Source: Planctomycetota bacterium
GTDB lineage: Bacteria; Planctomycetota; Planctomycetia; Pirellulales; Pirellulaceae
Reading direction: 5' to 3'
DNA length: 64,000 bases
Assembly (NCBI GenBank): GCA_016872775.1
Contig: VGZA01000001.1
Coordinates: forward strand, 124,001-188,000
In this document: in pieces, positions 1 to 64,000 of the stretch
How positions within the stretch are numbered: the stretch's first letter is position 1
Layout: the number at the start of each line of letters is the position of its first letter
Notes under the pieces: generated by a model
The model's input: the letters and a program-made list of their open reading frames with translations, nothing else
Told to the model about the DNA's origin: nothing
Databases searched by the model: none
Translations under genes and position numbers: made by a program

Positions 1-68
1 ATGTCCTGACATCCATGTCGGAAGCCTCCTTTCAACGTGGTTCGATACCGCCCTGGGCCCGGCGGCGT

Positions 69-2147
69 TCATACTTTCTGGGGTACAAGGTCGGAGACAA
101 TCGCAACCGATTCAATCCGCGTATCTCGAGTGATCTCGTTGTAGCTCAGGATGACCAGTCGCGGCAGATTCGGCGCCGTCATCAGCTTCAATCCGGGCCG
201 GATCTGCGGACTCACCAGCAGCAGGGGCGGATGGTTCGACCGCGTCAATTTCACGACTTCCTCGCCGATCAACTCGCACGTGCGGTCGACCGCCTGCGGC
301 GACATGCGGATGAACAGCCCCCGCTCGCTATGCTCGATTCCCGCCGCGATGCGGTCCTCCATCGCCGGATCGAGTGTCACGACGTGCAGCCGCTGGTCTT
401 TGTCGCGATACCGCGAACAGATCGTGCGCGCCAGCCGATGACGGGCATACTCGGTCAGCCATACCAGGTCCTTGGTCTTGGGACCATGGTCGCCAAGCGT
501 TTCCAGGATTGTCCCCAGCTGTCGGATCGGCACCTCTTCACGCAGCAGCGTTTGCAGCACCTGCTGCACATCCGTCAGTTTCATCACCCCCGGGATCAAC
601 TCATCGACCACCGCGGGCTGGGATTTCTTGAGTTCGTCGATCAGATGTTTCGTGGCATCCCGCGTCAACAATTCGTCGGCGTGCCGCCGCACGACCTCCT
701 GCAGATGGGTCGCCAGTACGGCCGTCGGCTCGACGGGAGTAAACCCCTGCATCACGGCGCGGTCCTTCAACTGCGGTTCGATCCAATAAGCGGTCCGCTG
801 GAACGCGGGGTCCCGCGACTCTTCCCCAGGCAGCCGACCGTTCGATATTCCCGAATCCATCGCTAGCAGCCGATCGGGAAACACCGCGCCATGGGCGACG
901 GTGTTGTTGGCGATCTTCAACCGGTAGGAGTGGTCGGGCAATTGCACATTGTCGCGAATACGGACCTTGGGCAAGACGATGCCGATCTCGGCCGCCACGG
1001 CCTGGCGAACACCGGTAATCCGTGGCAACAGATCGCCGCCTCGATTGGGATCCGCCAGCCGGATCAAGCCTACACCAATCTCCATTTCCATCGGATCGAT
1101 CGCCAGGTAATCCTCGATCCGCTCCTCGACGCGCTTCTTGGAGTCGGCCTGGGCACGCTCCTGTGCGGCCTGCGCCGCGTGTTCGGTCTTCTTGCGACGA
1201 TTCATCACCGCCGCCAGCCCCAGACAGCCGCAACCGATCGCCAGCAGGGGGATCGTGGGCAGATTCGTGAGAATCAGAATGCCAAGGAATCCGGCCGCCA
1301 CGACCATCGCGATCGGTCGGGCGAACATTTGCTTCAGCATCTCGCTGGGAAGATTCTGGCGCTGCGTGCTGCGGGTCACCAGATAACCGGCGGCCATCGA
1401 AATCAGGAAGGCCGGCAACTGGCTGACCAGACCGTCTCCGATCGTCAACTTGCTGAAGACCTCGCCGGCCTGACGCGGTGACATGCCGGCGTCGAACACG
1501 CCGATAATCAATCCGCCAAAGATATTGATCAGCGCAATGATGATGCCCGCGATCGCATCGCCGCGCACGAACTTGCTGGCACCATCCATCGCCGCATAGA
1601 AGTCGGCCTGCTGCGTAATTTCCTCGCGGCGACGCTGCGCTTCCCGCTCGTCGATCAACCCCGCGTTCATGTCGGCGTCGATCGCCATCTGCCGGCCAGG
1701 CATGCCATCCAGAGCGAATCGCGCGGCCACCTCGCTGATCCTGGTCGCACCCTTGGTGATCACGACAAACTGAATCACGATAATGATCGCGAAGATGATC
1801 ACCCCCACGACCAGACTGTCCCCCGCCACGAATTCGCCGAAGGAACGAATCACCCCCCCCGATGCCATCAGCCCATCGACACCGCCGCGCGTAAGGATCA
1901 AGCGCGTTGAGGCCACGTTCAGCACCAGACGAGCCAGGGTCGTCGAGAGAAGCAGTGAAGGAAAAACACTGAATTCGAGCGGCGTCCGCACATACAAGGT
2001 GGACAGCAGCACCACCACCGAAACGGAAATATTCAAGGAAAGCAGCAGGTCTAACAGACTCGGCGGCAGCGGGACCAGGATCACCAGCACGCTGGTGATC
2101 ACCCCGACCGGGACGACCAGTTCTTGCCACCGCTGTGTTCGAGACAT
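69..2147 (-). CDS. flhA: Flagellar biosynthesis protein FlhA (type III export gate)
   Basis: FlhA is the inner-membrane export-gate component of the flagellar type III secretion apparatus. The N-terminal third (about residues 15-330) holds the cluster of hydrophobic helices plus the signature stretch around residues 57-85, which includes LEFSVFPSLLLSTTLARLVL. The rest is the cytoplasmic domain that receives chaperone-substrate complexes. About 692 residues is normal for the family. I start at the ATG at 2147, because the frame opens one codon earlier with a TTG and an AGGCAGG-like ribosome site sits just upstream. No other flagellar gene lies on the upstream side, so any linked flagellar genes would be downstream, beyond the window's left edge. 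Recognition is secure. Confidence 0.97.
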   Translation of the reverse strand: MSRTQRWQELVVPVGVITSVLVILVPLPPSLLDLLLSLNISVSVVVLLSTLYVRTPLEFSVFPSLLLSTTLARLVLNVASTRLILTRGGVDGLMASGGVIRSFGEFVAGDSLVVGVIIFAIIIVIQFVVITKGATRISEVAARFALDGMPGRQMAIDADMNAGLIDEREAQRRREEITQQADFYAAMDGASKFVRGDAIAGIIIALINIFGGLIIGVFDAGMSPRQAGEVFSKLTIGDGLVSQLPAFLISMAAGYLVTRSTQRQNLPSEMLKQMFARPIAMVVAAGFLGILILTNLPTIPLLAIGCGCLGLAAVMNRRKKTEHAAQAAQERAQADSKKRVEERIEDYLAIDPMEMEIGVGLIRLADPNRGGDLLPRITGVRQAVAAEIGIVLPKVRIRDNVQLPDHSYRLKIANNTVAHGAVFPDRLLAMDSGISNGRLPGEESRDPAFQRTAYWIEPQLKDRAVMQGFTPVEPTAVLATHLQEVVRRHADELLTRDATKHLIDELKKSQPAVVDELIPGVMKLTDVQQVLQTLLREEVPIRQLGTILETLGDHGPKTKDLVWLTEYARHRLARTICSRYRDKDQRLHVVTLDPAMEDRIAAGIEHSERGLFIRMSPQAVDRTCELIGEEVVKLTRSNHPPLLLVSPQIRPGLKLMTAPNLPRLVILSYNEITRDTRIESVAIVSDLVPQKV

Positions 2148-2368
2148 CAAAACCTGCCTGAATGGTCCGCCAGGAAGATACGGATTGTTCGTTGTTCTCG
2201 CCGGAGCCGGCGTCGGTCAATTTCGAATAGTCCTTGGTCCGAAGAGGGGCGGAAAGTAACGAATTCAGCAGCCAATGTCCAGGTGAATTGGTCGACAACG
2301 ACCGTTGACGGACTCGCTAGCAGGATTCACAATTCAGTAGTTCCGCTCCTTGCCTCAGGGATGGCTCC

Positions 2369-3211
2369 ATGATCTCGGATTCCAACGCCGCTTCCTCCAA
2401 TACCTCGCAGCCGGCGGCGGAGACCGCTCGTTCCGTACAGCCTCGCCGATTTACCGACAAAGTCGCCGTCATCACCGGCGTCAGTGATCGCGGGATCGGC
2501 GGCGCGATCGCCGAACGACTCGCGCGCGAAGGCGCCTCGGTCGCAATGCTATGCCGCCACGAACCCCACAAGCTGCTCAAACTGCTCGACCGGCTCGAAT
2601 GCGATGCCCGCTCGATCAATTGCGACATTACCCAGTCCTCCCAGATCACCGCCGCCGTGGAGTGGACGGTCGATCAATTGGGAGGCCTAGAAATTCTCGT
2701 CCATAATGCCGGGGTCGAATCGGCGGGTCGGTTGGTGGAAGTTCCGATCGAAAAATGGAAGGCACTGCTGGACGTGAATTTGCAGGGTGCGATTCAGATG
2801 AGTCAATCCGTGCTGCCGGTGATGAAATCCGGCGGCGTGATCGTCAACGTCGCTTCGACGCTGAGCATCGGGGGCTGTGCAGGCTATTCCGTTTACAGCG
2901 CCAGCAACGCCGGACTGATCGGCTTCACACAGTCCCTGGCGTGGGAACTGGCGCCACGAGGCATCCGCGTGGTCGCCGATTCTCCGGGGCTGATCCACAC
3001 CCCGATGGTTTTCAAACATATTGCCCGGTGGACACCCGAAGCACGGGACAAAGTCGAAGCGTGCCATCCGTTGGGAATTGGCACACCCCATGACGTCGCC
3101 AACGCCGTCGCATTTCTGGCATCGAGTGAAGGACACTGGATCACCGGAGTCAATCTGCCGCTGGGTTGGGCGCCCCATTACCCGTTGCCATTCCAGCATT
3201 TTCTTGGCTGA
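2369..3211 (+). CDS. SDR-family oxidoreductase-like protein with catalytic Lys replaced
   Basis: A short-chain dehydrogenase/reductase fold of 280 residues. Visible are the glycine-rich nucleotide motif TGVSDRGIG (about residue 37), the HNAG motif, the serine region VNVASTLS and the C-terminal segment that follows the active site. The active-site segment reads VYSASNAG: the Tyr is present, but the usual YxxxK lysine is Asn (codon aac at 2914-2916). In classical SDRs that Lys lowers the Tyr pKa and binds the nicotinamide ribose. The protein may therefore be catalytically impaired, use another proton relay, or have a binding role. The first 28 residues are a Ser/Ala-rich extension. The gene lies between divergent flhA and the downstream zinc-ribbon gene. 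The substrate cannot be inferred. Confidence 0.88.
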   Translation: MISDSNAASSNTSQPAAETARSVQPRRFTDKVAVITGVSDRGIGGAIAERLAREGASVAMLCRHEPHKLLKLLDRLECDARSINCDITQSSQITAAVEWTVDQLGGLEILVHNAGVESAGRLVEVPIEKWKALLDVNLQGAIQMSQSVLPVMKSGGVIVNVASTLSIGGCAGYSVYSASNAGLIGFTQSLAWELAPRGIRVVADSPGLIHTPMVFKHIARWTPEARDKVEACHPLGIGTPHDVANAVAFLASSEGHWITGVNLPLGWAPHYPLPFQHFLG

Positions 3212-3247
3212 ATCATTGCCGAAAGGCGAGCCGCACGAGGAATCCGC

Positions 3248-4864
3248 ATGTCGTCCAGTAACTCCCCGCCGCGCGTCGCTTGTCCCCAATGCGGCGCGGG
3301 ACTCAAACTTACCTCTTCGGAGCCGAACCAGAAGCTGCGCTGCCCCAAGTGCGGCCATGCGTTTCTCGCCGACCTTCCCGCTGCGCCCCCTGCGATCGGT
3401 CCCGGCGCCGCAACGGCCGGCGCACCCGCGGCAGCCGGCGGACCTGCGGTATCTCCCGCCGCGAACAACGACATCGAAGATGAAGATGACGGCCTGTACC
3501 GGTTGGTGCCCGATACTTTGCCGAACGAACCCCAGCGCCCCTCGAGTTCCACCGTCGCGCCGTCCGCACCATCCACCCCACCAAGAGGCGCGTCCCATCC
3601 AACAAAGCCGCAATCCAGCCCGGCCGACCTGGGCCCCTTGCGACTGGATGACGAGATTCTGGGCGACCCCGATGCGAAGGACGAACCGTTACCCAAAGCG
3701 AACATGGGGAACAATCCGTCAGGGCCACGCTTGCCGGCCAGTCTGCTTGTGTATACGACCGGCGACGAGGAATCCTCCGCCAACAAATCGCAAAAACCTG
3801 CGGTGCCCTCTGGTGATGCATGGTTCACCTTCCCTTGTCATGTCTGTCGCACGCCGCAGGACTGCACGCTTGCCGACGTCGGCAAGACGATCGATTGCCC
3901 CGATTGCCACTCAAAACTGGTTGTGCCGCATCCCAAGCCGACGCAGTTCAGATCGCGCCACGACGAACGCGGTTTCGACGACGGCACCACTTTGGAACTC
4001 AACCCTGACACGGCCGCTCCCGCACCGATCCCGATCGCACAAGGATTGCAGCAATCGGCGGGAGATTATCTCTCCAAAGCGGCCCAGACCCTGGATGAGG
4101 AAGAATCGGAGGAGGCCGAAAAGAAAGCGCTCGGCGACCTCACGGACGTTTTTCGTTTCGCTATTCAGCCCGAGACATTGGCTCGATGGATCGTCTTTTC
4201 CGTCGGTTTGTGGATCGTGGAGGCACTGATCGCGCTCGGCGGACTGCGCGCGGAGAAGCTGACGCTTCTCCCCGCACTCTTCGTACCGATCGTCGCGGCG
4301 GCCGGCGCGATCTGGGTGGTGGCATTCACAGCCGGCCTCGTGGCCCTGGTGCAGGACACCGGTGACGGATCCCGTGAAGTCGGCTGGCCCGGCGCGAATT
4401 TCATGGAATGGCTTTTCGACGGAATCAGGGTCGTGGCCGCCATGGTGATCAGTTCCCTTCCCGCGATCGTTGTGGGATTACTGATGGGCGGCGCGGGACG
4501 CTTGACCGAGAACCTGCATCTGCTGGGAATTCTGGTCGTGCTCTGCACGATGTCGGTCTTCCCGATCGTGTTCCTTTCGATGCTCTATAACGGATCGACG
4601 GTCAAATTCCTGTCGCTGACCGTCGTCAAGAGCCTGAACCTGATGCCCAAATACTGGTTGACCTTTTACCAGGTATCGCTGCTCTGCGGCATTGTGATGT
4701 ATATGACCGGACGAGGTATCGTCACGGGGGATCTGCAGGCGCTGGTGATCATTGCCCCCCTGGCGGTCGCCAATGCGTTTCTGTTTTTCCGCATGCTGGG
4801 CTGGCTGGCCTGGCGACTCGGGGAAACTTGGCGCGCGATCGAGGAACAACCGAAGGCGCCCTGA
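3248..4864 (+). CDS. Zinc-ribbon multi-pass membrane protein, function unknown
   Basis: A 538-residue protein. The N-terminus carries an MJ0042-type zinc ribbon (CPQCG at about residues 13-17, CPKCG at 32-36). A long Ala/Pro-rich low-complexity linker follows, then a second Cys2-Cys2 ribbon (CHVC about 197-200, CPDC about 217-220). An acidic stretch (EEESEEAEKK) leads into about six hydrophobic helices from residue 305 to near the C-terminus. Such zinc-ribbon plus membrane-domain proteins are common in planctomycetes, and I know of no defined function. The gene starts 36 bases after the SDR gene and may be co-transcribed with it. The ribbons are expected to be cytoplasmic, which suggests a redox or metal-responsive or nucleic-acid-binding head on a membrane platform; this is inference. 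Confidence 0.8.
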   Translation: MSSSNSPPRVACPQCGAGLKLTSSEPNQKLRCPKCGHAFLADLPAAPPAIGPGAATAGAPAAAGGPAVSPAANNDIEDEDDGLYRLVPDTLPNEPQRPSSSTVAPSAPSTPPRGASHPTKPQSSPADLGPLRLDDEILGDPDAKDEPLPKANMGNNPSGPRLPASLLVYTTGDEESSANKSQKPAVPSGDAWFTFPCHVCRTPQDCTLADVGKTIDCPDCHSKLVVPHPKPTQFRSRHDERGFDDGTTLELNPDTAAPAPIPIAQGLQQSAGDYLSKAAQTLDEEESEEAEKKALGDLTDVFRFAIQPETLARWIVFSVGLWIVEALIALGGLRAEKLTLLPALFVPIVAAAGAIWVVAFTAGLVALVQDTGDGSREVGWPGANFMEWLFDGIRVVAAMVISSLPAIVVGLLMGGAGRLTENLHLLGILVVLCTMSVFPIVFLSMLYNGSTVKFLSLTVVKSLNLMPKYWLTFYQVSLLCGIVMYMTGRGIVTGDLQALVIIAPLAVANAFLFFRMLGWLAWRLGETWRAIEEQPKAP

Positions 4865-5208
4865 GATTTCCAGAACACGCACCGCTGAACTCCATCGCGG
4901 CGTGCGAAAAAGTGGCGACGAGCCCATTTCCTTGGGGGACCAATCCTTGCGGGACCACTCCCTGCAACAATTGCTAGCGTGCCGCTCGGCGATCATGCCT
5001 GCATGCCGCGAAGCGTCGATTCTTGTTGATGTCCGACGCGTCGGCGTATTACGTCCAACTTCACTTGACATGCTTCTCTCCATGACTACATTTAAGGTCA
5101 TCACTCATGGCTCTTGGCAGACGGCACAGGGATATGCCGTAAATTGGATCTGTTTGGTCGCTCTGCATAATTTGGCTGCGCGACGCATAACGGTAGGAGG
5201 CCCGACCG
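4865..5208. other. Intergenic region upstream of BON gene
   Basis: 344 bases with no convincing gene; the open frames crossing it lack recognisable content and shadow the neighbouring genes. It contains one promoter-like element (5065-5092) and the ribosome-binding site of the BON gene (5194-5200). Nothing else was recognised. Confidence 0.6.
5065..5092 (+). promoter_or_regulatory. Sigma70-like promoter candidate for the BON gene
   Basis: A perfect TTGACA (5065-5070), a 16-base spacer and TACATT (5087-5092, four of six matches to TATAAT). It lies 116 bases before the BON gene start. Planctomycete promoter consensus is not well defined, so this is a pattern match only. Confidence 0.4.
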
Positions 5209-5433
5209 ATGGCCAACGTGACTTTGTTGAATTCGGATATCGAAATCCGAGCGCAGATGGCACTCTCGACAAGTCCGATTTTTCAATTGCGGGACTTGCG
5301 TGCGGAGAGGGATGAAGACGGCCTGATATTGAAAGGACGCGTCACCTCGTTCTATTTCAAGCAGGTTGCTCAGGAACTAGTGCGCAACGCCGTTCCGAAG
5401 ACCAACGTCATCAATCACATTCAAGTGGACTGA
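5209..5433 (+). CDS. BON-domain mini-protein
   Basis: A 74-residue protein that consists almost entirely of one BON-like fold: an initial helix (residues 8-20), a strand around LRAERDEDGLILKGRVTS, a second helix (FKQVAQELVRN) and the closing strand INHIQVD. BON domains usually bind phospholipid or other ligands and occur in OsmY-type proteins, often with signal peptides. Here no signal peptide is visible, so it is probably cytoplasmic. A strong ribosome site (TAGGAGG, 5194-5200) precedes the ATG by 8 bases. The heptosyltransferase gene ends convergently 23 bases downstream. Its role is unknown. Confidence 0.72.
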   Translation: MANVTLLNSDIEIRAQMALSTSPIFQLRDLRAERDEDGLILKGRVTSFYFKQVAQELVRNAVPKTNVINHIQVD

Positions 5434-5456
5434 TACAGGCGGGTCGTCGGATTCAA

Positions 5457-6512
5457 TCACGCGGCGAAGCCTTCCGGCGACGTCGTCGTAATGAGTTCAT
5501 CGAACGCCCGAATTACATCCGCGACGGTTGTTTTTCTTAAACACTCGTAGTGTCCGAAGGGACAGCTCTTTCGTCCACAAGGACCGCAGGCGACGTGCGG
5601 CTGCAGTGTCCATTCGCGCGGATTGTAGTTTGTATTCCATCGCCGGTCGATTGATCCGTAGATTGTCACTGTGGGGACACCGAACGCAGCGGCGATGTGC
5701 CGAGGCCCACTGTCAGTCGAGATCATCGCGTTGCAGCGCGCGATGCAGCCTTTCATGACGCCAAGGGATGTGTCGATATCGGCCAGACTGCGCACCGCCG
5801 GGTGGTTGGCCTGGGTGACTAGCTGTTCCGCATCCGCCTTTTCGCGAGGACCTCCCAGCACGAGCACCCGTATTCGCGGCCGAGCCACCAGGGTGCGAAT
5901 GACCTCCGCGAATCGATCGGTCGGCCAGTTGCGCGCCGGGGAATTCGCCGAACCGGTATTCACCGCCACGACAAATTCGGACGGCCCCCATTGCAGCTTT
6001 TGCCAGACTCCATCGGCGCCGCGTTGATCCTGTTCCGTCAAAGCCAGTTCCAATCGACGATTCGCGGCAGGGCAGCCGACGGCCTGCGCCAGCGCCAGGT
6101 AATGATCGACCGCGGAATAGGGCGTTGGCATTCCGTGCTGCCGGGGGCGACTCAGCCGCTGGGTCAACAGCCCTCGATGGAGGATGCCGCCAAAACCGAC
6201 GCGCTCTTTTGCCCCCGCAACGGCCGCGAGCAGGCCTGCAGACAGCGAATTCGGCATCACGATCGCCAGGCCGATCGTTTCCCGGCGCAATCGCCGCGCA
6301 ACAGGCCAGAACCGAATGCCGCGATCCGCGGCGCGGCGATCGAAGGGCCACGCTTCGTCAAGCCAACTCGTTCCATCCAGAATTCTGGCCACGTACGGCC
6401 GCATTACCCCGAGGATCCGGTCGGCGGGAAAATGCGTTCGCAGGCTTCGTAGCGCGGGAGTGGCCATGACCACGTCCCCGATCCAATTCGGCAGCAGGAT
6501 TGCGATATTCAC
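5457..6512 (-). CDS. Glycosyltransferase family 9, ADP-heptose:LPS heptosyltransferase II type
   Basis: A 351-residue GT9 enzyme, by family a transferase of heptose from ADP-heptose to the LPS inner core. Diagnostic parts are the N-terminal Rossmann start ILLPNWIGDVVMATPALRSL, the central VAVNTGSANSPARNWP segment, the nucleotide-sugar binding region STDSGPRHIAAAFGVPTVTI, and a Cys-rich tail HVACGPCGRKSCPFGHYECL seen in WaaF-type enzymes. The start codon is GTG at 6512. It stands alone rather than in an LPS gene cluster, so the acceptor may not be a classical core. The closest enzyme class is WaaF/RfaF, but the exact sugar specificity cannot be read from sequence. Confidence 0.88.
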   Translation of the reverse strand: MNIAILLPNWIGDVVMATPALRSLRTHFPADRILGVMRPYVARILDGTSWLDEAWPFDRRAADRGIRFWPVARRLRRETIGLAIVMPNSLSAGLLAAVAGAKERVGFGGILHRGLLTQRLSRPRQHGMPTPYSAVDHYLALAQAVGCPAANRRLELALTEQDQRGADGVWQKLQWGPSEFVVAVNTGSANSPARNWPTDRFAEVIRTLVARPRIRVLVLGGPREKADAEQLVTQANHPAVRSLADIDTSLGVMKGCIARCNAMISTDSGPRHIAAAFGVPTVTIYGSIDRRWNTNYNPREWTLQPHVACGPCGRKSCPFGHYECLRKTTVADVIRAFDELITTTSPEGFAA

Positions 6513-6725
6513 TCTTGGCCGTTCCTAACAGTTCGCGGAATCCGCGCTGTATAGCTGGTAGTCAGGTCCGACAGCAATAGCGGTTTCCGTGATTCGACTC
6601 GCGAACGCGCGTAACTTCCCCCAACATTCCCAGAAAAAAGCTACCCCAACGCCACAGGCATCGGATAGAATCCGCAAAGGCCGGGAGGGTTCGTCGCTCG
6701 GCTCGTACCGCTTGGCAATAGAGTC

Positions 6726-7100
6726 ATGACCATCGAAAATCCGCACCGATCACCGAATGCTCGATCGCTGGCAAAGCTGGGCACATTGCCGGATTTGAGA
6801 AGGAACTGGACGGACTATTCGCCGAAATACAACGTTGCGTTCAAGACGGCGATTCTGGTTCAGGCTGTGCTCGCAATCGTGACCAAGCTCGTCCTGGATT
6901 TCCCTCCCGGCCAAACGCATCGTGCATTCTGGGTCGCGCTCGTTTGCCAATGGTCCATGGTCTGGATCATATTGTTCCGACGGCCAATGCATCCAACACG
7001 GTTTGACCTGTTTCTCGTGCGCTACGGGATCGTTCCACTACTGTTCCTTGTCGCGGGCGTAGGGCCTTGGTACCTGCGCATGCTTGGCGTGCAAACCTAA
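6726..7100 (+). CDS. Small membrane protein, unknown
   Basis: 124 residues with three hydrophobic segments: about residues 40-60 (AFKTAILVQAVLAIVTKLVL), 68-88 (AFWVALVCQWSMVWIILF) and 100-118 (YGIVPLLFLVAGVGPWYL). A basic, hydrophilic N-terminus precedes them. It does not match a family I recognise. It is transcribed divergently from the heptosyltransferase and ends facing the truncated glycosylase fragment, 16 bases away. Composition and codon use look like coding sequence; its existence as a gene is likely but not certain. Confidence 0.55.
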   Translation: MTIENPHRSPNARSLAKLGTLPDLRRNWTDYSPKYNVAFKTAILVQAVLAIVTKLVLDFPPGQTHRAFWVALVCQWSMVWIILFRRPMHPTRFDLFLVRYGIVPLLFLVAGVGPWYLRMLGVQT

Positions 7101-7116
7101 GAGACGCGACGAACAA

Positions 7117-7632
7117 TCAATTGAACGTGAGAGACAGATTGGGCAGATTCTGAATGCCCTCAGTTTGCCGCTCGCCCTTGGGATCGTTACATTCTTTGCT
7201 GCAGAGTGTTGCCGCCAGAGCCGCGCGGATTTCGTCAGCCGGATACGGCCGACTCATGGCATCCGGCCCCAGCGAGGCCAGTTTCGCAGCCAGTTCTTCC
7301 TGGCCAACCAGTTTGAGTAACTGCCCGTTCAGGTTGCAGATCGTGTACGGGCCGACGTACAGGCCGAGCCACGCGTCGTCCGGCAGGAACAACTGGTTCC
7401 CGTCCAGCTTTTTCCACTTGCCCCGCATCAACAAGTGGTTGTGGAGGTAGCAGTCGCCGTCGAACTCGATGAAGATGTGCTTGCCCTTGCAGAAGGCTCG
7501 CCGGATTTGTCGCCCGGTGAGGGACTCCGCAGGGACTTCGGTGTGGGCCGATAGGCAGCGCAGCACCTTGCGGCCCAACAAGTATCGGCCGAGCCATTCC
7601 GTTCTCCGTAACACTTGTGGACCCTCGGACAC
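7117..7632 (-). pseudogene. Truncated Fpg/Nei-type DNA glycosylase (N-terminal domain only)
   Basis: The 171 residues match only the N-terminal beta-sandwich domain of formamidopyrimidine-DNA glycosylase/endonuclease VIII: start SEGPQVLRRTEWL, KGKHIFIEFDGDCYLHNHLLMRGKW, then LGPDAMSRPYPADEIRAAL, which normally leads into the H2TH helices. The frame then becomes unrelated sequence and stops. The H2TH DNA-binding domain and zinc finger are absent, and the DNA beyond the stop is occupied by the oppositely oriented membrane-protein gene. The catalytic N-terminal Pro (Pro2) is replaced by Ser, while Glu3 is kept. An intact paralogue, MutM, is at 62532-63392. Most likely a decayed Nei-like gene; a retained one-domain protein cannot be excluded. 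Confidence 0.75.
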
Positions 7633-7754
7633 GAAGCGAACCCTTTCCGCCTGCTGGTCCTATCCTGCAGGCCCGACGCACTCGAATGCGACGGATTGCC
7701 GGACAACCCTTTCTGCGAGGACGCTGAGTAGCGCGGATCGAGATGGCCCTTGAC

Positions 7755-7973
7755 TCACCCGACCACGCGTCCGTCAGCGTCGAAATGATTGTCCAGAGCC
7801 TGCAGGCAGTCGTCTGCGTTCGCGAGAACCTCCGTCCATTGGGTGACTTCGGCGAGCAACTTCGAATGTTCCCCAATCCCTGCCGCTCGTTGGAAATAGA
7901 CTTCGAGCGTCGCCAAGGCCTCGTCTCGTTTTGCGGAGTAATGTGAAATCGCCGCTTTGCGAAGCAGATTCAT
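7755..7973 (-). CDS. Small helical protein, unknown
   Basis: A 72-residue protein with a regular helical pattern (LLRKAAISHYSAKRDEALAT, then LAEVTQWTEVLANADDCLQAL). It is rich in Ala, Leu and charged residues, with no membrane segment or signal. I place the start at 7973 because an AAAGGGA ribosome-site sequence lies just upstream; an in-frame ATG at 7988 is the alternative. It is oriented like the truncated glycosylase that follows 122 bases downstream and may once have shared its transcript. I do not recognise the family. Confidence 0.55.
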   Translation of the reverse strand: MNLLRKAAISHYSAKRDEALATLEVYFQRAAGIGEHSKLLAEVTQWTEVLANADDCLQALDNHFDADGRVVG

Positions 7974-8230
7974 GCGGGTCCCTTTCATTCGATCGGATCA
8001 AATTCCGGTTTACTGTTGTATTGTAGGGACCGGGGAAGCTGGTCAACTGGGCGACAAAATCGAGTGTTGCCCCCAATGTCTCGACCCGATTGCCCATTGG
8101 GGTCGTAATCCGGGACTGAGTTCGCACCTTGGGGTCGCTCTTGTCAGCTTCGAGCCTGGCGGAATAATACCGTACACGCGGGCGGAACAAATCGCCGTGC
8201 CTGTCCTTAGCAACATCCGGGTGACCTACG

Positions 8231-8908
8231 ATGGAAGACGACACGACCGCATTGCCGTCGGACTTTTGCGGAGAAGTTCGTCTGTTTCCGCTGTCCAATT
8301 TGGTATTGTTCCCCGGTATCGTTCTGCCTTTGCACATCTTCGAGAGCCGGTACAAGGAAATGCTGGAAGACGCACTTGCCGGCGACGAAATGGTCACGAT
8401 GGCGACACTCATCCCCGGCTTTGAACACGACTATTACAGCCGTCCTCCGATCTCACCCATCGTGTGTATCGGTCGAGTCCTGTCGCACGAGAAAACCCCT
8501 CAGGGCACGTACAACTTGGCGCTGGCTGGGTTGGAGCGGGCACGGATCCAGCACGAGGTCGAGCCTGTGCGCGCGTATCGGCGAGCCAAGGTATGTGCGC
8601 TCGGCAGTCTCCCTTCTCCAGCCGGTACGGCAGGCAGTCGGCAGGCCGTTAAGCTGGCCGAAGAAATGCTGAGCATCTTGCCCGCGACGGGGCCCTTTAT
8701 CGAGGAACTGTTGAAATACGACGTGTCGGTGGCGGCACTGACCGACTTTGTTTCGTTCCACCTGCCCCTGGCGACGGAACTGAAACTTCGATTGCTCGCC
8801 GAACCGAATCCGGGGGTCCGAGCGGAGTTGCTGTTGGCCGAGTTGTCGACCGCGAAGTCCGCGCCGCGTGGCCGTGGCCGTCGCCCCACTGACTACAGCG
8901 ACAATTAA
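8231..8908 (+). CDS. Lon N-terminal (LAN) domain protein
   Basis: 225 residues matching the stand-alone Lon substrate-binding domain family. The pattern is VRLFPLSNLVLFPGIVLPLHIFE near the N-terminus (residues 16-38), then ERYKEM-type and GRVLSHEKTPQGTYNLALAG segments, ending in a helical bundle. No ATPase or protease domain follows, so it is not Lon itself. In Lon this domain recognises substrates; free-standing versions probably act as substrate adaptors or binding modules, with unproved function. The C-terminal tail APRGRGRRPTDYSDN is basic and probably disordered. It is flanked by decayed genes, and its own frame looks intact. Confidence 0.87.
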   Translation: MEDDTTALPSDFCGEVRLFPLSNLVLFPGIVLPLHIFESRYKEMLEDALAGDEMVTMATLIPGFEHDYYSRPPISPIVCIGRVLSHEKTPQGTYNLALAGLERARIQHEVEPVRAYRRAKVCALGSLPSPAGTAGSRQAVKLAEEMLSILPATGPFIEELLKYDVSVAALTDFVSFHLPLATELKLRLLAEPNPGVRAELLLAELSTAKSAPRGRGRRPTDYSDN

Positions 8909-8988
8909 CCGCGACGGGGGCGGCGCCGGCGTTGGAGGAATCAGCGATAAACAGGAGCAACCGAGGAATCGCTCAGCGAATTCCGTAG

Positions 8989-9447
8989 TACATCTCATTC
9001 TGGGCGCGGATCGGACTGGCGAATCACGAAGCGATCGCCGCGGCCAAAGCTGGCGTGATCGGTCTGGCAATGTCGGCAGCCGCGACTTACGCGTCGAAGG
9101 GAGTTCGCGTCAACGCGGTCGCTCCGGGTCTGGTGCGAACGGCATTGACCCGGCGAATCTGGGACAATCCCAAGTCCGCCGAGGCCTCGCAGGCAATGCA
9201 TGCCTTGGGCCGCCTTGGCGAACCCGACGATGTGGCCTCGCTGATCGCCTGGCTCCTCGACCCGTCGAACTTCTGGGTGACGGGGCGGGTCATCGGCGTC
9301 GACGGCGGCTTGGCCTGCCTTGGGAGCCACAAGCAGGACATTACGTATTCGATGAAACAGGTTTCTGCACAAAGGGGTCGCCGTTTCAGGAAGGCGTTTA
9401 TTTGCCCTCAATTACGAGTACTTCATGCGACAGGCAGGTGGCGTTGA
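8989..9447 (+). pseudogene. 3' remnant of an SDR dehydrogenase gene
   Basis: Translation from just after an in-frame stop at 8986-8988 gives [20 protein letters not shown], then [36 protein letters not shown] and [13 protein letters not shown]. This is the active-site helix through the C-terminus of an SDR oxidoreductase. The whole N-terminal half, including the NAD(P)-binding glycine motif, is missing, and after about 9330 the frame runs into unrelated sequence. A GTG at 9055 could start a 130-residue product, but it would lack the cofactor site. It is interpreted as a truncated gene, unrelated to the SDR at 2369. Confidence 0.72.
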
Positions 9448-9637
9448 ACGCTTCCAACGTATGATGTTGTGGCTACCCACTTGGCACGACGCTCGACAAG
9501 TCCTGCAGACCCTGGGTGTGGAAAGCGAGGAAGTCGCCTCCAAGTTACGGACTCGACATTCCATCGAGCAGGAACGAGAATTGCTCGACTTGTACGATCT
9601 GATCGCGGAGCGACTGGCTGATCGCTCCACGCTGTAA
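9425..9637 (+). CDS. Small unknown protein, possibly a gene fragment
   Basis: 70 residues from the ATG at 9425. The frame is open back to a stop at 9353-9355, and the upstream part (ending [11 protein letters not shown]) also reads like protein, so the true 5' end may be further left or lost. The C-terminal half is strongly helical and charged ([20 protein letters not shown]). It overlaps the end of the SDR remnant in another frame. No family was recognised. It may be the tail of a decayed gene in this rearranged interval. Confidence 0.4.
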
Positions 9638-9640
9638 GCT

Positions 9641-9675
9641 TGACCTCTGTGGACTCTGTGCCCCCTGTGGCTTAA
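9641..9675. repeat. Short dispersed repeat, left copy
   Basis: The segment reads tgacctctgtggactctg followed by tgccccctgtggcttaa. A close copy with the same word order sits at 11241-11274. The two copies bracket the hydrolase-like gene in the same orientation. Similar ctctgtg/ccctgtgg-type repeats occur between genes in several large bacterial genomes. Confidence 0.6.
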
Positions 9676-9764
9676 GTTAACCGAACGCAGGAGCTGACGG
9701 CGGCCGCCCTGTATTCAAAATTTGCCGCGTGGTGCTTGGACGAACGACTCAGGAGTGACATGCT

Positions 9765-11117
9765 TTGAGACTTGGCGCGGTAACACTGACGATCCTGTTG
9801 GCGGCTTGCAGCCAGCGCATCGCCCTGGCCCAGGGTAGTCGCTCCCCCGAGGTGATTGTCGACGTTGGGGTGGCTGACGAAGTGTGGATGCGCAAACACA
9901 AAATGACCGAGGCGGACGTGAATCAGCTGGTCGCCCAATTGAAGGAGGCCGGTTGTCAAAGACTGCACGTCACCTGCGGCTGTCTGGGGACATTCCCCTA
10001 CCGCAGCGCGTTGGAATATCCGTTCCGGTTTGACCCCGAACATGCCCGTGCGAATGCCATCACTCCTTTCCCGAAAGAGCTTGGCACAGATCTCGAATCG
10101 TACATTGCCCAGCACACGGCGTGGAACAACCGCTTCGCGGACATCATCCACAACGATTTCGATCCGCCTACGGCATTCATCCGCGCGGGGCACCAGCAGG
10201 GTATGAAAGTGTATGCATGGATTGACCTCTTCGACGGGGGTTGGCCCGGTTATCGTTCGAAGTTTCTCGAGGAACATCCCCATTGCCAATGGGTGGGGAA
10301 GGACGGCAAGACCTACTTCAAGGGCGTGTGGGATTATGCCTGGCCCGAGGCCCGCGCTTTCCGCGTGGCGCAAGCGCGCGAACTTCTTGATCGCGGCGTC
10401 GACGGCATCCATTGCTCCGCCAGGTCCCATGCCAGGCACCTGCCCAACACCCACGACGAGGATTATTACGGCTACAGCGAACCTATTGTGCAGGCGTTCC
10501 AGCGGAAATACGGCATTGACATTCGCGCGACCCAGGATTTTGACAGGGCAGCATGGCACGATCTGAAGGGCGAGGCGATGCTGGATCTCTATCGTGATCT
10601 GGCCGGGCTTTGCCACAGCCGTGGCAAGAAACTCTGCATCGGGTTGCAGTTGGGGCGCCATACGCAGTTTGCCGTCGACGATTACTTCAGCACGAATGTC
10701 GTGTTGCGCTACTCAAATCACTGGAGGAAGCTGGTCGACGAGGGCATTGCCGATGAGTTAATCCTGGGTGATTACGAGGCCGTGAAGGGCACGGATTGGA
10801 AGAACGTGCGCGAGGGCGGTTGGCGCGTGAAACCCGATATCCAGCTTCGCGAGGGTGAAGACCTGTATGACTGGGCGTCGCGCGAATACCAATCCTACTG
10901 TCATGGGAAGACGCGCCTGTACCTCTTTTCCCAATGGATGGAGACCGACCCCCGAAAGCTCGAACCACTCTTGACCTTCTGGGCGGACACGACGCGCAAA
11001 CACAGCTTCGATGGTATCACGATGCACGAAGCCTGGACCTTCGAGGACAAGCCCGGCAATATGTCGCTGCTGCGCGCCATGACGCAACGCTTGAAGGCCG
11101 AGCCGTCGTCGCCATGA
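9765..11117 (+). CDS. Exported TIM-barrel glycoside-hydrolase-like protein
   Basis: 450 residues with an N-terminal signal. The hydrophobic run LTILLAAC gives a plausible lipobox (LAAC, Cys15), or a Sec signal ending around ALAQG. The body looks like a (beta/alpha)8 hydrolase of the GH10/DUF4015-like superfamily: GMKVYAWIDLF, ELLDRGVDGIHCSARS, and SFDGITMHEAW near the end. A specific catalytic acid pair cannot be assigned. The start is a TTG at 9765, chosen because AGGAG at 9751-9755 lies 9 bases upstream and no better initiation codon exists. It stands alone between two copies of a short repeat. It probably acts on an extracellular polysaccharide; the substrate is unknown. Confidence 0.65.
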   Translation: MRLGAVTLTILLAACSQRIALAQGSRSPEVIVDVGVADEVWMRKHKMTEADVNQLVAQLKEAGCQRLHVTCGCLGTFPYRSALEYPFRFDPEHARANAITPFPKELGTDLESYIAQHTAWNNRFADIIHNDFDPPTAFIRAGHQQGMKVYAWIDLFDGGWPGYRSKFLEEHPHCQWVGKDGKTYFKGVWDYAWPEARAFRVAQARELLDRGVDGIHCSARSHARHLPNTHDEDYYGYSEPIVQAFQRKYGIDIRATQDFDRAAWHDLKGEAMLDLYRDLAGLCHSRGKKLCIGLQLGRHTQFAVDDYFSTNVVLRYSNHWRKLVDEGIADELILGDYEAVKGTDWKNVREGGWRVKPDIQLREGEDLYDWASREYQSYCHGKTRLYLFSQWMETDPRKLEPLLTFWADTTRKHSFDGITMHEAWTFEDKPGNMSLLRAMTQRLKAEPSSP

Positions 11118-11240
11118 TGCGGCCGCTCACTTCTCACTTCTCTGTCGTCACTTCTCGCCTTCTGTGGGTGCAAGACGCCGAACCAGACGCTGCAGAAGAC
11201 AGCGGGGTGTGACGTGGTTTCTGGGTGTTCATGGCTCAGT

Positions 11241-11274
11241 GGCCTCTGGGGAATCTGTGCCCTCCGTGGTTTAA
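11241..11274. repeat. Short dispersed repeat, right copy
   Basis: Reads ggcctctggggaatctg followed by tgccctccgtggtttaa. It matches the 9641-9675 copy at most positions, in the same orientation. Together they flank the hydrolase-like gene as imperfect direct repeats. Confidence 0.6.
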
Positions 11275-11299
11275 TAGACGCTTCGAGCGACCTTCAACA

Positions 11300-11966
11300 T
11301 GACAAACTTCAAAGCCCATGACGCCTATATCGCTGCAGCACCTGAGGCGTTTCAAGCGCTGTTGGTTCAGCCCACACTCCTGCGTCTTGATGAGTGAACA
11401 TTACCACCTGCAAGCCATTTTCAGGCATTTTTGACGCGAGGCGACTATAGCAATCCACCATTGATCGGAAGAAGGAGTCGCCGTCTCCGGAAACTGCCAA
11501 ATGCGTTTGCTATCTGCTGTCCAATCGGGAAACTGGTGTCGAATCTGACCATCATACCAAGCTAGATAAAACTCAGACAATTCAGGGTAATTAACCGCAT
11601 CGGCATAAGGTGGATCAGTTAACTAGAAATCACAAGTATGATTAATGTGCCGACCGTCACCACGTATTGCCTTAATAGGTGTCTTTGCCTTACAGGCAGG
11701 ATTTGGGCATACGAGTTCCGAATCTTCGTTGACAGTTCCTTTCTTGGCTTTGGCCATAGCCTCCGCAGAGACGTTTTCTCGAACGTCTAAATCGAATCGC
11801 TTCTCGGTGGGCAGCAGGAGTAATGTTGCGATAACTTTCGTCTTTTCAGCGATCACCCACGAAGAAGCAAGAGGGATTCTCCAGCCACATTCTGGGCAAG
11901 TACATTCAGCACAGTATAGATAAGCATTGGAACACCATCGTCCTTCTGCGGCTCGTCGGTAGTTGC
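11300..11966 (-). pseudogene. Decayed DUF1156-type adenine DNA methyltransferase
   Basis: Three separate blocks on the minus strand read like parts of one DUF1156-family DNA methyltransferase. Block 1 (about 11966 to 11623) contains CSNAYLYCAECTCPECGW, then SSWVIAEKTKVIATLL and a CPNPAC ribbon, and ends at a stop. Block 2 (about 11615 to 11400) contains the amino-methyltransferase catalytic motif DPPY in TDPPYADAVNYPELSEFYLA. Block 3 (about 11430 to 11309), in another frame, contains ENGLQVVMFTHQDAGVWAE. Large internal parts between the ribbon and DPPY are missing, and stops and frame changes break the rest. DUF1156 methyltransferases are associated with phage-defence gene sets. No intact partner gene remains here. 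The family call rests on remembered motif layout. Confidence 0.7.
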
Positions 11967-12313
11967 TATCGGTACATCTCCTTGGGAAGCAACACGATCA
12001 ACGCTTCACCATTGGACACGAGCTAGGCCACTATCTTCTCCACGACCAAGAAGGCATCCATATTGATCGGCGGTTCGAGATAAAACTACGAAACGCAAAA
12101 TCAAGCGAGGGGATAGACGACGAAGAGAAAGAAGCGAACCTATTTTCGGCTGAGTTGCTCTTGCCCAATAGCTTTTTGGATTCCGATATAGCCAAAGTCG
12201 TGCCGGTTGATTTGGAAGACGAGGAATCGCTGACTCGCTTGGCCGCGATGTACGGTGTCAGCACCCAGGCCCTTATTTTCCGCTTAGCGCATCTCGGCCA
12301 CGTTCAGATTTGA
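11963..12313 (+). pseudogene. ImmA/IrrE-type metallopeptidase, N-terminally truncated
   Basis: 116 residues containing the zinc-protease core QRFTIGHELGHYLLH (HExxH) and the following EEKEANLFSAELLLP helix with the third ligand Glu, both typical of ImmA/IrrE peptidases that cleave phage or stress repressors. The family normally has 50-100 residues before this core; here a stop codon (11960-11962) sits immediately before the only possible start (TTG at 11963). Homology begins abruptly where the DUF1156 remnant ends on the other strand, so both genes seem cut at the same junction. It could be a minimal peptidase, but a broken gene is more likely. The usual HTH repressor partner is not visible. 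Confidence 0.68.
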
Positions 12314-12337
12314 GCCACCACGCTCAGGGATTCGCCA

Positions 12338-12655
12338 ATGTCCTCTTCAACCACACCAACCCTGGAACTCCCCGCACCGCTCGCGAGCGTGTTACAAGAA
12401 AAGGATTCCTGCCCCGACGACTTTGATGAAGCCGACGTCAGCTTCGTTTTGGAACGAGTGTTGGAAGAATGTGGCGAGATCAGTGAGGATCAACGCATGG
12501 CGAGCTTCGCTGAAATCGCAGCCCTTCAAATGCCGCTGGTCAACGGCCAAGAACGAAGTAAGTGGGGCACACGCTTTGGCCCGGTAGTGGAAGGGACACG
12601 ACAGGACGGCAGCCCCTATTCCTTCCCGGATATCCCCGCTACATTTGCTGTTTAA
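12338..12655 (+). CDS. Small acidic protein following the ImmA-like gene, unknown
   Basis: 105 residues, acidic, without signal or membrane segment. The central part (DDFDEADVSFVLERVLEECG, then ISEDQRMASFAEIAALQMPL) looks helical, and the C-terminus (KWGTRFGPVVEGTRQDGSPY) looks like beta structure. It starts 24 bases after the ImmA-like frame with a weak CAGGGA ribosome site, so the two are probably co-transcribed; it might be the substrate or partner of that peptidase, but nothing in the sequence proves this. Family not recognised. Confidence 0.5.
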   Translation: MSSSTTPTLELPAPLASVLQEKDSCPDDFDEADVSFVLERVLEECGEISEDQRMASFAEIAALQMPLVNGQERSKWGTRFGPVVEGTRQDGSPYSFPDIPATFAV

Positions 12656-12656
12656 C

Positions 12657-13010
12657 ATGACAACAAGCAAGATACTGTTCCCGTTGTTGATTGCCACAGT
12701 CATCGGTTTATCCGGGTTGGCTCTCTTCCTTTACAGAAGGAGGGCAAAGCTTGCCAATAAAAATATTTACGGCACTGGACTTGATCGAAAAGAATGGACT
12801 CTTCTCCAACAGGCTGTGCTTTGCGCGGGGGAATGCCCCGATTTTCCATCTAGATCATTTGATTCTCTTCCACTGAATCTCAAGAGTCATGCGGTCGGCC
12901 AGATTGTCGCACGTTGTCTAGCGAATGAACCAGATGTCGACTTGGAGGATGCAGCAAAGTTGATGGTTGGCGGACAAGAGAATGCATGGCTCGCCCTAAG
13001 TAAGTCGTAA
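12657..13010 (+). CDS. Small membrane-anchored protein, unknown
   Basis: 117 residues from the ATG at 12657, one base after the previous stop. There is one N-terminal membrane helix (ILFPLLIATVIGLSGLALFL), a basic stop-transfer RRRAK, then a soluble helical domain expected in the cytoplasm. The AT-rich codon use (for example aataaaaatatt) differs from neighbouring housekeeping genes and suggests acquisition. An attC-like hairpin begins 25 bases after its stop codon, the arrangement found in integron gene cassettes. Family not recognised. Confidence 0.5.
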   Translation: MTTSKILFPLLIATVIGLSGLALFLYRRRAKLANKNIYGTGLDRKEWTLLQQAVLCAGECPDFPSRSFDSLPLNLKSHAVGQIVARCLANEPDVDLEDAAKLMVGGQENAWLALSKS

Positions 13011-13035
13011 CGGGTCAATCTGTAGAAATCAGGGG

Positions 13036-13105
13036 CTAACAAACCGTTGCACACGGAGCCGCGGACCGCGCGGTTTTGGGGGATCAATGTCATTCGCCGC
13101 GGCCC
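13036..13105. repeat. attC-like or REP-like hairpin
   Basis: Begins CTAACAAACCGTTGCAC (13036-13052). A perfect 7-bp stem follows, GCCGCGG (13058-13064) pairing with CCGCGGC (13097-13103) around a 32-base loop. The CTAAC start and the imperfect long hairpin just after a small orphan gene resemble an integron attC site, but no clear GTTRG-type right-hand core box is seen. It may be a decayed site or another hairpin repeat class. Confidence 0.3.
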
Positions 13106-13255
13106 GGAATGGTGGACTGGGAGAGGGGCGAACAGGTTATTATTTGCGCGCAAACTCGTACGAGCAATTTGCAAACAACTGTCCTCGCTTCTCCACCGGT
13201 ATTTCGCCGGTTGAATCGGGTCGTTCGCCGCCCCGCAAGTGGCACACGCTCGGCG

Positions 13256-14104
13256 CTACCCCTCGATACCGAGTAGCGCCAGGGAGTCGCGCGCGATCAT
13301 CGCTTCGATCTCTCGTTCATCAAGTCTCGGCAAATTCGTTCCCTCCACCATCTGGTTCATTTTGCGCAGATCGCGAATCGTGGCATTGACCGAAGTGAAC
13401 GGATAATCCGTCCCGAACAACAGTTTGTCCCAGACCCCGTATTCCTGGACGAGCATCAGGCTATGGTAGAACTGGAACGGACGATAATGCAGCGCGCTGA
13501 TGTCGGCGAAAACATTGGGGTGCTTGCGGATCACCACCACGCATTCGCCTTCGTACGGGTGCCCCAGATGGGCCAGGATGATCTTGACATCCGGGTACTG
13601 CATGGCGACCGGATCGATATGGCGCGGCAAGGTGCATTCGAGCGGTGCCTGAGGGATAAAGGTCGTCCCGGTATGCAACAGCACTGGCAACTGATGGCGT
13701 TGCACGTATCTCCAGAACGGCGCCAGGGTCGAATCATCCGGTCGAAAGCCGGCATACATCGGCAGGAGTTTCACGCCGCACAGGCCCAATTCCTGGTGGC
13801 CTTCCCGCAGTTCCGATTCCCAGCCCGGCTGTGTCGGATCGACGGAGAGAAACCCGATCAGCGACTCCGGGTGCCGTCCCACGTACTCGGCGACATACCG
13901 ATCGGGGACCCAGACCCCGGATCGCCTGGCTTTACCGCCAAAAACGATGGTCCGCGTATCCGGTGTCGCTTGCTCGCGGTAGGATTCGTAACGCACCGAC
14001 AGATCGACCTCCACTCCCGCCCGCGCTCGTTTAAGCGGACGCAGAAATTCATCGCCAAAGTGGTGCGGATAATCCCAGGTGTGGCTGTGCACGTCGAAAA
14101 TCAT
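13256..14104 (-). CDS. Amidohydrolase-2 family TIM-barrel metal-dependent hydrolase
   Basis: A 282-residue protein of the amidohydrolase_2/ACMSD superfamily, hydrolases or decarboxylases using a barrel-bound metal. Metal-site features are the N-terminal HSH (residues 6-8 in MIFDVHSHTWDYPHHF), the central His in PVLLHTGTTF, the IILAHLGHP motif and the C-terminal Asp in LLFGTDYPF. No signal peptide. A diverged paralogue is at 35773-36669, with the same architecture and motif order. It is convergent with the small accessory genes and divergent from the sugar dehydrogenase gene. The substrate cannot be inferred. Confidence 0.87.
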   Translation of the reverse strand: MIFDVHSHTWDYPHHFGDEFLRPLKRARAGVEVDLSVRYESYREQATPDTRTIVFGGKARRSGVWVPDRYVAEYVGRHPESLIGFLSVDPTQPGWESELREGHQELGLCGVKLLPMYAGFRPDDSTLAPFWRYVQRHQLPVLLHTGTTFIPQAPLECTLPRHIDPVAMQYPDVKIILAHLGHPYEGECVVVIRKHPNVFADISALHYRPFQFYHSLMLVQEYGVWDKLLFGTDYPFTSVNATIRDLRKMNQMVEGTNLPRLDEREIEAMIARDSLALLGIEG

Positions 14105-14200
14105 TTGGCCAAGCGTAGCATGGCTTCCGCCCGGATTCCACCTTGCGAACGGTAGCGCCGGCGGGAAATAATGGGCCGATTCTGTTCTTTACCATCCGCA

Positions 14201-15400
14201 ATGAGTGAATTTTCAATGATGATTCGCAGCCTCGTGCCTCTCCTAGGCCTTTTCCTCCTGCCGGCGATCGGCAGCGCGCAACTGGCCGATACACCGTCCC
14301 GCTACCAGGTTGTGCGGGCGTTTCCCAACCTGCGATTAAACCGACCGATCGTCCTGACCCATCCCGGCGATGGCACCGACCGGCTGGTCGTCGCGTCGCA
14401 ACTGGGAAAGATCCAGATCATGCCGAACAAGCAGGACGTGACCGAGGAAAATCTCAAACTGTTCTGCGACCTGGAGTCGCAATTGGTTTACACGAAGGAA
14501 GAGAACGAGGAGGGTCTGCTGGGCCTGGCATTCCATCCCAAGTTCCGCGAGAACGGGGAATTCTTTGTCCATTACACCAGGAAGGATGCGCCGCCGCACA
14601 CGTCGGTTGTATCGCGATTCCGGACATCGAAGGAGTCACCCGACACGGCCGATCCGGCGACGGAGGAAGAGCTGATACGGATCCCGCAGCCGTTCTGGAA
14701 TCATAACGGCGGGGGACTGGCATTTGGTCCGGACGGATATTTGTACATCGCGCTGGGCGACGGCGGCAAACGGGACGACCCGTTTGGTAACGGCCAGAAT
14801 CTGGAGACGCTTTTGGGATCGATACTTCGAATCGACGTCAATCGCAAAGATGCCGGCAAGAACTACGCGATACCGCGCGACAATCCGTTTGTGAACCGCA
14901 CCAAGGCCGCGCCCGAGATTTACGCTTACGGGTTCCGCAATGTCTGGGGGATGTCATTCGACAAGGTGACCGGTTCGTTGTGGGTGGCCGACGTCGGTCA
15001 AGATCTGTGGGAGGAAATCGACATTGTGACCAAGGGCGGCAACTACGGCTGGAACCTGCGTGAAGCGGCGCACAAATTCGGCAAGAAAGGTTCGGAGCCC
15101 GACGAAAATCTGATCGATCCGGTCTGGGAGTACCACCACGAGGTCGGCAAATCGATTACCGGCGGTGTCGTCTACCGTGGCAAGAAGACTCCGTTTTTAG
15201 TCGGTTGCTATTTCTACGCCGACTACATCACCGGCCGGGTATGGGCTTTGAAATACGACGAACAGCAAAGGCAGTTCATCGCCAATTACTCGCTCAAAGC
15301 CGACTTGATGCCGTATATCGCGTTCGGGACCGATATGCATGACGAAGTTTATCTCACCGACGCTTTCGGGCAGTTCTGGATGATCGCGCCCGCCAATTAA
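14201..15400 (+). CDS. Exported PQQ-dependent sugar dehydrogenase-like protein
   Basis: About 400 residues: a signal peptide (LVPLLGLFLLPAIGSAQ) then a six-bladed propeller of the soluble aldose/glucose dehydrogenase family. Typical segments are EEGLLGLAFHPKF, PFWNHNGGGLAFGPDGYLYI with the catalytic-loop HNGG, EIYAYGFRNVWGMSFD, LWVADVGQDLWEEIDI and GGNYGWN. The family oxidises sugars with PQQ, but many planctomycete members are uncharacterised and may not bind PQQ. I start at the ATG at 14201; 14171 is in frame but lengthens the signal unusually, and 14216 is another option. The next gene, also an exported propeller, begins 53 bases on, probably in one operon. Confidence 0.85.
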   Translation: MSEFSMMIRSLVPLLGLFLLPAIGSAQLADTPSRYQVVRAFPNLRLNRPIVLTHPGDGTDRLVVASQLGKIQIMPNKQDVTEENLKLFCDLESQLVYTKEENEEGLLGLAFHPKFRENGEFFVHYTRKDAPPHTSVVSRFRTSKESPDTADPATEEELIRIPQPFWNHNGGGLAFGPDGYLYIALGDGGKRDDPFGNGQNLETLLGSILRIDVNRKDAGKNYAIPRDNPFVNRTKAAPEIYAYGFRNVWGMSFDKVTGSLWVADVGQDLWEEIDIVTKGGNYGWNLREAAHKFGKKGSEPDENLIDPVWEYHHEVGKSITGGVVYRGKKTPFLVGCYFYADYITGRVWALKYDEQQRQFIANYSLKADLMPYIAFGTDMHDEVYLTDAFGQFWMIAPAN

Positions 15401-15453
15401 GCTCGTTCCATCACCGTGTCCCATCCGTCCATTCAATACAGGGGGTGTTTGCC

Positions 15454-16467
15454 ATGCGATTTGCCGTGGGTCTGACTGTCGTTGTCTGTTTTCTGCTGGC
15501 GGTTCCGCGCGCCGAGGCGCAAAAGAAATCGCAACCCGTCCGCATGGGCTGCGGGACCATGACCTTCGACACGGTGCCCGGCTGGGGCATGCGTGAGGAC
15601 GGCTCATCGCCGCTAGGGCCGACCCACGGCGGCGTTGTGATTGACAAGGCCGGACATATCTACTGCAGCGCCAACCAGGGCGTCTTCGTGTTCTCGCCGG
15701 AAGGAAAGGTCGTCCACACTTTTCTCGGCAAGGACTTCACCGAATTGCATGACATGGAGATTCGGCAGGAGGAAGGCGGCGAGTTTATCTACGGCGCCAG
15801 AAACAACGCCGCCGAAGGCGTCAAATTCGACGCATCCAGCGGCACGATTGTGCTGCGGCTGAAGTATCCCGAAGAGTCAGGACTCGGTCTGAAACCGAAC
15901 GAATTCAAGCCGACGGCGATCACCGTTGCGCCCAACGGCGACATTTTTCTTTCCAACGGATACGCCAGCAACCACATCTTCAAATACAACAAGCAGGGAA
16001 AGTACCTGATGCACTTCGGCGCGAAAGGCAATGGGCTGAAGGAATTCAACACCGCGCACGGCATGACCATCGACACGCGCTACGATCCACCGCGATTGCT
16101 CGTCTGCGATCGCAACCACGAACCGAAAGGCCGGTTGCTGCACTACAGCCTGGAAGGCGAATTTATCGAGGAAGTGATCACGGGACTGGGCATGCCGACT
16201 TCGGCCAGCGTGTTCGGCGACTATGTCTCCGTTCCGGACCTGCACGGACGGCTGGTGATCCTGGACAAGAACAACACGATCATGGCGGTGCTGGGACATA
16301 ACCCGGACCCGGCGAAGCGCGTGAACTTCAACATCCCGCAGGATCAGTGGATCGAGGGAGTCTTCAGTGGTACCCACGGCTCGTACTGGGACAAGGACGG
16401 AAATCTGTACGTTCAGGATTGGAACGTCTCGGGCCGGCTGACGAAGCTGGTGCGCGTCAAGCCGTAG
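15454..16467 (+). CDS. Exported NHL-type beta-propeller protein
   Basis: A 337-residue protein from the ATG at 15454 (a GTG three codons earlier is possible), with a clear signal peptide (AVGLTVVVCFLLAVPRAEAQ). The rest consists of NHL/peptidylglycine-lyase-like propeller repeats: GGVVIDKAGHIYCSANQGV, PTAITVAPNGDIFLSNGYAS, HGMTIDTRY and GSYWDKDGNLYVQDWN. Such proteins are abundant in planctomycetes and act outside the cytoplasm. No catalytic residues can be assigned. It lies just downstream of the sugar dehydrogenase-like gene, so both may serve carbohydrate or surface metabolism. Confidence 0.8.
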   Translation: MRFAVGLTVVVCFLLAVPRAEAQKKSQPVRMGCGTMTFDTVPGWGMREDGSSPLGPTHGGVVIDKAGHIYCSANQGVFVFSPEGKVVHTFLGKDFTELHDMEIRQEEGGEFIYGARNNAAEGVKFDASSGTIVLRLKYPEESGLGLKPNEFKPTAITVAPNGDIFLSNGYASNHIFKYNKQGKYLMHFGAKGNGLKEFNTAHGMTIDTRYDPPRLLVCDRNHEPKGRLLHYSLEGEFIEEVITGLGMPTSASVFGDYVSVPDLHGRLVILDKNNTIMAVLGHNPDPAKRVNFNIPQDQWIEGVFSGTHGSYWDKDGNLYVQDWNVSGRLTKLVRVKP

Positions 16468-16481
16468 ACGGTTCCCGCCAG

Positions 16482-18719
16482 CTACATTTCCACGCGAAAG
16501 GTGTGGACGACAAATCGCCAGAGCCGCTGTCCGATCGACTGTCGGCCAGCGCGGACGATGGCGATCGCTGTTGTTCCGGGCGGCACGTCCTGGGCCGCGC
16601 GAACGATCGGCAGATCGGCTTGGAACGTCGTGTTCACCGGCCGCTCGATGCCGGCGGAGTCGGTGCGTGATTCGAGTTGACCGCCGCCTTTGGTGGTGAG
16701 CGCCAGGGCGGCGTTCCGCATCGGATCGTTGGAGACACGGTCGATCTTTCCCTCGATGGTCGTTCCGCAACGGCCTGGCAGCAGCAGCTGGACGGACTGT
16801 CCCGGTTCGACGAACGGGAATTCGCGTTGGTCGATCGCCAGCACGACGCGCAGCCGGGATGGGTCACCGACCTGGCAGACCGGCGTGCCGGTCTGCAAGA
16901 ACGCGCCGGTATTCCGGGGCTCCAGGGCGGAGCCGTTCCAGGCGGCGAGTTGTCCGGTATCGGCGGGTGCCGCCGGGCGCAGCGCCACGGGAATCAGACA
17001 GCCGTCGCGGGGCGCCACGATCCGCAGGCGACGCGTATCCTGCTCCACCTGCGCGATCTGTTGTTCGATCATTCTCAGCGACTCACGCAGCGTCTCGATT
17101 TCGGCCGCCGCCCGTTCATCGCCTGCCAGGGCTCGTTGCTGGACGCTGAGCACACGCGTCCCACGCAGCCGACGTTCTCCGCACAGTTTCTCCAGGGTCA
17201 GTCGCATCTCGATATTCGCGAGTGTCACGATCGGTTCACCCTCGCGAAGGGTCATGCCGGGTCGGGCATGAATCTGCTCCAGAGTGCCCGCCGCTTCGAC
17301 ATAGATCGAGGCGGCGTCGGCGGGCAGCGCGATGGCGTCACACACGACGCGGTAAGGCAACGGCACGGCCAGCACGGTGGCCAGCAGGGCGGCCGACAAG
17401 ATCACCGCGGCCGCGAATCGCGTCTTCCTCATCTGTTGAAACCTCCCGGGGACTTGCAGGAATTTCGTGATTCGCCAGGCGGGCTGGGCGATCAACGAAG
17501 CCAGGCTGGCGAACGCCAGAATGTGGCCAATCACGGCCAGTTCATAAGGGACGAGCATTTTATAGAGGAACCCGAGGATCGACAGCGTCACGAGCCAACG
17601 GTAGACGGTCGAGGCGGCGGCGAATGCCGCGAAACTGAATCGATGCCGCTGCGGCAGCAGCGGATCGGGCGATCGCCCCGCGCCAAACAACCAGGCAGTG
17701 CAGCACGCGCTGATCAGATCCGCGCCCTTCTGGCGCAGATTCGGGATCTCCAGCAGGTCGGCCAGGATGTAATAACCATCGTAGCGCATCAACGGATTGG
17801 CATTGAACAACAGCGTGCTAACCGAACAGATGAACATGATGTCCAGGCAGACCGTATTCAACAGGCCCGGCTGGCTGAACCACCAGAGGTAGCTGCAGGC
17901 CGACGCCAGCAGCAGCTCGACATACATCCCCGCGGCGCCGATCATCGCGCGCCGCCACTTTCCCCGCACCATCCAGGCGTCGCTCACATTGCAGTACAAG
18001 CAGGGCATGAAGACGAGGAACATCACGCCGAGTTCATGGCATTCCCCGCCATACCGTTTGCAGCTCAAGCCATGCCCGAGTTCGTGCGCGATTTTGGTGC
18101 CGGCCAGCACGATCGCCAGCAGCAGTCCGTTGCGCGGCGAGAAGAACTCCTCGAGCGCCGGCAGGCGAGCCTGCAGGGTCTCGAACTGCGTGAACAGCAG
18201 CAAGAGCGAGGAGATCCCGAACAGTAATCCGGCCAACAGGGCGAGCGGATGGAACAGCCAGCCGAACGATCGGTTCAAGGCCGACAGGAATCGATCGGGA
18301 TCGACGCCACGCAGTCGGATCGCCAGCAGATTGACCAGGAAGTCAACCGTCTCCTGCACGCGCCGTTCGCGGCGGCGGGTCAACAACTGGCTGCCTTGCC
18401 CCAAAGCGTCGGCGATCACCAGTCCGCTGCGATGCAGCATGCCGATCAACCGCTGAATTTCGGCGATGTCGATCCGCTGCGGCGCGAACGCGGATTCGAA
18501 TCGGCGCTGAATATCGGCCGCGCTGTTGTGACCGTCGAGCATCCGCAACATCGCCAGCTCCTCGGCCTCGAAGCGGTAATACTTCGCCGCCAGAGGATCC
18601 TTGACGACCCAGCAGTTGCGGCCCTGGAACTGCTGGGCGCGGATTTCCAGATCGGGCCGCATGCGGATCGCCAGCGGACGCTCCGCGCCAGAAGTCGGTA
18701 CTGCCGCCACGTCAACCAT
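16482..18719 (-). CDS. PqqD-like/M50 metalloprotease/HlyD adaptor fusion
   Basis: 745 residues in three parts. Residues about 40-125 resemble a PqqD/RRE-type winged domain (EELAMLRMLDGHNSAADIQ, then IGMLHRSGLV). Residues about 150-435 form a multi-helix M50 site-2-protease unit with the zinc motif HELGH in KIAHELGHGLSCKRYGG and the second motif NPLMRYDGYY. Residues about 450-745 are a membrane anchor followed by a HlyD/RND-type adaptor with a lipoyl-like half (IHARPGMTLREGEPIV), a short coiled coil and a beta-barrel. It is third in a row of HlyD-bearing genes, 12 bases after the previous one. All protease ligands are present, so it may be active. Its substrate and any transport partner are unknown. 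Confidence 0.85.
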   Translation of the reverse strand: MVDVAAVPTSGAERPLAIRMRPDLEIRAQQFQGRNCWVVKDPLAAKYYRFEAEELAMLRMLDGHNSAADIQRRFESAFAPQRIDIAEIQRLIGMLHRSGLVIADALGQGSQLLTRRRERRVQETVDFLVNLLAIRLRGVDPDRFLSALNRSFGWLFHPLALLAGLLFGISSLLLLFTQFETLQARLPALEEFFSPRNGLLLAIVLAGTKIAHELGHGLSCKRYGGECHELGVMFLVFMPCLYCNVSDAWMVRGKWRRAMIGAAGMYVELLLASACSYLWWFSQPGLLNTVCLDIMFICSVSTLLFNANPLMRYDGYYILADLLEIPNLRQKGADLISACCTAWLFGAGRSPDPLLPQRHRFSFAAFAAASTVYRWLVTLSILGFLYKMLVPYELAVIGHILAFASLASLIAQPAWRITKFLQVPGRFQQMRKTRFAAAVILSAALLATVLAVPLPYRVVCDAIALPADAASIYVEAAGTLEQIHARPGMTLREGEPIVTLANIEMRLTLEKLCGERRLRGTRVLSVQQRALAGDERAAAEIETLRESLRMIEQQIAQVEQDTRRLRIVAPRDGCLIPVALRPAAPADTGQLAAWNGSALEPRNTGAFLQTGTPVCQVGDPSRLRVVLAIDQREFPFVEPGQSVQLLLPGRCGTTIEGKIDRVSNDPMRNAALALTTKGGGQLESRTDSAGIERPVNTTFQADLPIVRAAQDVPPGTTAIAIVRAGRQSIGQRLWRFVVHTFRVEM

Positions 18720-18731
18720 GGTGCGGTTCGC

Positions 18732-19886
18732 TCATTCCAGGTGGATCAACATCGTTGCGTCCCGCCCGGCCTGCAGCAGCCAGAATCCGTCCTGCTGGCG
18801 GTTATCCACTTCCGCTCGCACTCGGTACAGATTCGACTTCACGATCGGGTTGACGTGGGTGACACGGCCGGTGAACTGGGCCAGCCTGCCACGCGCCAGC
18901 TCGACCTCGACGGTCACGTCGCGGCCTTCAATCTCGGACGGGTCGAATTCTTTGACGCTGACCAGTCCTTCCACGCGGACCCGATCGAGCCGAATGATTC
19001 GATAGACCGTGTCGCCGGCGCTGACCCATTCATCGGGCTGGGCGTTCACCGAGATCACCTCGCCGTCGAACGGGGCAACCACCTTGCGACGCTCGACGTT
19101 CTCTTCAGCGAGCCGCAGTTTGGCGTCGTGAACCGAGGCGGTCATTCCGGCAACCTTCAGATCCAGCTTGCTACGTTCGATCTGTAATCGGGCCCGCTCT
19201 TTCTCCAAACGCAACTCGCGGATCCTGGCCTGCGTTACCGAGCCTTCGTTGCGCTTGTTGATTGCCAGCGCATCGTCGAGTTCCACGGATGCTTTTTCGT
19301 ACGACGCCTCGGCGTACCGCACCTCCACATCATCCGCGGCCTTGGTACGCGCGGCGTTGCGCTCCAGTTCCGATGCGTCGCGCTGCAACTCCTGCTGGCG
19401 GCTGTCGATCGTGGCCAACAGCTGTCCTTGCTCCACGGCCTGCTCGCTGCTCACCTCCATCGACACGATCAGGCCCGTCTCCGGTGCCGGGACATCCACC
19501 TCGTGGATCAGCGATACCTGGCAGGGCCAGATGCGGGCCACGCGTGAACGGGGCGCGGCGGCCGAGCGCGGCGGTTCGGTCGACCGCGGTGGCGTCGCGG
19601 CGGGAGCAGCTTCCTCCTTGCGACCTGGCCGACCGGCCGGAGCACCATCCCTGGCACTTGTCGATCCGTTCGGTACGGCGGCAACCGACCCGCGCCGCAC
19701 CGCGCCGGATGACGTAGGTTCGTCACGCGGGTCCTTTTCCGCCGCGACCTGACGAACCGGCTGTCGCGCCGGAGCGGTACCAACACCCACGGTCAAGCCG
19801 GTCGAACGATCGGCCGAGGGTGGCTCGGCCGCAGTCGTCGAAACCAGCGCCGGCAGTATGATCAGCAAAGGGGCCAGTCGCATCAT
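18732..19886 (-). CDS. HlyD/RND-type periplasmic adaptor
   Basis: 384 residues from the ATG at 19886, chosen because GGAGGGAG (19893-19900) lies directly upstream and the resulting protein begins with a good signal peptide (MMRLAPLLIILPALVSTTAA). A long Pro/Ala/Arg-rich linker (about residues 20-105) follows, then a classical adaptor: lipoyl half VPAPETGLIVSMEV, alpha-hairpin coiled coil (about 150-230), second lipoyl half VVAPFDGEVISVNAQPDEWV, and beta-barrel. Adaptors link an inner-membrane pump to an outer-membrane channel; no pump is encoded next to it. It is the middle gene of the GAF-HlyD/HlyD/M50-HlyD set. Confidence 0.88.
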   Translation of the reverse strand: MMRLAPLLIILPALVSTTAAEPPSADRSTGLTVGVGTAPARQPVRQVAAEKDPRDEPTSSGAVRRGSVAAVPNGSTSARDGAPAGRPGRKEEAAPAATPPRSTEPPRSAAAPRSRVARIWPCQVSLIHEVDVPAPETGLIVSMEVSSEQAVEQGQLLATIDSRQQELQRDASELERNAARTKAADDVEVRYAEASYEKASVELDDALAINKRNEGSVTQARIRELRLEKERARLQIERSKLDLKVAGMTASVHDAKLRLAEENVERRKVVAPFDGEVISVNAQPDEWVSAGDTVYRIIRLDRVRVEGLVSVKEFDPSEIEGRDVTVEVELARGRLAQFTGRVTHVNPIVKSNLYRVRAEVDNRQQDGFWLLQAGRDATMLIHLE

Positions 19887-19923
19887 ACGAAACTCCCTCC
19901 GAACATCGAATCCCAACGGTCGA

Positions 19924-22095
19924 TCAGGGCAACCAGCGAAATCGGAACGCGGCGATCCGCTCGACGACGTCTCCGAACCAGACATAGCCGAGCGCCCGCT
20001 GTCCGCATTGCAATTGTGCGATCACCGTCGACTCGCTGGGCGTTTCCGGCAACGGGTGTTTGTCGATCGCCACGCGCACCGCGATCGAGTTTCCCGACTC
20101 GCCACGCACCGTCGCCAACCGTTCAATATCAATCACTCTTCCGTGGAACTCCTCGCCGGGGCGGCTCTTGAGCGCGAAGCGAACCGGCACGCTTTCGCCA
20201 TGCTGGGCGGCGGCAAGCAGCGTGGCCACGCGCCGCTCCGGCACGTAAAGTTCCAGTTCCCAGTCGCCGTCGGGGTTGGCAAGCGAAAGCAGCGTCTGGC
20301 CGCGCTGCACCGGCCGCTGCAGCAGTGTCGATTCCGCATCCCAGGTCAGCACCTGCCCGTCGATCGGACTGCGGATCTCCAACTGCCGGCGTTTTTCCCG
20401 CAACAGCTCCAATTGCTGCTCAATACTCTTGGCGATTTCCTTGAGCTGCGCCAATTCCCCGGACAACAGACTCTCGTCGACGCTCGACAGCGACTTCGCG
20501 CTAACCAGAGTCATCTGCTTGGATTCGATCTGTTCGTGCGTGGTCGTTTCCCGCTCCAGCAGTGCCAGGATTTCGCCATCGAGCGATTCGTTGCGCATCT
20601 TTACCAGCAGATCCCCCGCGCGAACGCGCGATTGGTGCCGCACCGCGAGTTCAATTACGGTACCGTCGACCAGCGCGAACAGTTCCTGCCGTTCCAGCGG
20701 CAGCAGTTTTCCTTGCACCGCGATCTCGCATGGTGCCTGGACGCAGATCAATGAGCCGATGATCGTCCCGATCACGGCGACGGCCAGCGCGGTACCCGGC
20801 CAGTGCCGGACCGCAAGCGACCGCGTCAGTCGTCCCAGGAGTTTCCAGATTCGCAGAAACAGGATGCTGCCGTGTTCCTGCGCATTGAGCATCGCGATCG
20901 CGGCATGTGCGGCAACCGCCTGCAGCCGGTGCCGCGTTGTCTCGCGGATGGCGTCGTCCGCCAGTTGCTCCATCACCAGCGCCGATTTTGGCGGGACACT
21001 CGGCAACGTGACCGGCGACGCCGGATCGGTCACTTGGTGGTCGGCGGCATGCAACGGGATGATCGCCAGCGCCTTGACATGGGATTGGTCGAGGTAGGCC
21101 TGCAGGCGCGTCTCGATCTGCGGCGGGTGTTCGTTGCTGCCTCGACAATGCCAGAATGGCTGCCCGGTTCTGGCGACGAGTTCGACAAGCTGCTCGAGTC
21201 GCTGGACTTCGGACGCGCGCCGGTCGAGCGCGTCCAACCCACTCACGCTGAGCAGACGCGCTTTGATTTTGCTCGCGCGACGTCCGTGTAACTGCAGGAC
21301 GCTCAGGCGATCACACTCGATCAGACTCCGTCCGTCGTTGGCCACGGTGAAGGCGGTTGCGGTCGGGTCGAGCGGCCGATGGGCGGACTGCACGAACCGA
21401 TCGAGCTTGCGCCAAAACAAATGCTGTTCCTGGTAATCGCGTAATCGGCGGTTCTTCAGGTAGTCACCCGCCAGGTCGCACATCTGCATCAGAAAACGGA
21501 GGTAACCTCGCTGCGTCGCCGGGCCGCCGTCCGGCCTCTGCACGATTTCGACAATCCCCTCCACCTTGCCTTCGACGAGGAACGGACCCAGCACAAGCAG
21601 ATAGTCGCTGGGATTGCCCGCGCCGCTGACCACTTCCGAACTGCCGGGGCAAGATGCCCCGGCCACGGCGGCGCCGGAACCGCTGGTCGAGATGCCGGAT
21701 TGAGGTGGCACCAGCACCGCCTGGCGACTCTCCACCACCTTGCGCAATAATTGCTGATGCCGTTGCTCGGCAACGACCGTTTCAGACAGCCTCGCCTTGG
21801 CCAGATTGAACTGGTACTGCAACCGCAGCGTGCCGGATTCCTCCAGCAGCCAGAGCGCGCCGCCCACTGCGGCCAGCGCCGTTCCGACACGGCTCATAAA
21901 CCCTTCGGCGAACCCGGTCCAATCGATGTCGGATTGAGCTAATTGTGTGATTTCATGAACCAGCGCCCGGATCTGGCTCCTGGTCTGTTCGATCAGTTCC
22001 GGCGACGGTGGCGGTTCGTCGCTGCCCGGCACGAACGGCGGAACCGGCCTGGCGCCTGGCGTGGGATGGCTGTCGAGCGGCGGAAAGGTGCTCAT
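19924..22095 (-). CDS. GAF-domain/HlyD fusion membrane adaptor
   Basis: 723 residues. The cytoplasmic N-terminal region (about 50-420) has two GAF-like segments: VGTALAAVGGALWLLEESGT through DYLLVLGPFLVEGKVEGIVE, and a second from about 240 ending IIPLHAADHQVTDP. A single membrane helix follows (TALAVAVIGTIIGSLICVQA, about 445-465). Then comes a periplasmic HlyD adaptor with lipoyl half LFALVDGTVIELAVRHQSRV, coiled coil (about 510-600), IRSPIDGQVLTWD and a beta-barrel. This links an intracellular small-molecule or redox sensing module to a periplasmic adaptor in one chain. It is the first gene of the three-gene set and ends 37 bases before the next start. The GAF ligand is unknown. Confidence 0.8.
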   Translation of the reverse strand: MSTFPPLDSHPTPGARPVPPFVPGSDEPPPSPELIEQTRSQIRALVHEITQLAQSDIDWTGFAEGFMSRVGTALAAVGGALWLLEESGTLRLQYQFNLAKARLSETVVAEQRHQQLLRKVVESRQAVLVPPQSGISTSGSGAAVAGASCPGSSEVVSGAGNPSDYLLVLGPFLVEGKVEGIVEIVQRPDGGPATQRGYLRFLMQMCDLAGDYLKNRRLRDYQEQHLFWRKLDRFVQSAHRPLDPTATAFTVANDGRSLIECDRLSVLQLHGRRASKIKARLLSVSGLDALDRRASEVQRLEQLVELVARTGQPFWHCRGSNEHPPQIETRLQAYLDQSHVKALAIIPLHAADHQVTDPASPVTLPSVPPKSALVMEQLADDAIRETTRHRLQAVAAHAAIAMLNAQEHGSILFLRIWKLLGRLTRSLAVRHWPGTALAVAVIGTIIGSLICVQAPCEIAVQGKLLPLERQELFALVDGTVIELAVRHQSRVRAGDLLVKMRNESLDGEILALLERETTTHEQIESKQMTLVSAKSLSSVDESLLSGELAQLKEIAKSIEQQLELLREKRRQLEIRSPIDGQVLTWDAESTLLQRPVQRGQTLLSLANPDGDWELELYVPERRVATLLAAAQHGESVPVRFALKSRPGEEFHGRVIDIERLATVRGESGNSIAVRVAIDKHPLPETPSESTVIAQLQCGQRALGYVWFGDVVERIAAFRFRWLP

Positions 22096-22182
22096 CGACG
22101 TCCGGAACCTGCAGCGACGGAAATGGATAGGGACCCATTTCTATTTTCGGGAAAACAGAGGCGAGGACTCCCGTTAGAATCG

Positions 22183-23553
22183 CTACAAATTGCGTACTTT
22201 CGAAGGCAGTCCATTTTTCCCAGCTTGCCTGTACCACCAGTACAACACCAGTGCCAGGCCGATTGTCAGGATTCCGACCGACCAGACAGCTTCCCAGGCT
22301 CGGACTTCGATGGCCCGGCGGATTCCTGTATAGGTCATTCCTGCCGACATCAGGCAGAAGATTGCCGGGACGATCGGTCCGCCGGGAACTCGATACGGTT
22401 CGGTTTCGCATGGCCGCCTTCGCAGCACGAAAACAGCGATGCTCACGAAGAAGAAAAAGCCCCAGAACACCGGAGCGGTAAATTCGACCAGTCGGCTGAA
22501 TCCGTTGGGGTAGACTCCGAACACAGCCAGCATCGACGCCGTGACAATCGACAACAAAAGCAAGGCTCGCGCCGGAACTCCGAGGCTGACGTTCCATTGT
22601 CCGAGCCAACGAAAGACGCCGTGGTCACAGCCGAGCGCGTAATAAATACGCGGGCCGGTGAACAGCGTTCCGTTCATCGCGCCCAGGCTGGAAACGCAGA
22701 TCAGCAGGCTGATCAGGATCCGGCCGGGACTGCCAAATCGGATTGCCATCACGTCGGTCGCAACGGCCGTGGAATGGACCATGCCGTTGAAGCCCAAAGC
22801 GCGAATGAACGCTATGTTCGCCAGCACGTAAACAGCGGCGACGGTCACGGCGCTGCCGACGAGTCCCCAGACGATGGTGCGACGCGGGTTGTGCATCTCG
22901 GCGGCGACGTTCGACATTTCATTCCAGCCGCCATACGAAAACATGATCAGAATCATCGCCAGACTGTGGGCGCTCAGCGATTGTGGAGTCGGAGGTTCGA
23001 GGACCGCGCCGCCCACGTTCGCGGCCGGCAGCAACAACAGTCCGGTCACAATAATGATGGCGATGCCGAGCAGTTTCGTCAGGGTGAGCAGATTCTGGGT
23101 CCATTTGCCCATCTGAACGCCGAGCAGATTGGTCGCGGTCAGGGCGGCCAGGCTTCCCAAGGCGCATACCAGCGTCGTCTGGATGGTCGGGGTGATACCG
23201 CACAGCTGTTGAAAGTAGTTGGCGAATACGAATGCCATGCTGCCAATGTTTCCAGGTCGAATGATCCAGAAGTCGGCCCATGCGAAGAGGAAACCGGCAT
23301 TCTTTCCGTAAGCTTCGGAGAGAAAAGCATATTCGCCGCCATGGCGGGGTAATGTTGTCGTCAGCTCGGCGTAACACAGCGCTCCCAGCAGCGCCGCGAC
23401 TCCCCCCGTTATCCAAAGCGCGATCAAGTACACCGGTCCGCTGGTGTTGGATGCGATGAAGGGAGTGGACTCGAAGATTCCCGCGCCGATCACGATGCCC
23501 ACGTTGATGCAGATCACGTCGAGCAGATTTAATTGGCGGCGAGGCTGCGTCAT
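22183..23553 (-). CDS. APC-superfamily amino acid permease
   Basis: A 456-residue integral membrane transporter with about 12 helices. The amino acid-polyamine-organocation family signature is at the N-terminus (INVGIVIGAGIFESTPFIAS, the broken helix 1 with GAGIF), followed by CYAELTTTLPRHGGEYAFL. These are the substrate-site elements of APC permeases, which import amino acids or related compounds by ion symport or exchange. It lies 87 bases upstream of, and in the same orientation as, the GAF/HlyD gene, so read-through into that set is possible. It is divergent from the ABC transporter pair. Substrate undetermined. Confidence 0.9.
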   Translation of the reverse strand: MTQPRRQLNLLDVICINVGIVIGAGIFESTPFIASNTSGPVYLIALWITGGVAALLGALCYAELTTTLPRHGGEYAFLSEAYGKNAGFLFAWADFWIIRPGNIGSMAFVFANYFQQLCGITPTIQTTLVCALGSLAALTATNLLGVQMGKWTQNLLTLTKLLGIAIIIVTGLLLLPAANVGGAVLEPPTPQSLSAHSLAMILIMFSYGGWNEMSNVAAEMHNPRRTIVWGLVGSAVTVAAVYVLANIAFIRALGFNGMVHSTAVATDVMAIRFGSPGRILISLLICVSSLGAMNGTLFTGPRIYYALGCDHGVFRWLGQWNVSLGVPARALLLLSIVTASMLAVFGVYPNGFSRLVEFTAPVFWGFFFFVSIAVFVLRRRPCETEPYRVPGGPIVPAIFCLMSAGMTYTGIRRAIEVRAWEAVWSVGILTIGLALVLYWWYRQAGKNGLPSKVRNL

Positions 23554-23675
23554 GGGGGGGAGTGATTCGAATCGAGCGCGACGAACATCGGAAGACCCTT
23601 AGCTGGCGAACGCTGCCGAAGTTATACTCTGAATCGTCGCGTAATACGACCGATCGGTACGGAGACGTTACACTC

Positions 23676-24368
23676 ATGCAGTTGTCCGTGAATCACCTAG
23701 GCAAACAGTACGCGACGCGCGCCGAGCCATTGACGGTGTTGCGGGACGTCACGCTGGCGATGCAATCGGGAGAAAATGCAGCCATTCTGGGGCCCAGCGG
23801 GTCGGGAAAGAGCACCTTGCTGCAGATCCTGGGCACGCTGGAGCGGCCCACAACCGGCAGCGTGCACCTGGACGGCGTCGATCCGTTCGGGCTTGGACCG
23901 GACGCACTCGCCCGATTCCGAAACCAGCGGATCGGTTTCATCTTTCAGGAGCACCATTTGTTGCCCCAATTGTCGGTGCTGGAGAATATACTCGTGCCGA
24001 CCCTGGCGGACGGGCGGCCGTCGTCCGAGCAGCTGCAGAGGGCTCATTGGCTGATCGAACGGGTAGGACTTGGCGACCGCGTCGACCATCGGCCCGCCGA
24101 GCTCTCGGGTGGCGAGCGTCAACGCGTCGCGGTGGCTCGCGCGCTGATCCAGCGGCCGGCGCTGTTGTTGGCCGATGAGCCGACAGGCAGTCTCGACCGC
24201 ACCACGGCCCGTTCGATCGGTTGCCTGTTGCGCGAACTGCATGAGGCGGAATCGACGATGATGGTTGTCGTTACCCACAGCCTCGAGATCGCCGACCTCT
24301 TCCAGCGGCGCTGGGAGCTGAACGAGGGCAACCTTTGCGAGTTGTCGGCGACAGGGAGCGGATCGTGA
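23676..24368 (+). CDS. ABC transporter ATP-binding subunit, LolD/MacB type
   Basis: A 230-residue ATPase with Walker A GPSGSGKSTLL, the Q-loop region IGFIFQEHHLLPQ, signature LSGGERQRVAVARAL, Walker B LLLADEPTGSLD and switch His VVVTHS. The sequence around the Q-loop and the DEPTGSLD block put it in the LolD/MacB/FtsE group that drives FtsX-fold permeases in lipoprotein or lipid handling. I use the ATG at 23676, preceded by GGAGACG; the frame is open further upstream but that part does not resemble the family. The stop overlaps the GTG start of the permease gene, so the two are translationally coupled. Confidence 0.93.
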   Translation: MQLSVNHLGKQYATRAEPLTVLRDVTLAMQSGENAAILGPSGSGKSTLLQILGTLERPTTGSVHLDGVDPFGLGPDALARFRNQRIGFIFQEHHLLPQLSVLENILVPTLADGRPSSEQLQRAHWLIERVGLGDRVDHRPAELSGGERQRVAVARALIQRPALLLADEPTGSLDRTTARSIGCLLRELHEAESTMMVVVTHSLEIADLFQRRWELNEGNLCELSATGSGS

Positions 24369-27300
24369 GTACGGGTCCCGCGTTGTCTGTCGGTCGCGTC
24401 GTCCGACGCGGACTTAGTTTCCACTGGCGCTCCCACGTCGCCGTGGTGCTGGGAGTCGCGGCGGGCACCGCCGTCCTGGTCGGCGCGTTGCTGGTCGGCG
24501 ATTCCGTGCGAGGCAGTTTACGCGGCCTGGTACTCGACCGCCTTGCCGCCATCGACCAGATGCTCGTTTCCGATCGGTTCTTCCGTTCGGAACTGAAGGA
24601 TGAACTGTTGGCGACCGCTCCAGGTCGGGAATGCATCGATAAGATTGCGCCGGCGATCGTCATGCCTTCGTGTACGGTGGAGCTCAGCAGCGGATCGCGA
24701 AGCCCTCGATCGGCCAATGTGCTGCTGCTCGGACTGGACGATTCCTTCTGGAGTCTGGGCTTGGGCGGATCCCAGCCGACGACGCCGATCGAGGAAGGCG
24801 AGATCGTTCTCAACCAACCGCTGGCTGACGACCTGGACGCCAAAGTGGGCGACGATATCGTCGTTCGTCTTCCCAGCGGCGACGGGGTGCCCGCGGACAG
24901 CCCGTTGGGTCGGCGCAGTGATCGGATCCGCAGCCTGGCACAACTCAAGGTCAAACAGATCCTTCCCGCCGCGGGACTGGGCCGCTTCGATCTCCGTTCC
25001 ACGCAGCACCTGCCGCGCAATGCCTACCTGCCGCTGCAGACGATTCAATCGGAGTTGAGGCTCGACGGGCGAATCAATGCCTTGTTTGTGGCCGGCAAGA
25101 GCGCCGAATATCGCTCGTGGGAAACGGCCCACCGACTCTCCGATGCACTGCCGCTGTCGCTCGATGATTTTGGCTTGCGCATCGATAGAATCTCAAGGTC
25201 GTTTCCCGGCTCCGAGGGGAAACCTCAACTGATCCAGGATTGCTTTCAACTCACGACCGACCGCCTGCTGCTGCATGATGACGTGGTGTCCGCCGCGACC
25301 GCGTGCTGGCATCGCCATCAGCCGCAGGCGGTGATGACCTATCTGGCGATGTCGATCAGCCGAGCGGTCGAACCCGAGCGGAAAATTCCGGTCTCGCTGA
25401 TCACGGGCGTCGACTCGACGGTGGAACTTGGCCCGCTGCAGCAGACCGACGGGACACCTTTGCCATGGACGAGCGGGAACGAACTGGTGCTGAATTCCTG
25501 GGCGGCAGCCGACCTGCGCGCGGAAAAGGGCGACCGGATTCTGGTAACTTACTTCGAGCCGGAAACGACGCACGGCGAACCGGTCCTGACGTCGCGCGAG
25601 TTCACTTTGGCCGATGTTGTGGCGCTGACCGAACCTGTACGCGGATACGATCGCAAGACTGCCGCGGAATTTGATCGTCCGCCAACCCGAGCGAACGATC
25701 CCGATCTGACCCCGACCGTGGAGGGCTTTACCGACCAGCGGACGATCGACGACTGGGATCCGCCGTTCCCTTACGACAAGCGCAGTTTGAGGCCGCAGGA
25801 CGACGAATATTGGACGCGGCACCGCACCACACCAAAAGCTTATGTACCGTTAGCCACCTCGCGCGAGTATTTCGGCAGCCGTTTTGGCGCCACGACGTCG
25901 ATCCGCGTGCCGGCGTCGGGAGTCGAACAGGCTGAATTGGAGCGAGAGTTGCTGGCGGTGCTGCGCGAACGCCAGATACGCATGGGGATGGAATTCCAGC
26001 CGATCAAGGCCCGCAGTCTCGCCTCCTCCTCGGGAACGACGCCGTTTGATTTGTTGTTTCTGGGGTTGAGTTTTTTTCTGATCGCGTCCGCGCTGATGCT
26101 GGTGGGGCTGCTGTTCCGTTTGGGAATGGAACGCCGCGCGCGAGAATTTGGAACCCTGATCGCCTTGGGCCTGTCGCGATCGATCCAGCGCCGCATCTGG
26201 ATCGGTGAGTCGATCGGATTGGCCGGGGCAGGGGGGCTGTTGGGGGCGCTGGCTGGCGTCGGATATGCCTGGCTGATGCTCGTCGGATTGCGGACCTGGT
26301 GGTTGGGAGCGGTTTCCACGCCGTTCCTGGAATTGCATCTCACGGCCCGAAGCCTGCTGATCGGCGCCAGCAGTGGCGCGTTGCTCTCCGTGGCCGTGAT
26401 CGCCTGGACCGTGCGCGGGATGGGGAGAATCGCCCCGCGGCAACTGCTCGCCGGTTCCATGGTCGCACCAACGGTTGGTTCGACGCCCGGCGCCGTGGTC
26501 GGTCCCAAGCTGGCAGCCGGGATGCTCCTGCTGGCCGTGATGAGTGGCATCGCCGCCACGGGGCTGGCAGGGGAGGCCCAGGCCGGCGCTTTTGTCGGCG
26601 CCGGCGCAATGGTTCTGGCAGCGTGCCTGATGCTCGTGCGATGGAGACTGCGGCAGACAGCGTCACTGATTCGACTCGAGCGGTTCTCCCTGCCCGCTCT
26701 GGCTGCCGACAACATTCGTCGTAAACCAGGACGGAGCGTGCTGATCGTCGGTTTGATCGCCAGCGCGACCTTCCTGATCGTTGCCATGAGCGCCTTTCGA
26801 CTCGACCCACGCAGCACGGGCAGCGGCGGTTATGATCTGATCGGGATCGCCTCGCAACCGGTGTTTGAGGACTTGAATCTCGATTCGGTGCGCCAGGAGC
26901 GATTCGGTGTTTCGTCGGCCGCCTTGCGGGATACGGTCATTCACGGGCTGCGTTTCAAACCGGGCGATGACGCCAGCTGCAACAATCTGTACAAGCCATC
27001 TCAGCCGCGAGTGATCGGCATCACTGCGGCTTTCCGTGACTTTTTTGATCCGCAGAGCGGTCGCTCGTTCGGCTGGGCTGCCTACGAGTCATCGACGTCA
27101 GCGGCCGCCAGCGCCCCGTCATCACCGGCCAATCCCTGGCGACTGCTGTTTGCTCCCCGATCGGACGATGCGATCCCGGTGGTCATCGATAAGAACACGG
27201 CGATGTACAGCCTGCAGTTGTACGGCGGCATCGGTGAACGGTTTACGCTGACCTATGACGGGCGACCTCCGCTCACGTTCCGGGTGGTGGGCCTGTTATC

Positions 27301-27892
27301 CAACAGTGTGCTGCAGGGCAGCCTGATCGTCTCCGAACCTGAGTTTGTGCGTGCGTTCCCCGAGGTGACCGGCTACCGCTACTTTCTGGCACGGGCGCCG
27401 GCGGGCCGACACGCCGAGGTCGCCGACCTGCTCGAAGAGTCACTGGGGGATCAGGGTCTCGACGTACGGTCCACGGCCGACCTGCTGACCGATCTGCTGG
27501 CGGTGCAGAATACCTATCTCAGTACGTTTCAGAGTCTCGGGGCACTGGGACTGTTGCTCGGCACGCTGGGAGTCGCCACGGCCCAATTACGGAATATTCT
27601 GGAACGGATCGCCGAATTCGCCGTCTTGCGCGCCACGGGATTCACGAACCGGCGGATCGCGATCCTGATCGGGCTGGAACATTCGATCGTTCTGATGCTG
27701 GGACTTGGCGTCGGATTGGTCGCCGCGATGGTGGCGGTAGCACCGCACGCCGTGGCGGGTGGCGCGTCGGTTCCCTGGCGCGATTTGTCGTTGATGTTCG
27801 CGGCGGTGGTCTTTGTCGGCTGGGGAACAGGGCTGGCGACGGTCCGGGAAGCCGTGCGTCCCGCGATCGTTTCCGCTCTGCGATCCGATTAG
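24365..27892 (+). CDS. Large FtsX-type ABC permease
   Basis: 1175 residues starting at a GTG that overlaps the previous stop (GTGA). The layout is that of large two-domain FtsX permeases. An N-terminal helix (VAVVLGVAAGTAVLVGALLVGD) is followed by a periplasmic domain of about 500 residues. A first helix bundle lies at about 560-780 (FDLLFLGLSFFLIASALMLV, then RRAREFGTLIALGLSRSIQR). A second periplasmic domain and a C-terminal FtsX bundle with VLRATGFTNRRIAILIG complete the protein. Such pairs with LolD-like ATPases extract or move lipids, lipoproteins or peptides across the envelope rather than importing solutes. Substrate unknown. Confidence 0.9.
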   Translation: MSTGPALSVGRVVRRGLSFHWRSHVAVVLGVAAGTAVLVGALLVGDSVRGSLRGLVLDRLAAIDQMLVSDRFFRSELKDELLATAPGRECIDKIAPAIVMPSCTVELSSGSRSPRSANVLLLGLDDSFWSLGLGGSQPTTPIEEGEIVLNQPLADDLDAKVGDDIVVRLPSGDGVPADSPLGRRSDRIRSLAQLKVKQILPAAGLGRFDLRSTQHLPRNAYLPLQTIQSELRLDGRINALFVAGKSAEYRSWETAHRLSDALPLSLDDFGLRIDRISRSFPGSEGKPQLIQDCFQLTTDRLLLHDDVVSAATACWHRHQPQAVMTYLAMSISRAVEPERKIPVSLITGVDSTVELGPLQQTDGTPLPWTSGNELVLNSWAAADLRAEKGDRILVTYFEPETTHGEPVLTSREFTLADVVALTEPVRGYDRKTAAEFDRPPTRANDPDLTPTVEGFTDQRTIDDWDPPFPYDKRSLRPQDDEYWTRHRTTPKAYVPLATSREYFGSRFGATTSIRVPASGVEQAELERELLAVLRERQIRMGMEFQPIKARSLASSSGTTPFDLLFLGLSFFLIASALMLVGLLFRLGMERRAREFGTLIALGLSRSIQRRIWIGESIGLAGAGGLLGALAGVGYAWLMLVGLRTWWLGAVSTPFLELHLTARSLLIGASSGALLSVAVIAWTVRGMGRIAPRQLLAGSMVAPTVGSTPGAVVGPKLAAGMLLLAVMSGIAATGLAGEAQAGAFVGAGAMVLAACLMLVRWRLRQTASLIRLERFSLPALAADNIRRKPGRSVLIVGLIASATFLIVAMSAFRLDPRSTGSGGYDLIGIASQPVFEDLNLDSVRQERFGVSSAALRDTVIHGLRFKPGDDASCNNLYKPSQPRVIGITAAFRDFFDPQSGRSFGWAAYESSTSAAASAPSSPANPWRLLFAPRSDDAIPVVIDKNTAMYSLQLYGGIGERFTLTYDGRPPLTFRVVGLLSNSVLQGSLIVSEPEFVRAFPEVTGYRYFLARAPAGRHAEVADLLEESLGDQGLDVRSTADLLTDLLAVQNTYLSTFQSLGALGLLLGTLGVATAQLRNILERIAEFAVLRATGFTNRRIAILIGLEHSIVLMLGLGVGLVAAMVAVAPHAVAGGASVPWRDLSLMFAAVVFVGWGTGLATVREAVRPAIVSALRSD

Positions 27893-28029
27893 CATTTCGC
27901 GATGGTGATGCTCGGGCCTGTGCCGACAAACAGCGCCTACAAACAAACGGGGTGCGGCTGGCGGCACGTTGCCCTTCGGTTAGACTGGCGGGAAGTTGCG
28001 CGGCACGGCGAAACCTGGGAACGCAAACG

Positions 28030-30861
28030 ATGTCTCGGAATTTCGGATCGATCGCGATGACGATCGGCATCTGCGGTGTGTTGAGCGGCCTCGCCGCCGG
28101 CATCCCTGCCGGAGCATTCTGGCGCGTGCCGGATGCGGCGATTCACGCCGCGGAGGAGATGCGGTTTTCACCCGAAGCGATCGAGTACTTCGAGAAGCAG
28201 GTGCGGCCGGTGCTCGCGGAATCGTGCTGGGAGTGCCACGGTCCGAAAAAGCAGGAGGCGGGATTAAGACTGGATAGCCGGGCGGCCGTCCTTCGCGGCG
28301 GCGACAGTGGTGCCGTCGTGGCGGCTGGAAATCCGGAGTCGAGTCGATTGATGGCGGCGGTCGAGCGCGTGGGCGATTTGAAAATGCCCCCGGCGACGGC
28401 ATTGCCCGGCACCGCGGTGGACGCGCTGCGGCGATGGATCGGGATGGGACTGCCGTGGCCGGAGAGCGCGGAGCCGGCCGACGCCCGCCCTCGCGATCAC
28501 TGGGCATTTCAGTCGCTCCGCACGGCAGACGCTCCTGACGTGCGCGAGGAAGCGTGCCGCGGAATGATCGATAGCCACGTACGGGAAAAGCAGCGGCCAC
28601 TCGGTCTCTCGCTGTCGCAGCCGGCAAGCTTGCGGACATTGGCCCGGCGGATCAGCTTCGATCTGCTCGGCCTGCCACCCGATCCGGACCAGATCGCCAC
28701 GCTGGAAGGCACAGAGGCCCCGGATGCAATCGAGCGTTTTGTCGATCAACAATTGTGCTCACCCGCTTTGGGCGAACGGTGGGCCCGCCATTGGCTCGAT
28801 GTCGCACGCTACGCCGACAATAAGGGCTATGTCTTCTTCGAAGAGAAGAACTATCCCTGGGCGTACGCTTATCGTGACTACGTCATCGAGGCACTGAATC
28901 GCGATCTGCCGTTCGATCAATTCGTGCTGGAGCAACTGGCCGCCGATCAGTTGCCGGCCGGTGCCGACCCCCGATCGCTAAGGGCACTCGGATTTCTCAC
29001 GCTCGGCGCACACTTCATGAATAACGTCCACGATATCGTCGATGACCGGATCGATGTCGTGACCCGCGGACTGATGGGCCTGACGGTAAGCTGCGCGCGC
29101 TGCCACGACCACAAATACGACCCGATTCCCCAGGCAGACTATTACTCGCTGTATGGCGTTTTCCGCGGCTGCGAAGAGCCGCTGGTGGCTCCGCTGTTCG
29201 ACCCGCCTCCGCAGTCCGATGAATATCGCGCCTTCGAAGTCGAGTTGGCCACGCGGGAAGGAAAACTGAACGAATTCGTGCAGCGCAAACATCGCGAGCT
29301 GTTGGATGGCGGGCGCACTCGCGTGGCCGAATATCTGCAAGCGGTTTACGCTTCGCGGCACCAGCCCGCCACCGATGATTTCATGATCATCGCCGATACC
29401 ACCGATGTGAATCCCGCGATGATCAAGCGCTGGCGCAACGCGCTGGAGCGCGCGGAACACAACCAGGACCCGATCTGGTACCCCTGGCACCGGCTGGCCG
29501 CCGTGGAACCCTCGCGTCTGGCCGAGTTCTCCCCGCCGATTATCGCCGAAATCATCGCCGCCCCGAGAGAACGAGTACACCGGCTGGTGCGCAAGCGATT
29601 CGAATCGCAGACGGTGGTGACCGACATGAAGAGCGTCACGGAGCTTTACGGCGAGTTGTTCGCCAACGTGGAACGCACCTGGAAGCAGCGGCTGGCCGAG
29701 TCCACGCAACAAGGACAACCGCCGCCCGTCAGCCTGGAAGACGACGACACCGAGTCGCTGCGCCGCGTGCTCTATGGTCCGACGGCGCCCCCCGACGTCC
29801 CGCCGGTTTTTGGCTGGGGATTCCTCGACCTGCTGCCCGATCGCGCCTCGCAAGGTGAATACCAGAAGCTGCTGAAGGAAGTGGAAAGCTGGTTGATGAC
29901 CGGCGCCGGCGCCCCGGCCCGCTCCATGCCGCTGCTGGACGCGGCGAACCCGTTTGAACCTCGGATATTCCAGCGTGGAAATCCGCTGAAACCGGGGGAC
30001 GCCGTGCCACGCCAGTTCCTGGCAGTCGCCAATCCGCGAAGGTCCCCGTTTCAGCGCGGCAGCGGACGATTGGAAATGGCCTGGGAGGTCGTGCATCCCG
30101 ACAATCCGTTGACCGCGCGCGTGATTGTCAACCGGGTCTGGCTCTGGCATTTCGGACAGGGGCTGGTGCGAACGCCCAGCGACTTCGGCCTTCGAAGCCA
30201 GCCGCCTTCCCACCCGGAACTGCTCGATCAACTCGCCGATCAGTTCCGGAATCGCGCCGGTTGGTCGTGGAAATGGCTGCATCGTCAACTGGTGCTCAGC
30301 GCCACCTACCAGCAAGACAGCGCCGAACACCCGAAGCTTGCCACCGTCGATCCGGAGAACCGCTGGCTGAGTCGCATGAATGCCCGACGCCTTGAATTCG
30401 AAGCTCTGCGGGACTCGCTGCTGAGCGTTTCCGATCAATTCGACCGGCGGATCGGCGGACCGCCGGTACCGATCTTCGGCGACACGATTGTCCCGCGCCG
30501 AACACTCTACGGCTTTATCGATCGCATGGACGTCTCGCCGCTGTTGACGACGTTTGACTTTCCCAATCCGTCGCAATCCAGCCCGCAGCGCGAGTCGACG
30601 ACCGTTGCACCCCAATCGTTGTATCTGATGAACAACGGGATGCTGCTGGGAATCGCCGAACAGGTATTGCGGCGTCCCGAACTTGGCGACGACACCGATC
30701 AGCACATCGACCGGCTGTTCCAACTGCTGTTCAGCCGCCCCGTCCGCGACAGCGAACGATCGATCGCGCGCGAATTTCTCGGCGTCGACCCGGACCCGCT
30801 GGCCTGGAAACAACTGGTGCACGCCCTGCTGCTGTCCAACGAGTTCGCTTTCGTGGACTGA
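28030..30861 (+). CDS. Exported PSCyt1/DUF1549/DUF1553 planctomycete cytochrome-type protein
   Basis: 943 residues from the ATG at 28030, which gives a short signal region (AMTIGICGVLSGLAAGIPAG). Domains in order: the PSCyt1 haem-c-like module with CWECHGPKKQEAGLRLD (CxxCH, about residue 63) and KMPP methionine region; DUF1549 (about 170-380, WARHWLDVARYADNKGY and VSCARCHDHKYDPI, containing a second CxxCH); and DUF1553 (about 690-910, NRVWLWHFGQGLVRTPSDFG and STTVAPQSLYLMNN). The family is a hallmark of planctomycetes and related phyla, often next to DUF1501 sulfatase-like genes; no DUF1501 partner follows here. Biochemical function unknown; redox or polysaccharide-linked roles have been proposed. 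Confidence 0.95.
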   Translation: MSRNFGSIAMTIGICGVLSGLAAGIPAGAFWRVPDAAIHAAEEMRFSPEAIEYFEKQVRPVLAESCWECHGPKKQEAGLRLDSRAAVLRGGDSGAVVAAGNPESSRLMAAVERVGDLKMPPATALPGTAVDALRRWIGMGLPWPESAEPADARPRDHWAFQSLRTADAPDVREEACRGMIDSHVREKQRPLGLSLSQPASLRTLARRISFDLLGLPPDPDQIATLEGTEAPDAIERFVDQQLCSPALGERWARHWLDVARYADNKGYVFFEEKNYPWAYAYRDYVIEALNRDLPFDQFVLEQLAADQLPAGADPRSLRALGFLTLGAHFMNNVHDIVDDRIDVVTRGLMGLTVSCARCHDHKYDPIPQADYYSLYGVFRGCEEPLVAPLFDPPPQSDEYRAFEVELATREGKLNEFVQRKHRELLDGGRTRVAEYLQAVYASRHQPATDDFMIIADTTDVNPAMIKRWRNALERAEHNQDPIWYPWHRLAAVEPSRLAEFSPPIIAEIIAAPRERVHRLVRKRFESQTVVTDMKSVTELYGELFANVERTWKQRLAESTQQGQPPPVSLEDDDTESLRRVLYGPTAPPDVPPVFGWGFLDLLPDRASQGEYQKLLKEVESWLMTGAGAPARSMPLLDAANPFEPRIFQRGNPLKPGDAVPRQFLAVANPRRSPFQRGSGRLEMAWEVVHPDNPLTARVIVNRVWLWHFGQGLVRTPSDFGLRSQPPSHPELLDQLADQFRNRAGWSWKWLHRQLVLSATYQQDSAEHPKLATVDPENRWLSRMNARRLEFEALRDSLLSVSDQFDRRIGGPPVPIFGDTIVPRRTLYGFIDRMDVSPLLTTFDFPNPSQSSPQRESTTVAPQSLYLMNNGMLLGIAEQVLRRPELGDDTDQHIDRLFQLLFSRPVRDSERSIAREFLGVDPDPLAWKQLVHALLLSNEFAFVD

Positions 30862-30905
30862 CCGCCGGTTCCTTCCGTCGGATCTTGTCGCCGCGGGAGG
30901 CCGTT

Positions 30906-31952
30906 TCAGTCGGTTTGCGCGTCGATGAAGACGTCGAGTTGTTGCCCGACGAAGAACGGCCCGCCCTCGACCTCCAGCAGATAGATCACTTGCAGGACGC
31001 GCGTATCGACACGCTCCGTGTTCTGGCCGGTGAGCGATTTCTTGGGAATTACAAACGGTTCGATGCGCACGAAGCGTAATGAGTGTTCCTGCCCGGGCTG
31101 TCCTTTCAGCGTGGCGCGGGCCGGTGCGGCCTGTTGGAAGCGGGGAATGTCATATTCGTCGATATCGACGCGGACGTACAGGTTCGTGGTGCTGCCGAGC
31201 ACCACCAGCGGCTGGGAAGCGGGAGCGCCGACGAATTCCCCGGGGCGTACGTTGACCTGCAGCACTTCGCCCGCCACCAGCGCCCGAACGGTAAGCCGAT
31301 CCAACTCGGTATCGGTTTGCCGCACCATGGCTTCGGCTTCCTCCACGGCGGCACGCGCCAGCGCCTTGTCGAATTCCCAAGCTCCCTTTTCCGTCATCGC
31401 GACTTCCGCCTGCGCCTTTTCGACCTGAGAAACGGCGGCATGAAAATTCTGCTCGCGCGTGACCACTTCCTCTTCGCTGTAAACGCGCTGCTCGGAAAGC
31501 TGCTTCGTTCGGTTCCAGCGTTCGCGCGCGTCCGCCAGTCGGGCCTGGGATTCCTCGAGTTGCGCGCGAACGATCCTCAATTTCTCCGGCCGTGGTTCGT
31601 TCATGATCCGTTCGAGTTCCGCGATGGCCGAGCGAGCCAGCGCCTGTCGCACTTCCCGTTCGGCGGTTAGTTGGCGGTTGTCGAGCCGAAACAAGGGCGC
31701 GCCCGGCTGCACCCGCTGTCCGACCACCACGAACACCTCGGCGACGACGCCGGGCAAGGAAGAGCCGATCGCGATGTTCTCCGTTTCCGGCTCGATCATC
31801 CCGGCGCCCGCCAGGGTGTTCGGGAACGGGTTGCGCGCCGGTTGGATCGGCGGCGGCAGCGACGGCATGTCGCGGCGCGATTCGGCCACGTGCACCACGG
31901 CGAAAATCAACAAGCCCAGAGCAAACAGCGGCAAGCCAATGCGAGTCAACAT
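30906..31952 (-). CDS. HlyD-family membrane fusion protein (DevB/YbhG-like)
   Basis: A 348-residue adaptor with an N-terminal membrane anchor (IGLPLFALGLLIFAVVHVAE), a lipoyl half-motif (GSSLPGVVAEVFVVVGQRVQ), a long coiled-coil hairpin (about 100-215), the second half (VRALVAGEVLQVNVRPGEFV) and a beta-barrel. It is the last gene of a minus-strand set: TetR-like regulator, permease, ATPase, this adaptor. This layout matches adaptor-assisted ABC exporters such as devBCA in cyanobacteria and ybhGFSR in enterobacteria. It would connect the pump to the outer membrane. Confidence 0.88.
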   Translation of the reverse strand: MLTRIGLPLFALGLLIFAVVHVAESRRDMPSLPPPIQPARNPFPNTLAGAGMIEPETENIAIGSSLPGVVAEVFVVVGQRVQPGAPLFRLDNRQLTAEREVRQALARSAIAELERIMNEPRPEKLRIVRAQLEESQARLADARERWNRTKQLSEQRVYSEEEVVTREQNFHAAVSQVEKAQAEVAMTEKGAWEFDKALARAAVEEAEAMVRQTDTELDRLTVRALVAGEVLQVNVRPGEFVGAPASQPLVVLGSTTNLYVRVDIDEYDIPRFQQAAPARATLKGQPGQEHSLRFVRIEPFVIPKKSLTGQNTERVDTRVLQVIYLLEVEGGPFFVGQQLDVFIDAQTD

Positions 31953-32041
31953 CGTAGGTATCTCTTCAAGTTATATCGCCTCTACGCCAGCGGTCGGCGC
32001 TGTCCCGCGCCGGTGCCAAGCGGGGTCTCACCAACGTCCGG

Positions 32042-32818
32042 TCACGGTTGACTCGACGCCGAAGCCGGCACGGCGTCCGCGGGCGGCGAGAGCGCGACGA
32101 ACGCCGTCCGATCCCGCTCGACCTTCATAATCTGACCATCGTCCATCGACGCAATCGTGTCGGCGAATTCAAAAATCCGAGAATCATGCGTCACGATCAT
32201 CACGGCGCGATCTCCCTCCACAGCGATCGATCGCAACAGCTGCAAAATCGCCGTCCCGGTCTTATGGTCCAGCGCCGAGGTCGGTTCGTCGCACACCAGA
32301 ACACGAGGATGGTGGACGAGCGCTCGCGCAATCGCCACGCGCTGCTGCTGCCCGCCCGACAACTGCCCGGGAAGATGATCGCCCCGCTCGCGCATCCCCA
32401 TGCGATCCAGCAGCTTGAACGCTTCGTCCAGTGCGGCCCGCTTCGACCATCCGGCAAGCACCAGAGGCACCGTCACGTTCTCGGCCGCCGTCAACGTCGG
32501 TAACAGGTTGAACTGCTGGAAAACGAACCCGACATTTGTCCGGCGGAAGGCAGTCCTCTTCGCGGTCGACAAGGCCGTCAGGTTCGACCCGAGCGCCCAG
32601 ACTTCGCCCGCCGTCGGATGCAGAATCGCCGCCAGAATGGACAGCAACGTCGTCTTGCCGCATCCGCTGGGACCAACCAGCATCGTCAATTCCCCGCCAT
32701 ACACATCCAGATCAACGCCGCGCAACGCCTGCACCATCGCATTGCCGGTCCCGTAGTTCTTTACCAGACCGCGACAGGAAACCAGTGCTTGCTGTTCGAC
32801 CTTCGACACGCGCGCCAC
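32042..32818 (-). CDS. ABC exporter ATP-binding subunit (DevA-like)
   Basis: 258 residues. Walker A GPSGCGKTTLLS, Q-loop VGFVFQQFNLLP, signature LSGGQQQRVAIARAL, Walker B VLVCDEPTSALD and the switch His in VTHDSRIFE are all intact. It lies between the permease (11 bases upstream) and the adaptor (89 bases downstream), so it energises this exporter. The C-terminal extension after VERDRTAFVALS is Pro/Ala-rich. Closest groups are DevA/MacB ATPases that work with FtsX-fold permeases. Confidence 0.92.
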   Translation of the reverse strand: MARVSKVEQQALVSCRGLVKNYGTGNAMVQALRGVDLDVYGGELTMLVGPSGCGKTTLLSILAAILHPTAGEVWALGSNLTALSTAKRTAFRRTNVGFVFQQFNLLPTLTAAENVTVPLVLAGWSKRAALDEAFKLLDRMGMRERGDHLPGQLSGGQQQRVAIARALVHHPRVLVCDEPTSALDHKTGTAILQLLRSIAVEGDRAVMIVTHDSRIFEFADTIASMDDGQIMKVERDRTAFVALSPPADAVPASASSQP

Positions 32819-32829
32819 CTAACCGCTAC

Positions 32830-33969
32830 TTAACTCTGAAATACGACCGCCGGTTCCAAAGCCAGTACGCGCCGCAGACTGAGCAGACTGGCGAGTACAC
32901 TGATCAGGCAGACCGCCAGTCCCGTGCCGACCAGAACCACGGACGGCATGTAAAAAGCCAGCTTCGATCCGGAGTTCTGACTCATCTGGCCGAACCAGGC
33001 CGCGGCCCCCACGCCAAGCCCATAACCGATGAGACTCACCACTGCCGCCTGTAACATCACCATCCCCATCAGACTCAGGTTTCCAGCCCCCATCGCCTTC
33101 AACGCGCCGTACTGTTTGATATTCTCCAACGTAAACAGATAAAACGTCTGCGCGGCAATCGCGGTGCCTACCACGAATCCCAGCGCCACGGTGATCCCGA
33201 AATTGACAGGAATACCCGTCGCGCCCATGAAATACCACATCGTGATCCAGGCGAATTCGTTCTGCGTCACGGCGCGCAACCCGGTCTGCTGCTCGATCTG
33301 ACGACAAAGGGCCTGCGGGTTGGTTCCCGGCTGGCCGTTGGCTAGCACGAACGACATCACTTTCCGCTCGGGCGGAACAAACTGCAGTGCCTGCGAGTAA
33401 CGCGTGTAGACCACCGGAAAAGTCTGAAACGTCCGCGAGGCGCGGCAGATTCCGACAATCTCCGCCTCGCGATCGTTCATCTCGAACCGCTTGCCGATAT
33501 GAGGTTCCTGGCCGGGCCACAGTAACTGGTAACCTTCCAGGTCCATAATCACCGCGTTCGGCTTGCGCAGATCGGCAAGCGTACCAAGGATAATATTCGG
33601 CGGCGCGCCGACCAGGGTCGCGTCGTCCAGGCCGAGCAGGATCGTCTGCTGGAAATTGCCGTCCTCCAACCGCGAACGAGCCAGCCCCTTGTAGAACTTC
33701 ACCGCCCAATCGACGCCGCGCACGCCACGTACCCGATAAAGGTCGGTGTCCGAAAGCGGTTTGACGTCGTCCACAAATCGCACGTTCGGATCCATGACCC
33801 AGATCTCCGCGCCACCGATGTCGCGCACCTGACCCGACGTCTGCAGCATCAGCCCGCAAAAGATCGACGCCTGCTGCGCGATCAACAACGACGCGAAGGC
33901 AATTCCGGCGATCATGCCGAAATACTTGCCCCGGTTTCCCATCAGCATTTTCAACGCAATCCAGTTCAT
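32830..33969 (-). CDS. FtsX-type ABC exporter permease (DevC-like)
   Basis: 379 residues. There is an N-terminal helix (YFGMIAGIAFASLLIAQQAS), a periplasmic domain of about 220 residues (DIGGAEIWVMDPNVRFVDDV, resembling the MacB core) and three C-terminal helices with FENIKQ-type and KAMGAGNLSLMGMVMLQAAV motifs, as in FtsX/DevC permeases. The ATG (33969) overlaps the TetR gene's stop (ATGA), which indicates translational coupling to the regulator. Together with the ATPase and adaptor it forms a tripartite exporter, likely for a lipid, glycolipid or drug-like compound. Confidence 0.9.
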   Translation of the reverse strand: MNWIALKMLMGNRGKYFGMIAGIAFASLLIAQQASIFCGLMLQTSGQVRDIGGAEIWVMDPNVRFVDDVKPLSDTDLYRVRGVRGVDWAVKFYKGLARSRLEDGNFQQTILLGLDDATLVGAPPNIILGTLADLRKPNAVIMDLEGYQLLWPGQEPHIGKRFEMNDREAEIVGICRASRTFQTFPVVYTRYSQALQFVPPERKVMSFVLANGQPGTNPQALCRQIEQQTGLRAVTQNEFAWITMWYFMGATGIPVNFGITVALGFVVGTAIAAQTFYLFTLENIKQYGALKAMGAGNLSLMGMVMLQAAVVSLIGYGLGVGAAAWFGQMSQNSGSKLAFYMPSVVLVGTGLAVCLISVLASLLSLRRVLALEPAVVFQS

Positions 33970-34635
33970 CGCTCGCGTCTTTCCCGCCCTGACTCAGGCT
34001 GCGCTCCTGCCGCATAACCGGAAATCGCGTGAAGAGTAAACTCGATAATGTGACTCGCCAGAGACTCCGGCGTGTAACTTGCGTACTCCTCGTCGCTCAC
34101 CAACTTGTGCACCAGCGCGTCGGCGACACGATAATGCAGGCATTGGCCGACAACACTGAAAGCCAGCATCCGCAGTTTCTGATCGCGCATCCCCAGTCCA
34201 ACCAGTTCCCGGAGGATCCCCTGCAGCGATTCGAATTCCGGCTGGATGTAGTCCCTCGCGACGTCCGCGCAGACCGAATCGGGGCGCAGTAACTCCCGTA
34301 ACAGCAGCCGCACATGGCAGGCCGAATCCCCGACCACCATGCGTCGGACGAGTGTCGTGACAAAGTCGGCCAACTTCACCCGGGCCGGCGTTCCCGCCGG
34401 CCATTCCGGCATTCTGGCCTGACTCATGCGCCACTCGTGGGCCGCCTTCAGCGTTTCCACGTAAAGCGTTTCTTTGTCGCCAAAGTAGCAATTGACGGCC
34501 GCGATATTCGCACTCGCTCGCTGGCATATCTCGCGGATCGTGGCGTCTTCAAAGCCCTTGTCGGCAAAAAACCTCCCCCGCCGCAGCGATGATGCGAAGG
34601 CGCGTCGACTCGGATTCCTGCAGTATTTCGCTCAC
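33966..34635 (-). pseudogene. CecR-like TetR regulator with a one-base frameshift
   Basis: From a GTG at 34635 the frame reads SEILQESESTRLRIIAAAGE, then VF, the first helix of a TetR DNA-binding domain. It then hits a run of six T (minus strand; A6 at 34566-34571) and reaches a stop at 34551-34549. Removing one T restores ADKGFEDATIREICQRASAN and NCYFGDKETLYVETLKAA, the rest of the helix-turn-helix, continuing in frame to a C-terminal domain like CecR (YbiH/DUF1956): LLLRELLRPD, FSVVGQCLHYRVA. Without correction, only an ATG at 34460 gives a 164-residue product lacking the DNA-binding domain. It precedes the exporter genes as cecR precedes ybhGFSR. The cause could be mutation, slippage or a sequencing error. 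Confidence 0.85.
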
Positions 34636-34648
34636 AAACGACCGAAGT

Positions 34649-34679
34649 AAACAAGCGTTTTAATCATCGGTTTCAAACC
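34649..34679. promoter_or_regulatory. Possible operator sequences upstream of the TetR-exporter operon
   Basis: Two inverted repeats lie just ahead of the regulator's start: AAACAAGCGTTT (34649-34660, one central mismatch pair) and the perfect palindrome GGTTTCAAACC (34669-34679). TetR-type repressors usually bind such sites in their own promoter. No promoter boxes can be assigned with confidence. Confidence 0.3.
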
Positions 34680-34727
34680 ATTGTATACAGTGGCGTTCGC
34701 GGTCAAACAAGGGCCGTAGCGCGTAGA

Positions 34728-35056
34728 TCGAAACTTGTTTCGAAACCCTCGCTGCCAACGCGCAAGCGACGGCCTCTTCGCACAAAAGCACTCCTCAAAG
34801 TCGCGCCCGAGAGCCGACAGCGCCCCGTTCCTCAGCCGAGGCCGGAAGCGCAACGATTTCCCGCGGTCAGAACAAACGAACAGACGCGGTTTTGTCACGT
34901 CGTGTGTCGGCCGGCCCTTCGCCTTGGCGCCGCCACGAGCATGCGAGCATCGGCAGTTCTTCACGACGGCGTCCCAGGCACGGCGGCACGCTGCACGAAA
35001 CCAGTTTCGTAACACGAAATTCTCGAAACAAGTATCGAGCTACGACAAGTTTCGAG
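34728..35056. repeat. Gene-free region with clustered palindromes
   Basis: Part of a 421-base gap (34636-35056) without a convincing gene. It holds related inverted repeats built on CGAAAC/GTTTCG: TCGAAACTTGTTTCGA at 34728-34743 (perfect 7-bp arms), ACGAAACCAGTTTCGT at 34995-35010 (perfect 7-bp arms) and CTCGAAACAAGTATCGAG at 35022-35039 (one mismatch). The last is followed by CGAGCTAC words in direct repeat at 35036-35060. The same element occurs at 48939-48956. They resemble REP-type dispersed palindromes. Confidence 0.65.
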
Positions 35057-35623
35057 CTACACAAGTTTGAGCATTCGGCAGAATTCGCGGAACAGGTGGG
35101 CGTTATCATGCCAACCGCGGGAGCTGACCAGGTTCCTGTCTACGACGACCGGCTGATCGACATAGGCGCCGCCGAATTGTGTGATATCCAGTTTGCATTT
35201 GGGGACGGTGGTGGCGGTACGCCCGACGAGGCAGCCTGCGGCAGCGGGGATCTCGACGCCGTGGCAGAGCATGCCGACCGGTTTCCCGGCCTGGAAAAAG
35301 TGCCGTGTGATGGCGAGCAGGTGTTCGTCGTAGCGCAGGTATTCTGGAGCGCGCCCCCCGGAAAAGAACGCCGCCACGAATTCCGCCGGGCGCACGTCGC
35401 GGAATGCGACGGTGGCTCGAACGTGGTACGCGGGCTGTTCGCGCGTAATATCCCAGGGAATCGATCCATCAGGTGGCACCTCGTGCATGACGCCGTGGTA
35501 TGCACGGGCTTCGGGACCTGCCACGACAACTTCGTAGCCCTCTTCCTGCAACCGGAAGATGGGGTACATTGTATCCATGATTTCGGTCCCGTCGCCAATC
35601 GGCAAAAAAATCTTTCCCGGCAT
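35057..35623 (-). CDS. DJ-1/PfpI-family protein
   Basis: 188 residues from the ATG at 35623, chosen because AGGGAG lies upstream and the family N-terminus (MPGKIFLPIGDGTEIMDTMY) begins there. The DJ-1/PfpI fold shows the conserved acidic residue after the first strand and the nucleophile elbow PVGMLCHGVEIPAAAG with Cys followed by His. Members are glyoxalases, deglycases, peptidases or chaperones (YajL, Hsp31, PfpI); the CHG elbow is closest to the PfpI/YhbO subgroup. It is divergent from the amidohydrolase-aldolase pair. Confidence 0.88.
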   Translation of the reverse strand: MPGKIFLPIGDGTEIMDTMYPIFRLQEEGYEVVVAGPEARAYHGVMHEVPPDGSIPWDITREQPAYHVRATVAFRDVRPAEFVAAFFSGGRAPEYLRYDEHLLAITRHFFQAGKPVGMLCHGVEIPAAAGCLVGRTATTVPKCKLDITQFGGAYVDQPVVVDRNLVSSRGWHDNAHLFREFCRMLKLV

Positions 35624-35772
35624 GATCAAACTCCCTGATATGAGCGGTGGAAAAAACAGTCGACAAACAACGCGGGTCATTGCATTCGCAAGCGGCTGGC
35701 CGCACCATATAGCGGGCCGCTGGCAACCAGCGAGAATATTACCAGCAAGGAATGGCGACGGCGAGGATAGCG

Positions 35773-36669
35773 ATGCTCTTCGACACGCATACGAACCTGA
35801 TGTGGTATCCCGAACACTTTTCCCAGGAGTTTGTGGAGACGGCCTGGGAGGCGAAGCGGGCCAAAATGAAACTGAGCCCCGACGTCTATTTCGCGGGCAG
35901 CGCGATCCCGTATCAAAACGCGTTTGATTCCCGTCCGGAGCAACTGCTGGAGGCAACCCGCGACGCGGATAAAGTCATCGTCTTCGGCATCCAGGCTCCT
36001 TTTTGCGGCATCCAGGCTGACCAGGAACTGATCGCAGAATTCGTCAAGCAGCACTCCGACCGGTTCATCGGCTGGTGCTCGGTCGACCCAAACAATCCCG
36101 ATTGCGTCGCGCAGCTCGAATATTACGTCACGCAGCTTGGCTTTCGCGGATTGAAATGTTCGCCAATCTATCAGAACTGGGACCCGCAGGATCCGAAGCA
36201 TCTGCCGCTGTTTCGCAAGGCGGAGTCGCTGGGGATCCCCGTCAATATTCATCAAGGAACCTCTTTCGTTCGGCCGGGCCCGTTGAAGTACGCGAACCCG
36301 ATCCAACTGGAGGATATTGCGATCGCTTGTCCCGCGCTGCGGATCGTGATCGCCCACATGGGGCACCCATGGGAAGATGAGTGTGTGGTGTTGATTCGAA
36401 AGCACCCCAATCTGTACACCAATGTGTCGGCGCTCCATTATCGACCTCTGCGGCATTACCAAGCCTTGATGACGGCGATCGAGTACGGAGTTGAACACAA
36501 ATTGATACTGGGCTCCGATTTTCCCTCGGCGACCTTGCCGCAGGTGATCGCCGGACAGCGCAAGGTCAACGATATTCTGGAGGGTACTCGATTGCCGCGT
36601 GTTTCCCAGGAAGTGATCGAGAACATCATCTACGAGAACTGGAAGCGATTTCTTCCCGAATATGCCTGA
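35773..36669 (+). CDS. Amidohydrolase-2 family protein with altered metal motif
   Basis: 298 residues from the ATG at 35773 (an ATG seven codons earlier is in frame but lies outside the family start). It has the same architecture as the protein at 13256-14104: VNIHQGTSF, IVIAHMGHPWEDECVVLIRK, LILGSDFPSAT. The N-terminal HxH metal motif is HTN here (MLFDTHTNLMWYPEHF), so one expected metal ligand is Asn. The remaining His residues and the barrel Asp are kept. The protein may bind a single metal differently or have changed chemistry. The DapA-like gene follows 21 bases later, suggesting a shared pathway. Confidence 0.83.
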   Translation: MLFDTHTNLMWYPEHFSQEFVETAWEAKRAKMKLSPDVYFAGSAIPYQNAFDSRPEQLLEATRDADKVIVFGIQAPFCGIQADQELIAEFVKQHSDRFIGWCSVDPNNPDCVAQLEYYVTQLGFRGLKCSPIYQNWDPQDPKHLPLFRKAESLGIPVNIHQGTSFVRPGPLKYANPIQLEDIAIACPALRIVIAHMGHPWEDECVVLIRKHPNLYTNVSALHYRPLRHYQALMTAIEYGVEHKLILGSDFPSATLPQVIAGQRKVNDILEGTRLPRVSQEVIENIIYENWKRFLPEYA

Positions 36670-36690
36670 GCCGCCTCACTTCATGGAGTC

Positions 36691-37617
36691 ATGCTGATGG
36701 GGAGTGCCACAAATTTTCCGGACGTGCCATTATCGGACTCGGTGATCGCCGTACCACCTCTGGCCCGCACGGCCGATGATCGGGTTGATCCGGCGGAAAA
36801 CCGTAAGATGATCCGATATCTCGAGGCGGGTGGAGTGCGCACGTTGCTCTATGGGGGCAACGCCGTGATGGGCCAGGTTACGATTTCGGAATACGCTTCG
36901 CTGCTGGAATCGCTGTTGGACAGCATCGGGGTCGGCACCCGGCTGATTCCATCGATCGGGCCGTGCTACGGCATGATGCTCGACCAGGTCGTCACGCTGC
37001 GCGACATGGGATTTCCCACGGCGATGGTCTTGCCGACGTTGGATCCCACGACGCCTGTCGGACTTGCGTCCGGCATCCGACGGATCGTCGATCGGTACGG
37101 CCGACCGATCGTGCTGTACCTGAAACGCGAGGGCACGATCGACGTCGCGATGGTGCAGCAGATGGTTCGGGACGGACTTATCAGCTGGATCAAGTACGCC
37201 ATCGTTCGCGAACAGCCGCGGGAGGACGGTCTCCTGCGCGCACTAGTCGACGGTGTCGGCGCCAAGTTGATCGTCAGCGGTATGGGCGAGCAACCGGCGA
37301 TCGCGCATTGGCGCGAGTTCGGACTGGCCGGTTTTACCTCGGGGTGCGTCTGCATTGCTCCGAAGCAATCGATGCAGTTGCTTGACGCGCTGCGGCGAGG
37401 CGACTACGACGAGGCGGAACGGCTGCGAACCATCTTCGCGCCGCTCGAAGCGCTGCGGGACGCAATGAGTCCCGTGAGCGTGTTGCATGTCGCCGTGGAG
37501 CGGGCGGGAATCTGCCGCACCGGACCGATCCGCCCTTGGCTCTCGGAGATGGGGGATCGGCAAGCTCAGGCGATTGCGACCGCCGCGGAATCTTTGCGTC
37601 GGGCCGAACCGGATTGA
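36691..37617 (+). CDS. DapA/NAL-superfamily class I aldolase-like protein
   Basis: 308 residues of the dihydrodipicolinate synthase/N-acetylneuraminate lyase superfamily. The Schiff-base Lys is visible in SWIKYAIV and the proton-relay Tyr in IVLYLKREG; the GGVRTLLYGGNAVMG segment corresponds to the pyruvate-binding GTTGE region but is altered. True DapA normally has the GTTGE motif intact, so this is more likely a specialised aldolase or lyase than the lysine-pathway enzyme. It sits in one operon with the amidohydrolase (gap 21 bases). Such pairs occur in catabolic gene sets; the substrate is unknown. Confidence 0.85.
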   Translation: MLMGSATNFPDVPLSDSVIAVPPLARTADDRVDPAENRKMIRYLEAGGVRTLLYGGNAVMGQVTISEYASLLESLLDSIGVGTRLIPSIGPCYGMMLDQVVTLRDMGFPTAMVLPTLDPTTPVGLASGIRRIVDRYGRPIVLYLKREGTIDVAMVQQMVRDGLISWIKYAIVREQPREDGLLRALVDGVGAKLIVSGMGEQPAIAHWREFGLAGFTSGCVCIAPKQSMQLLDALRRGDYDEAERLRTIFAPLEALRDAMSPVSVLHVAVERAGICRTGPIRPWLSEMGDRQAQAIATAAESLRRAEPD

Positions 37618-37906
37618 ACGCTGGCGCGGCCGCGACGCCGCTACCATGAATATCTCCGGAACGATCGATCCGACCGGCAGGGTCGTGCCGACGAACTTCT
37701 CGAAACAGCCGATGCAAATTGGCTGGATCGCGGGGATTTCCTAGTACCTTCCCAGTTCGAAGCATGTCGCTCGTGCGTTCCGGCCGATGCAAGATTTGCT
37801 TGACGGCCGCACGGATCGAGTTGATACTGCATTGAGCCACTCGCCCGGTGGAAACGACCGTGCAGGAGCATAGGTAGACGACGGTTAGCCCCTAGACGGA
37901 AGCACG

Positions 37907-38152
37907 ATGACAGCGGACACGGTTCTGGAACGGTTGCTGGTGCTGTTTCGCGGCAAATTCGGCGCGCAGACCCAAGCCGACGATTCCTTCTCTACGCTCG
38001 ATATCGATTCGCTGGCTCTCGCGGAGATTTCGGTGGCGGTCGAACAGGAATTTCGCGTGCGGCTGACCGAACGGGTGCTGGAAGTCAATTCGATTCGTGA
38101 ACTAGCGCAGCTGATTCACGAATTGATGTTAGCGCCGGTGAGTCGGCGATAG
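37907..38152 (+). CDS. Acyl carrier protein-like protein
   Basis: An 81-residue stand-alone carrier domain with the phosphopantetheine attachment motif in STLDIDSLALAEI (DSL serine, about residue 35) and the helical pattern of ACPs, including VEQEFRVRLTERVL. The usual fatty-acid cluster (fabD, fabG, fabF) is absent; it stands alone with a 289-base upstream gap and a convergent NTF2-like gene. It is therefore more likely a specialised carrier (secondary metabolism, lipid A or amino-acyl transfer) than the housekeeping AcpP. Loading and partner enzymes are not in the window. Confidence 0.85.
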   Translation: MTADTVLERLLVLFRGKFGAQTQADDSFSTLDIDSLALAEISVAVEQEFRVRLTERVLEVNSIRELAQLIHELMLAPVSRR

Positions 38153-38210
38153 GCCGCCGGCAGGCTGCGGCCCGCAGCGCGTGCCCGCTGCGAGTTGGAG
38201 TTCGCTGGGA

Positions 38211-38732
38211 TCAGCGATTCTCCTTGGCCGGCTCGAGTGCGGCGGCGATGATTTTCTTAACGTCGTCGAACGCCTGGTTAGGTACCGGCACCGACAGGAC
38301 ATATTGGGCGATTTTCCACCGGCCGTCTTCGAGCACCAGGACTCCCGAGCCGCGGCAGGGGCCGAGTTTCTCGGTCGCCAGATCCTCGTCGAACCATGCC
38401 ACGTTGCCGTCTCCAGCAACGCGAACAGCGCGGCGCACCGCGCGGAACGACCAGGCCTTGCCTTTCGCGAAATGGGGTTTGGCCCAGACCCGAAACTCAT
38501 CGCGCGTCCATCGCTCGGTGGCGTCGGTGCCCAGGAACACTCCGTCGGCGCTGAATGCCTGGAAATACTGTCCCTCGTCGGCACGACCGGCCGCCGCGTG
38601 CCAGTCGTCAAGCAGTTTACCCACCTGCCGGGCCGCGGTGGATTCCTGCCCTCGCTCGCCAGCCGGCAACGCAGCGCCGATGACAAGCCCCGTTGCGAAT
38701 ACTGTCACGATGCCGATACGGCGCCCTACCAT
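38211..38732 (-). CDS. Exported SnoaL/NTF2-like (DUF4440-type) protein
   Basis: 173 residues from the ATG at 38732, which has a GGGAGAG ribosome site and a signal-anchor-like N-terminus (IGIVTVFATGLVIGAALPAG). The body follows the NTF2/SnoaL cone fold: LLDDWHAAAGRADEGQYFQAF, FSADGVFLGTDATERWTRDEF and GSGVLVLEDGRWKIAQYVLS. Members are polyketide cyclases, isomerases or ligand-binding proteins; no catalytic residue can be assigned. It is convergent with the ACP gene, so a functional link is not implied. Confidence 0.82.
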   Translation of the reverse strand: MVGRRIGIVTVFATGLVIGAALPAGERGQESTAARQVGKLLDDWHAAAGRADEGQYFQAFSADGVFLGTDATERWTRDEFRVWAKPHFAKGKAWSFRAVRRAVRVAGDGNVAWFDEDLATEKLGPCRGSGVLVLEDGRWKIAQYVLSVPVPNQAFDDVKKIIAAALEPAKENR

Positions 38733-38890
38733 TTTCAACTCTCCCGTGGCTCGTTTCGATTTCCGCAGCCCGCCATCGTACCTCGCGACCCGTTCGCCGG
38801 ACATGCCGGGCGTAATCCGCATTTTTCGCAATGGCGGGAACATCGAAGCCTTGCGAACGCGGACTTCGATTCATGGCCTAGGGTTGGTTT

Positions 38891-39403
38891 ATGAAACTCA
38901 CTGTCACGAAAGGGTTCTCCTCGGCGGCCGCGCAATCCGGATCGCTCGGGGCGCTCCGTTGCGGAGATCGCGTGCGCGTTCGCTCGTGGGACGAATTCCT
39001 CGCGACGCTGGACGCCCAAGGGACGCTGTGCGGACTGCCATTCATGCCGGAGATGGTCGCCTATTGCGGGCGGACGTTGACAGTCGGGCGGAGAGTCGAG
39101 CAGGTCTATATCGATCATTTGCACCACGTTGTCCAGCCATCCGACGCCGTGGTGCTGGACGCGGTTCGCTGTTACGGCGCGGCGCACCAGGGCTGCCGGA
39201 TGGGCTGCCAGTTGATCTAGAAGACCGCCTGGCTGCGCGAGGTGGACGCCTCGAATGAGGACGAAAGCGTATCGGCTCCGGACGGGGCCCCAGAGGCGGC
39301 CTTCGACGTCACCCGTGACTGGCCGTTCCCGATCGAACAGCAAGGCCGACTTTGGTGCCAGGCGACGCATTTGCCTGCCCTTTCCGAACGGATCCCCTGG
39401 TGA
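38891..39403 (+). pseudogene. Conserved unknown protein interrupted by in-frame amber codon
   Basis: The frame runs 170 codons from the ATG at 38891 with a single TAG at 39218-39220. Before it: CGDRVRVRSWDEFLATLDAQ, GLPFMPEMVAYCGR and CYGAAHQGCRMGCQLI. After it, uninterrupted and in the same frame: KTAWLREVDASNEDE to a TGA at 39401-39403. It resembles a widespread unknown family in which this spot reads as a Trp followed by Lys, here replaced by amber. The conserved Cys residues suggest metal or disulfide binding. Either a fresh nonsense mutation or translational read-through; without read-through the product is 109 residues. The family match is from memory. Confidence 0.7.
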
Positions 39404-39561
39404 AATCCACGGCAGTGGCGCGAGCGTTGGCTGCGGCGCGGGGCCGGCTGGCGAGTCCGTTTCCGAAGATCGAGTCATCGATCCAGAATCGGCGTGCGCG
39501 GCAGGCGCCTCTCCGGCCGCATTACCGGTACTGGAACTGCCGGTGTTTCAGTCACCGATCC

Positions 39562-41457
39562 CTACTGGTTGATCTCCTTCGGCAGCAGGCAGCCGACAAT
39601 CGTCCAGCCGTCCGCTTCCGAACGTGTGAAGAACCCTGCCGTACCGAGGTATCGGCGGACGGCATCGAACGGTGGCAGCTTGCGGCCATCGACCTGCTGT
39701 TCGCGCAACGTGCCTTCCTCGTCGGGAGCCAGGGCCTGGTTGAGCAGTTTCCCGAGTACCGTTTCGGCCTGCGGCATCTTGCCGGATCGAACCAATTCGT
39801 AGGTCGGGCGGTACGCCTCGTCCGTGCGCGTGAAATACCGCAGGCAATCGGTGCCGGCTCCCAATCCTTGCAGCGCCAGCTGAATGGTCTGATAGTCGGC
39901 GGCCTCTCGCAGGCGGTTGTCCGCGGCGCGGGCTTTCAACAGTTCGCGAATGAAATCGACGTGCGTGGAAATCAAAAGATGTTCGCCAGCCACCGTCGCG
40001 GCCGAATTGGGGATCGCCTGCTTTTCCGCTTCCTTTTCTTTTTCCGCCTCAGCGTTTACCAGGGTGAACCCGGCGCCTTCGATCTCCAGGTCTTCGAGTT
40101 CAACCGTCGACGTTTCATTAACGATCTCCCAGATCACCTGCCCTTCGACCTCGTGCTTCACGGCGTTCGGGTCGGCCTCCATGATCTTATTGATCGCTTT
40201 GGCGACAGCCGCCGGGTCGGTGACCTGGATCGCCACCGCCAGCCGTTCACTCTTGGGTCCGATCGGCAGGTGGTAGTCCGTCAAGACGACGATGCGTTCG
40301 CCGGCATAGCGCATCAGTTCGTTCCGCAAGTCGACCTGGGGTCCGTTGGGATCCTGCTTGATGCTCTGCAGCACGTCGTTCCAGACGCCGTCGTCGCCGG
40401 CATATTCGTCGACCAGCGTCCCCAGGAATTCGAACGACTCTTTGATCCGCCAGTTGAAGCTCATGTGTGCCGCCAGATCGCGCGGCACCCAATCCATCGC
40501 CTGGTGATCGTCTGAGTTGGGAAAGTCGAGCATCCGAGCGGCCAGCCGATACTTGCCGTCGGTCTTGGGTGCATACACAAATGTCCGATGTACCAGCTCG
40601 TGCTGGCCGTCGGCGAAGCGAAGCTGGCCCCCCAGCGCCTTGACCGCGTTGAAGCCCTGGTTCGCGAGCACTTTCAGCAGGTCGGTTCCGCGCTTCTTCC
40701 GCCCCCCCTGCATCGATCGAACCGCTTCGACGTAACCGAACGGATCGACATACCATCGAACTAACGCCGCATTTCCGCCATCCCCCTGAACGCGTTCCAT
40801 CACCGTGGTAAAGGTCGGCATGTTGGCCAGGGCATCCCGGCCTTTGCCGTCGAATCGTTGGATCATTTCGCGGGCCGTTGGCAGGTGATCCACGGCCACC
40901 AGCTGATCCTGGTGGATGAAAATGTACGCGTATTGATCTTCCGGACCTTCTTTCTTGCGGGCCAGCTTGTAGACGGTGACTTCCACACTCCCGACCTGCT
41001 GGACCGACTTCTGCGCGCCCTTGGCGATCTGGTTCGCGTTGATCCGCACCATCAACTCCCTGGTTTCCGCCAGATGGCCGGTAATATCAACAAGCAGCGC
41101 TAAGGCGTGCTGTTTTTTGTCCCCTTCCGGTTGAATGACGGCAATCGCGATTTCGCCTCCCGGGATCCCTTGCAGGTCTTCGAACGCGATGCCGAGATGG
41201 GTGCCGGTCTGGTCAAGCTTCGCTTTGAGCTGTTCCTTCAAGTCCTCGACAAATGGCTGCATGATCGGGTCGTTTGCCAACTGGCCGAGTTGCGTCTCAT
41301 TCCATTTCTGTTTCAGCGCCTGCGGATCGGGCAGCGACAGATATCCTTTGGTCGTACCGGGCAGCAGCATTTCGCTTGGAATGGCGGCGAACAAGGACGC
41401 GGGAGCGGAGATCAGAGAGAAGGCGACGAGGAAATAGCTGGCAAGTGAGCGACGCAT
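39562..41457 (-). CDS. Large exported protein, unknown (planctomycete-type)
   Basis: 631 residues from the ATG at 41457, preceded by AGGAGAG. The N-terminal signal peptide is SLASYFLVAFSLISAPASLFA. The rest is soluble alpha/beta with repeated segments such as GGEIAIAVIQPEGDKKQHAL, KLARKKEGPEDQYAYIFIHQ, ERLAVAIQVTDPAAVAKAIN and HLLISTHVDFIRELL. These suggest two similar halves, each a secreted DUF3352-like module. It has an acidic/Lys-rich EAEKEKEAEKQ stretch at about 510. No enzyme motif was seen. It acts outside the cytoplasm; function unknown. Confidence 0.75.
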   Translation of the reverse strand: MRRSLASYFLVAFSLISAPASLFAAIPSEMLLPGTTKGYLSLPDPQALKQKWNETQLGQLANDPIMQPFVEDLKEQLKAKLDQTGTHLGIAFEDLQGIPGGEIAIAVIQPEGDKKQHALALLVDITGHLAETRELMVRINANQIAKGAQKSVQQVGSVEVTVYKLARKKEGPEDQYAYIFIHQDQLVAVDHLPTAREMIQRFDGKGRDALANMPTFTTVMERVQGDGGNAALVRWYVDPFGYVEAVRSMQGGRKKRGTDLLKVLANQGFNAVKALGGQLRFADGQHELVHRTFVYAPKTDGKYRLAARMLDFPNSDDHQAMDWVPRDLAAHMSFNWRIKESFEFLGTLVDEYAGDDGVWNDVLQSIKQDPNGPQVDLRNELMRYAGERIVVLTDYHLPIGPKSERLAVAIQVTDPAAVAKAINKIMEADPNAVKHEVEGQVIWEIVNETSTVELEDLEIEGAGFTLVNAEAEKEKEAEKQAIPNSAATVAGEHLLISTHVDFIRELLKARAADNRLREAADYQTIQLALQGLGAGTDCLRYFTRTDEAYRPTYELVRSGKMPQAETVLGKLLNQALAPDEEGTLREQQVDGRKLPPFDAVRRYLGTAGFFTRSEADGWTIVGCLLPKEINQ

Positions 41458-41780
41458 CGATATAGCTCTCCTTAGCTCCGCGTTTCCACAAGGAAACGGA
41501 TTGGCGGCTCGGGGTAACAAGGGGGTTGGTGCAGGTTAAACTCTTATCGTCACATTTTTCCCGACAATGCGATTTTCCAGTCGGCGCTGAGCACCAAGGT
41601 TATGGTCAATACAGATTGCCGAGGTTGGAATTAACGGCTGGCTAAATTACGGAAAAGCGGCGGTTTGATCCAGGCGAGATTTTTGGCAATTGTTCCGGTT
41701 CCGCGACCGATCGATTCGCAGATCGCCCAAGCTGCCCAAGTCCACTAGCCCCCGATCGGTCCGCTCGGGATAATTCAGGG
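41458..41780. other. Divergent intergenic region
   Basis: 323 bases between the secreted-protein gene and the HD-domain gene, which are divergent, so it must contain both promoters. No clear -35/-10 pair or hairpin was identified. No gene seen. Confidence 0.5.
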
Positions 41781-43181
41781 ATGCGTGAGTACCACCGAGA
41801 GAATCTCAGCCACGATCCGATCCACGGTTACATCCCGTTCCGTTCCAACGTCCGGCTTGCGGAGGGCGAGGTTTCCGAGCGGCAGATTATCGACCATCCC
41901 TGGGTGCAACGACTGCGTCAGATTCACCAGTTGCAGACCGCCTGGTGGGTGTTTCCCACGGCGGAACATACTCGTTTTCAGCATGTGCTGGGGGTGATGC
42001 ATCTGGCGAGTCGATTTGTGGAGCACCTGTATCCCGGTCTAGCGGAGAATTGTCCCGGGGTTCCCAGCCGCGGGTACGTGGAATCTTTGTTGCGGATGGC
42101 GGGGCTGCTTCACGACGTCGGGCATGGGCCTTTCGGGCACTTTTTCGATGAACACTATCTGCGGCCGCTGGGGGAAACGCATGAGACGATCGGTGCGAGG
42201 ATCATTGTCCAAGAGCTCGGCGATCTGCTCGGCGGCATCCGCCGCAACCCGAACAGCAGCATGGACGCCGGCGAGAAGCTCGATCCGCGGCAGGTCGCAT
42301 GGCTGATCCGCCGGCCGCGGGAGGGTGATGCGCAGGGCCAACCGCAGTGGCTAGTTTTTCTGCGGGCGTTGCTCAGCGGGATCTACACGATCGACAATCT
42401 CGACTTCGTACTGCGCGACGCCTATATGTCGGGTTACAGCAACCGCGCATTCGACCTCGACCGGCTGCTGCATTACAGTTTTTTCAGTCCCAGCGGTTTG
42501 ACGATTCACGATCGGGGTATCGACGCGCTGCTACGGTTCATGTCGGTGCGGGGCGAGCTGTTTCGATCGATCTACTTTCATCGCACGGTCCGTGCAATCG
42601 ACTTGACCTTGGCCGACTTGTTCCGCGCCAGCAAGTCGCGTTTGTTCGACGGGAATCCGGCCGAGCGACTCGAACAGTACCTGGGATTCACGGAGATGTC
42701 GCTGCTGGTGGACGTAAGCCGTTGGCGTCACGCGGGCGACGCGGAGACGCGAGAGCTCGGCGAACGGTGGCAGGCATTGCTGGAACGTCGCGTGGCCTGG
42801 AAGATGGCCTGCCAGCGCATCCTGGTTTTTTCGGACCGCGATCCGGAGCGCAGCAGTATTTTCAGCGAGGAGGCGCTGGTCGAGCAGCGGCTGCGGCTGG
42901 GGCTGCCTGGCGAATTGGCGCAACTGCCGCTGCGGGTCGACATTGCCCGGCATATCTTCCGTCCAAACACGCGTGGCCCGGCACAGGGCCAGAATTTTCT
43001 GTTCGATTCCGCGCACCAGCGCGTACGGCCGCTGACCACGAACCAGCTGTTCGAGCGATTACCCGTCAGCCACCGCATTTGCCGGATCTATGCGCAGTCC
43101 GAGGAACATGCGCCGTTGCTCGCGACGTTGCTCGATCAGCTCATCGGCGGCGGCGGAGTCGACGACCTCACGAACATGTAG
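41781..43181 (+). CDS. HD-domain phosphohydrolase (SAMHD1/dGTPase-like)
   Basis: 466 residues. The HD metal site is complete: His in HTRFQHVLGVMHLA, the HD pair in LLHDVGHGPFGHFFDEHYL, and the downstream Asp in YTIDNLDFVLRDAYMSG. The opening HDPIHGYIPF and the DHPWVQRLRQIHQLQTAWWV block are typical of the dNTPase-like HD family (YwfO/SAMHD1 group). Members hydrolyse dNTPs or related nucleotides; a nucleotide-pool role fits the purB gene two genes downstream but is unproved. The kinase gene begins 34 bases after its stop. Confidence 0.9.
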   Translation: MREYHRENLSHDPIHGYIPFRSNVRLAEGEVSERQIIDHPWVQRLRQIHQLQTAWWVFPTAEHTRFQHVLGVMHLASRFVEHLYPGLAENCPGVPSRGYVESLLRMAGLLHDVGHGPFGHFFDEHYLRPLGETHETIGARIIVQELGDLLGGIRRNPNSSMDAGEKLDPRQVAWLIRRPREGDAQGQPQWLVFLRALLSGIYTIDNLDFVLRDAYMSGYSNRAFDLDRLLHYSFFSPSGLTIHDRGIDALLRFMSVRGELFRSIYFHRTVRAIDLTLADLFRASKSRLFDGNPAERLEQYLGFTEMSLLVDVSRWRHAGDAETRELGERWQALLERRVAWKMACQRILVFSDRDPERSSIFSEEALVEQRLRLGLPGELAQLPLRVDIARHIFRPNTRGPAQGQNFLFDSAHQRVRPLTTNQLFERLPVSHRICRIYAQSEEHAPLLATLLDQLIGGGGVDDLTNM

Positions 43182-43215
43182 TCTTTATCTTGCGGAAAGG
43201 AATGGGAGTACCAGG

Positions 43216-44304
43216 ATGATTCTCGGTTTCGGCGAAGTGATGGCGCGGTTCTGTCCTCCGGACCGCGCGCGATGGCGGCAGGCGTTACCGGGCCGCGTGG
43301 AGGTAACCTGGGGCGGGGGCGAGGCCAACGTCTGCGCGTCGCTGGCGATGCTGGGAGAATCGACCCGCTACGTGACCGCGCTGCCCCGCAACGCGCTCAG
43401 CGAGTCGCTGGTCGCCTCGTTGCGCGGGCTGGGAGTCGATACCTCGCGAATTCTCTGGCGCGGATCGGGACGGCTCGGTCTATACTTTGTGGAACCGGGC
43501 ACGAACCAGCGGGCCTCCACGGTGTTGTATGATCGCGAATCGAGCGCGGTGAGCCTCGCCGGACCCGAAGAATACGCCTGGGATGCGATCCTGCAAGGAG
43601 TCGAATGGCTGCACGTGACCGGGATTACACCGGCGATCGGCGCCGCGGCCTGCGCCGCGAACCTGGAACTGGTGAAGCGCGCCCGGTCGCTCGGTGTCAC
43701 CGTTTCGTGCGACCTCAACTTCCGCAAGAAGCTCTGGCGCTGGAGACCGGGTACCGACCCGGCGGCATTGGCCCGGGAGTGCATGAGCCAGGTCTTGGCG
43801 CACACCGATCTGGTGGTCGCGAACGAGGAGGACGCGGCGGATGTACTGGGGATTCATGCCCAGGGTACGAATGTCGCGGTCGGACAGCTTGACGTCGGCG
43901 GGTACGAAGGGGTCGCCCGGCGGATCGTCGCGCGGTATCCGGGTATCTCGCGCGTGGCGATCACACTGCGCGAGAGCATCTCGGCCGACCATAACAACTG
44001 GGGCGCGATGCTGTTCGACGGGCCCAGCGATACCGCCCACTTTGCGCCTTGCGACGAGGGTGGCAATTATCGCCCCTACGAAATCCGCGACATTATCGAT
44101 CGGATCGGGGCCGGGGATTCGTTCGCAGCCGGCCTGATTCATGGGCTCCGGTCGAGCCTTCTGGGATCGCCGCGCGCGGCGCTGGAGTTCGCCGTGGCGG
44201 CCAGCTGCCTGAAGCACTCGCTGCCGGGCGACTTCAACTACACGTCGCGCGATGAAATTCTCGCCCTGCGCGCCGGGAACGCCACCGGGCGAGTTCAACG
44301 ATAG
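43216..44304 (+). CDS. PfkB-family sugar kinase, 2-keto-3-deoxygluconate kinase type
   Basis: 362 residues from the ATG at 43216, with AAAGGAATGGG upstream; the longer open frame overlaps the HD gene and is rejected. It has the ribokinase fold: GFGEVMARF start, [16 protein letters not shown] substrate motif, [13 protein letters not shown] and the catalytic [17 protein letters not shown]. The DLNFRKKLW block is typical of KdgK-type enzymes, which phosphorylate 2-keto-3-deoxygluconate. No KDPG aldolase is adjacent. It is likely co-transcribed with the HD gene and with purB, 35 bases downstream. Confidence 0.88.
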
Positions 44305-44339
44305 CCAAGTGCCTGGATAACAGGGAGTCTGGAGAAACA

Positions 44340-45767
44340 ATGACGCACGACAATTACGAGAATCCTCTGATCGCCCGCTACGCCTCCGACGCGATGAGCC
44401 GGCTGTGGAGCGACCAGCGCAAGTTCGGGCTCTGGCGCAGGCTGTGGGTCGCGCTCGCCGAAGCCCAGCAGGAACTCGGACTGCCGATTCGCGACGAGCA
44501 GCTCGAGCAACTCCGATGTCACGTCGACGACATCGACTTCGCCGCCGCCGAGAACTACGAACGGAAACTGCGCCACGACGTGATGGCCCACATCCACGCC
44601 TATGGCGACCTATGTCCGGCGGCCCGGCCGATCATCCATTGGGGGGCGACCAGTTGCTTTGTCACCGACAACGCCGACCTGATTCTGATGCGCGAAGGTC
44701 TGGAAATGGTCCGCGACCGGCTGGTGGCCGTCATCGATCGGCTCGGCAGATTCGCCACGGAGTACCGCGCGCTGCCTTGTCTCGGTTTCACGCACCTGCA
44801 GCCGGCCCAGCCGACGACGGTCGGCAAACGGGCTTGCCTCTGGGCCTACGATCTGGTGCTGGATCTGGCCGAGGTGGAACATCGCATCGTGGCGCTCCGC
44901 GCCCGGAGCACCAAAGGCACCACCGGAACACAGGCCAGCTTCCTCAGCCTTTTCCAGGGCGACCACGATCGCGTGCGGCAGCTGGAACAGATCGTGGCGC
45001 GAAAGATCGGGTTCGACGGTGTGTTCGCCGTGACCGGACAGACCTACTCACGCAAAGTCGATTCGCAGGTCGTTGACACCTTGTCCGGCGTCGCGCAGAG
45101 CGCTCACAAAGCGGCCACCGATCTGCGGCTCCTGCAGAGCCGTAAGGAAATCGAGGAACCGTTCGAAGCGTCCCAGATCGGTTCGTCGGCGATGCCGTAC
45201 AAACGAAACCCGATGCGCAGCGAACGGATCTGCGCCCTGGCGCGATTCGTCATCAGCCTGCAATCCAGCGCGGCGAACACCATGGCCACGCAATGGATGG
45301 AACGAACCCTGGACGACAGCGCCAATCGGCGGCTGGTGATTCCCCAGGCCTTCCTGGCCGTCGACGCGATCCTCGCACTCTACCAGAACGTCGCCTCGGG
45401 CCTGGTCGTCTACCCGCACGTCATCGCCAGGAGTTTGCGGGAAGAGCTGCCGTTCATGGCCGCCGAGGAGATCCTGATGGCGGCGGTTGCGGCCGGTGGT
45501 GATCGCCAGGACCTTCACGAGCGGCTGCGCGTCCACAGCCATGCCGCCGGCGCCGTGGTCAAGCAACAGGGCCGCCCTAATGACCTCCTGGATCGGATCG
45601 CCGCGGATCCCGCTTTCGCTGGGATCGAACTCGATCGCCTGATCGACCCGCTGCAGTTCGTCGGCCGCGCTCCCCAGCAGGTGGACGAGTTCCTGAGCGA
45701 AGTGCTGCAGCCGATTCGAGAGAAGTATCGCGACAGCAACCAGATCACGGCCGAAATCAAAGTCTGA
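44340..45767 (+). CDS. purB: Adenylosuccinate lyase
   Basis: 475 residues of the fumarase/aspartase superfamily. PurB cleaves SAICAR and adenylosuccinate, releasing fumarate, in purine synthesis. Visible are the catalytic His region in [17 protein letters not shown], the [16 protein letters not shown] motif, and the signature loop [15 protein letters not shown], which carries the catalytic Ser. The length and the [11 protein letters not shown] segment match the human-type PurB subgroup. It is the third gene of the HD-KDG kinase-purB run. Complete and without oddities. Confidence 0.95.
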
Positions 45768-45807
45768 GTGGTTTCATCCTGATCGGGGCGATTCCGGCAG
45801 GCAGGCC

Positions 45808-46623
45808 TCAGTCCTGGAATGGCAGCAGCATTTCCTCGGCCAGCCCTTCGACGTGCCGCGCCGAGATCAGGCGGAGTTCCTCGGCGTAGCCTAACAGCAG
45901 CGCGAGGTCTCCCAGCCGATTGATGCGGCGGGGCGTGCCCTGGGCCAGGTGGTGCAGAGACTCCAGCGCGCTGTCGTCAAAAAGTGGTCGCGTGGCACCC
46001 GCGGCCGTCAGGCGATGCTGGATATAGCTGACCGACTCCTCAATATTGAATTTCTGCAGCAGGCATTTGGCATCGAGTCGCTCTTCGAGTTCCGGCAGGT
46101 GCCGCAGTACGGGCAACAGCGAAGGCTGGCCCACCAGCAGCACGGTCATCGCCGGCTGGGCGTCGTGTTCGAGGTTCATCAACAGGCGTATCGTCTCGAG
46201 GGTCTCGGAGTCCTTCAAGAGGTGCGCTTCCTCGACGACGAACAGCAGGTGCTTTCCGCGCTGCCAGTTCTCGCGCAATGCGGTTCGAATCCGCTGCAGG
46301 TCGCGATCGGTCGCCGCGTCTTCCGGGCAGTGGCCGCCCAGTTCATGGGCGAGATAGCGGATGAACTGCGCGGGGCTCAACTGGGGAAAAACGAGCCGGA
46401 TTACCGGTTGAATCGACTCGGGCAACTGGCGCGACAGGGCTCGCACGAGCAGCGTTTTTCCCAGTCCCGGGGCACCCACGACCAGGGCGCCGCCGCGACG
46501 GTTTTCCACCGCGTAGCGCAGCTTGAGAAGCGCCCCCTGGTGGCCTTCGCTCGGATAGTAGAAACGGGAATCGACCGAGTCCTCGAACGGTTTGGCGGCC
46601 AATCCCCAATGCGATTCGTACAT
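45808..46623 (-). CDS. ExeA/MSHA-type AAA ATPase
   Basis: 271 residues. The family opening MYESHWGLAAKPFEDSVDSR is followed by Walker A VVGAPGLGKTLLVRAL, Walker B HLLFVVEEAHLL, sensor region LLMNLEHDAQPAMTVLLVGQ and a winged-helix-like C-terminus with GTPRRINRLGDLALL. ExeA/GspA-type ATPases help assemble secretion or pilus machinery at the cell wall; planctomycete relatives lie in exopolysaccharide loci beside CpsD-like ATPases, as here. This protein lacks the C-terminal peptidoglycan-binding part of GspA. It follows the CpsD-like gene by 33 bases. Confidence 0.88.
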   Translation of the reverse strand: MYESHWGLAAKPFEDSVDSRFYYPSEGHQGALLKLRYAVENRRGGALVVGAPGLGKTLLVRALSRQLPESIQPVIRLVFPQLSPAQFIRYLAHELGGHCPEDAATDRDLQRIRTALRENWQRGKHLLFVVEEAHLLKDSETLETIRLLMNLEHDAQPAMTVLLVGQPSLLPVLRHLPELEERLDAKCLLQKFNIEESVSYIQHRLTAAGATRPLFDDSALESLHHLAQGTPRRINRLGDLALLLGYAEELRLISARHVEGLAEEMLLPFQD

Positions 46624-46656
46624 GCTCGCTCCGCTGGACGATGCTCGAAGGTCCTC

Positions 46657-47895
46657 TTAGGAACTGGCGGTCGCGGCCCGAGGCGCGAAATTTTCCACGA
46701 TGCCGACCGACTTGACACCCGAGGAGCGCAGCCGGGCCCCGATCGTGAAGGTCGGTTCGGCCGGCGCAGCGCGTAAATCACGGATGATGATCGCGGCGTC
46801 GATCGGACAGTGCGTTCCCGATTCGAACAGCTTGCGCTGCGTCGTGCCGATCGGACCCATGTCGATGATCACCAGATCGAAAAGTTCGGCGGCGCCCCGC
46901 ACCAGGGCCGTCACGCGCTGATCCTCCAGCTCGATCGACTGGTCGGCGATCGCCGCCGTGAGCGGTATCACCGTGACGCGATCGGCCAGGGAATGGATGG
47001 CGACCTCTTCCAGCGGCAGCCGGCCGTGGATCACTTCCTCCCAGCCGCAAGCAGCCTCCAGACCGATATGGTTGGCCAGGTCGGGATTTTCCAGGTCGGC
47101 GTCCAGGACGGCGACGCGGATGCCGGATGCAGCGACGGCGCGCGCCAGGCAGAGCGCGATCGTGGTGCGGCCCTCACCACGCGACCCGCTGGTGACCGCC
47201 AGGACGCGCAGCCCTTCACGACAGGCCCCGCGCAGGTAGACTCCAGCCCCCTGCAACGAATCTTCTGCATGCTCGGAAAGTTCCTGCGCCGCATCCGACC
47301 AGATCAGTTTTTCGACTTCCCAGACCGGTACAAATTTGCTTCGCGGAGCAGCGCTCTCCAGCTTCACGGTGCGTGCCGCGTCCTGTCCCGCGCGAACATC
47401 CGGCACCCGCGGCATCAATCGAAAGTGCGCGCCGGGAATTTCCGCGGAGCCCGCGTCCAGTCGGACGGGCCGCAAATCCTCGCGCGATTCGTCGCCCAGC
47501 ACCTTCGCCGTTGAGGGGATCGCGACATTGCCACGCGCCACTCCATCGATCGCCGGTTCGACGGCCGCGGGATCGTTCTCCGGCATCGTCTGCGGTTCTT
47601 TCTCCGCCTCCAGATCGGCAGGCGTCGACTCATCGGCCGACGTCGGTTGGGCAATGTCGGCCGCCGCGAACCGCGTGTCCGGCGGGGTCGGCATCAACGG
47701 CATCACCAGTTCTGATTGCTCGGTCCAGATCGAGTCACTCCGATAGAAATTCGCGTCGGCGGTCGCCTCCCCGATGATGATCGAATGCGAAACCGTTTCC
47801 GATGCGGTGATCGGCCGTCCAATCCGCCGCGCGGCGTTCCCCGGATCGGTTTCCCGCGAATAGGCTCGGATGAATACGTTGTCGAGTGTGCTCAT
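46657..47895 (-). CDS. CpsD/BY-kinase-like P-loop ATPase with Arg in Walker A
   Basis: 412 residues from the ATG at 47895, preceded by AGGAGTT. A disordered N-terminal half (about 1-200) precedes a MinD/CpsD-type ATPase domain. The Walker A region is TSGSRGEGRTTIALCLARA and Walker A-prime is VAVLDADLENPDLANHIGL, followed by FDLVIIDMGPI as Walker B. The P-loop lysine of GEGKTT is Arg here, which would be expected to weaken nucleotide hydrolysis. No C-terminal Tyr cluster is seen, so autophosphorylation as in true BY-kinases is doubtful. It sits between the single-pass protein and the ExeA-like gene, in a surface polysaccharide or secretion context. Confidence 0.82.
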   Translation of the reverse strand: MSTLDNVFIRAYSRETDPGNAARRIGRPITASETVSHSIIIGEATADANFYRSDSIWTEQSELVMPLMPTPPDTRFAAADIAQPTSADESTPADLEAEKEPQTMPENDPAAVEPAIDGVARGNVAIPSTAKVLGDESREDLRPVRLDAGSAEIPGAHFRLMPRVPDVRAGQDAARTVKLESAAPRSKFVPVWEVEKLIWSDAAQELSEHAEDSLQGAGVYLRGACREGLRVLAVTSGSRGEGRTTIALCLARAVAASGIRVAVLDADLENPDLANHIGLEAACGWEEVIHGRLPLEEVAIHSLADRVTVIPLTAAIADQSIELEDQRVTALVRGAAELFDLVIIDMGPIGTTQRKLFESGTHCPIDAAIIIRDLRAAPAEPTFTIGARLRSSGVKSVGIVENFAPRAATASS

Positions 47896-47965
47896 GATCC
47901 AACTCCTGAAATCTCCCTTTGTGAACTGTCCCTGTGCTTGCCTGCGAGCCAAAATGCCTGGACGA

Positions 47966-49132
47966 TCAACGCGACCGTTCGGGGCCGCCCCGGTCGGCGA
48001 TCCGCGCGCCTTCCGAGCTGAATTCATAGCGCCGCGGGTCGGTCGTCGGATAGCTGCGGCCGGCAACCGTCGACAGTTCGTCCGACGGCGCGGACTGCAG
48101 ATCGCTGTTTTCGGCGGGAGCGGCTTCCTCCGGAGATTGCCCGCCGCGACCCCGCGAAAGCGGTGGCGGAACCGCCGGTTCCATCAAAGCGCCTTGCCCC
48201 GAACTCAAATCATCATCGACATTCTCTTCCGTGCTCGATTCGGCTGCGGCACCCGCGCCCGCGTCGGTATTCTCATTCACGCCGTAGTCCGCTTCCAAAT
48301 CGACATCCGGCTTGCGGGCAGGGGGCTTGGCACGCATCCCCTTGCTCTTTCTGGCGACGCCATCCAGATTCATGCTGTCACTTGACGGGCCGGACGGCGA
48401 TTCTCGATTTTCCCGCGGTCGGTTGAGAAGGTAAAAGCTCGTGGAGATGACCGCCACCAACACCAGCACCGTCGCCCACTGTCGCGTCATCGATTGGGTG
48501 TCCAGCGGCAGATCGTCCTCGTGGCGCCGTCGTCGTTCGCGCTGCATGTTCGGTGACGCGGGTCGAACCGGTTCGCGTTCCAAATTACCGGCGGCAGTTT
48601 CGTGCCGCGGCCCGACCTTCTGGCCCGACGACAGGCTCGTATTTAACTCGGTGACCTGCCGGACGACCGATTGCAATGTGACAGCCTCGGCGGTCGGTCG
48701 AGCTACCGCGGCAGATGGCGTGGCAGCAATGAGCAACGCCGGTGCCAATGGCGTTGCCGATGGCATTGCCTGCCCGACCGGTTCGACCGACACCGCAACC
48801 GCTTGGGTATCCTGCGTGGATCGAGCGTTCCCGGCAACGGAACCCGTGGCCGCCTCGTGCGCGGCCGCGACGATGTGGGTCGTAACTGGGAGCGCAGTCG
48901 GCGCCAGGATGGAAGGTATGTCGTTCGTCGTCTCGTAGCTCGAAACTTGTTTCGAGTCCCCCCCCGTCGCATGCCAGACCGTCACTTGTGAAAGCAGATC
49001 GGGCAGCCGAAACAGTACGGGAAACTCTTTGTCGAGTGAATCTGATTCAGTCCGCTGTCGCGACACGCGGCGGCGAACGACCATCGTTCGATGCGTTCGC
49101 TGCGGATCGGGTTTGGATTGAGGCGCGTTCAT
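47966..49132 (-). CDS. Single-pass membrane protein of low complexity, unknown
   Basis: 388 residues. Long Ala/Pro/Ser/Thr-rich stretches surround one membrane helix (WATVLVLVAVISTSFYLL, about residues 218-235) that follows a basic RRRRHEDDLP segment. The C-terminal part is acidic and Pro-rich. The gene contains one copy of the CTCGAAAC palindrome (48939-48956), which encodes residues near QVSSYETTND, suggesting the repeat inserted into the reading frame. It is first in the minus-strand trio with the CpsD-like and ExeA-like genes, 70 bases upstream of the former. It may be a scaffold for that apparatus; inference only. Confidence 0.6.
   Translation of the reverse strand: MNAPQSKPDPQRTHRTMVVRRRVSRQRTESDSLDKEFPVLFRLPDLLSQVTVWHATGGDSKQVSSYETTNDIPSILAPTALPVTTHIVAAAHEAATGSVAGNARSTQDTQAVAVSVEPVGQAMPSATPLAPALLIAATPSAAVARPTAEAVTLQSVVRQVTELNTSLSSGQKVGPRHETAAGNLEREPVRPASPNMQRERRRRHEDDLPLDTQSMTRQWATVLVLVAVISTSFYLLNRPRENRESPSGPSSDSMNLDGVARKSKGMRAKPPARKPDVDLEADYGVNENTDAGAGAAAESSTEENVDDDLSSGQGALMEPAVPPPLSRGRGGQSPEEAAPAENSDLQSAPSDELSTVAGRSYPTTDPRRYEFSSEGARIADRGGPERSR
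48939..48956. repeat. Perfect palindrome inside a coding region
   Basis: CTCGAAACTTGTTTCGAG: 8-bp arms around a 2-base centre. It is preceded by GTAG, as in the TAGCTCGAAAC context of the family. The same core occurs at 34728-34743, 34995-35010 and 35022-35039 in intergenic DNA. Confidence 0.75.
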
Positions 49133-49462
49133 CCCGGGAGTCCGTTCGTAGTTGACTTGCGCGCTCAGTGAGTTACTGAGCTTGGGTTACCAGGGCGGCG
49201 CTGCGCGCGGCCGTTGAGGCCGGTGTGCGTCGTTGCCTAGATATCGGTAACGATTAACACGATCTTGAGTATTAGTTGAACTTTGACGGCTGTCCGCATT
49301 GCGGCAAGCCAGGTGATCTGGGATAATTGGGGGTCCCTGGGGCCTTCTTGTCGGCGAACCAAAATCCCTTGGCGATTGTCGCGGTTTGAGTATTCTGCAA
49401 TATCCCCAGTTTGCCCGGGCATCTCGCAAGGAAGCCTCCGACAGGTAAGAATCAGGTCACTC
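49133..49462. other. Intergenic region upstream of metH
   Basis: 330 bases between divergent genes, so promoters for both must lie here. I looked for a cobalamin or SAM riboswitch ahead of metH; no B12 box or SAM-I kink-turn consensus could be recognised. No gene was seen. In-frame codons upstream of 49463 extend the metH frame but have no family similarity. Confidence 0.5.
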
Positions 49463-52400
49463 ATGGCAAAAACTCCGTATTCCACAAGGTCGCAGAATCT
49501 CATCGAAAGGCTTCGGGAAGACATTCTCGTGCTGGACGGCGCGATGGGAACATTGCTGCAATCGTTGCGACTCAGCGAGGAACAAGTACGGGGCGCGCGG
49601 TTCGCCTCGCACACCAAGGACCTCAGCCGATTTCCCGACGTGCTCTGTCTGACCCGGCCTGACGATGTCACCAGTGCGCACTGCAAGTACCTTGAGGCCG
49701 GCGCCGACATTATCGAGACCAATACCTTTGGTGCCTCGCTGGTCGGCGTCGAGGAGTTCGGACTTTCGGCGGACGACGTGCGGGACATCAACCGGGCCGC
49801 CGTCGGCTGTGCCCGACGCGCGGCCGAACTCTACGCCGGCAAAACGCCCGGGAAGCCGCGCTTCGTCGCCGGTTCGATCGGCCCCACCGCCAAGCAGATG
49901 TCGATTTCCACCAATGCCGACGACGCCGGCACGCGCGGGATCGAGTTCCCTGCGATGGTCGATTCCTACTACGCCCAGGTCGCGGGATTGCTGGAAGGGG
50001 GGGTCGACCTGCTGCTCCCGGAGACCGTCGTCGACACCTTGAATTTGAAGGCCTGCCTGGTGGCGATCGCGCGTTGCTTCGAAGATCTCGGTGTGCGCGT
50101 ACCGGTGATCGCTTCCGGCGCATTCAACGAGGCGGGAGTCACGTTTGTTTCCAGCCAATCAGTCGAGGCGTTCTGGAATACTGTTTCGCACTTTCCGCTG
50201 CTGGCGATCAGCATGAACTGCGCGCTGGGTCCGGTGCAGATGCGCCCGCATCTGGAGGAGCTGCAGGGCGTCGCGGAAGTGCCGGTCTGCTGTTATCCGA
50301 ATGCAGGTTTGCCGAATGAAATGGGGCAGTATGACCTCGCCCCGGGGAAGATGGCCGAGTTGATCGGCGAGTTCGCCCGGAACGGTTGGGTCAACATTGT
50401 GGGTGGATGCTGCGGAACGACGCCCGCCCACATCGCCGCGATGGTGGAACGGGTGCGTGGGATGCGACCACACGCGCCACCGCGCCGAGAACCACGCTTA
50501 CGACTCAGCGGCACGCTGCCGTTTGAGTTGCGGCCGGAGACCAACTTCGTGATGGTCGGCGAGCGGACCAATGTGACTGGCTCCAAGGCATTCGCGAACC
50601 TGATTCGAAAAGGCGAACTTGAACCGGCGGTCGAGGTGGCGCGACAACAGGTCGAGAATGGCGCCACGATCATCGACGTGAACATGGACGACGCGCTGCT
50701 CGACGGCGCGGCGGCGATGCGCCGATTCCTGCGATTGATCGCCGGCGAGCGGGACATTTCCAAGGTCCCCGTGATGCTTGACAGTTCCAAGTGGGAGGTG
50801 ATCGAGGCGGGTCTGGAATGCCTGCAAGGCAAGGGCATCGTGAATTCGATCAGCCTGAAGGACGGCGAAGAGGAGTTCCTGCGTCGCGCGCGGCTCGTCC
50901 GCCGTTATGGCGCCGCCGCGGTCGTGATGGCGTTCGACGAATCGGGTCAGGCGGTCGAGACCGATCATAAAGTCGCCATCTGCCGCCGCGCCTTCGAACT
51001 GCTCGTCCACAAAGCCGGATTTCCGCCCCAGGATATCATCTTCGACCCGAATATCCTCACCGTCGCCACGGGGATGGAGGAACATAACCGCTACGCGCTG
51101 AACTTCATCGACGCCACACGCCGAATCAAAGCCGAATGCCCCGGCGCCAAGATCTCGGGCGGGGTGAGCAATATCTCGTTCTCCTTTCGCGGCAACGACA
51201 CCGTACGCGAGGCGATGCACTCGGCATTCCTGTACCACGCGATCCAGGCCGGCATGGACATGGGAATCGTCAACGCCGGACAACTCGCGGTTTACGATTC
51301 GGTTCCCGGCGAGTTGCTGCAGCGCGTCGAGGATGTGTTGTTCGACCGGCGTCCCGACGCCACGGAACGGCTGATCGAGTTCGCGGGCCAGGTCAAAGGC
51401 AAGTCCCGGTCGGGCCAAGAGGAGAATCCGGCCTGGCGAACCAAACCGGTCCAGGAGCGGCTGAAGCACGCGTTGATCGAGGGAATCGACCGTTACATCG
51501 ATCAGGACGTGGAGGAGGCCAGGCATCACTACGATCGTTGCCTGAAGATTATCGAAGGCCCGATGATGGACGGCATGGCGGTTGTCGGGGATCTGTTCGG
51601 TTCCGGCATGATGTTCCTGCCCCAAGTCGTGAAGTCGGCTCGCGTCATGAAGAAGGCTGTGGCCTACCTGCTGCCGTTCATGGAACAGGAAAAGCGGGAA
51701 CTGGGACTGGCCGAACAACGGGCGCGGGGCAAGATCCTGCTGGCGACCGTCAAAGGCGACGTGCACGATATCGGCAAGAATATCGTGGGAGTCGTGATGG
51801 CGTGTAACAACTACGAGGTCATCGACCTCGGCGTAATGACCGCCTGCGAGAAGATCCTGCGGACGGCCGTCGAACAGCAAGTTGATATCATCGGCCTTTC
51901 GGGCCTGATCACTCCCAGCCTCGACGAAATGGTGCACGTGGCCCGGGAGATGCAGCGCAGCAACTGCCAACTGCCGCTGCTGATCGGTGGCGCGACCACC
52001 AGCGCGAAACACACGGCGGTCCGCATCGCGCCGCATTATGCCAGCCCGGTCGTGCATGTGCTCGACGCGTCACGCTGCGTCGGCGTTGTCGACAAACTGT
52101 TGAACCGCGAAACGGCGACCGCGTTCGCGGACGACAACCGCCGCCTGCAGTCGGAACTGGTGCGGAGTTATGAGCAGCGTCAGGTGACTCTAACGCCCTA
52201 CCAACAGGCGTACGCGAAGCGATTCCAGACCGATTGGAATACGGTCCGGATCGACCAACCGGAGTTCCTCGGTGCAAGGGTCCTGCATGACGTTCCCCTG
52301 GATCTGCTCGTCCCGTACATCGACTGGTCACCGTTCTTTCTCACCTGGGAGATGAGAGGGAGATACCCCACGATCCTGAATGACGCGCAGTGCGGCCGGC

Positions 52401-53167
52401 ATGCCCGGGAGTTGTTCGAAGACGCGCAACAGCTGTTGAAACAGATCGTCAAGGAGCATTTGCTGCGGGCGCGCGCGGTCTATGGATTCTGGCCGGCCTC
52501 CAGCGAGGGCGATGACGTCGTCGTCTTTTCTGATGAATCGCGCACCCATGAACTGACGCGATTCTGCATGGTGCGGCAGCAATGGGAACGCAAAGGACAA
52601 TTTGATTTTCGCAGCCTGGCCGATTACGTCGCGCCCGCGACGTCGGGGCGGCGGGACTATCTGGGGGCCTTCGCACTCACCACCGGCATCGGGGCCGATG
52701 AGTTGTGCAGGCAATTCGATCGTCAGCACGACGATCTGGGATCGATCATGACCAAGGCGCTCGCCGACCGGCTCGCGGAAGCACTCGCCGAATACCTGCA
52801 CCAGCGCGCGCGGCGGGAATGGGGATACGGTCGGGAGGAGAATTTGTCGAGCGACGAGTTGATTGAAGAGAAATACCGGGGAATTCGCCCGGCGCATGGG
52901 TATCCAGCGTGCCCGGACCATTCGGAAAAAGGCAAATTGTTCACATTGCTGGACGCCACCGCCCGGATCGGTATCCAATTGACCGAATCGTACGCGATGT
53001 GGCCGGCAGCCAGTGTCAGCGGCTTGTATTTCGCCCATCCGCAGGCGCGCTACTTCGCCGTCGATCGCGTCAGCAGGGACCAGGTCGAGGATTACGCGCG
53101 CCGCAAGGGAATTTCGCTGGGGGAGGCAGAACGCTGGCTGGCGCCAAACCTCGGGTATGATCCTTGA
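49463..53167 (+). CDS. metH: Cobalamin-dependent methionine synthase
   Basis: 1234 residues from the ATG at 49463 (the frame is open further upstream, but the family N-terminus begins here). MetH transfers the methyl group of methyltetrahydrofolate to homocysteine through cobalamin. All four modules are present: homocysteine domain with DGAMGTLLQ, the zinc ligand Cys in [10 protein letters not shown] and GGCCGT; pterin domain ([20 protein letters not shown]); cobalamin domain with the axial His in [16 protein letters not shown] and the [16 protein letters not shown] motif; and C-terminal AdoMet reactivation domain ([20 protein letters not shown]). Full length, so reactivation is self-contained. 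Confidence 0.98.
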
Positions 53168-53179
53168 AGAGTCAGCATC

Positions 53180-53275
53180 CTAGGTTGGGCCTCCCGGCCC
53201 GATATGCGTACAATAGAGCGTGGAGGTATCGTAGGTTGGGGCCTCCTGGCCCGGACGGGTCTGGAGACCCGTCGT
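53180..53275. repeat. Two copies of a short GC-rich repeat with a hairpin
   Basis: TAGGTTGGGCCTCCCGGCCC (53181-53200) and the near copy starting GTAGGTTGGGGCCTCCTGG (53231-53249) lie 50 bases apart. The second runs into the hairpin GACGGGTCTGGAGACCCGTC (53254-53273, GACGGGT paired with ACCCGTC). All lie in the 142-base gap between metH and the kinase-Hsp70 gene. Confidence 0.65.
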
Positions 53276-53309
53276 ACGTCCCGTCCTACAAGAACCTTCC
53301 TGGCGACCC

Positions 53310-56036
53310 ATGGCGATTTCCGCTCGACAATTCGCGCAACGCATCCTCGAAAGCGGCTTGCTGACCGCCGTGGAACTGGCCGATTTCCGTGAGCAACACG
53401 CGGACGCGGCGGACGCGGAAACCGGCAATCAACTCGCCGAACGCTTGATCGCACACCACAAGCTCACCAAGTTCCAGGTCGCGCGATTGCTCGAAGGCCA
53501 GCATTTCGGGCTGGTGCTCGGGAATTACGTGCTGTTGGAGAAGATTGGCGAAGGGGGGATGGGCGAGGTCTTCTGCGCCGAACATCGGCGGATGCGTCGA
53601 TTGGTGGCCGTGAAGCTGCTCCGTGCCGAACTGCTCGGTTCGGAAGTCGCCGTACGCCGATTCGAACGTGAAGTACAGGCCGCCGCACAACTCGTGCATC
53701 CCAATATCGTGACCGCATTCGACGCCGATTCTGCCGGTGAATTGCACTTTCTGGTGATGGAGTTCGTCAACGGGACCGATCTGGGAACGATTGTCTCCCG
53801 CGAGGGACCGTTACCGGTCAACCGGGCGATGAACTACATCCTGCAGGTCGCTCGCGGACTGGAGTACGCTCACGGCAAAGGCATCGTCCATCGCGACATC
53901 AAGCCCTCAAACCTGCTGCTCGATGAGCAGGGGGTCGTGAAGATCCTAGACATGGGGCTGGCCCGCTTCGATTCGTCGATAGAGTGGGCCGGCGATCATC
54001 TGACGCGCGAAAATCAGATCATCGGCACGGTCGAGTATATGGCGCCCGAGCAGGGGCAGGATTCCAAGCATGTGGATCGGCGCTCGGATATCTACAGCCT
54101 CGGCTGCACCTTCTATCGCCTGGTCACCGGCAATCCACCCTACGTGGCTGATAGTCCGCTGATGGTGATGCTGGCACACCAGTCCCATCCGCTCCCTACA
54201 CTCTGTGACGCCTTGGGATCGGCGGCCGAACCGCTGGACGCGGTATTCCACAGGATGATCGCCAAGGCGCCGCGGGATCGCTACGTGTCGATCGGAGAAT
54301 TCCTGGAGGATCTTCGTCGCATCGAGGACCTGGACAGCTCCGAGCTTCGCGTGGAAAGGCCGCTACGGTTTACGACCGGCAGCTTGCCAACGCGCACGAT
54401 CGATTCCGACGAACTGGCCGCCGTTACCACGGTGCACCCCGGGGTGACCAGCGCTTTGGCGAGCGAACCGACGCGTCCCCCTCCGACAGCGAGCGACACG
54501 ATCCGGGCGTCCGCGCTGGGCATCGACCTTGGCACCACCTATTCGGTAATGGCCCGTCTGGACGAACAAGGCCGGCCCGTCACGATCCCCAACGCGGAAG
54601 GAGAAATACTGACTCCAAGCGTGGTGTTTTTCGAAGGCGATCAAGTTATCGTCGGCCGCGAGGCGGTGCGCGCCATGACGACGGAGATCGATTCGGTGGC
54701 GGAGAGTCCCAAACTGCAGTTGGGGGACCGTTTCTTCGACAAGCCGCTGGGCGGCCGTTCCTATGCGCCCGAGGTGCTGCAGGCCCACATCCTGAACAAA
54801 TTGCGCAACGATGTGCGGCAGAGTTTTCCCGGCGTCTGCCACGCCGTCATTACGGTTCCCGCTTACTTCGATGAAGTCCGCCGCAGGGCGACCCAGGACG
54901 CCGGGTACATGGCGGGACTGGATATACTCGACGTGCTGAACGAACCGACCGCGGCGGCGATCAGTTATGGATTCCAGCAGGGTTACCTGAATGCCGACGA
55001 CGCGCGGACCGAAGCGCGGCGCGTCTTGATCTACGATCTGGGAGGCGGCACCTTCGACGTAGCGTTGATGGAATTGTCCGGAAATCAATTCCGGATGCTG
55101 GCGACCGACGGAGATATGCGTCTGGGAGGACGCGACTGGAGCCAGCGGCTGGTCGATCGCGTGAGCCAGGCGTTTCTCGATCAACATGGTATCGACCCGC
55201 GGCGCGATCCGATACAGAAGATACGGCTCTGGCGCGACTGCGAGGACGCGAAGCACTCGCTATCGATCCGCGGCCGAACTCAACTCGTCTGCGACTACCT
55301 GCAACGCGCGGTGAAACTGGAGATCACACGCAAGGAATTCGAGCAATCAACGCGCGACCTTCTTGGCCGAACCGTCTTCACCGTGCGACAGTTGATGAAG
55401 GCCTCGCAGTTGGAATGGCAGGACCTGGACCGCATTCTGCTCGTGGGAGGCGCCACGCGCATGCCCGTCGTGGCCGCATGCCTGGAAAAGCTTTCCGGCC
55501 GGCAGCCCGACCGTTCCCTGTCGCCCGACGAATCGGTGGCTCACGGCGCGGCGCTGTACGCCGCGATGCTGCTCGCACGCGGCAAAGGCGAACCGGCCCC
55601 TTTTCAAGTCCAGAACGTCAATTCGCACAGCCTGGGCGTGGTTGCGACCGTCAGCACGTCCCGCCGCAGCGCGAACATCGTGCTGATCCCGAAAAACACG
55701 CCCCTGCCCGCGACACACCATTGCATCTTCCGTACCCACAAAACGGGCCAACGTTCCTTGCTGTTGCGAATCGTGGAAGGCGAAAGCGAAGACCCCGACC
55801 AGTGCGCCCAGGTCGGACAATGTTCCGTGCAAGGACTCCCGCCCGACCTGCCCGTAAAAACACCAGTGAACGTTGAATTCGCGTACACCGAAAGCGGGCG
55901 GCTCCGAGTCCGCGTCGCGATCGCCGACTCGCAAAACTTCACCGAATACCCCATCACCCGCCCCTACAGCCTCAGTCCCGTCGAAATCTACTCCTGGCGT
56001 GAAATTATCACCGTAGATCGATCGATCAGCCGGTGA
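53310..56036 (+). CDS. Ser/Thr protein kinase fused to an Hsp70 (DnaK-like) chaperone
   Basis: 908 residues. The planctomycete kinase helper domain (about 1-70, HHKLTKFQVARLLEGQHFGL) leads into a Hanks-type kinase (about 73-345): IGEGGMGEVFCAEH P-loop, VAVKLLRAE Lys, IVHRDIKPSNLLLD catalytic loop, ILDMGLARFD (DMG for DFG) and EYMAPEQGQDS. A Pro/Thr-rich linker (about 350-400) joins an Hsp70 ATPase domain (about 407-760) with ALGIDLGTTYSVMARLDEQG, VPAYFDEVRRRATQDAGYMA, LNEPTAAAISYGF, IYDLGGGTFDVALMELSG and ILLVGGATRMPVV. About 140 residues of beta-type substrate-binding domain follow; the helical lid of DnaK is missing. No membrane helix. It follows metH by 142 bases and appears monocistronic. 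Both catalytic sites look intact. Confidence 0.93.
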   Translation: MAISARQFAQRILESGLLTAVELADFREQHADAADAETGNQLAERLIAHHKLTKFQVARLLEGQHFGLVLGNYVLLEKIGEGGMGEVFCAEHRRMRRLVAVKLLRAELLGSEVAVRRFEREVQAAAQLVHPNIVTAFDADSAGELHFLVMEFVNGTDLGTIVSREGPLPVNRAMNYILQVARGLEYAHGKGIVHRDIKPSNLLLDEQGVVKILDMGLARFDSSIEWAGDHLTRENQIIGTVEYMAPEQGQDSKHVDRRSDIYSLGCTFYRLVTGNPPYVADSPLMVMLAHQSHPLPTLCDALGSAAEPLDAVFHRMIAKAPRDRYVSIGEFLEDLRRIEDLDSSELRVERPLRFTTGSLPTRTIDSDELAAVTTVHPGVTSALASEPTRPPPTASDTIRASALGIDLGTTYSVMARLDEQGRPVTIPNAEGEILTPSVVFFEGDQVIVGREAVRAMTTEIDSVAESPKLQLGDRFFDKPLGGRSYAPEVLQAHILNKLRNDVRQSFPGVCHAVITVPAYFDEVRRRATQDAGYMAGLDILDVLNEPTAAAISYGFQQGYLNADDARTEARRVLIYDLGGGTFDVALMELSGNQFRMLATDGDMRLGGRDWSQRLVDRVSQAFLDQHGIDPRRDPIQKIRLWRDCEDAKHSLSIRGRTQLVCDYLQRAVKLEITRKEFEQSTRDLLGRTVFTVRQLMKASQLEWQDLDRILLVGGATRMPVVAACLEKLSGRQPDRSLSPDESVAHGAALYAAMLLARGKGEPAPFQVQNVNSHSLGVVATVSTSRRSANIVLIPKNTPLPATHHCIFRTHKTGQRSLLLRIVEGESEDPDQCAQVGQCSVQGLPPDLPVKTPVNVEFAYTESGRLRVRVAIADSQNFTEYPITRPYSLSPVEIYSWREIITVDRSISR

Positions 56037-56172
56037 AGAGGGGAACGGGTTACGGCAACCCGTTCCGCCGTCACCGTCACCGTTCCCTGTCCTCCGTTCC
56101 CCGTGCCCCGGCCTAGGTTTCGGCGGCGGGGACTGCTACAGTCTGGGTTTGGGAACCGCGAGGAAAACTGCG

Positions 56173-57345
56173 ATGCGAGAGGACTACCGAAATCGACGCC
56201 GACCCGACCCGCGCCCGCGGCGCAAGGTGGACCGTCCACCGTCGCAGTCGCCGACCGGTCCCGTGGAGGATTCCCCGGCCCGAGGGGAACGGCTGCAGAA
56301 GGTGTTGGCCGCCGCGGGAATCGCCAGCCGCCGTGAGTGCGAGGAGTTGATTCTGGCGGGTCGCGTGGAAGTCGAACGGCGCGTCGTCACGACACTGGGG
56401 ACGCGCGTCGATCCGTTGGCGCAGGAAATCCGCGTGGATGGAGTCACGTTACCGCGCCCCAAGCGGGCCTACTTTCTGCTGAACAAACCGTCTGGCGTGG
56501 TTTGCACGAATGACGATCCAAGCGGCCGCGCGCGTGTGATCGACTTGATCAAGTCCGACCTGCGGCTCTTTCCGGTCGGACGACTCGACCGTTCCTCGGA
56601 AGGCCTGATCGTGGTCACCAATGACGGAGCGCTCGCCAACCGCCTGACCCATCCTCGGTACGGCATCGAGAAGACGTATCTGGCGCGGTGCGTGGGACAT
56701 CTGACCCAGGTCGATTTCGATCGTTTGCGGAGCGGTGTGCGCCTGGCGGAAGGGGTCGCGCGGGTCGAGTCGATCACGCTTAAGAAACGCCACCCGCAGA
56801 GTTCCGACCTGATTATCGTTTTGAAGGAGGGCCGCAACCGCGAGATCCGTCGGATTCTGGCCAGCGTCGGGCACAAGGTTCTGCATTTGCGTCGGATTGC
56901 GATCGGGCCGATCCGCATCGAGGATCTGCCGATCGGCGCTTACCGCAAGTTATTGTTCGAGGAAGTGCAATTGCTGGAAAAGGCGGCACGGGACTCGAAG
57001 CAATCGGGCCGACGAGGCTCCGAAGCGCGGTCCGGTTCGCCGGACATGAAGCGGCGACCAGGCGCGCGCCCGCCACGCCGATCCTCGACGCAAGCGTCCT
57101 CGTCCACTCAAGATCAGCGTCCTGCCCGCCCGCAACGTCCGGGACGTCCGGGACGTCCCCAGCGCCCGTCGGGTCGGCCGCGTCCCGAAGGTCGGCCGCG
57201 TCCCGAAGGTCGGCCGCGTCCCGAAGGTCGGCCGCGTCCCGAAGGTCGGCCGCGTCCCGAAGGTCGGCCGCGTCCCGAAGGTCGGCCGCGTCCCGCGCGA
57301 CCGTCGCGCCGGCAGCGCCCCCCGCGCGAGGAACTGCCTGAATGA
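56173..57345 (+). CDS. RsuA/RluB-family rRNA pseudouridine synthase
   Basis: 390 residues from the ATG at 56173. There is an S4 RNA-binding domain (about 40-95, LQKVLAAAGIASRRECEELI) and a catalytic domain with the GRLDRSSEGLIVVTNDGALA motif, whose Asp is the nucleophile. RKNREIRR-type text (GRNREIRRILASVGHKVLHL) closes the RluB/RsuA core. These enzymes isomerise uridine in 16S or 23S rRNA; which site cannot be read. The N-terminus is basic and Pro-rich, and the C-terminus (from about 275) is a very basic Arg/Pro tail made mostly of GRPRPE repeats, likely disordered and RNA-interacting. Its stop overlaps the pyrK start (ATGA). Confidence 0.92.
   Translation: MREDYRNRRRPDPRPRRKVDRPPSQSPTGPVEDSPARGERLQKVLAAAGIASRRECEELILAGRVEVERRVVTTLGTRVDPLAQEIRVDGVTLPRPKRAYFLLNKPSGVVCTNDDPSGRARVIDLIKSDLRLFPVGRLDRSSEGLIVVTNDGALANRLTHPRYGIEKTYLARCVGHLTQVDFDRLRSGVRLAEGVARVESITLKKRHPQSSDLIIVLKEGRNREIRRILASVGHKVLHLRRIAIGPIRIEDLPIGAYRKLLFEEVQLLEKAARDSKQSGRRGSEARSGSPDMKRRPGARPPRRSSTQASSSTQDQRPARPQRPGRPGRPQRPSGRPRPEGRPRPEGRPRPEGRPRPEGRPRPEGRPRPEGRPRPARPSRRQRPPREELPE
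57172..57297 (+). repeat. 18-bp coding tandem repeat (GRPRPE)
   Basis: Six identical copies of GGTCGGCCGCGTCCCGAA followed by a seventh differing only in its last two bases. Each encodes Gly-Arg-Pro-Arg-Pro-Glu in the basic tail of the pseudouridine synthase. Identity at the DNA level points to recent or ongoing slippage. Confidence 0.95.
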
Positions 57346-58217
57346 ACCCGCTTAATGCCGCATGTTACGCGGACCGGGCGATTTGGTGTCGGGCGCCGGT
57401 CGTCGAGAATCTCGTGATCGCCGAATCGACGTTCCGAGTCCGCATTCCTTGTCCGGAATTGGCGCGGCGGATTATTCCCGGTCAGTTCGTGATGTTGCGT
57501 CTGGCGGAGCGATCGGATCCGTTGCTCGCACGCCCTTTTGCGCTCTACGATACCTATCGCGATGCGGGCGAGCTCGCCGGCATCGACGTCGTCTATTTGG
57601 TGAAAGGCCGCTTCACGACGGCGATGTCCCGCTGCGGCGCCGGTACCGAGGTCGAAATCTGGGGTCCGCTGGGAAATGGATTCAGCAGCCGTCCTGTCGA
57701 GCATTTGATCATGGTTGCCGGCGGGATTGGCCAGACGCCTTTTCTGGCATTGGGGGCGGAGTTTCTTGGTCGCAAGCGGTTTGGAGAGCCGGAACGCGAG
57801 CGCGGCACGGCGCGTCGGGTGACGTTCTGCTACGGTGCTCGACGCAGTTCGATGCTGGCGGGACTCGACGATTTCCGCAACCAGGGGATCGACGTGAGGG
57901 TCGCGACGGACGATGGTTCGGCTGGCCACCACGGATTTGTCACCGATTTATTACGGCAATTGCTCGAAGGCGAAGTCTCGCTGGCCCAAGCACGCATCGC
58001 CTGTTGCGGGCCCGAACCGATGATGGCGGCCGTGGCGCGGATCGCGAAAGAGGCAGGGGTCGCCTGCGAGCTTTCGCTGGAAACGCCTATGGCCTGCGGG
58101 ATCGGAGTCTGCTTCACCTGCGTCGCCCGGATCCGCACCGACCATGCGGAAGGCTGGGATTACAAGCGTACCTGCGTGGAAGGCCCTGTGTTCGATGCGA
58201 CGCAGGTCCTCTTGTAA
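57342..58217 (+). CDS. pyrK: Dihydroorotate dehydrogenase electron transfer subunit (PyrK-like)
   Basis: 291 residues of the ferredoxin-reductase fold. Segments: FAD-binding LARPFALYD, FAD/NAD region VAGGIGQTPFLALG, CCGPEPMMAAV, and a 2Fe-2S cluster site CGIGVCFTCVARI with a further Cys in RTCVEGPVF. PyrK passes electrons from dihydroorotate dehydrogenase (PyrD type 1B) to NAD. No pyrD is adjacent; the gene is coupled (ATGA) to the pseudouridine synthase gene. The combination of FAD, NAD and the four-Cys cluster motif supports PyrK over other oxidoreductases, but a sulfide- or glutamate-type subunit is possible. Confidence 0.9.
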   Translation: MNPLNAACYADRAIWCRAPVVENLVIAESTFRVRIPCPELARRIIPGQFVMLRLAERSDPLLARPFALYDTYRDAGELAGIDVVYLVKGRFTTAMSRCGAGTEVEIWGPLGNGFSSRPVEHLIMVAGGIGQTPFLALGAEFLGRKRFGEPERERGTARRVTFCYGARRSSMLAGLDDFRNQGIDVRVATDDGSAGHHGFVTDLLRQLLEGEVSLAQARIACCGPEPMMAAVARIAKEAGVACELSLETPMACGIGVCFTCVARIRTDHAEGWDYKRTCVEGPVFDATQVLL

Positions 58218-58285
58218 GACGGGTCGCCAGACGTCTCCAGGACCGTCCCATAATCGGGGCGATTGGGCGCTGCGCGCTGCGTGCC

Positions 58286-59359
58286 TTATTCGTCGCCGAC
58301 CTTCGTGGCCGCGGAATACAACCAGCCGCGTCGCCAGAAGTAGATCAACATGCCGATCGTGGTGGCGATCATCAACGACCAGGCGAATGCGTAGCCGTGG
58401 CGCCATTTTGTTTCGGGCAGATATTCAAAATTCATTCCGTAGATGCTGGCGATGAAGGTAATCGGAATGAAAATCGTCGCAATGATCGTTAACACACGCA
58501 TCGTCTCGTTGATGCGGTTGCTTACCGACGACATGTAGAGATCACGAAGATCCGCGGTCAGCTCGCGGTAGGTCTCCAACAGTTCGTTGATCTGAATGAC
58601 ATGATCGTAGCAGTCGCGCAAATAGACGCGCGTCGCATCATGGATCAGTGGATTTCCCTCGCGTGTCAGTTCCGCCAGTGCCTCGCGGTGCGGCCAGATG
58701 GTTCGGCGGAGCATCAGTAACTCCGATTTCATCTGGTGGATATCGCCAAGAACCCGGCGATTCGGATTCGCGACGATCGCGTCCTCAATCTCATCCAACC
58801 GTTCCCCGATTCGCTCCAGCACCGGGAAGTAAGCGTCGATCACCGAGTCGAGCAGTACGTAGGCCAGGTAATCGGGTCCGGTCGACCGGATGCGGCCGAC
58901 ATGCTGCCGGATACGCTCGCGCACGCCGCGCCAGCAGTCTCCCGGTTCTTCCTGGAAGGTCAGCACATAGTTCGGGCCGATAAACATGCTCAGTTGTTCC
59001 GACGTCGACCGCAGCTCCAGGTCGGCCATGCGGGCAACGACGAACAGTCCATTTTCGTAGTCGTCGACTTTGGCGCGCTGATGGGTATGGATAATGTCGT
59101 CCACGGCCAGGCGGTGCAGTCCAAACAGCTCGCCCACCTGTTCGATCAGCGCATGATCCCCCAGGCCGTTCACATTCAGCCAGGTGACGGGGAACCGCTG
59201 CAACAGTTCGGCCACATCCGCCACGGAGACGGGGAGGGTGGCGAAGTAATCGTCCGGGCCGTAACTGATCACTTCCATTAACGAACATTCCGGTGTCCGA
59301 GGCGAATCCGAGGTCGCCGGAGCCGCGGTGGAATCGTTAGGGGAATCAGTGGTGGTCAT
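58286..59359 (-). CDS. corA: CorA-family magnesium/cobalt transporter
   Basis: 357 residues. A large cytoplasmic funnel domain rich in charged residues precedes two C-terminal membrane helices (VLTIIATIFIPITFIASIYG and AFAWSLMIATTIGMLIYFW). The CorA signature GMN is present in SIYGMNFEYLPE. These are pentameric channels for Mg2+ or Co2+. The N-terminal 25 residues are Ser/Thr/Asp/Pro-rich and probably disordered. The gene is monocistronic and convergent with pyrK (69-base gap). Confidence 0.95.
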   Translation of the reverse strand: MTTTDSPNDSTAAPATSDSPRTPECSLMEVISYGPDDYFATLPVSVADVAELLQRFPVTWLNVNGLGDHALIEQVGELFGLHRLAVDDIIHTHQRAKVDDYENGLFVVARMADLELRSTSEQLSMFIGPNYVLTFQEEPGDCWRGVRERIRQHVGRIRSTGPDYLAYVLLDSVIDAYFPVLERIGERLDEIEDAIVANPNRRVLGDIHQMKSELLMLRRTIWPHREALAELTREGNPLIHDATRVYLRDCYDHVIQINELLETYRELTADLRDLYMSSVSNRINETMRVLTIIATIFIPITFIASIYGMNFEYLPETKWRHGYAFAWSLMIATTIGMLIYFWRRGWLYSAATKVGDE

Positions 59360-59437
59360 CGAATCGCGGGCCTCCAGCGGCCGAACAGCCCTTCGCTGGC
59401 CGCGGCCAGCAGGTAATCTAGCGATTCGCGGCCGTTT

Positions 59438-59980
59438 TCACGAGATGAGCAGCATGCGATGCTGGTCGGGACCGTCGTCCCGCCGTTCCCATTCGCGGCG
59501 GATTTCGCGCAGTCCGTACGCCCACATTTCAAAGTTATCGCCCAGCCGCTGCAGCACGCGATTCGGAATGGCCCCATCGCTGTTGGTATCAATGGTGCTG
59601 GCGATATGGTACGCGCGCTTGCCCTGGTTGCAGTAATCCACGAACTGGTCTTTGCGGGCGGGCCCCTGCATCTTCCGGAGCGCTTCCGGATAGACGCCGG
59701 TCCAGAACAGCGTGAAATCGCCGATATGGCGATGGACTTCGCGCCGGGCGTCGCCAATGCGATGGCTCGCCTCACCGATCATCTCGGTCACTTCGCCGAT
59801 CGGACGGCCGTTGAGCGCCCGGATCCGCAGCAGCGAATCGATCCGGATGAAGCGGAACAAGAGGTCGCTGAGATAGTCGATCAGCGGCGGATCGGCGACT
59901 CCCAGCTCCGATTCGAAAATGTACTCCGACAACCCCGCGAAAAAACGCCGCACAGCGTTTTCCGGACCGGCGAGGTTCAT
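59438..59980 (-). CDS. Conserved unknown protein
   Basis: 180 residues from the ATG at 59980, with GGAGGTTTG immediately upstream; the longer frame to 60118 has no ribosome site. It is soluble and helical: AVRRFFAGLSEYIFESELGV, DYLSDLLFRFIRIDSLLRIR, IGDARREVHRHIGDFTLFWT, then HIASTIDTNSDGAIPNRVLQ. The even hydrophobic spacing and lack of low complexity support a real gene. I do not recognise the family. It lies between trpA (98 bases beyond the rejected longer start) and corA, all on the minus strand. Confidence 0.75.
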   Translation of the reverse strand: MNLAGPENAVRRFFAGLSEYIFESELGVADPPLIDYLSDLLFRFIRIDSLLRIRALNGRPIGEVTEMIGEASHRIGDARREVHRHIGDFTLFWTGVYPEALRKMQGPARKDQFVDYCNQGKRAYHIASTIDTNSDGAIPNRVLQRLGDNFEMWAYGLREIRREWERRDDGPDQHRMLLIS

Positions 59981-60217
59981 GGTCAAACCTCCAGAAACGG
60001 TGCCACGCGGCCTTAAATTCAACTCGGTCCCCGGTGACCGCGATGACCCGGGAACGCACTGAAAGAGCGTCGAACGGCGTCCGCCCAACGTCGATCGGCG
60101 GTTCGCACTGCGCGACACAACTTCATTTTCAACTCTACTACCAGTATTCGGCCTGGGTCAAGACATTTTGCGCCGGCGAGAATTTTTGCGCGGAGGAATC
60201 CGCAGCAGCATCGGAAT

Positions 60218-61081
60218 TCACGGCAGCGCCGCGATCAAATCGCCGACAAAGTCACCGATTTCGGCAATCCGGGCGCGACGAGGATCGGCACCGCCTGCCC
60301 CGTCGCATCCTTCCACGCGACGAACGATCGCCGAACCGACGATCAGCCCATCTGCGACTGGTGCGAGTGTGCGTACATGGTCGGGGGTCGAGATTCCAAA
60401 ACCGATGCAGATCGGCAAAGGCGTCCGCTGCCGCAACCAATCGACATTTTCAAGCAGCCCTGGGGGAAGAGAACGGCGTTCCCCGGTGATGCCGGCGACC
60501 GATACATAGTAAAGGAATCCCGACGACGTTTCGGCGATGCGGACCGCGCGATCCCGGGGTGTGGTGGGAGTCACAAGCTGGATCAGGTTGAAGTCCCGCT
60601 CACCGCAGATCGCGGCCAGCGCCTGGGCTTCATCGGCCGGCAGGTCGGGGACAATCGCTCCCTGGACACCGGCGCGCTGAGCCGACGTCACGTATTCCTG
60701 CAGGCCGATCCGATGCACGATCGCATAGCTGACCATGGTGACAAAGTGCGGCTTTGTCGCACCGGAACCCCCGCAGGCCGATGCCGGTTCGACTGCCGCA
60801 GCAGGGCCCCGAGCGGCATCTGCCGCCAGGGCCTGGAGAATGGCCGGCACGGTGATGCGCCGCGCCAGCGCTCGAGTGTACGACGCCTGGATCACCGGGC
60901 CGTCGGCGATCGGGTCACTGTACGGAATGCCCAATTCGACGATCGGGCATCCGCGACGGGACAACTCGTTGGCCAACCGCAGGGTGAACTCCAGGTCCGG
61001 GTCGCCGGCGGTAAGGAACGGGATGATCAACCGTCGTCCCTCGGTGCGGCAGGCACGAAAGATCTGCTCGATCTGCGTCAT
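60218..61081 (-). CDS. trpA: Tryptophan synthase alpha chain
   Basis: 287 residues. It catalyses release of indole from indole-3-glycerol phosphate. The catalytic Glu and Asp are in [20 protein letters not shown], and phosphate-binding motifs appear later in [15 protein letters not shown] and [20 protein letters not shown]. An insertion around residues 95-110 is Ala/Gly-rich ([16 protein letters not shown]), longer than in most TrpA. The start overlaps the trpB stop by four bases (ATGA), giving coupled translation of the alpha-beta complex. Confidence 0.97.
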
Positions 61082-62310
61082 TGGGGGCGCTCCGATCTTT
61101 CACCGCGAGCCGCTTTCAACCGCGCCACTTCGGCTGCGTCCTTGTCGCCCCGTCCCGAAAGGCAGACCAGAACGATCTCGTTCGCTGATCGGCCGGCGGC
61201 AATCTCCATCGCCTTGGCAATCGCATGGGAACTCTCCAATGCCGGAAGAATTCCCTCGAGTTGGGCGAGGCAGTCGAAGGCACGCAATGCCGCATCGTCG
61301 TCGCAATAGGTGTATTGCACGCGTCCCAGGTCTTTCCAGTAACTATGTTCGGGGCCGACGCCCGGGTAGTCCAGGCCTGCGGAGATCGAATGCACATCGC
61401 AGGTTTGCCCGTCGGCATCCTGCATGACATAGCTGAGGCTTCCATGGAGGACGCCTGGGCGTCCGAAGCTGAGCGGTGCGGCATGGTCACCGGGCCCGAT
61501 CCCGCGCCCACCGGCTTCAATCCCCGTCAGTTGCACCCCGGCGTCATCGACAAAGGGATAGAACATACCGGCCGCGTTGCTGCCTCCACCGACCGAGGCG
61601 ACGACCTGGTCGGGCAAACGACCGTTCAACTCCAGGCATTGCTGACGAGCCTCCTTGCCGATCACAGCCTGAAAATCGCGGACAATGCGCGGGAAAGGGT
61701 GCGGTCCGACGACAGAGCCGAGGATGTAGTGTGTCGATTGGACGGACGACATCCAGTCCCGCATCGCCTCGTTGATCGCGTCGCGAAGTGTGCGGGAACC
61801 CGAAGTTACCGGCCTTACTTCCGCGCCCAACAGCCGCATGCTGAAGACGTTCGGCGCCTGCCGCCGGACATCCTCTTCCCCCATATAAACAACGCAGGGA
61901 ATCCCGAATAGTGCGCAAGCGGTGGCGGTCGCGACGCCATGCTGCCCGGCCCCCGTTTCGGCAATGACGCGTGCCTTGCCCATGCGACGCGTCAGCAAGG
62001 CCTGCCCAAGCGTATTATTAATCTTGTGCGCACCGGTGTGGTTCAGATCTTCCCGCTTCAGCCAGATTTGGGCGCCGCCGCAGTGGGCCGTCAGCCGGCG
62101 CGCATGAAAAAGTGGCGACGGGCGACCGACATAATGGTGCAGCAGGCGTTGCAGTTCCGCCTGGAAGGCGGCGTCCGTTCGAGCCTGCTCGTAAGCCGTC
62201 GCCAGTTCCTCCAATGCGCGCATCAGGGTCTCCGGCACATACCGGCCGCCGAAAGCGCCGAATCGGCCTCGTTCGTCCGGGACCGTCGAGATCAACTTGG
62301 AAGCAGCCAT
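61078..62310 (-). CDS. trpB: Tryptophan synthase beta chain
   Basis: 410 residues from the ATG at 62310 (an ATG at 62340 would add ten residues; neither has a strong ribosome site). It condenses indole with serine using PLP. Visible: the PLP Lys in [16 protein letters not shown], the catalytic Glu in [18 protein letters not shown], and the PLP phosphate loop [29 protein letters not shown] is the family N-terminus. Forms one operon with trpA, and is divergent from mutM. Confidence 0.98.
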
Positions 62311-62531
62311 ACGGGTCCGAAGCGCGGGGGCCTCATCCAAAGGAATGTTGTCGCCTGATCGCAGGGCAAACCCCGATTCTGGATTGCCGAGTCGTTTGGG
62401 TCAAGGACGGGCAGGGTGGCAGGAGCAGTGACGCAGGAACCGCGACACAAGGAGGGAACTGCGGCACGCACTGGACGGCCGGCTGGCGGTGCTGTCCAAT
62501 CGGGCGATCATCCCTGCGGGAGTCAGCACGC

Positions 62532-63392
62532 GTGCCAGAATTACCCGAAGTTGAAACGATGCGACGCGGAATCCTCGGCGCTGTCGGCGGGACGATCGTT
62601 TCGCTGGAAAGTTGCCGTTGCCGCCGCCGGCCGATCACGATCCAGCCCGAACTTTCGGTGATCCGCCGCCGCATCCAAGGGGCACTCGTTACCGACGTGC
62701 GACGGGTCGGCAAGCGGGTCGTCCTCTGTACTTCTGCGGGCTTTGTCGTGGTCGAACCGCGGATGAGCGGCCTGGTGACGATCGCCGAACCACCGACGCG
62801 CGAGCACCTGCGTTTGCGAATCACGTTGCAAAACTGCGCATTGCGCGAGATTCTTTTTTGGGATCGCCGAGGACTGGGCGTCGTGCGCCTGATGTCGGCG
62901 GCGCAATTGGACGAGCTATCCCGGACCCGCCTGGGCCCCGATGCGCTTGAAATCTCCCCTGACGAACTCCGACACCGCCTGGCCGGGTCGCGCCGTCCCA
63001 TCAAGGTCGCGCTGCTCGACCAGGCCCGCCTTGCCGGCGTCGGAAACCTGTACGCGTCCGAGATCCTACACCGGGCCCGAATCGATCCGCGGCAAGAATG
63101 CCAGCGATTGACGGCACCACAATGGCTGCTCCTGCACGGCGCCATGCGGAAAGTGCTGCAGGAAGCAATTCGCCATGAAGGCTCGACACTCGCCGACGGC
63201 ACCTACCGGAATACGCTCAGCCAACTCGGCTCGTACCAGGCACAACATGCGGTCTACGACCGGGCCGGTGAAACGTGCAATCGCTGCCGCCGCGGCACGA
63301 TCGTGCGCATCGTGCAAGCACAACGATCCACGTTCTACTGCCCCACTTGCCAGCCCGCTGCGATAGGGAAAGGTAACGCAAACCGACGCTAG
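62532..63392 (+). CDS. mutM: Formamidopyrimidine-DNA glycosylase (Fpg/MutM)
   Basis: 286 residues starting at a GTG (62532) with GGGAG upstream. This start places the catalytic Pro at position 2: PELPEVETMRRGI. The enzyme removes 8-oxoguanine and formamidopyrimidines and nicks the abasic site. Features: Lys in VGKRVVL, H2TH region LLDQARLAGVGNLYASEILH, and a C-terminal zinc finger with CNRCRRG and FYCPTCQ. Complete, unlike the truncated paralogue at 7117-7632. The long in-frame opening upstream of 62532 is not part of the gene. Confidence 0.96.
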   Translation: MPELPEVETMRRGILGAVGGTIVSLESCRCRRRPITIQPELSVIRRRIQGALVTDVRRVGKRVVLCTSAGFVVVEPRMSGLVTIAEPPTREHLRLRITLQNCALREILFWDRRGLGVVRLMSAAQLDELSRTRLGPDALEISPDELRHRLAGSRRPIKVALLDQARLAGVGNLYASEILHRARIDPRQECQRLTAPQWLLLHGAMRKVLQEAIRHEGSTLADGTYRNTLSQLGSYQAQHAVYDRAGETCNRCRRGTIVRIVQAQRSTFYCPTCQPAAIGKGNANRR

Positions 63393-63463
63393 CAGTAAAT
63401 CCCGCCGCCAGACCGAACTGCAAAACGTCGCCAATTCCCAAAAATTCGGGCATTCTTCGTAGT

Positions 63464-63640
63464 CTTACTCGTACTCAGCGAAGCGGCACTCGTACTCGAA
63501 AGGGAATCAAGACCGAGTCCGTTCTCGGTAAGGAGAAACTCGACGGCGACCGCCTGGCGATTAATAACAGCGTCGTCTCGATTGAACCAGCGGAACGACT
63601 GCGTGACCCGGAACGCAATCGAGTACGAGTATGAGTACGA
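63464..63640. repeat. Inverted copies of an ACTCGTACTC-type repeat
   Basis: In the 277-base gap after mutM (63393-63669), ACTCGTACTC-type words occur at 63466-63476 and 63488-63497 and, in reverse complement, GAGTACGAGTATGAGTACGA at 63621-63640. Between them is a perfect hairpin, ACCGAG-TCCGTT-CTCGGT (63512-63529). No gene seen in the gap. Confidence 0.55.
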
Positions 63641-63669
63641 TTTGGATTGCGATTGCTGAGGCGGTTTCT

Positions 63670-64000
63670 TCAGCTGTGAATGTAGTGCTTAAGGTACTCG
63701 TTTTCCATGCACAGCCTGTCGTGGTGCGCCTTGACGATATCGCCAATCGAGACGATGCCGACGAGGTTACCGTTTTCCAGTATCGGCAAGTGGCGGATCC
63801 GATTCTGGGTCATCCTCCCCATGATCAGTTCGATTTCGTCGTCGGGGGTCGCGACAATGACTTTGGTGGTCATGCGCGTTTCGACCAGCGTTGCGTCGAG
63901 TGCTCCCGCATCCGCTGCCATGGCCCGCATCAGGTCGCGTTCGGAGATCATCCCGACCATGCGATCGCGATCGCAGACAACCAGCGACCCGCAGTTGTAC
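63670..64000 (-). CDS. CBS-domain protein, cut by window edge
   Basis: The frame is open from the window end (64000) to a stop at 63670, about 109 visible codons. A CBS pair is recognisable: CDRDRMVGMISERDLMRAMA, then VETRMTTKVIVATPDDEIEL, NRIRHLPILENGNLVGIVSI and GDIVKAHHDR. CBS pairs bind adenosine nucleotides and regulate partner domains; this looks like a small stand-alone two-CBS protein, with the N-terminal part outside the window. Internal ATG codons are not its start. Confidence 0.88.
   Translation of the reverse strand, partial: YNCGSLVVCDRDRMVGMISERDLMRAMAADAGALDATLVETRMTTKVIVATPDDEIELIMGRMTQNRIRHLPILENGNLVGIVSIGDIVKAHHDRLCMENEYLKHYIHS

Follow-up and report, generated by a model that had tools for sequence, protein, structure and literature searches.

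A kinase-Hsp70 fusion gene of Pirellulaceae and its relatives: a candidate Hsp70-type recognition module on a Ser/Thr kinase

Why should a Hanks-type kinase carry an Hsp70 on its own polypeptide, and which of the two halves would serve the other? The question is raised by one gene in the stretch of 64,000 nucleotides analysed here (the window), which belongs to a Pirellulaceae genome of 5.85 Mb in 141 contigs. A first-pass annotation had read this gene as a natural, in-frame junction of a complete kinase with an Hsp70 lacking its lid.

One reading frame, two domains

The gene is a single reading frame with an ATG start and zero internal stops (Table 1), and both domains are indeed on one polypeptide. 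A Pfam scan of the protein placed Pkinase at residues 73-283 (E 2.8e-50) and HSP70 at residues 403-893 (E 4.5e-105; 352.5 bits, above the PF00012 cut-off of 20.6 bits), and with E-values of 1e-50 and 1e-105 a chance match is excluded for either half. Direct reading recovered every kinase and DnaK motif named in the annotation: GEGGMGEV (80-87), VAVK, HRDIKPSN (194-201), DMG and YMAPEQ (243-248) in the kinase, then DLGTTYS (from 406), YDLGGGTFDVA (575-585) and VGGATRMP (712-719) in the Hsp70 half. The protein thus has the Pkinase profile, catalytic Lys, HRD Asp, DxG Asp and PE of a Hanks-type Ser/Thr kinase, and, judged by its residues, the ATPase motifs of the Hsp70 half are those of a working enzyme.

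Table 1. Positions, in the window, of the fusion gene, its parts and its upstream neighbour.
Feature	Residues	Coordinates	Strand	Remarks
metH, cobalamin-dependent methionine synthase		49283..53167	+	upstream neighbour of fusion; Pfam
Kinase-Hsp70 fusion gene		53310..56036	+	908 aa; ORF, Pfam and same-frame relatives
N-terminal helical region	1-66	53310..53507	+	helices in AlphaFold model
Hanks-type kinase domain	70-340	53517..54329	+	Pfam and motifs
Kinase P-loop		53547-53570	+	
HRDIKPSN		53889-53912	+	
KILDMGLARF		53940-53969	+	
Thr/Ser/Pro-rich linker	342-398	54333..54503	+	predicted disordered, pLDDT <50
Hsp70 nucleotide-binding domain	403-762	54516..55595	+	ATPase motifs intact
Hsp70 interdomain linker and beta substrate-binding domain	765-885	55602..55964	+	residue reading and AlphaFold model
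Single C-terminal helix	890-901	55977..56012	+	where lid would begin; AlphaFold model

On the kinase side, the Pfam scan found no family on the N-terminal 66 residues, a region common to many planctomycete kinases: kinase-only relatives match the protein from residue 1-8 to about 340. The PASTA kinase model (PknB/Stk1; NF033483) scores 309.3 bits over residues 71-346 against a cut-off of 450, and Pfam detected zero PASTA repeats. When the fusion protein itself was compared with PADLOC models, its neighbours being known from a Pfam scan of five genes, it matched the PD-T4-6 / MAD6 defence kinases; the top match spans residues 69-341 and the furthest among the best 25 of 34 reaches residue 462. 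The highest 19-residue hydrophobicity mean in the closest relatives (group A, below) is 1.68 and lies inside the kinase region, with no strong hydrophobic stretch, and the protein is probably soluble.

The annotation's lidless, beta-type substrate-binding segment is borne out. The HSP70 profile is covered at positions 2-507 of 599, its lid end being unmatched, and an AlphaFold model of the fusion (mean pLDDT 80.5, pTM 0.59, alignment of 14 sequences) lacks the lid bundle of DnaK, with a single short helix in its place. This model runs from a helical N-terminus through the kinase, the disordered linker and the nucleotide-binding domain (NBD) to a beta sandwich (strands 766-881) and the end helix, the placement of kinase against Hsp70 being unreliable. 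Foldseek matched it with DnaK and BiP structures, many of the best ones in the docked, ATP-like state; the Hsp70 model lies 3.4-3.7 A from docked 4b9q and 3.6 A from 7krt, versus 24 A from undocked 2v7y. The half is not a canonical DnaK or HscA: it scores 331.6 against the equivalog cut-off of 648 (PRK00290.1), 317.9 against 822.55 (TIGR02350) and 295.1 against 708.55 (HscA, TIGR01991).

A close counterpart is found in the same genome. A standalone lidless Hsp70 (G000:C42:23439-24911, 531-aa frame) is 57% identical to the fusion's Hsp70 half, resembles it in the residues discussed below and differs in having no kinase. Since it also matches the HSP70 profile at positions 1-508 only, the absent lid is, by profile coverage, a trait of the Hsp70 sub-family rather than of the fusion. 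Such standalone proteins are present at ≥49% identity in at least 30 of 60 genomes, own genome included (manual count, among the matches listed). The DnaK of the genome (C4:99964-101766, 715-aa frame, profile 1-598 of 599) shares the fold and ATPase motifs of the fusion and differs from it in keeping the lid part of the profile, an LLLLD linker, R167 and D393. Two more Hsp70-like genes lie in tandem in this genome, one of them with DUF3731.

In DnaK, the signal from the J-domain and between the domains runs through R167, D393 and the hydrophobic linker, according to the published sections consulted (PMC7289447, PMC8215388, PMC4595643). The fusion does not keep the hydrophobic VLLL linker of canonical DnaK, and all 16 group A fusions have D in place of R167 and N in place of D393; of the 32 standalone lidless Hsp70s, 31 have D at the first position (the other has N) and all have N at the second. 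With this pair swapped and the canonical linker lost, ordinary DnaJ control of the Hsp70 half is therefore unlikely. In the peptide pocket, group A retains F426 and Q433 and has hydrophobic residues at the V436, I401 and, for the most part, I438 positions (I438 is Ala in 6 of 16); the cleft arch positions M404/A429 of DnaK are not kept, so peptide binding may differ from that of DnaK or be absent.

The genomic context gives no pathway, the neighbours being of a housekeeping type. Downstream of the fusion, the Pfam scan found a pseudouridine synthase, an Fe-S/FAD oxidoreductase and CorA; a ParA-like ATPase lies further upstream. The fusion adjoins metH in four loci (the window, L148, L154 and L155), and its relatives adjoin thiC in nine loci and aconitase in five; a single scanned member supplied the name of each of these clusters. 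Both metH and thiC are present in L154 and L155, which ties the arrangements to one another and is consistent with vertical descent. No operon partner was evident in the window or in the relatives' loci, and the sequence around the gene showed neither a sigma-70-like promoter nor a terminator, which is weak information. HSP70-bearing GAP1-N2 GTPase conflict systems have neighbouring GAP1/GTPase and GrpE genes in the account consulted (PMC7159879); both are absent among the five scanned neighbours.

Relatives with and without ATPase residues

A search of 241 family genomes with fusion residues 1-600 (E≤1e-115) matched 19: 15 with the form of the window (group A), one with group B (G031), two with group C (G014 and G232), and G021, whose copy is broken inside the Hsp70 and was kept out of the fusion counts, ORFs of less than 800 aa being dropped. 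The ORFs read in the 15 genomes comprise 16 distinct group A fusions, window included; their conserved order and frame, together with the four loci beside metH, uphold the earlier view that the junction is genuine, and an assembly error is rejected on this conservation and synteny. Other group A members are 47-57% identical to the window in the kinase and 49-55% in the Hsp70. The ATPase motifs are intact in 16/16 of group A, and in 2/2 of group C save GGATY for GGATR. Kinase motifs of group A are intact where covered (one member lacks the N-lobe at a contig end), the first P-loop Gly being Ala in two members. Group B displays partial Hsp70 erosion beside intact kinase motifs.

A second and larger set was reached from a Roseimaritima protein in which an Hsp70-like half, 24% identical to that of the window, likewise follows the kinase. 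Used as a query (E≤1e-95, three candidates scored per genome, some matches covering part of the query), it matched 109 of 240 family genomes (one fewer than above), or 108 once G012, a match to its A protein, is removed; E forms lie near this cut, so weak ones could be missed. The 43 distinct ORFs examined fall into 36 D, 4 D2 and 3 E. The E171 position is replaced by R in 36/36 D and by K/R in 4/4 D2, and the T199 position is A or G in 30/36 D (S in 3, T in 3) and in 4/4 D2, and K in 3/3 E, these two columns being less sure in so diverged a region. Group E keeps K70 and E171 and thus looks intermediate in Hsp70 decay. The kinase has fared otherwise: across all groups HRD and DxG are kept in 62/62 distinct fusions and the VAVK Lys in all 61 covering that site; in group D the motif reading covers the P-loop in 33/36 and the alpha-C Glu in 34/36. 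The first-pass annotation had held that inactivating changes in either half of relatives would count against it. Such changes do occur, in the Hsp70 half only (D, D2, E, partly B).

These inactivated halves, we argue, do not make the fusion meaningless. Pfam still recognises HSP70 in the Roseimaritima D form (L047; E 1.9e-22), and the model of its Hsp70 half consists of NBD and beta sandwich (pTM 0.84), with Foldseek matches to DnaK, BiP and Ssb; true Hsp70s made up the alignment behind it and favour an Hsp70-like outcome. The Ssz1 entry 6sr6 is also among the fold matches. For close D pairs with computable dS, dN/dS was 0.02-0.07 in the kinase, 0.02-0.15 in the NBD and 0.03-0.14 in the substrate-binding domain (SBD), by one pairwise method in which pairs share members and dS is saturated in some. 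Purifying selection thus acts on all three domains of D, most strongly on the kinase and often most weakly on the NBD. In full-length alignments the SBD is more alike than the NBD in 1/78 A pairs but in 137/190 D pairs; the D substrate-binding conservation figure from these alignments, 0.43, replaces the 0.50 of cropped rows. From these residues and rates, we describe as new a larger fusion lineage with intact kinase motifs and an Hsp70 without ATPase residues, under purifying selection.

The origins of these forms are only partly separated by trees. In the kinase tree, A and B group together, with one unfused kinase (L244) inside and B as sister of an A member (96, starred); D, D2 and E form one clade (96, starred), and C lies in an unresolved fork among unfused kinases. 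In the Hsp70 tree, the A halves are placed among standalone lidless Hsp70s (92, not starred), so the fused copy most likely derived from a standalone one, or the reverse; C stands beside DnaK (97, starred), and D with D2 apart on a long branch. The grouping of D, D2 and E in the kinase tree and also in a thinned Hsp70 tree (on one side of a branch; 87, not starred) suggests that much of the Hsp70 decay came after joining. This sequence of events is tentative, however, because the tree of all Hsp70s places E and B in an unresolved fork with intact Hsp70s, apart from D and A. Overall, the topologies look like about three separate joins of kinase and Hsp70. A single origin of all fusions was not rejected by AU tests, with p 0.186 for the kinase (with 21 of the 36 D rows and seven kinases on long branches left out) and 0.302 for the Hsp70 (104 rows reduced to 52 in this test and the thinned tree, L076 among those left out).

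Among the matches listed, the two sets of fusions do not share genomes: 0/19 A/B/C genomes list a separate D/D2/E match, and the genera involved, 16 and 18, have none in common (p 0.003, with no correction for kinship). A single role common to both sets would fit this, as would lineage alone. Outside the family, an order search for A/B/C-type fusions (n=396) gave 9 genomes and one for D-type fusions (n=296) gave 35, all of the same family, while in a phylum search (n=392) the 18 matches listed besides the window end at or before residue 431, in the kinase part; with strict thresholds and few candidates scored per genome, these searches may miss remote fusions. Four named planctomycete genomes, including L082 labelled Rhodopirellula sp., gave kinase-part matches only to the D query (E≤1e-60), so the D form is not universal. 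Viral carriage was rejected: the viral contigs searched held zero relatives of the fusion, and although a match occurs in 57 phage records, in the five of these that are listed it is confined to the Hsp70 half.

WP_228183974.1, from a Streptomyces anulatus plasmid and annotated 'Hsp70 family protein', has, like the window, an N-terminal kinase and a C-terminal lidless Hsp70 with both motif sets; unlike it, this protein, from another phylum, has retained the arginine at R167 and a VLLLD linker, and it is 32% identical. In 200 genomes from the family to which S. hainanensis belongs, at least one full-length relative was found (G996, 82% identical, read from the ORF alone), most other matches listed being to the Hsp70 part only. 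In S. hainanensis itself, an Hsp70 module 66% identical over 501 columns to that of S. anulatus is joined to a caspase-like Peptidase_C14 domain, which, on the alignment, is a new form with the kin module on a protease instead of a kinase. In Bacteroidota, L076 has a lidless Hsp70 gene directly before a kinase gene. A common gene pair of this kind is rejected, this being a single case, with the L076 Hsp70 absent at E≤1e-50 from 78 other genomes searched of that family.

What the Hsp70 half may do for the kinase

The best explanation overall, to which we give an even chance, is that the Hsp70 half is an input or recognition module of the kinase, which switches it or presents a client to it. We infer that the Hsp70 acts as input and the enzyme as output because the ATPase decays beside an intact kinase, the decayed module stays under purifying selection, and kinase and protease are exchanged; that the ligand would be non-native protein we infer from knowledge of the family. 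The fusion would then be a probably soluble Ser/Thr kinase that carries its own recognition module of Hsp70 type, its lidless half probably coming from a duplicated standalone lidless Hsp70. The beta sandwich would most likely hold an exposed hydrophobic peptide or another protein, and in the ATPase-competent form this binding would probably be coupled to the Hsp70's own ATP state. On binding, the two Hsp70 domains would dock differently, a change which, by way of the flexible linker, could raise or lower kinase activity, or present the bound protein to the kinase. The first-pass annotation had suggested both a switch of the kinase and phosphorylation of held clients, and also that a missing lid may favour rapid exchange of clients. 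Inactivation of the Hsp70 half in D, D2, E and partly B argues that the ATP cycle would not always be needed, and after ATPase loss D could work differently from A.

An alternative arrangement, in which the Hsp70 half holds a defined protein set for the tethered kinase without switching it, acting as a targeting arm much as other domains appended to planctomycete kinases do, strikes us as rather unlikely. The disordered linker, whose length and sequence vary among relatives, suits tethering more than tight allostery, and the ATPase-lost D halves keep the Hsp70 fold in the model and are under purifying selection. A passive tether would have no need, however, of the full ATPase motif set of all group A members, and the docked, ATP-like model of the window's Hsp70 speaks, if weakly, for a conformational switch.

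It is improbable that there is no special coupling at all, i.e. that this is a lineage-specific fusion in a large, fast-shuffling kinome, with halves that are independent or one of them vestigial. The A/B/C forms are patchy (19/241 genomes, one copy broken), the four named planctomycete genomes match the D query in the kinase part only, and a 2024 survey gives a count of 105 for the accessory domains found on the kinases of Planctomycetota and outgroups. Against this stand same-order fusions in two phyla, D-type matches in 108/240 family genomes, purifying selection on both halves in D, and the apparent exclusion between the two sets of genomes.

A little less probable still is regulation of folding by a kinase that acts in cis on its fused Hsp70 or linker, or phosphorylates in trans the standalone lidless Hsp70: the intact ATPase motifs of A, the 57%-identical standalone protein and the Thr/Ser-rich linker are as it would have them, but D, D2 and partly E lost chaperone catalytic residues while the kinase kept its own, and the Streptomyces kin module is joined to a protease, both the opposite of its prediction. 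We therefore favour the Hsp70 as input over a kinase that regulates the chaperone, since the D lineage lost Hsp70 ATPase residues but not its kinase motifs, and in Streptomyces a caspase-like domain stands where the kinase would be.

Comparison with known systems

The architecture has been in print since 2005. The architecture table of Krupa & Srinivasan has a 'Kinase + HSP70' entry for gi|32474490 of Pirellula sp. (Rhodopirellula baltica), described there as bearing a domain homologous to HSP70 chaperones, function not given (PMC1262709). The window fusion has this same architecture, a kinase with a C-terminal HSP70-homologous domain; both domains, their order and the phylum agree, and gi|32474490 may be of either the ATPase-intact (A) or the ATPase-lost (D) form. 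Hsp70/DnaK is absent from the main text of the 2024 survey, whose supplementary architecture tables may list the combination. In the open literature, most subscription journals lying outside this coverage, we found no study of such a kinase-Hsp70 protein, nor the A/D two-state distribution and effector swap; the window fusion is thus a further case of a listed architecture whose function was found nowhere described there.

With the Hsp70 read as input module, a broader proposal is possible, though we hold it with doubt: planctomycetes and streptomycetes may have independently built one-protein proteostasis sensors, in which a lidless Hsp70 reads non-native protein and directly drives an effector enzyme. 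If so, the planctomycete sensor Hsp70 would be freed from DnaJ control, with a kinase as effector and elsewhere a caspase-like protease; in a large share of Pirellulaceae the sensor would be a nucleotide-independent pseudo-Hsp70, and the whole a bacterial counterpart of an unfolded-protein-response kinase. The fusion may also point to what the large, poorly characterised planctomycete kinome listens to. The natural variants, ATPase-intact, ATPase-lost and effector-swapped, make the question of an Hsp70 as input domain, and of its need for ATP, directly testable.

Hsp70s regulate kinases in trans: the output of PERK and IRE1 is governed by BiP, and that of HRI by Hsc70. In these working analogies, for which no homology is claimed, the Hsp70 is a separate protein, unlike in the fusion. 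For the ATPase-lost form, Ssz1 offers a comparison, being an ATPase-inactive lidless Hsp70 kept as a non-catalytic platform.

Fusion gene and its neighbour

The copy of the fusion gene in one of the 19 matching family genomes (G021), which was left out of the fusion counts, is broken into two ORFs, and a stretch in the middle of its Hsp70 half has no match in either. The downstream neighbour of the fusion gene in the window encodes a pseudouridine synthase, the C-terminal end of which is a long run of repeated RPRPEG-like units.

Coordinates of the features (L, locus examined)
Source	Position	Feature
G021	L149:7206-9959	broken fusion copy
Window	56149-57345	pseudouridine synthase
Paraflavisolibacter caeni	L076:3594-9377	gene row
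Own genome, contig C6	L160:5048-9718	Hsp70-like genes
Rhodococcus plasmid	L277:5073-8279	Hsp70, TPR protein, GrpE
Streptomyces hainanensis NZ_SMKI01000032.1	L050:4951-7518	Hsp70-peptidase protein
Streptomyces anulatus plasmid pYINM00001	L276:4740-7163	kinase-Hsp70 protein

Hsp70 gene rows and pairs

Kinase and lidless Hsp70 are separate in Paraflavisolibacter caeni (Bacteroidota), in a row of adjoining genes on one strand: an FHA protein is followed by a product that matches no Pfam family, the lidless Hsp70 and the Ser/Thr kinase. Among order relatives (L162-L167), a longer Hsp70 (frames of ~700-840 aa) adjoins or stands near the lidless Hsp70 gene; at the two loci scanned, L162 and L163, no additional Pfam family was found. 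The genome holding the window has Hsp70-like genes in tandem, one with DUF3731. The Rhodococcus plasmid carries a lidless Hsp70, then an annotated TPR protein and GrpE.

Hsp70 modules in Streptomyces and in G1063

The S. hainanensis protein joins a lidless Hsp70 to a caspase-like Peptidase_C14 domain, and in another genome (G1063) a different N-terminal region precedes a related Hsp70 module. The S. anulatus plasmid protein, annotated solely as 'Hsp70 family protein', consists of a kinase and a lidless Hsp70.
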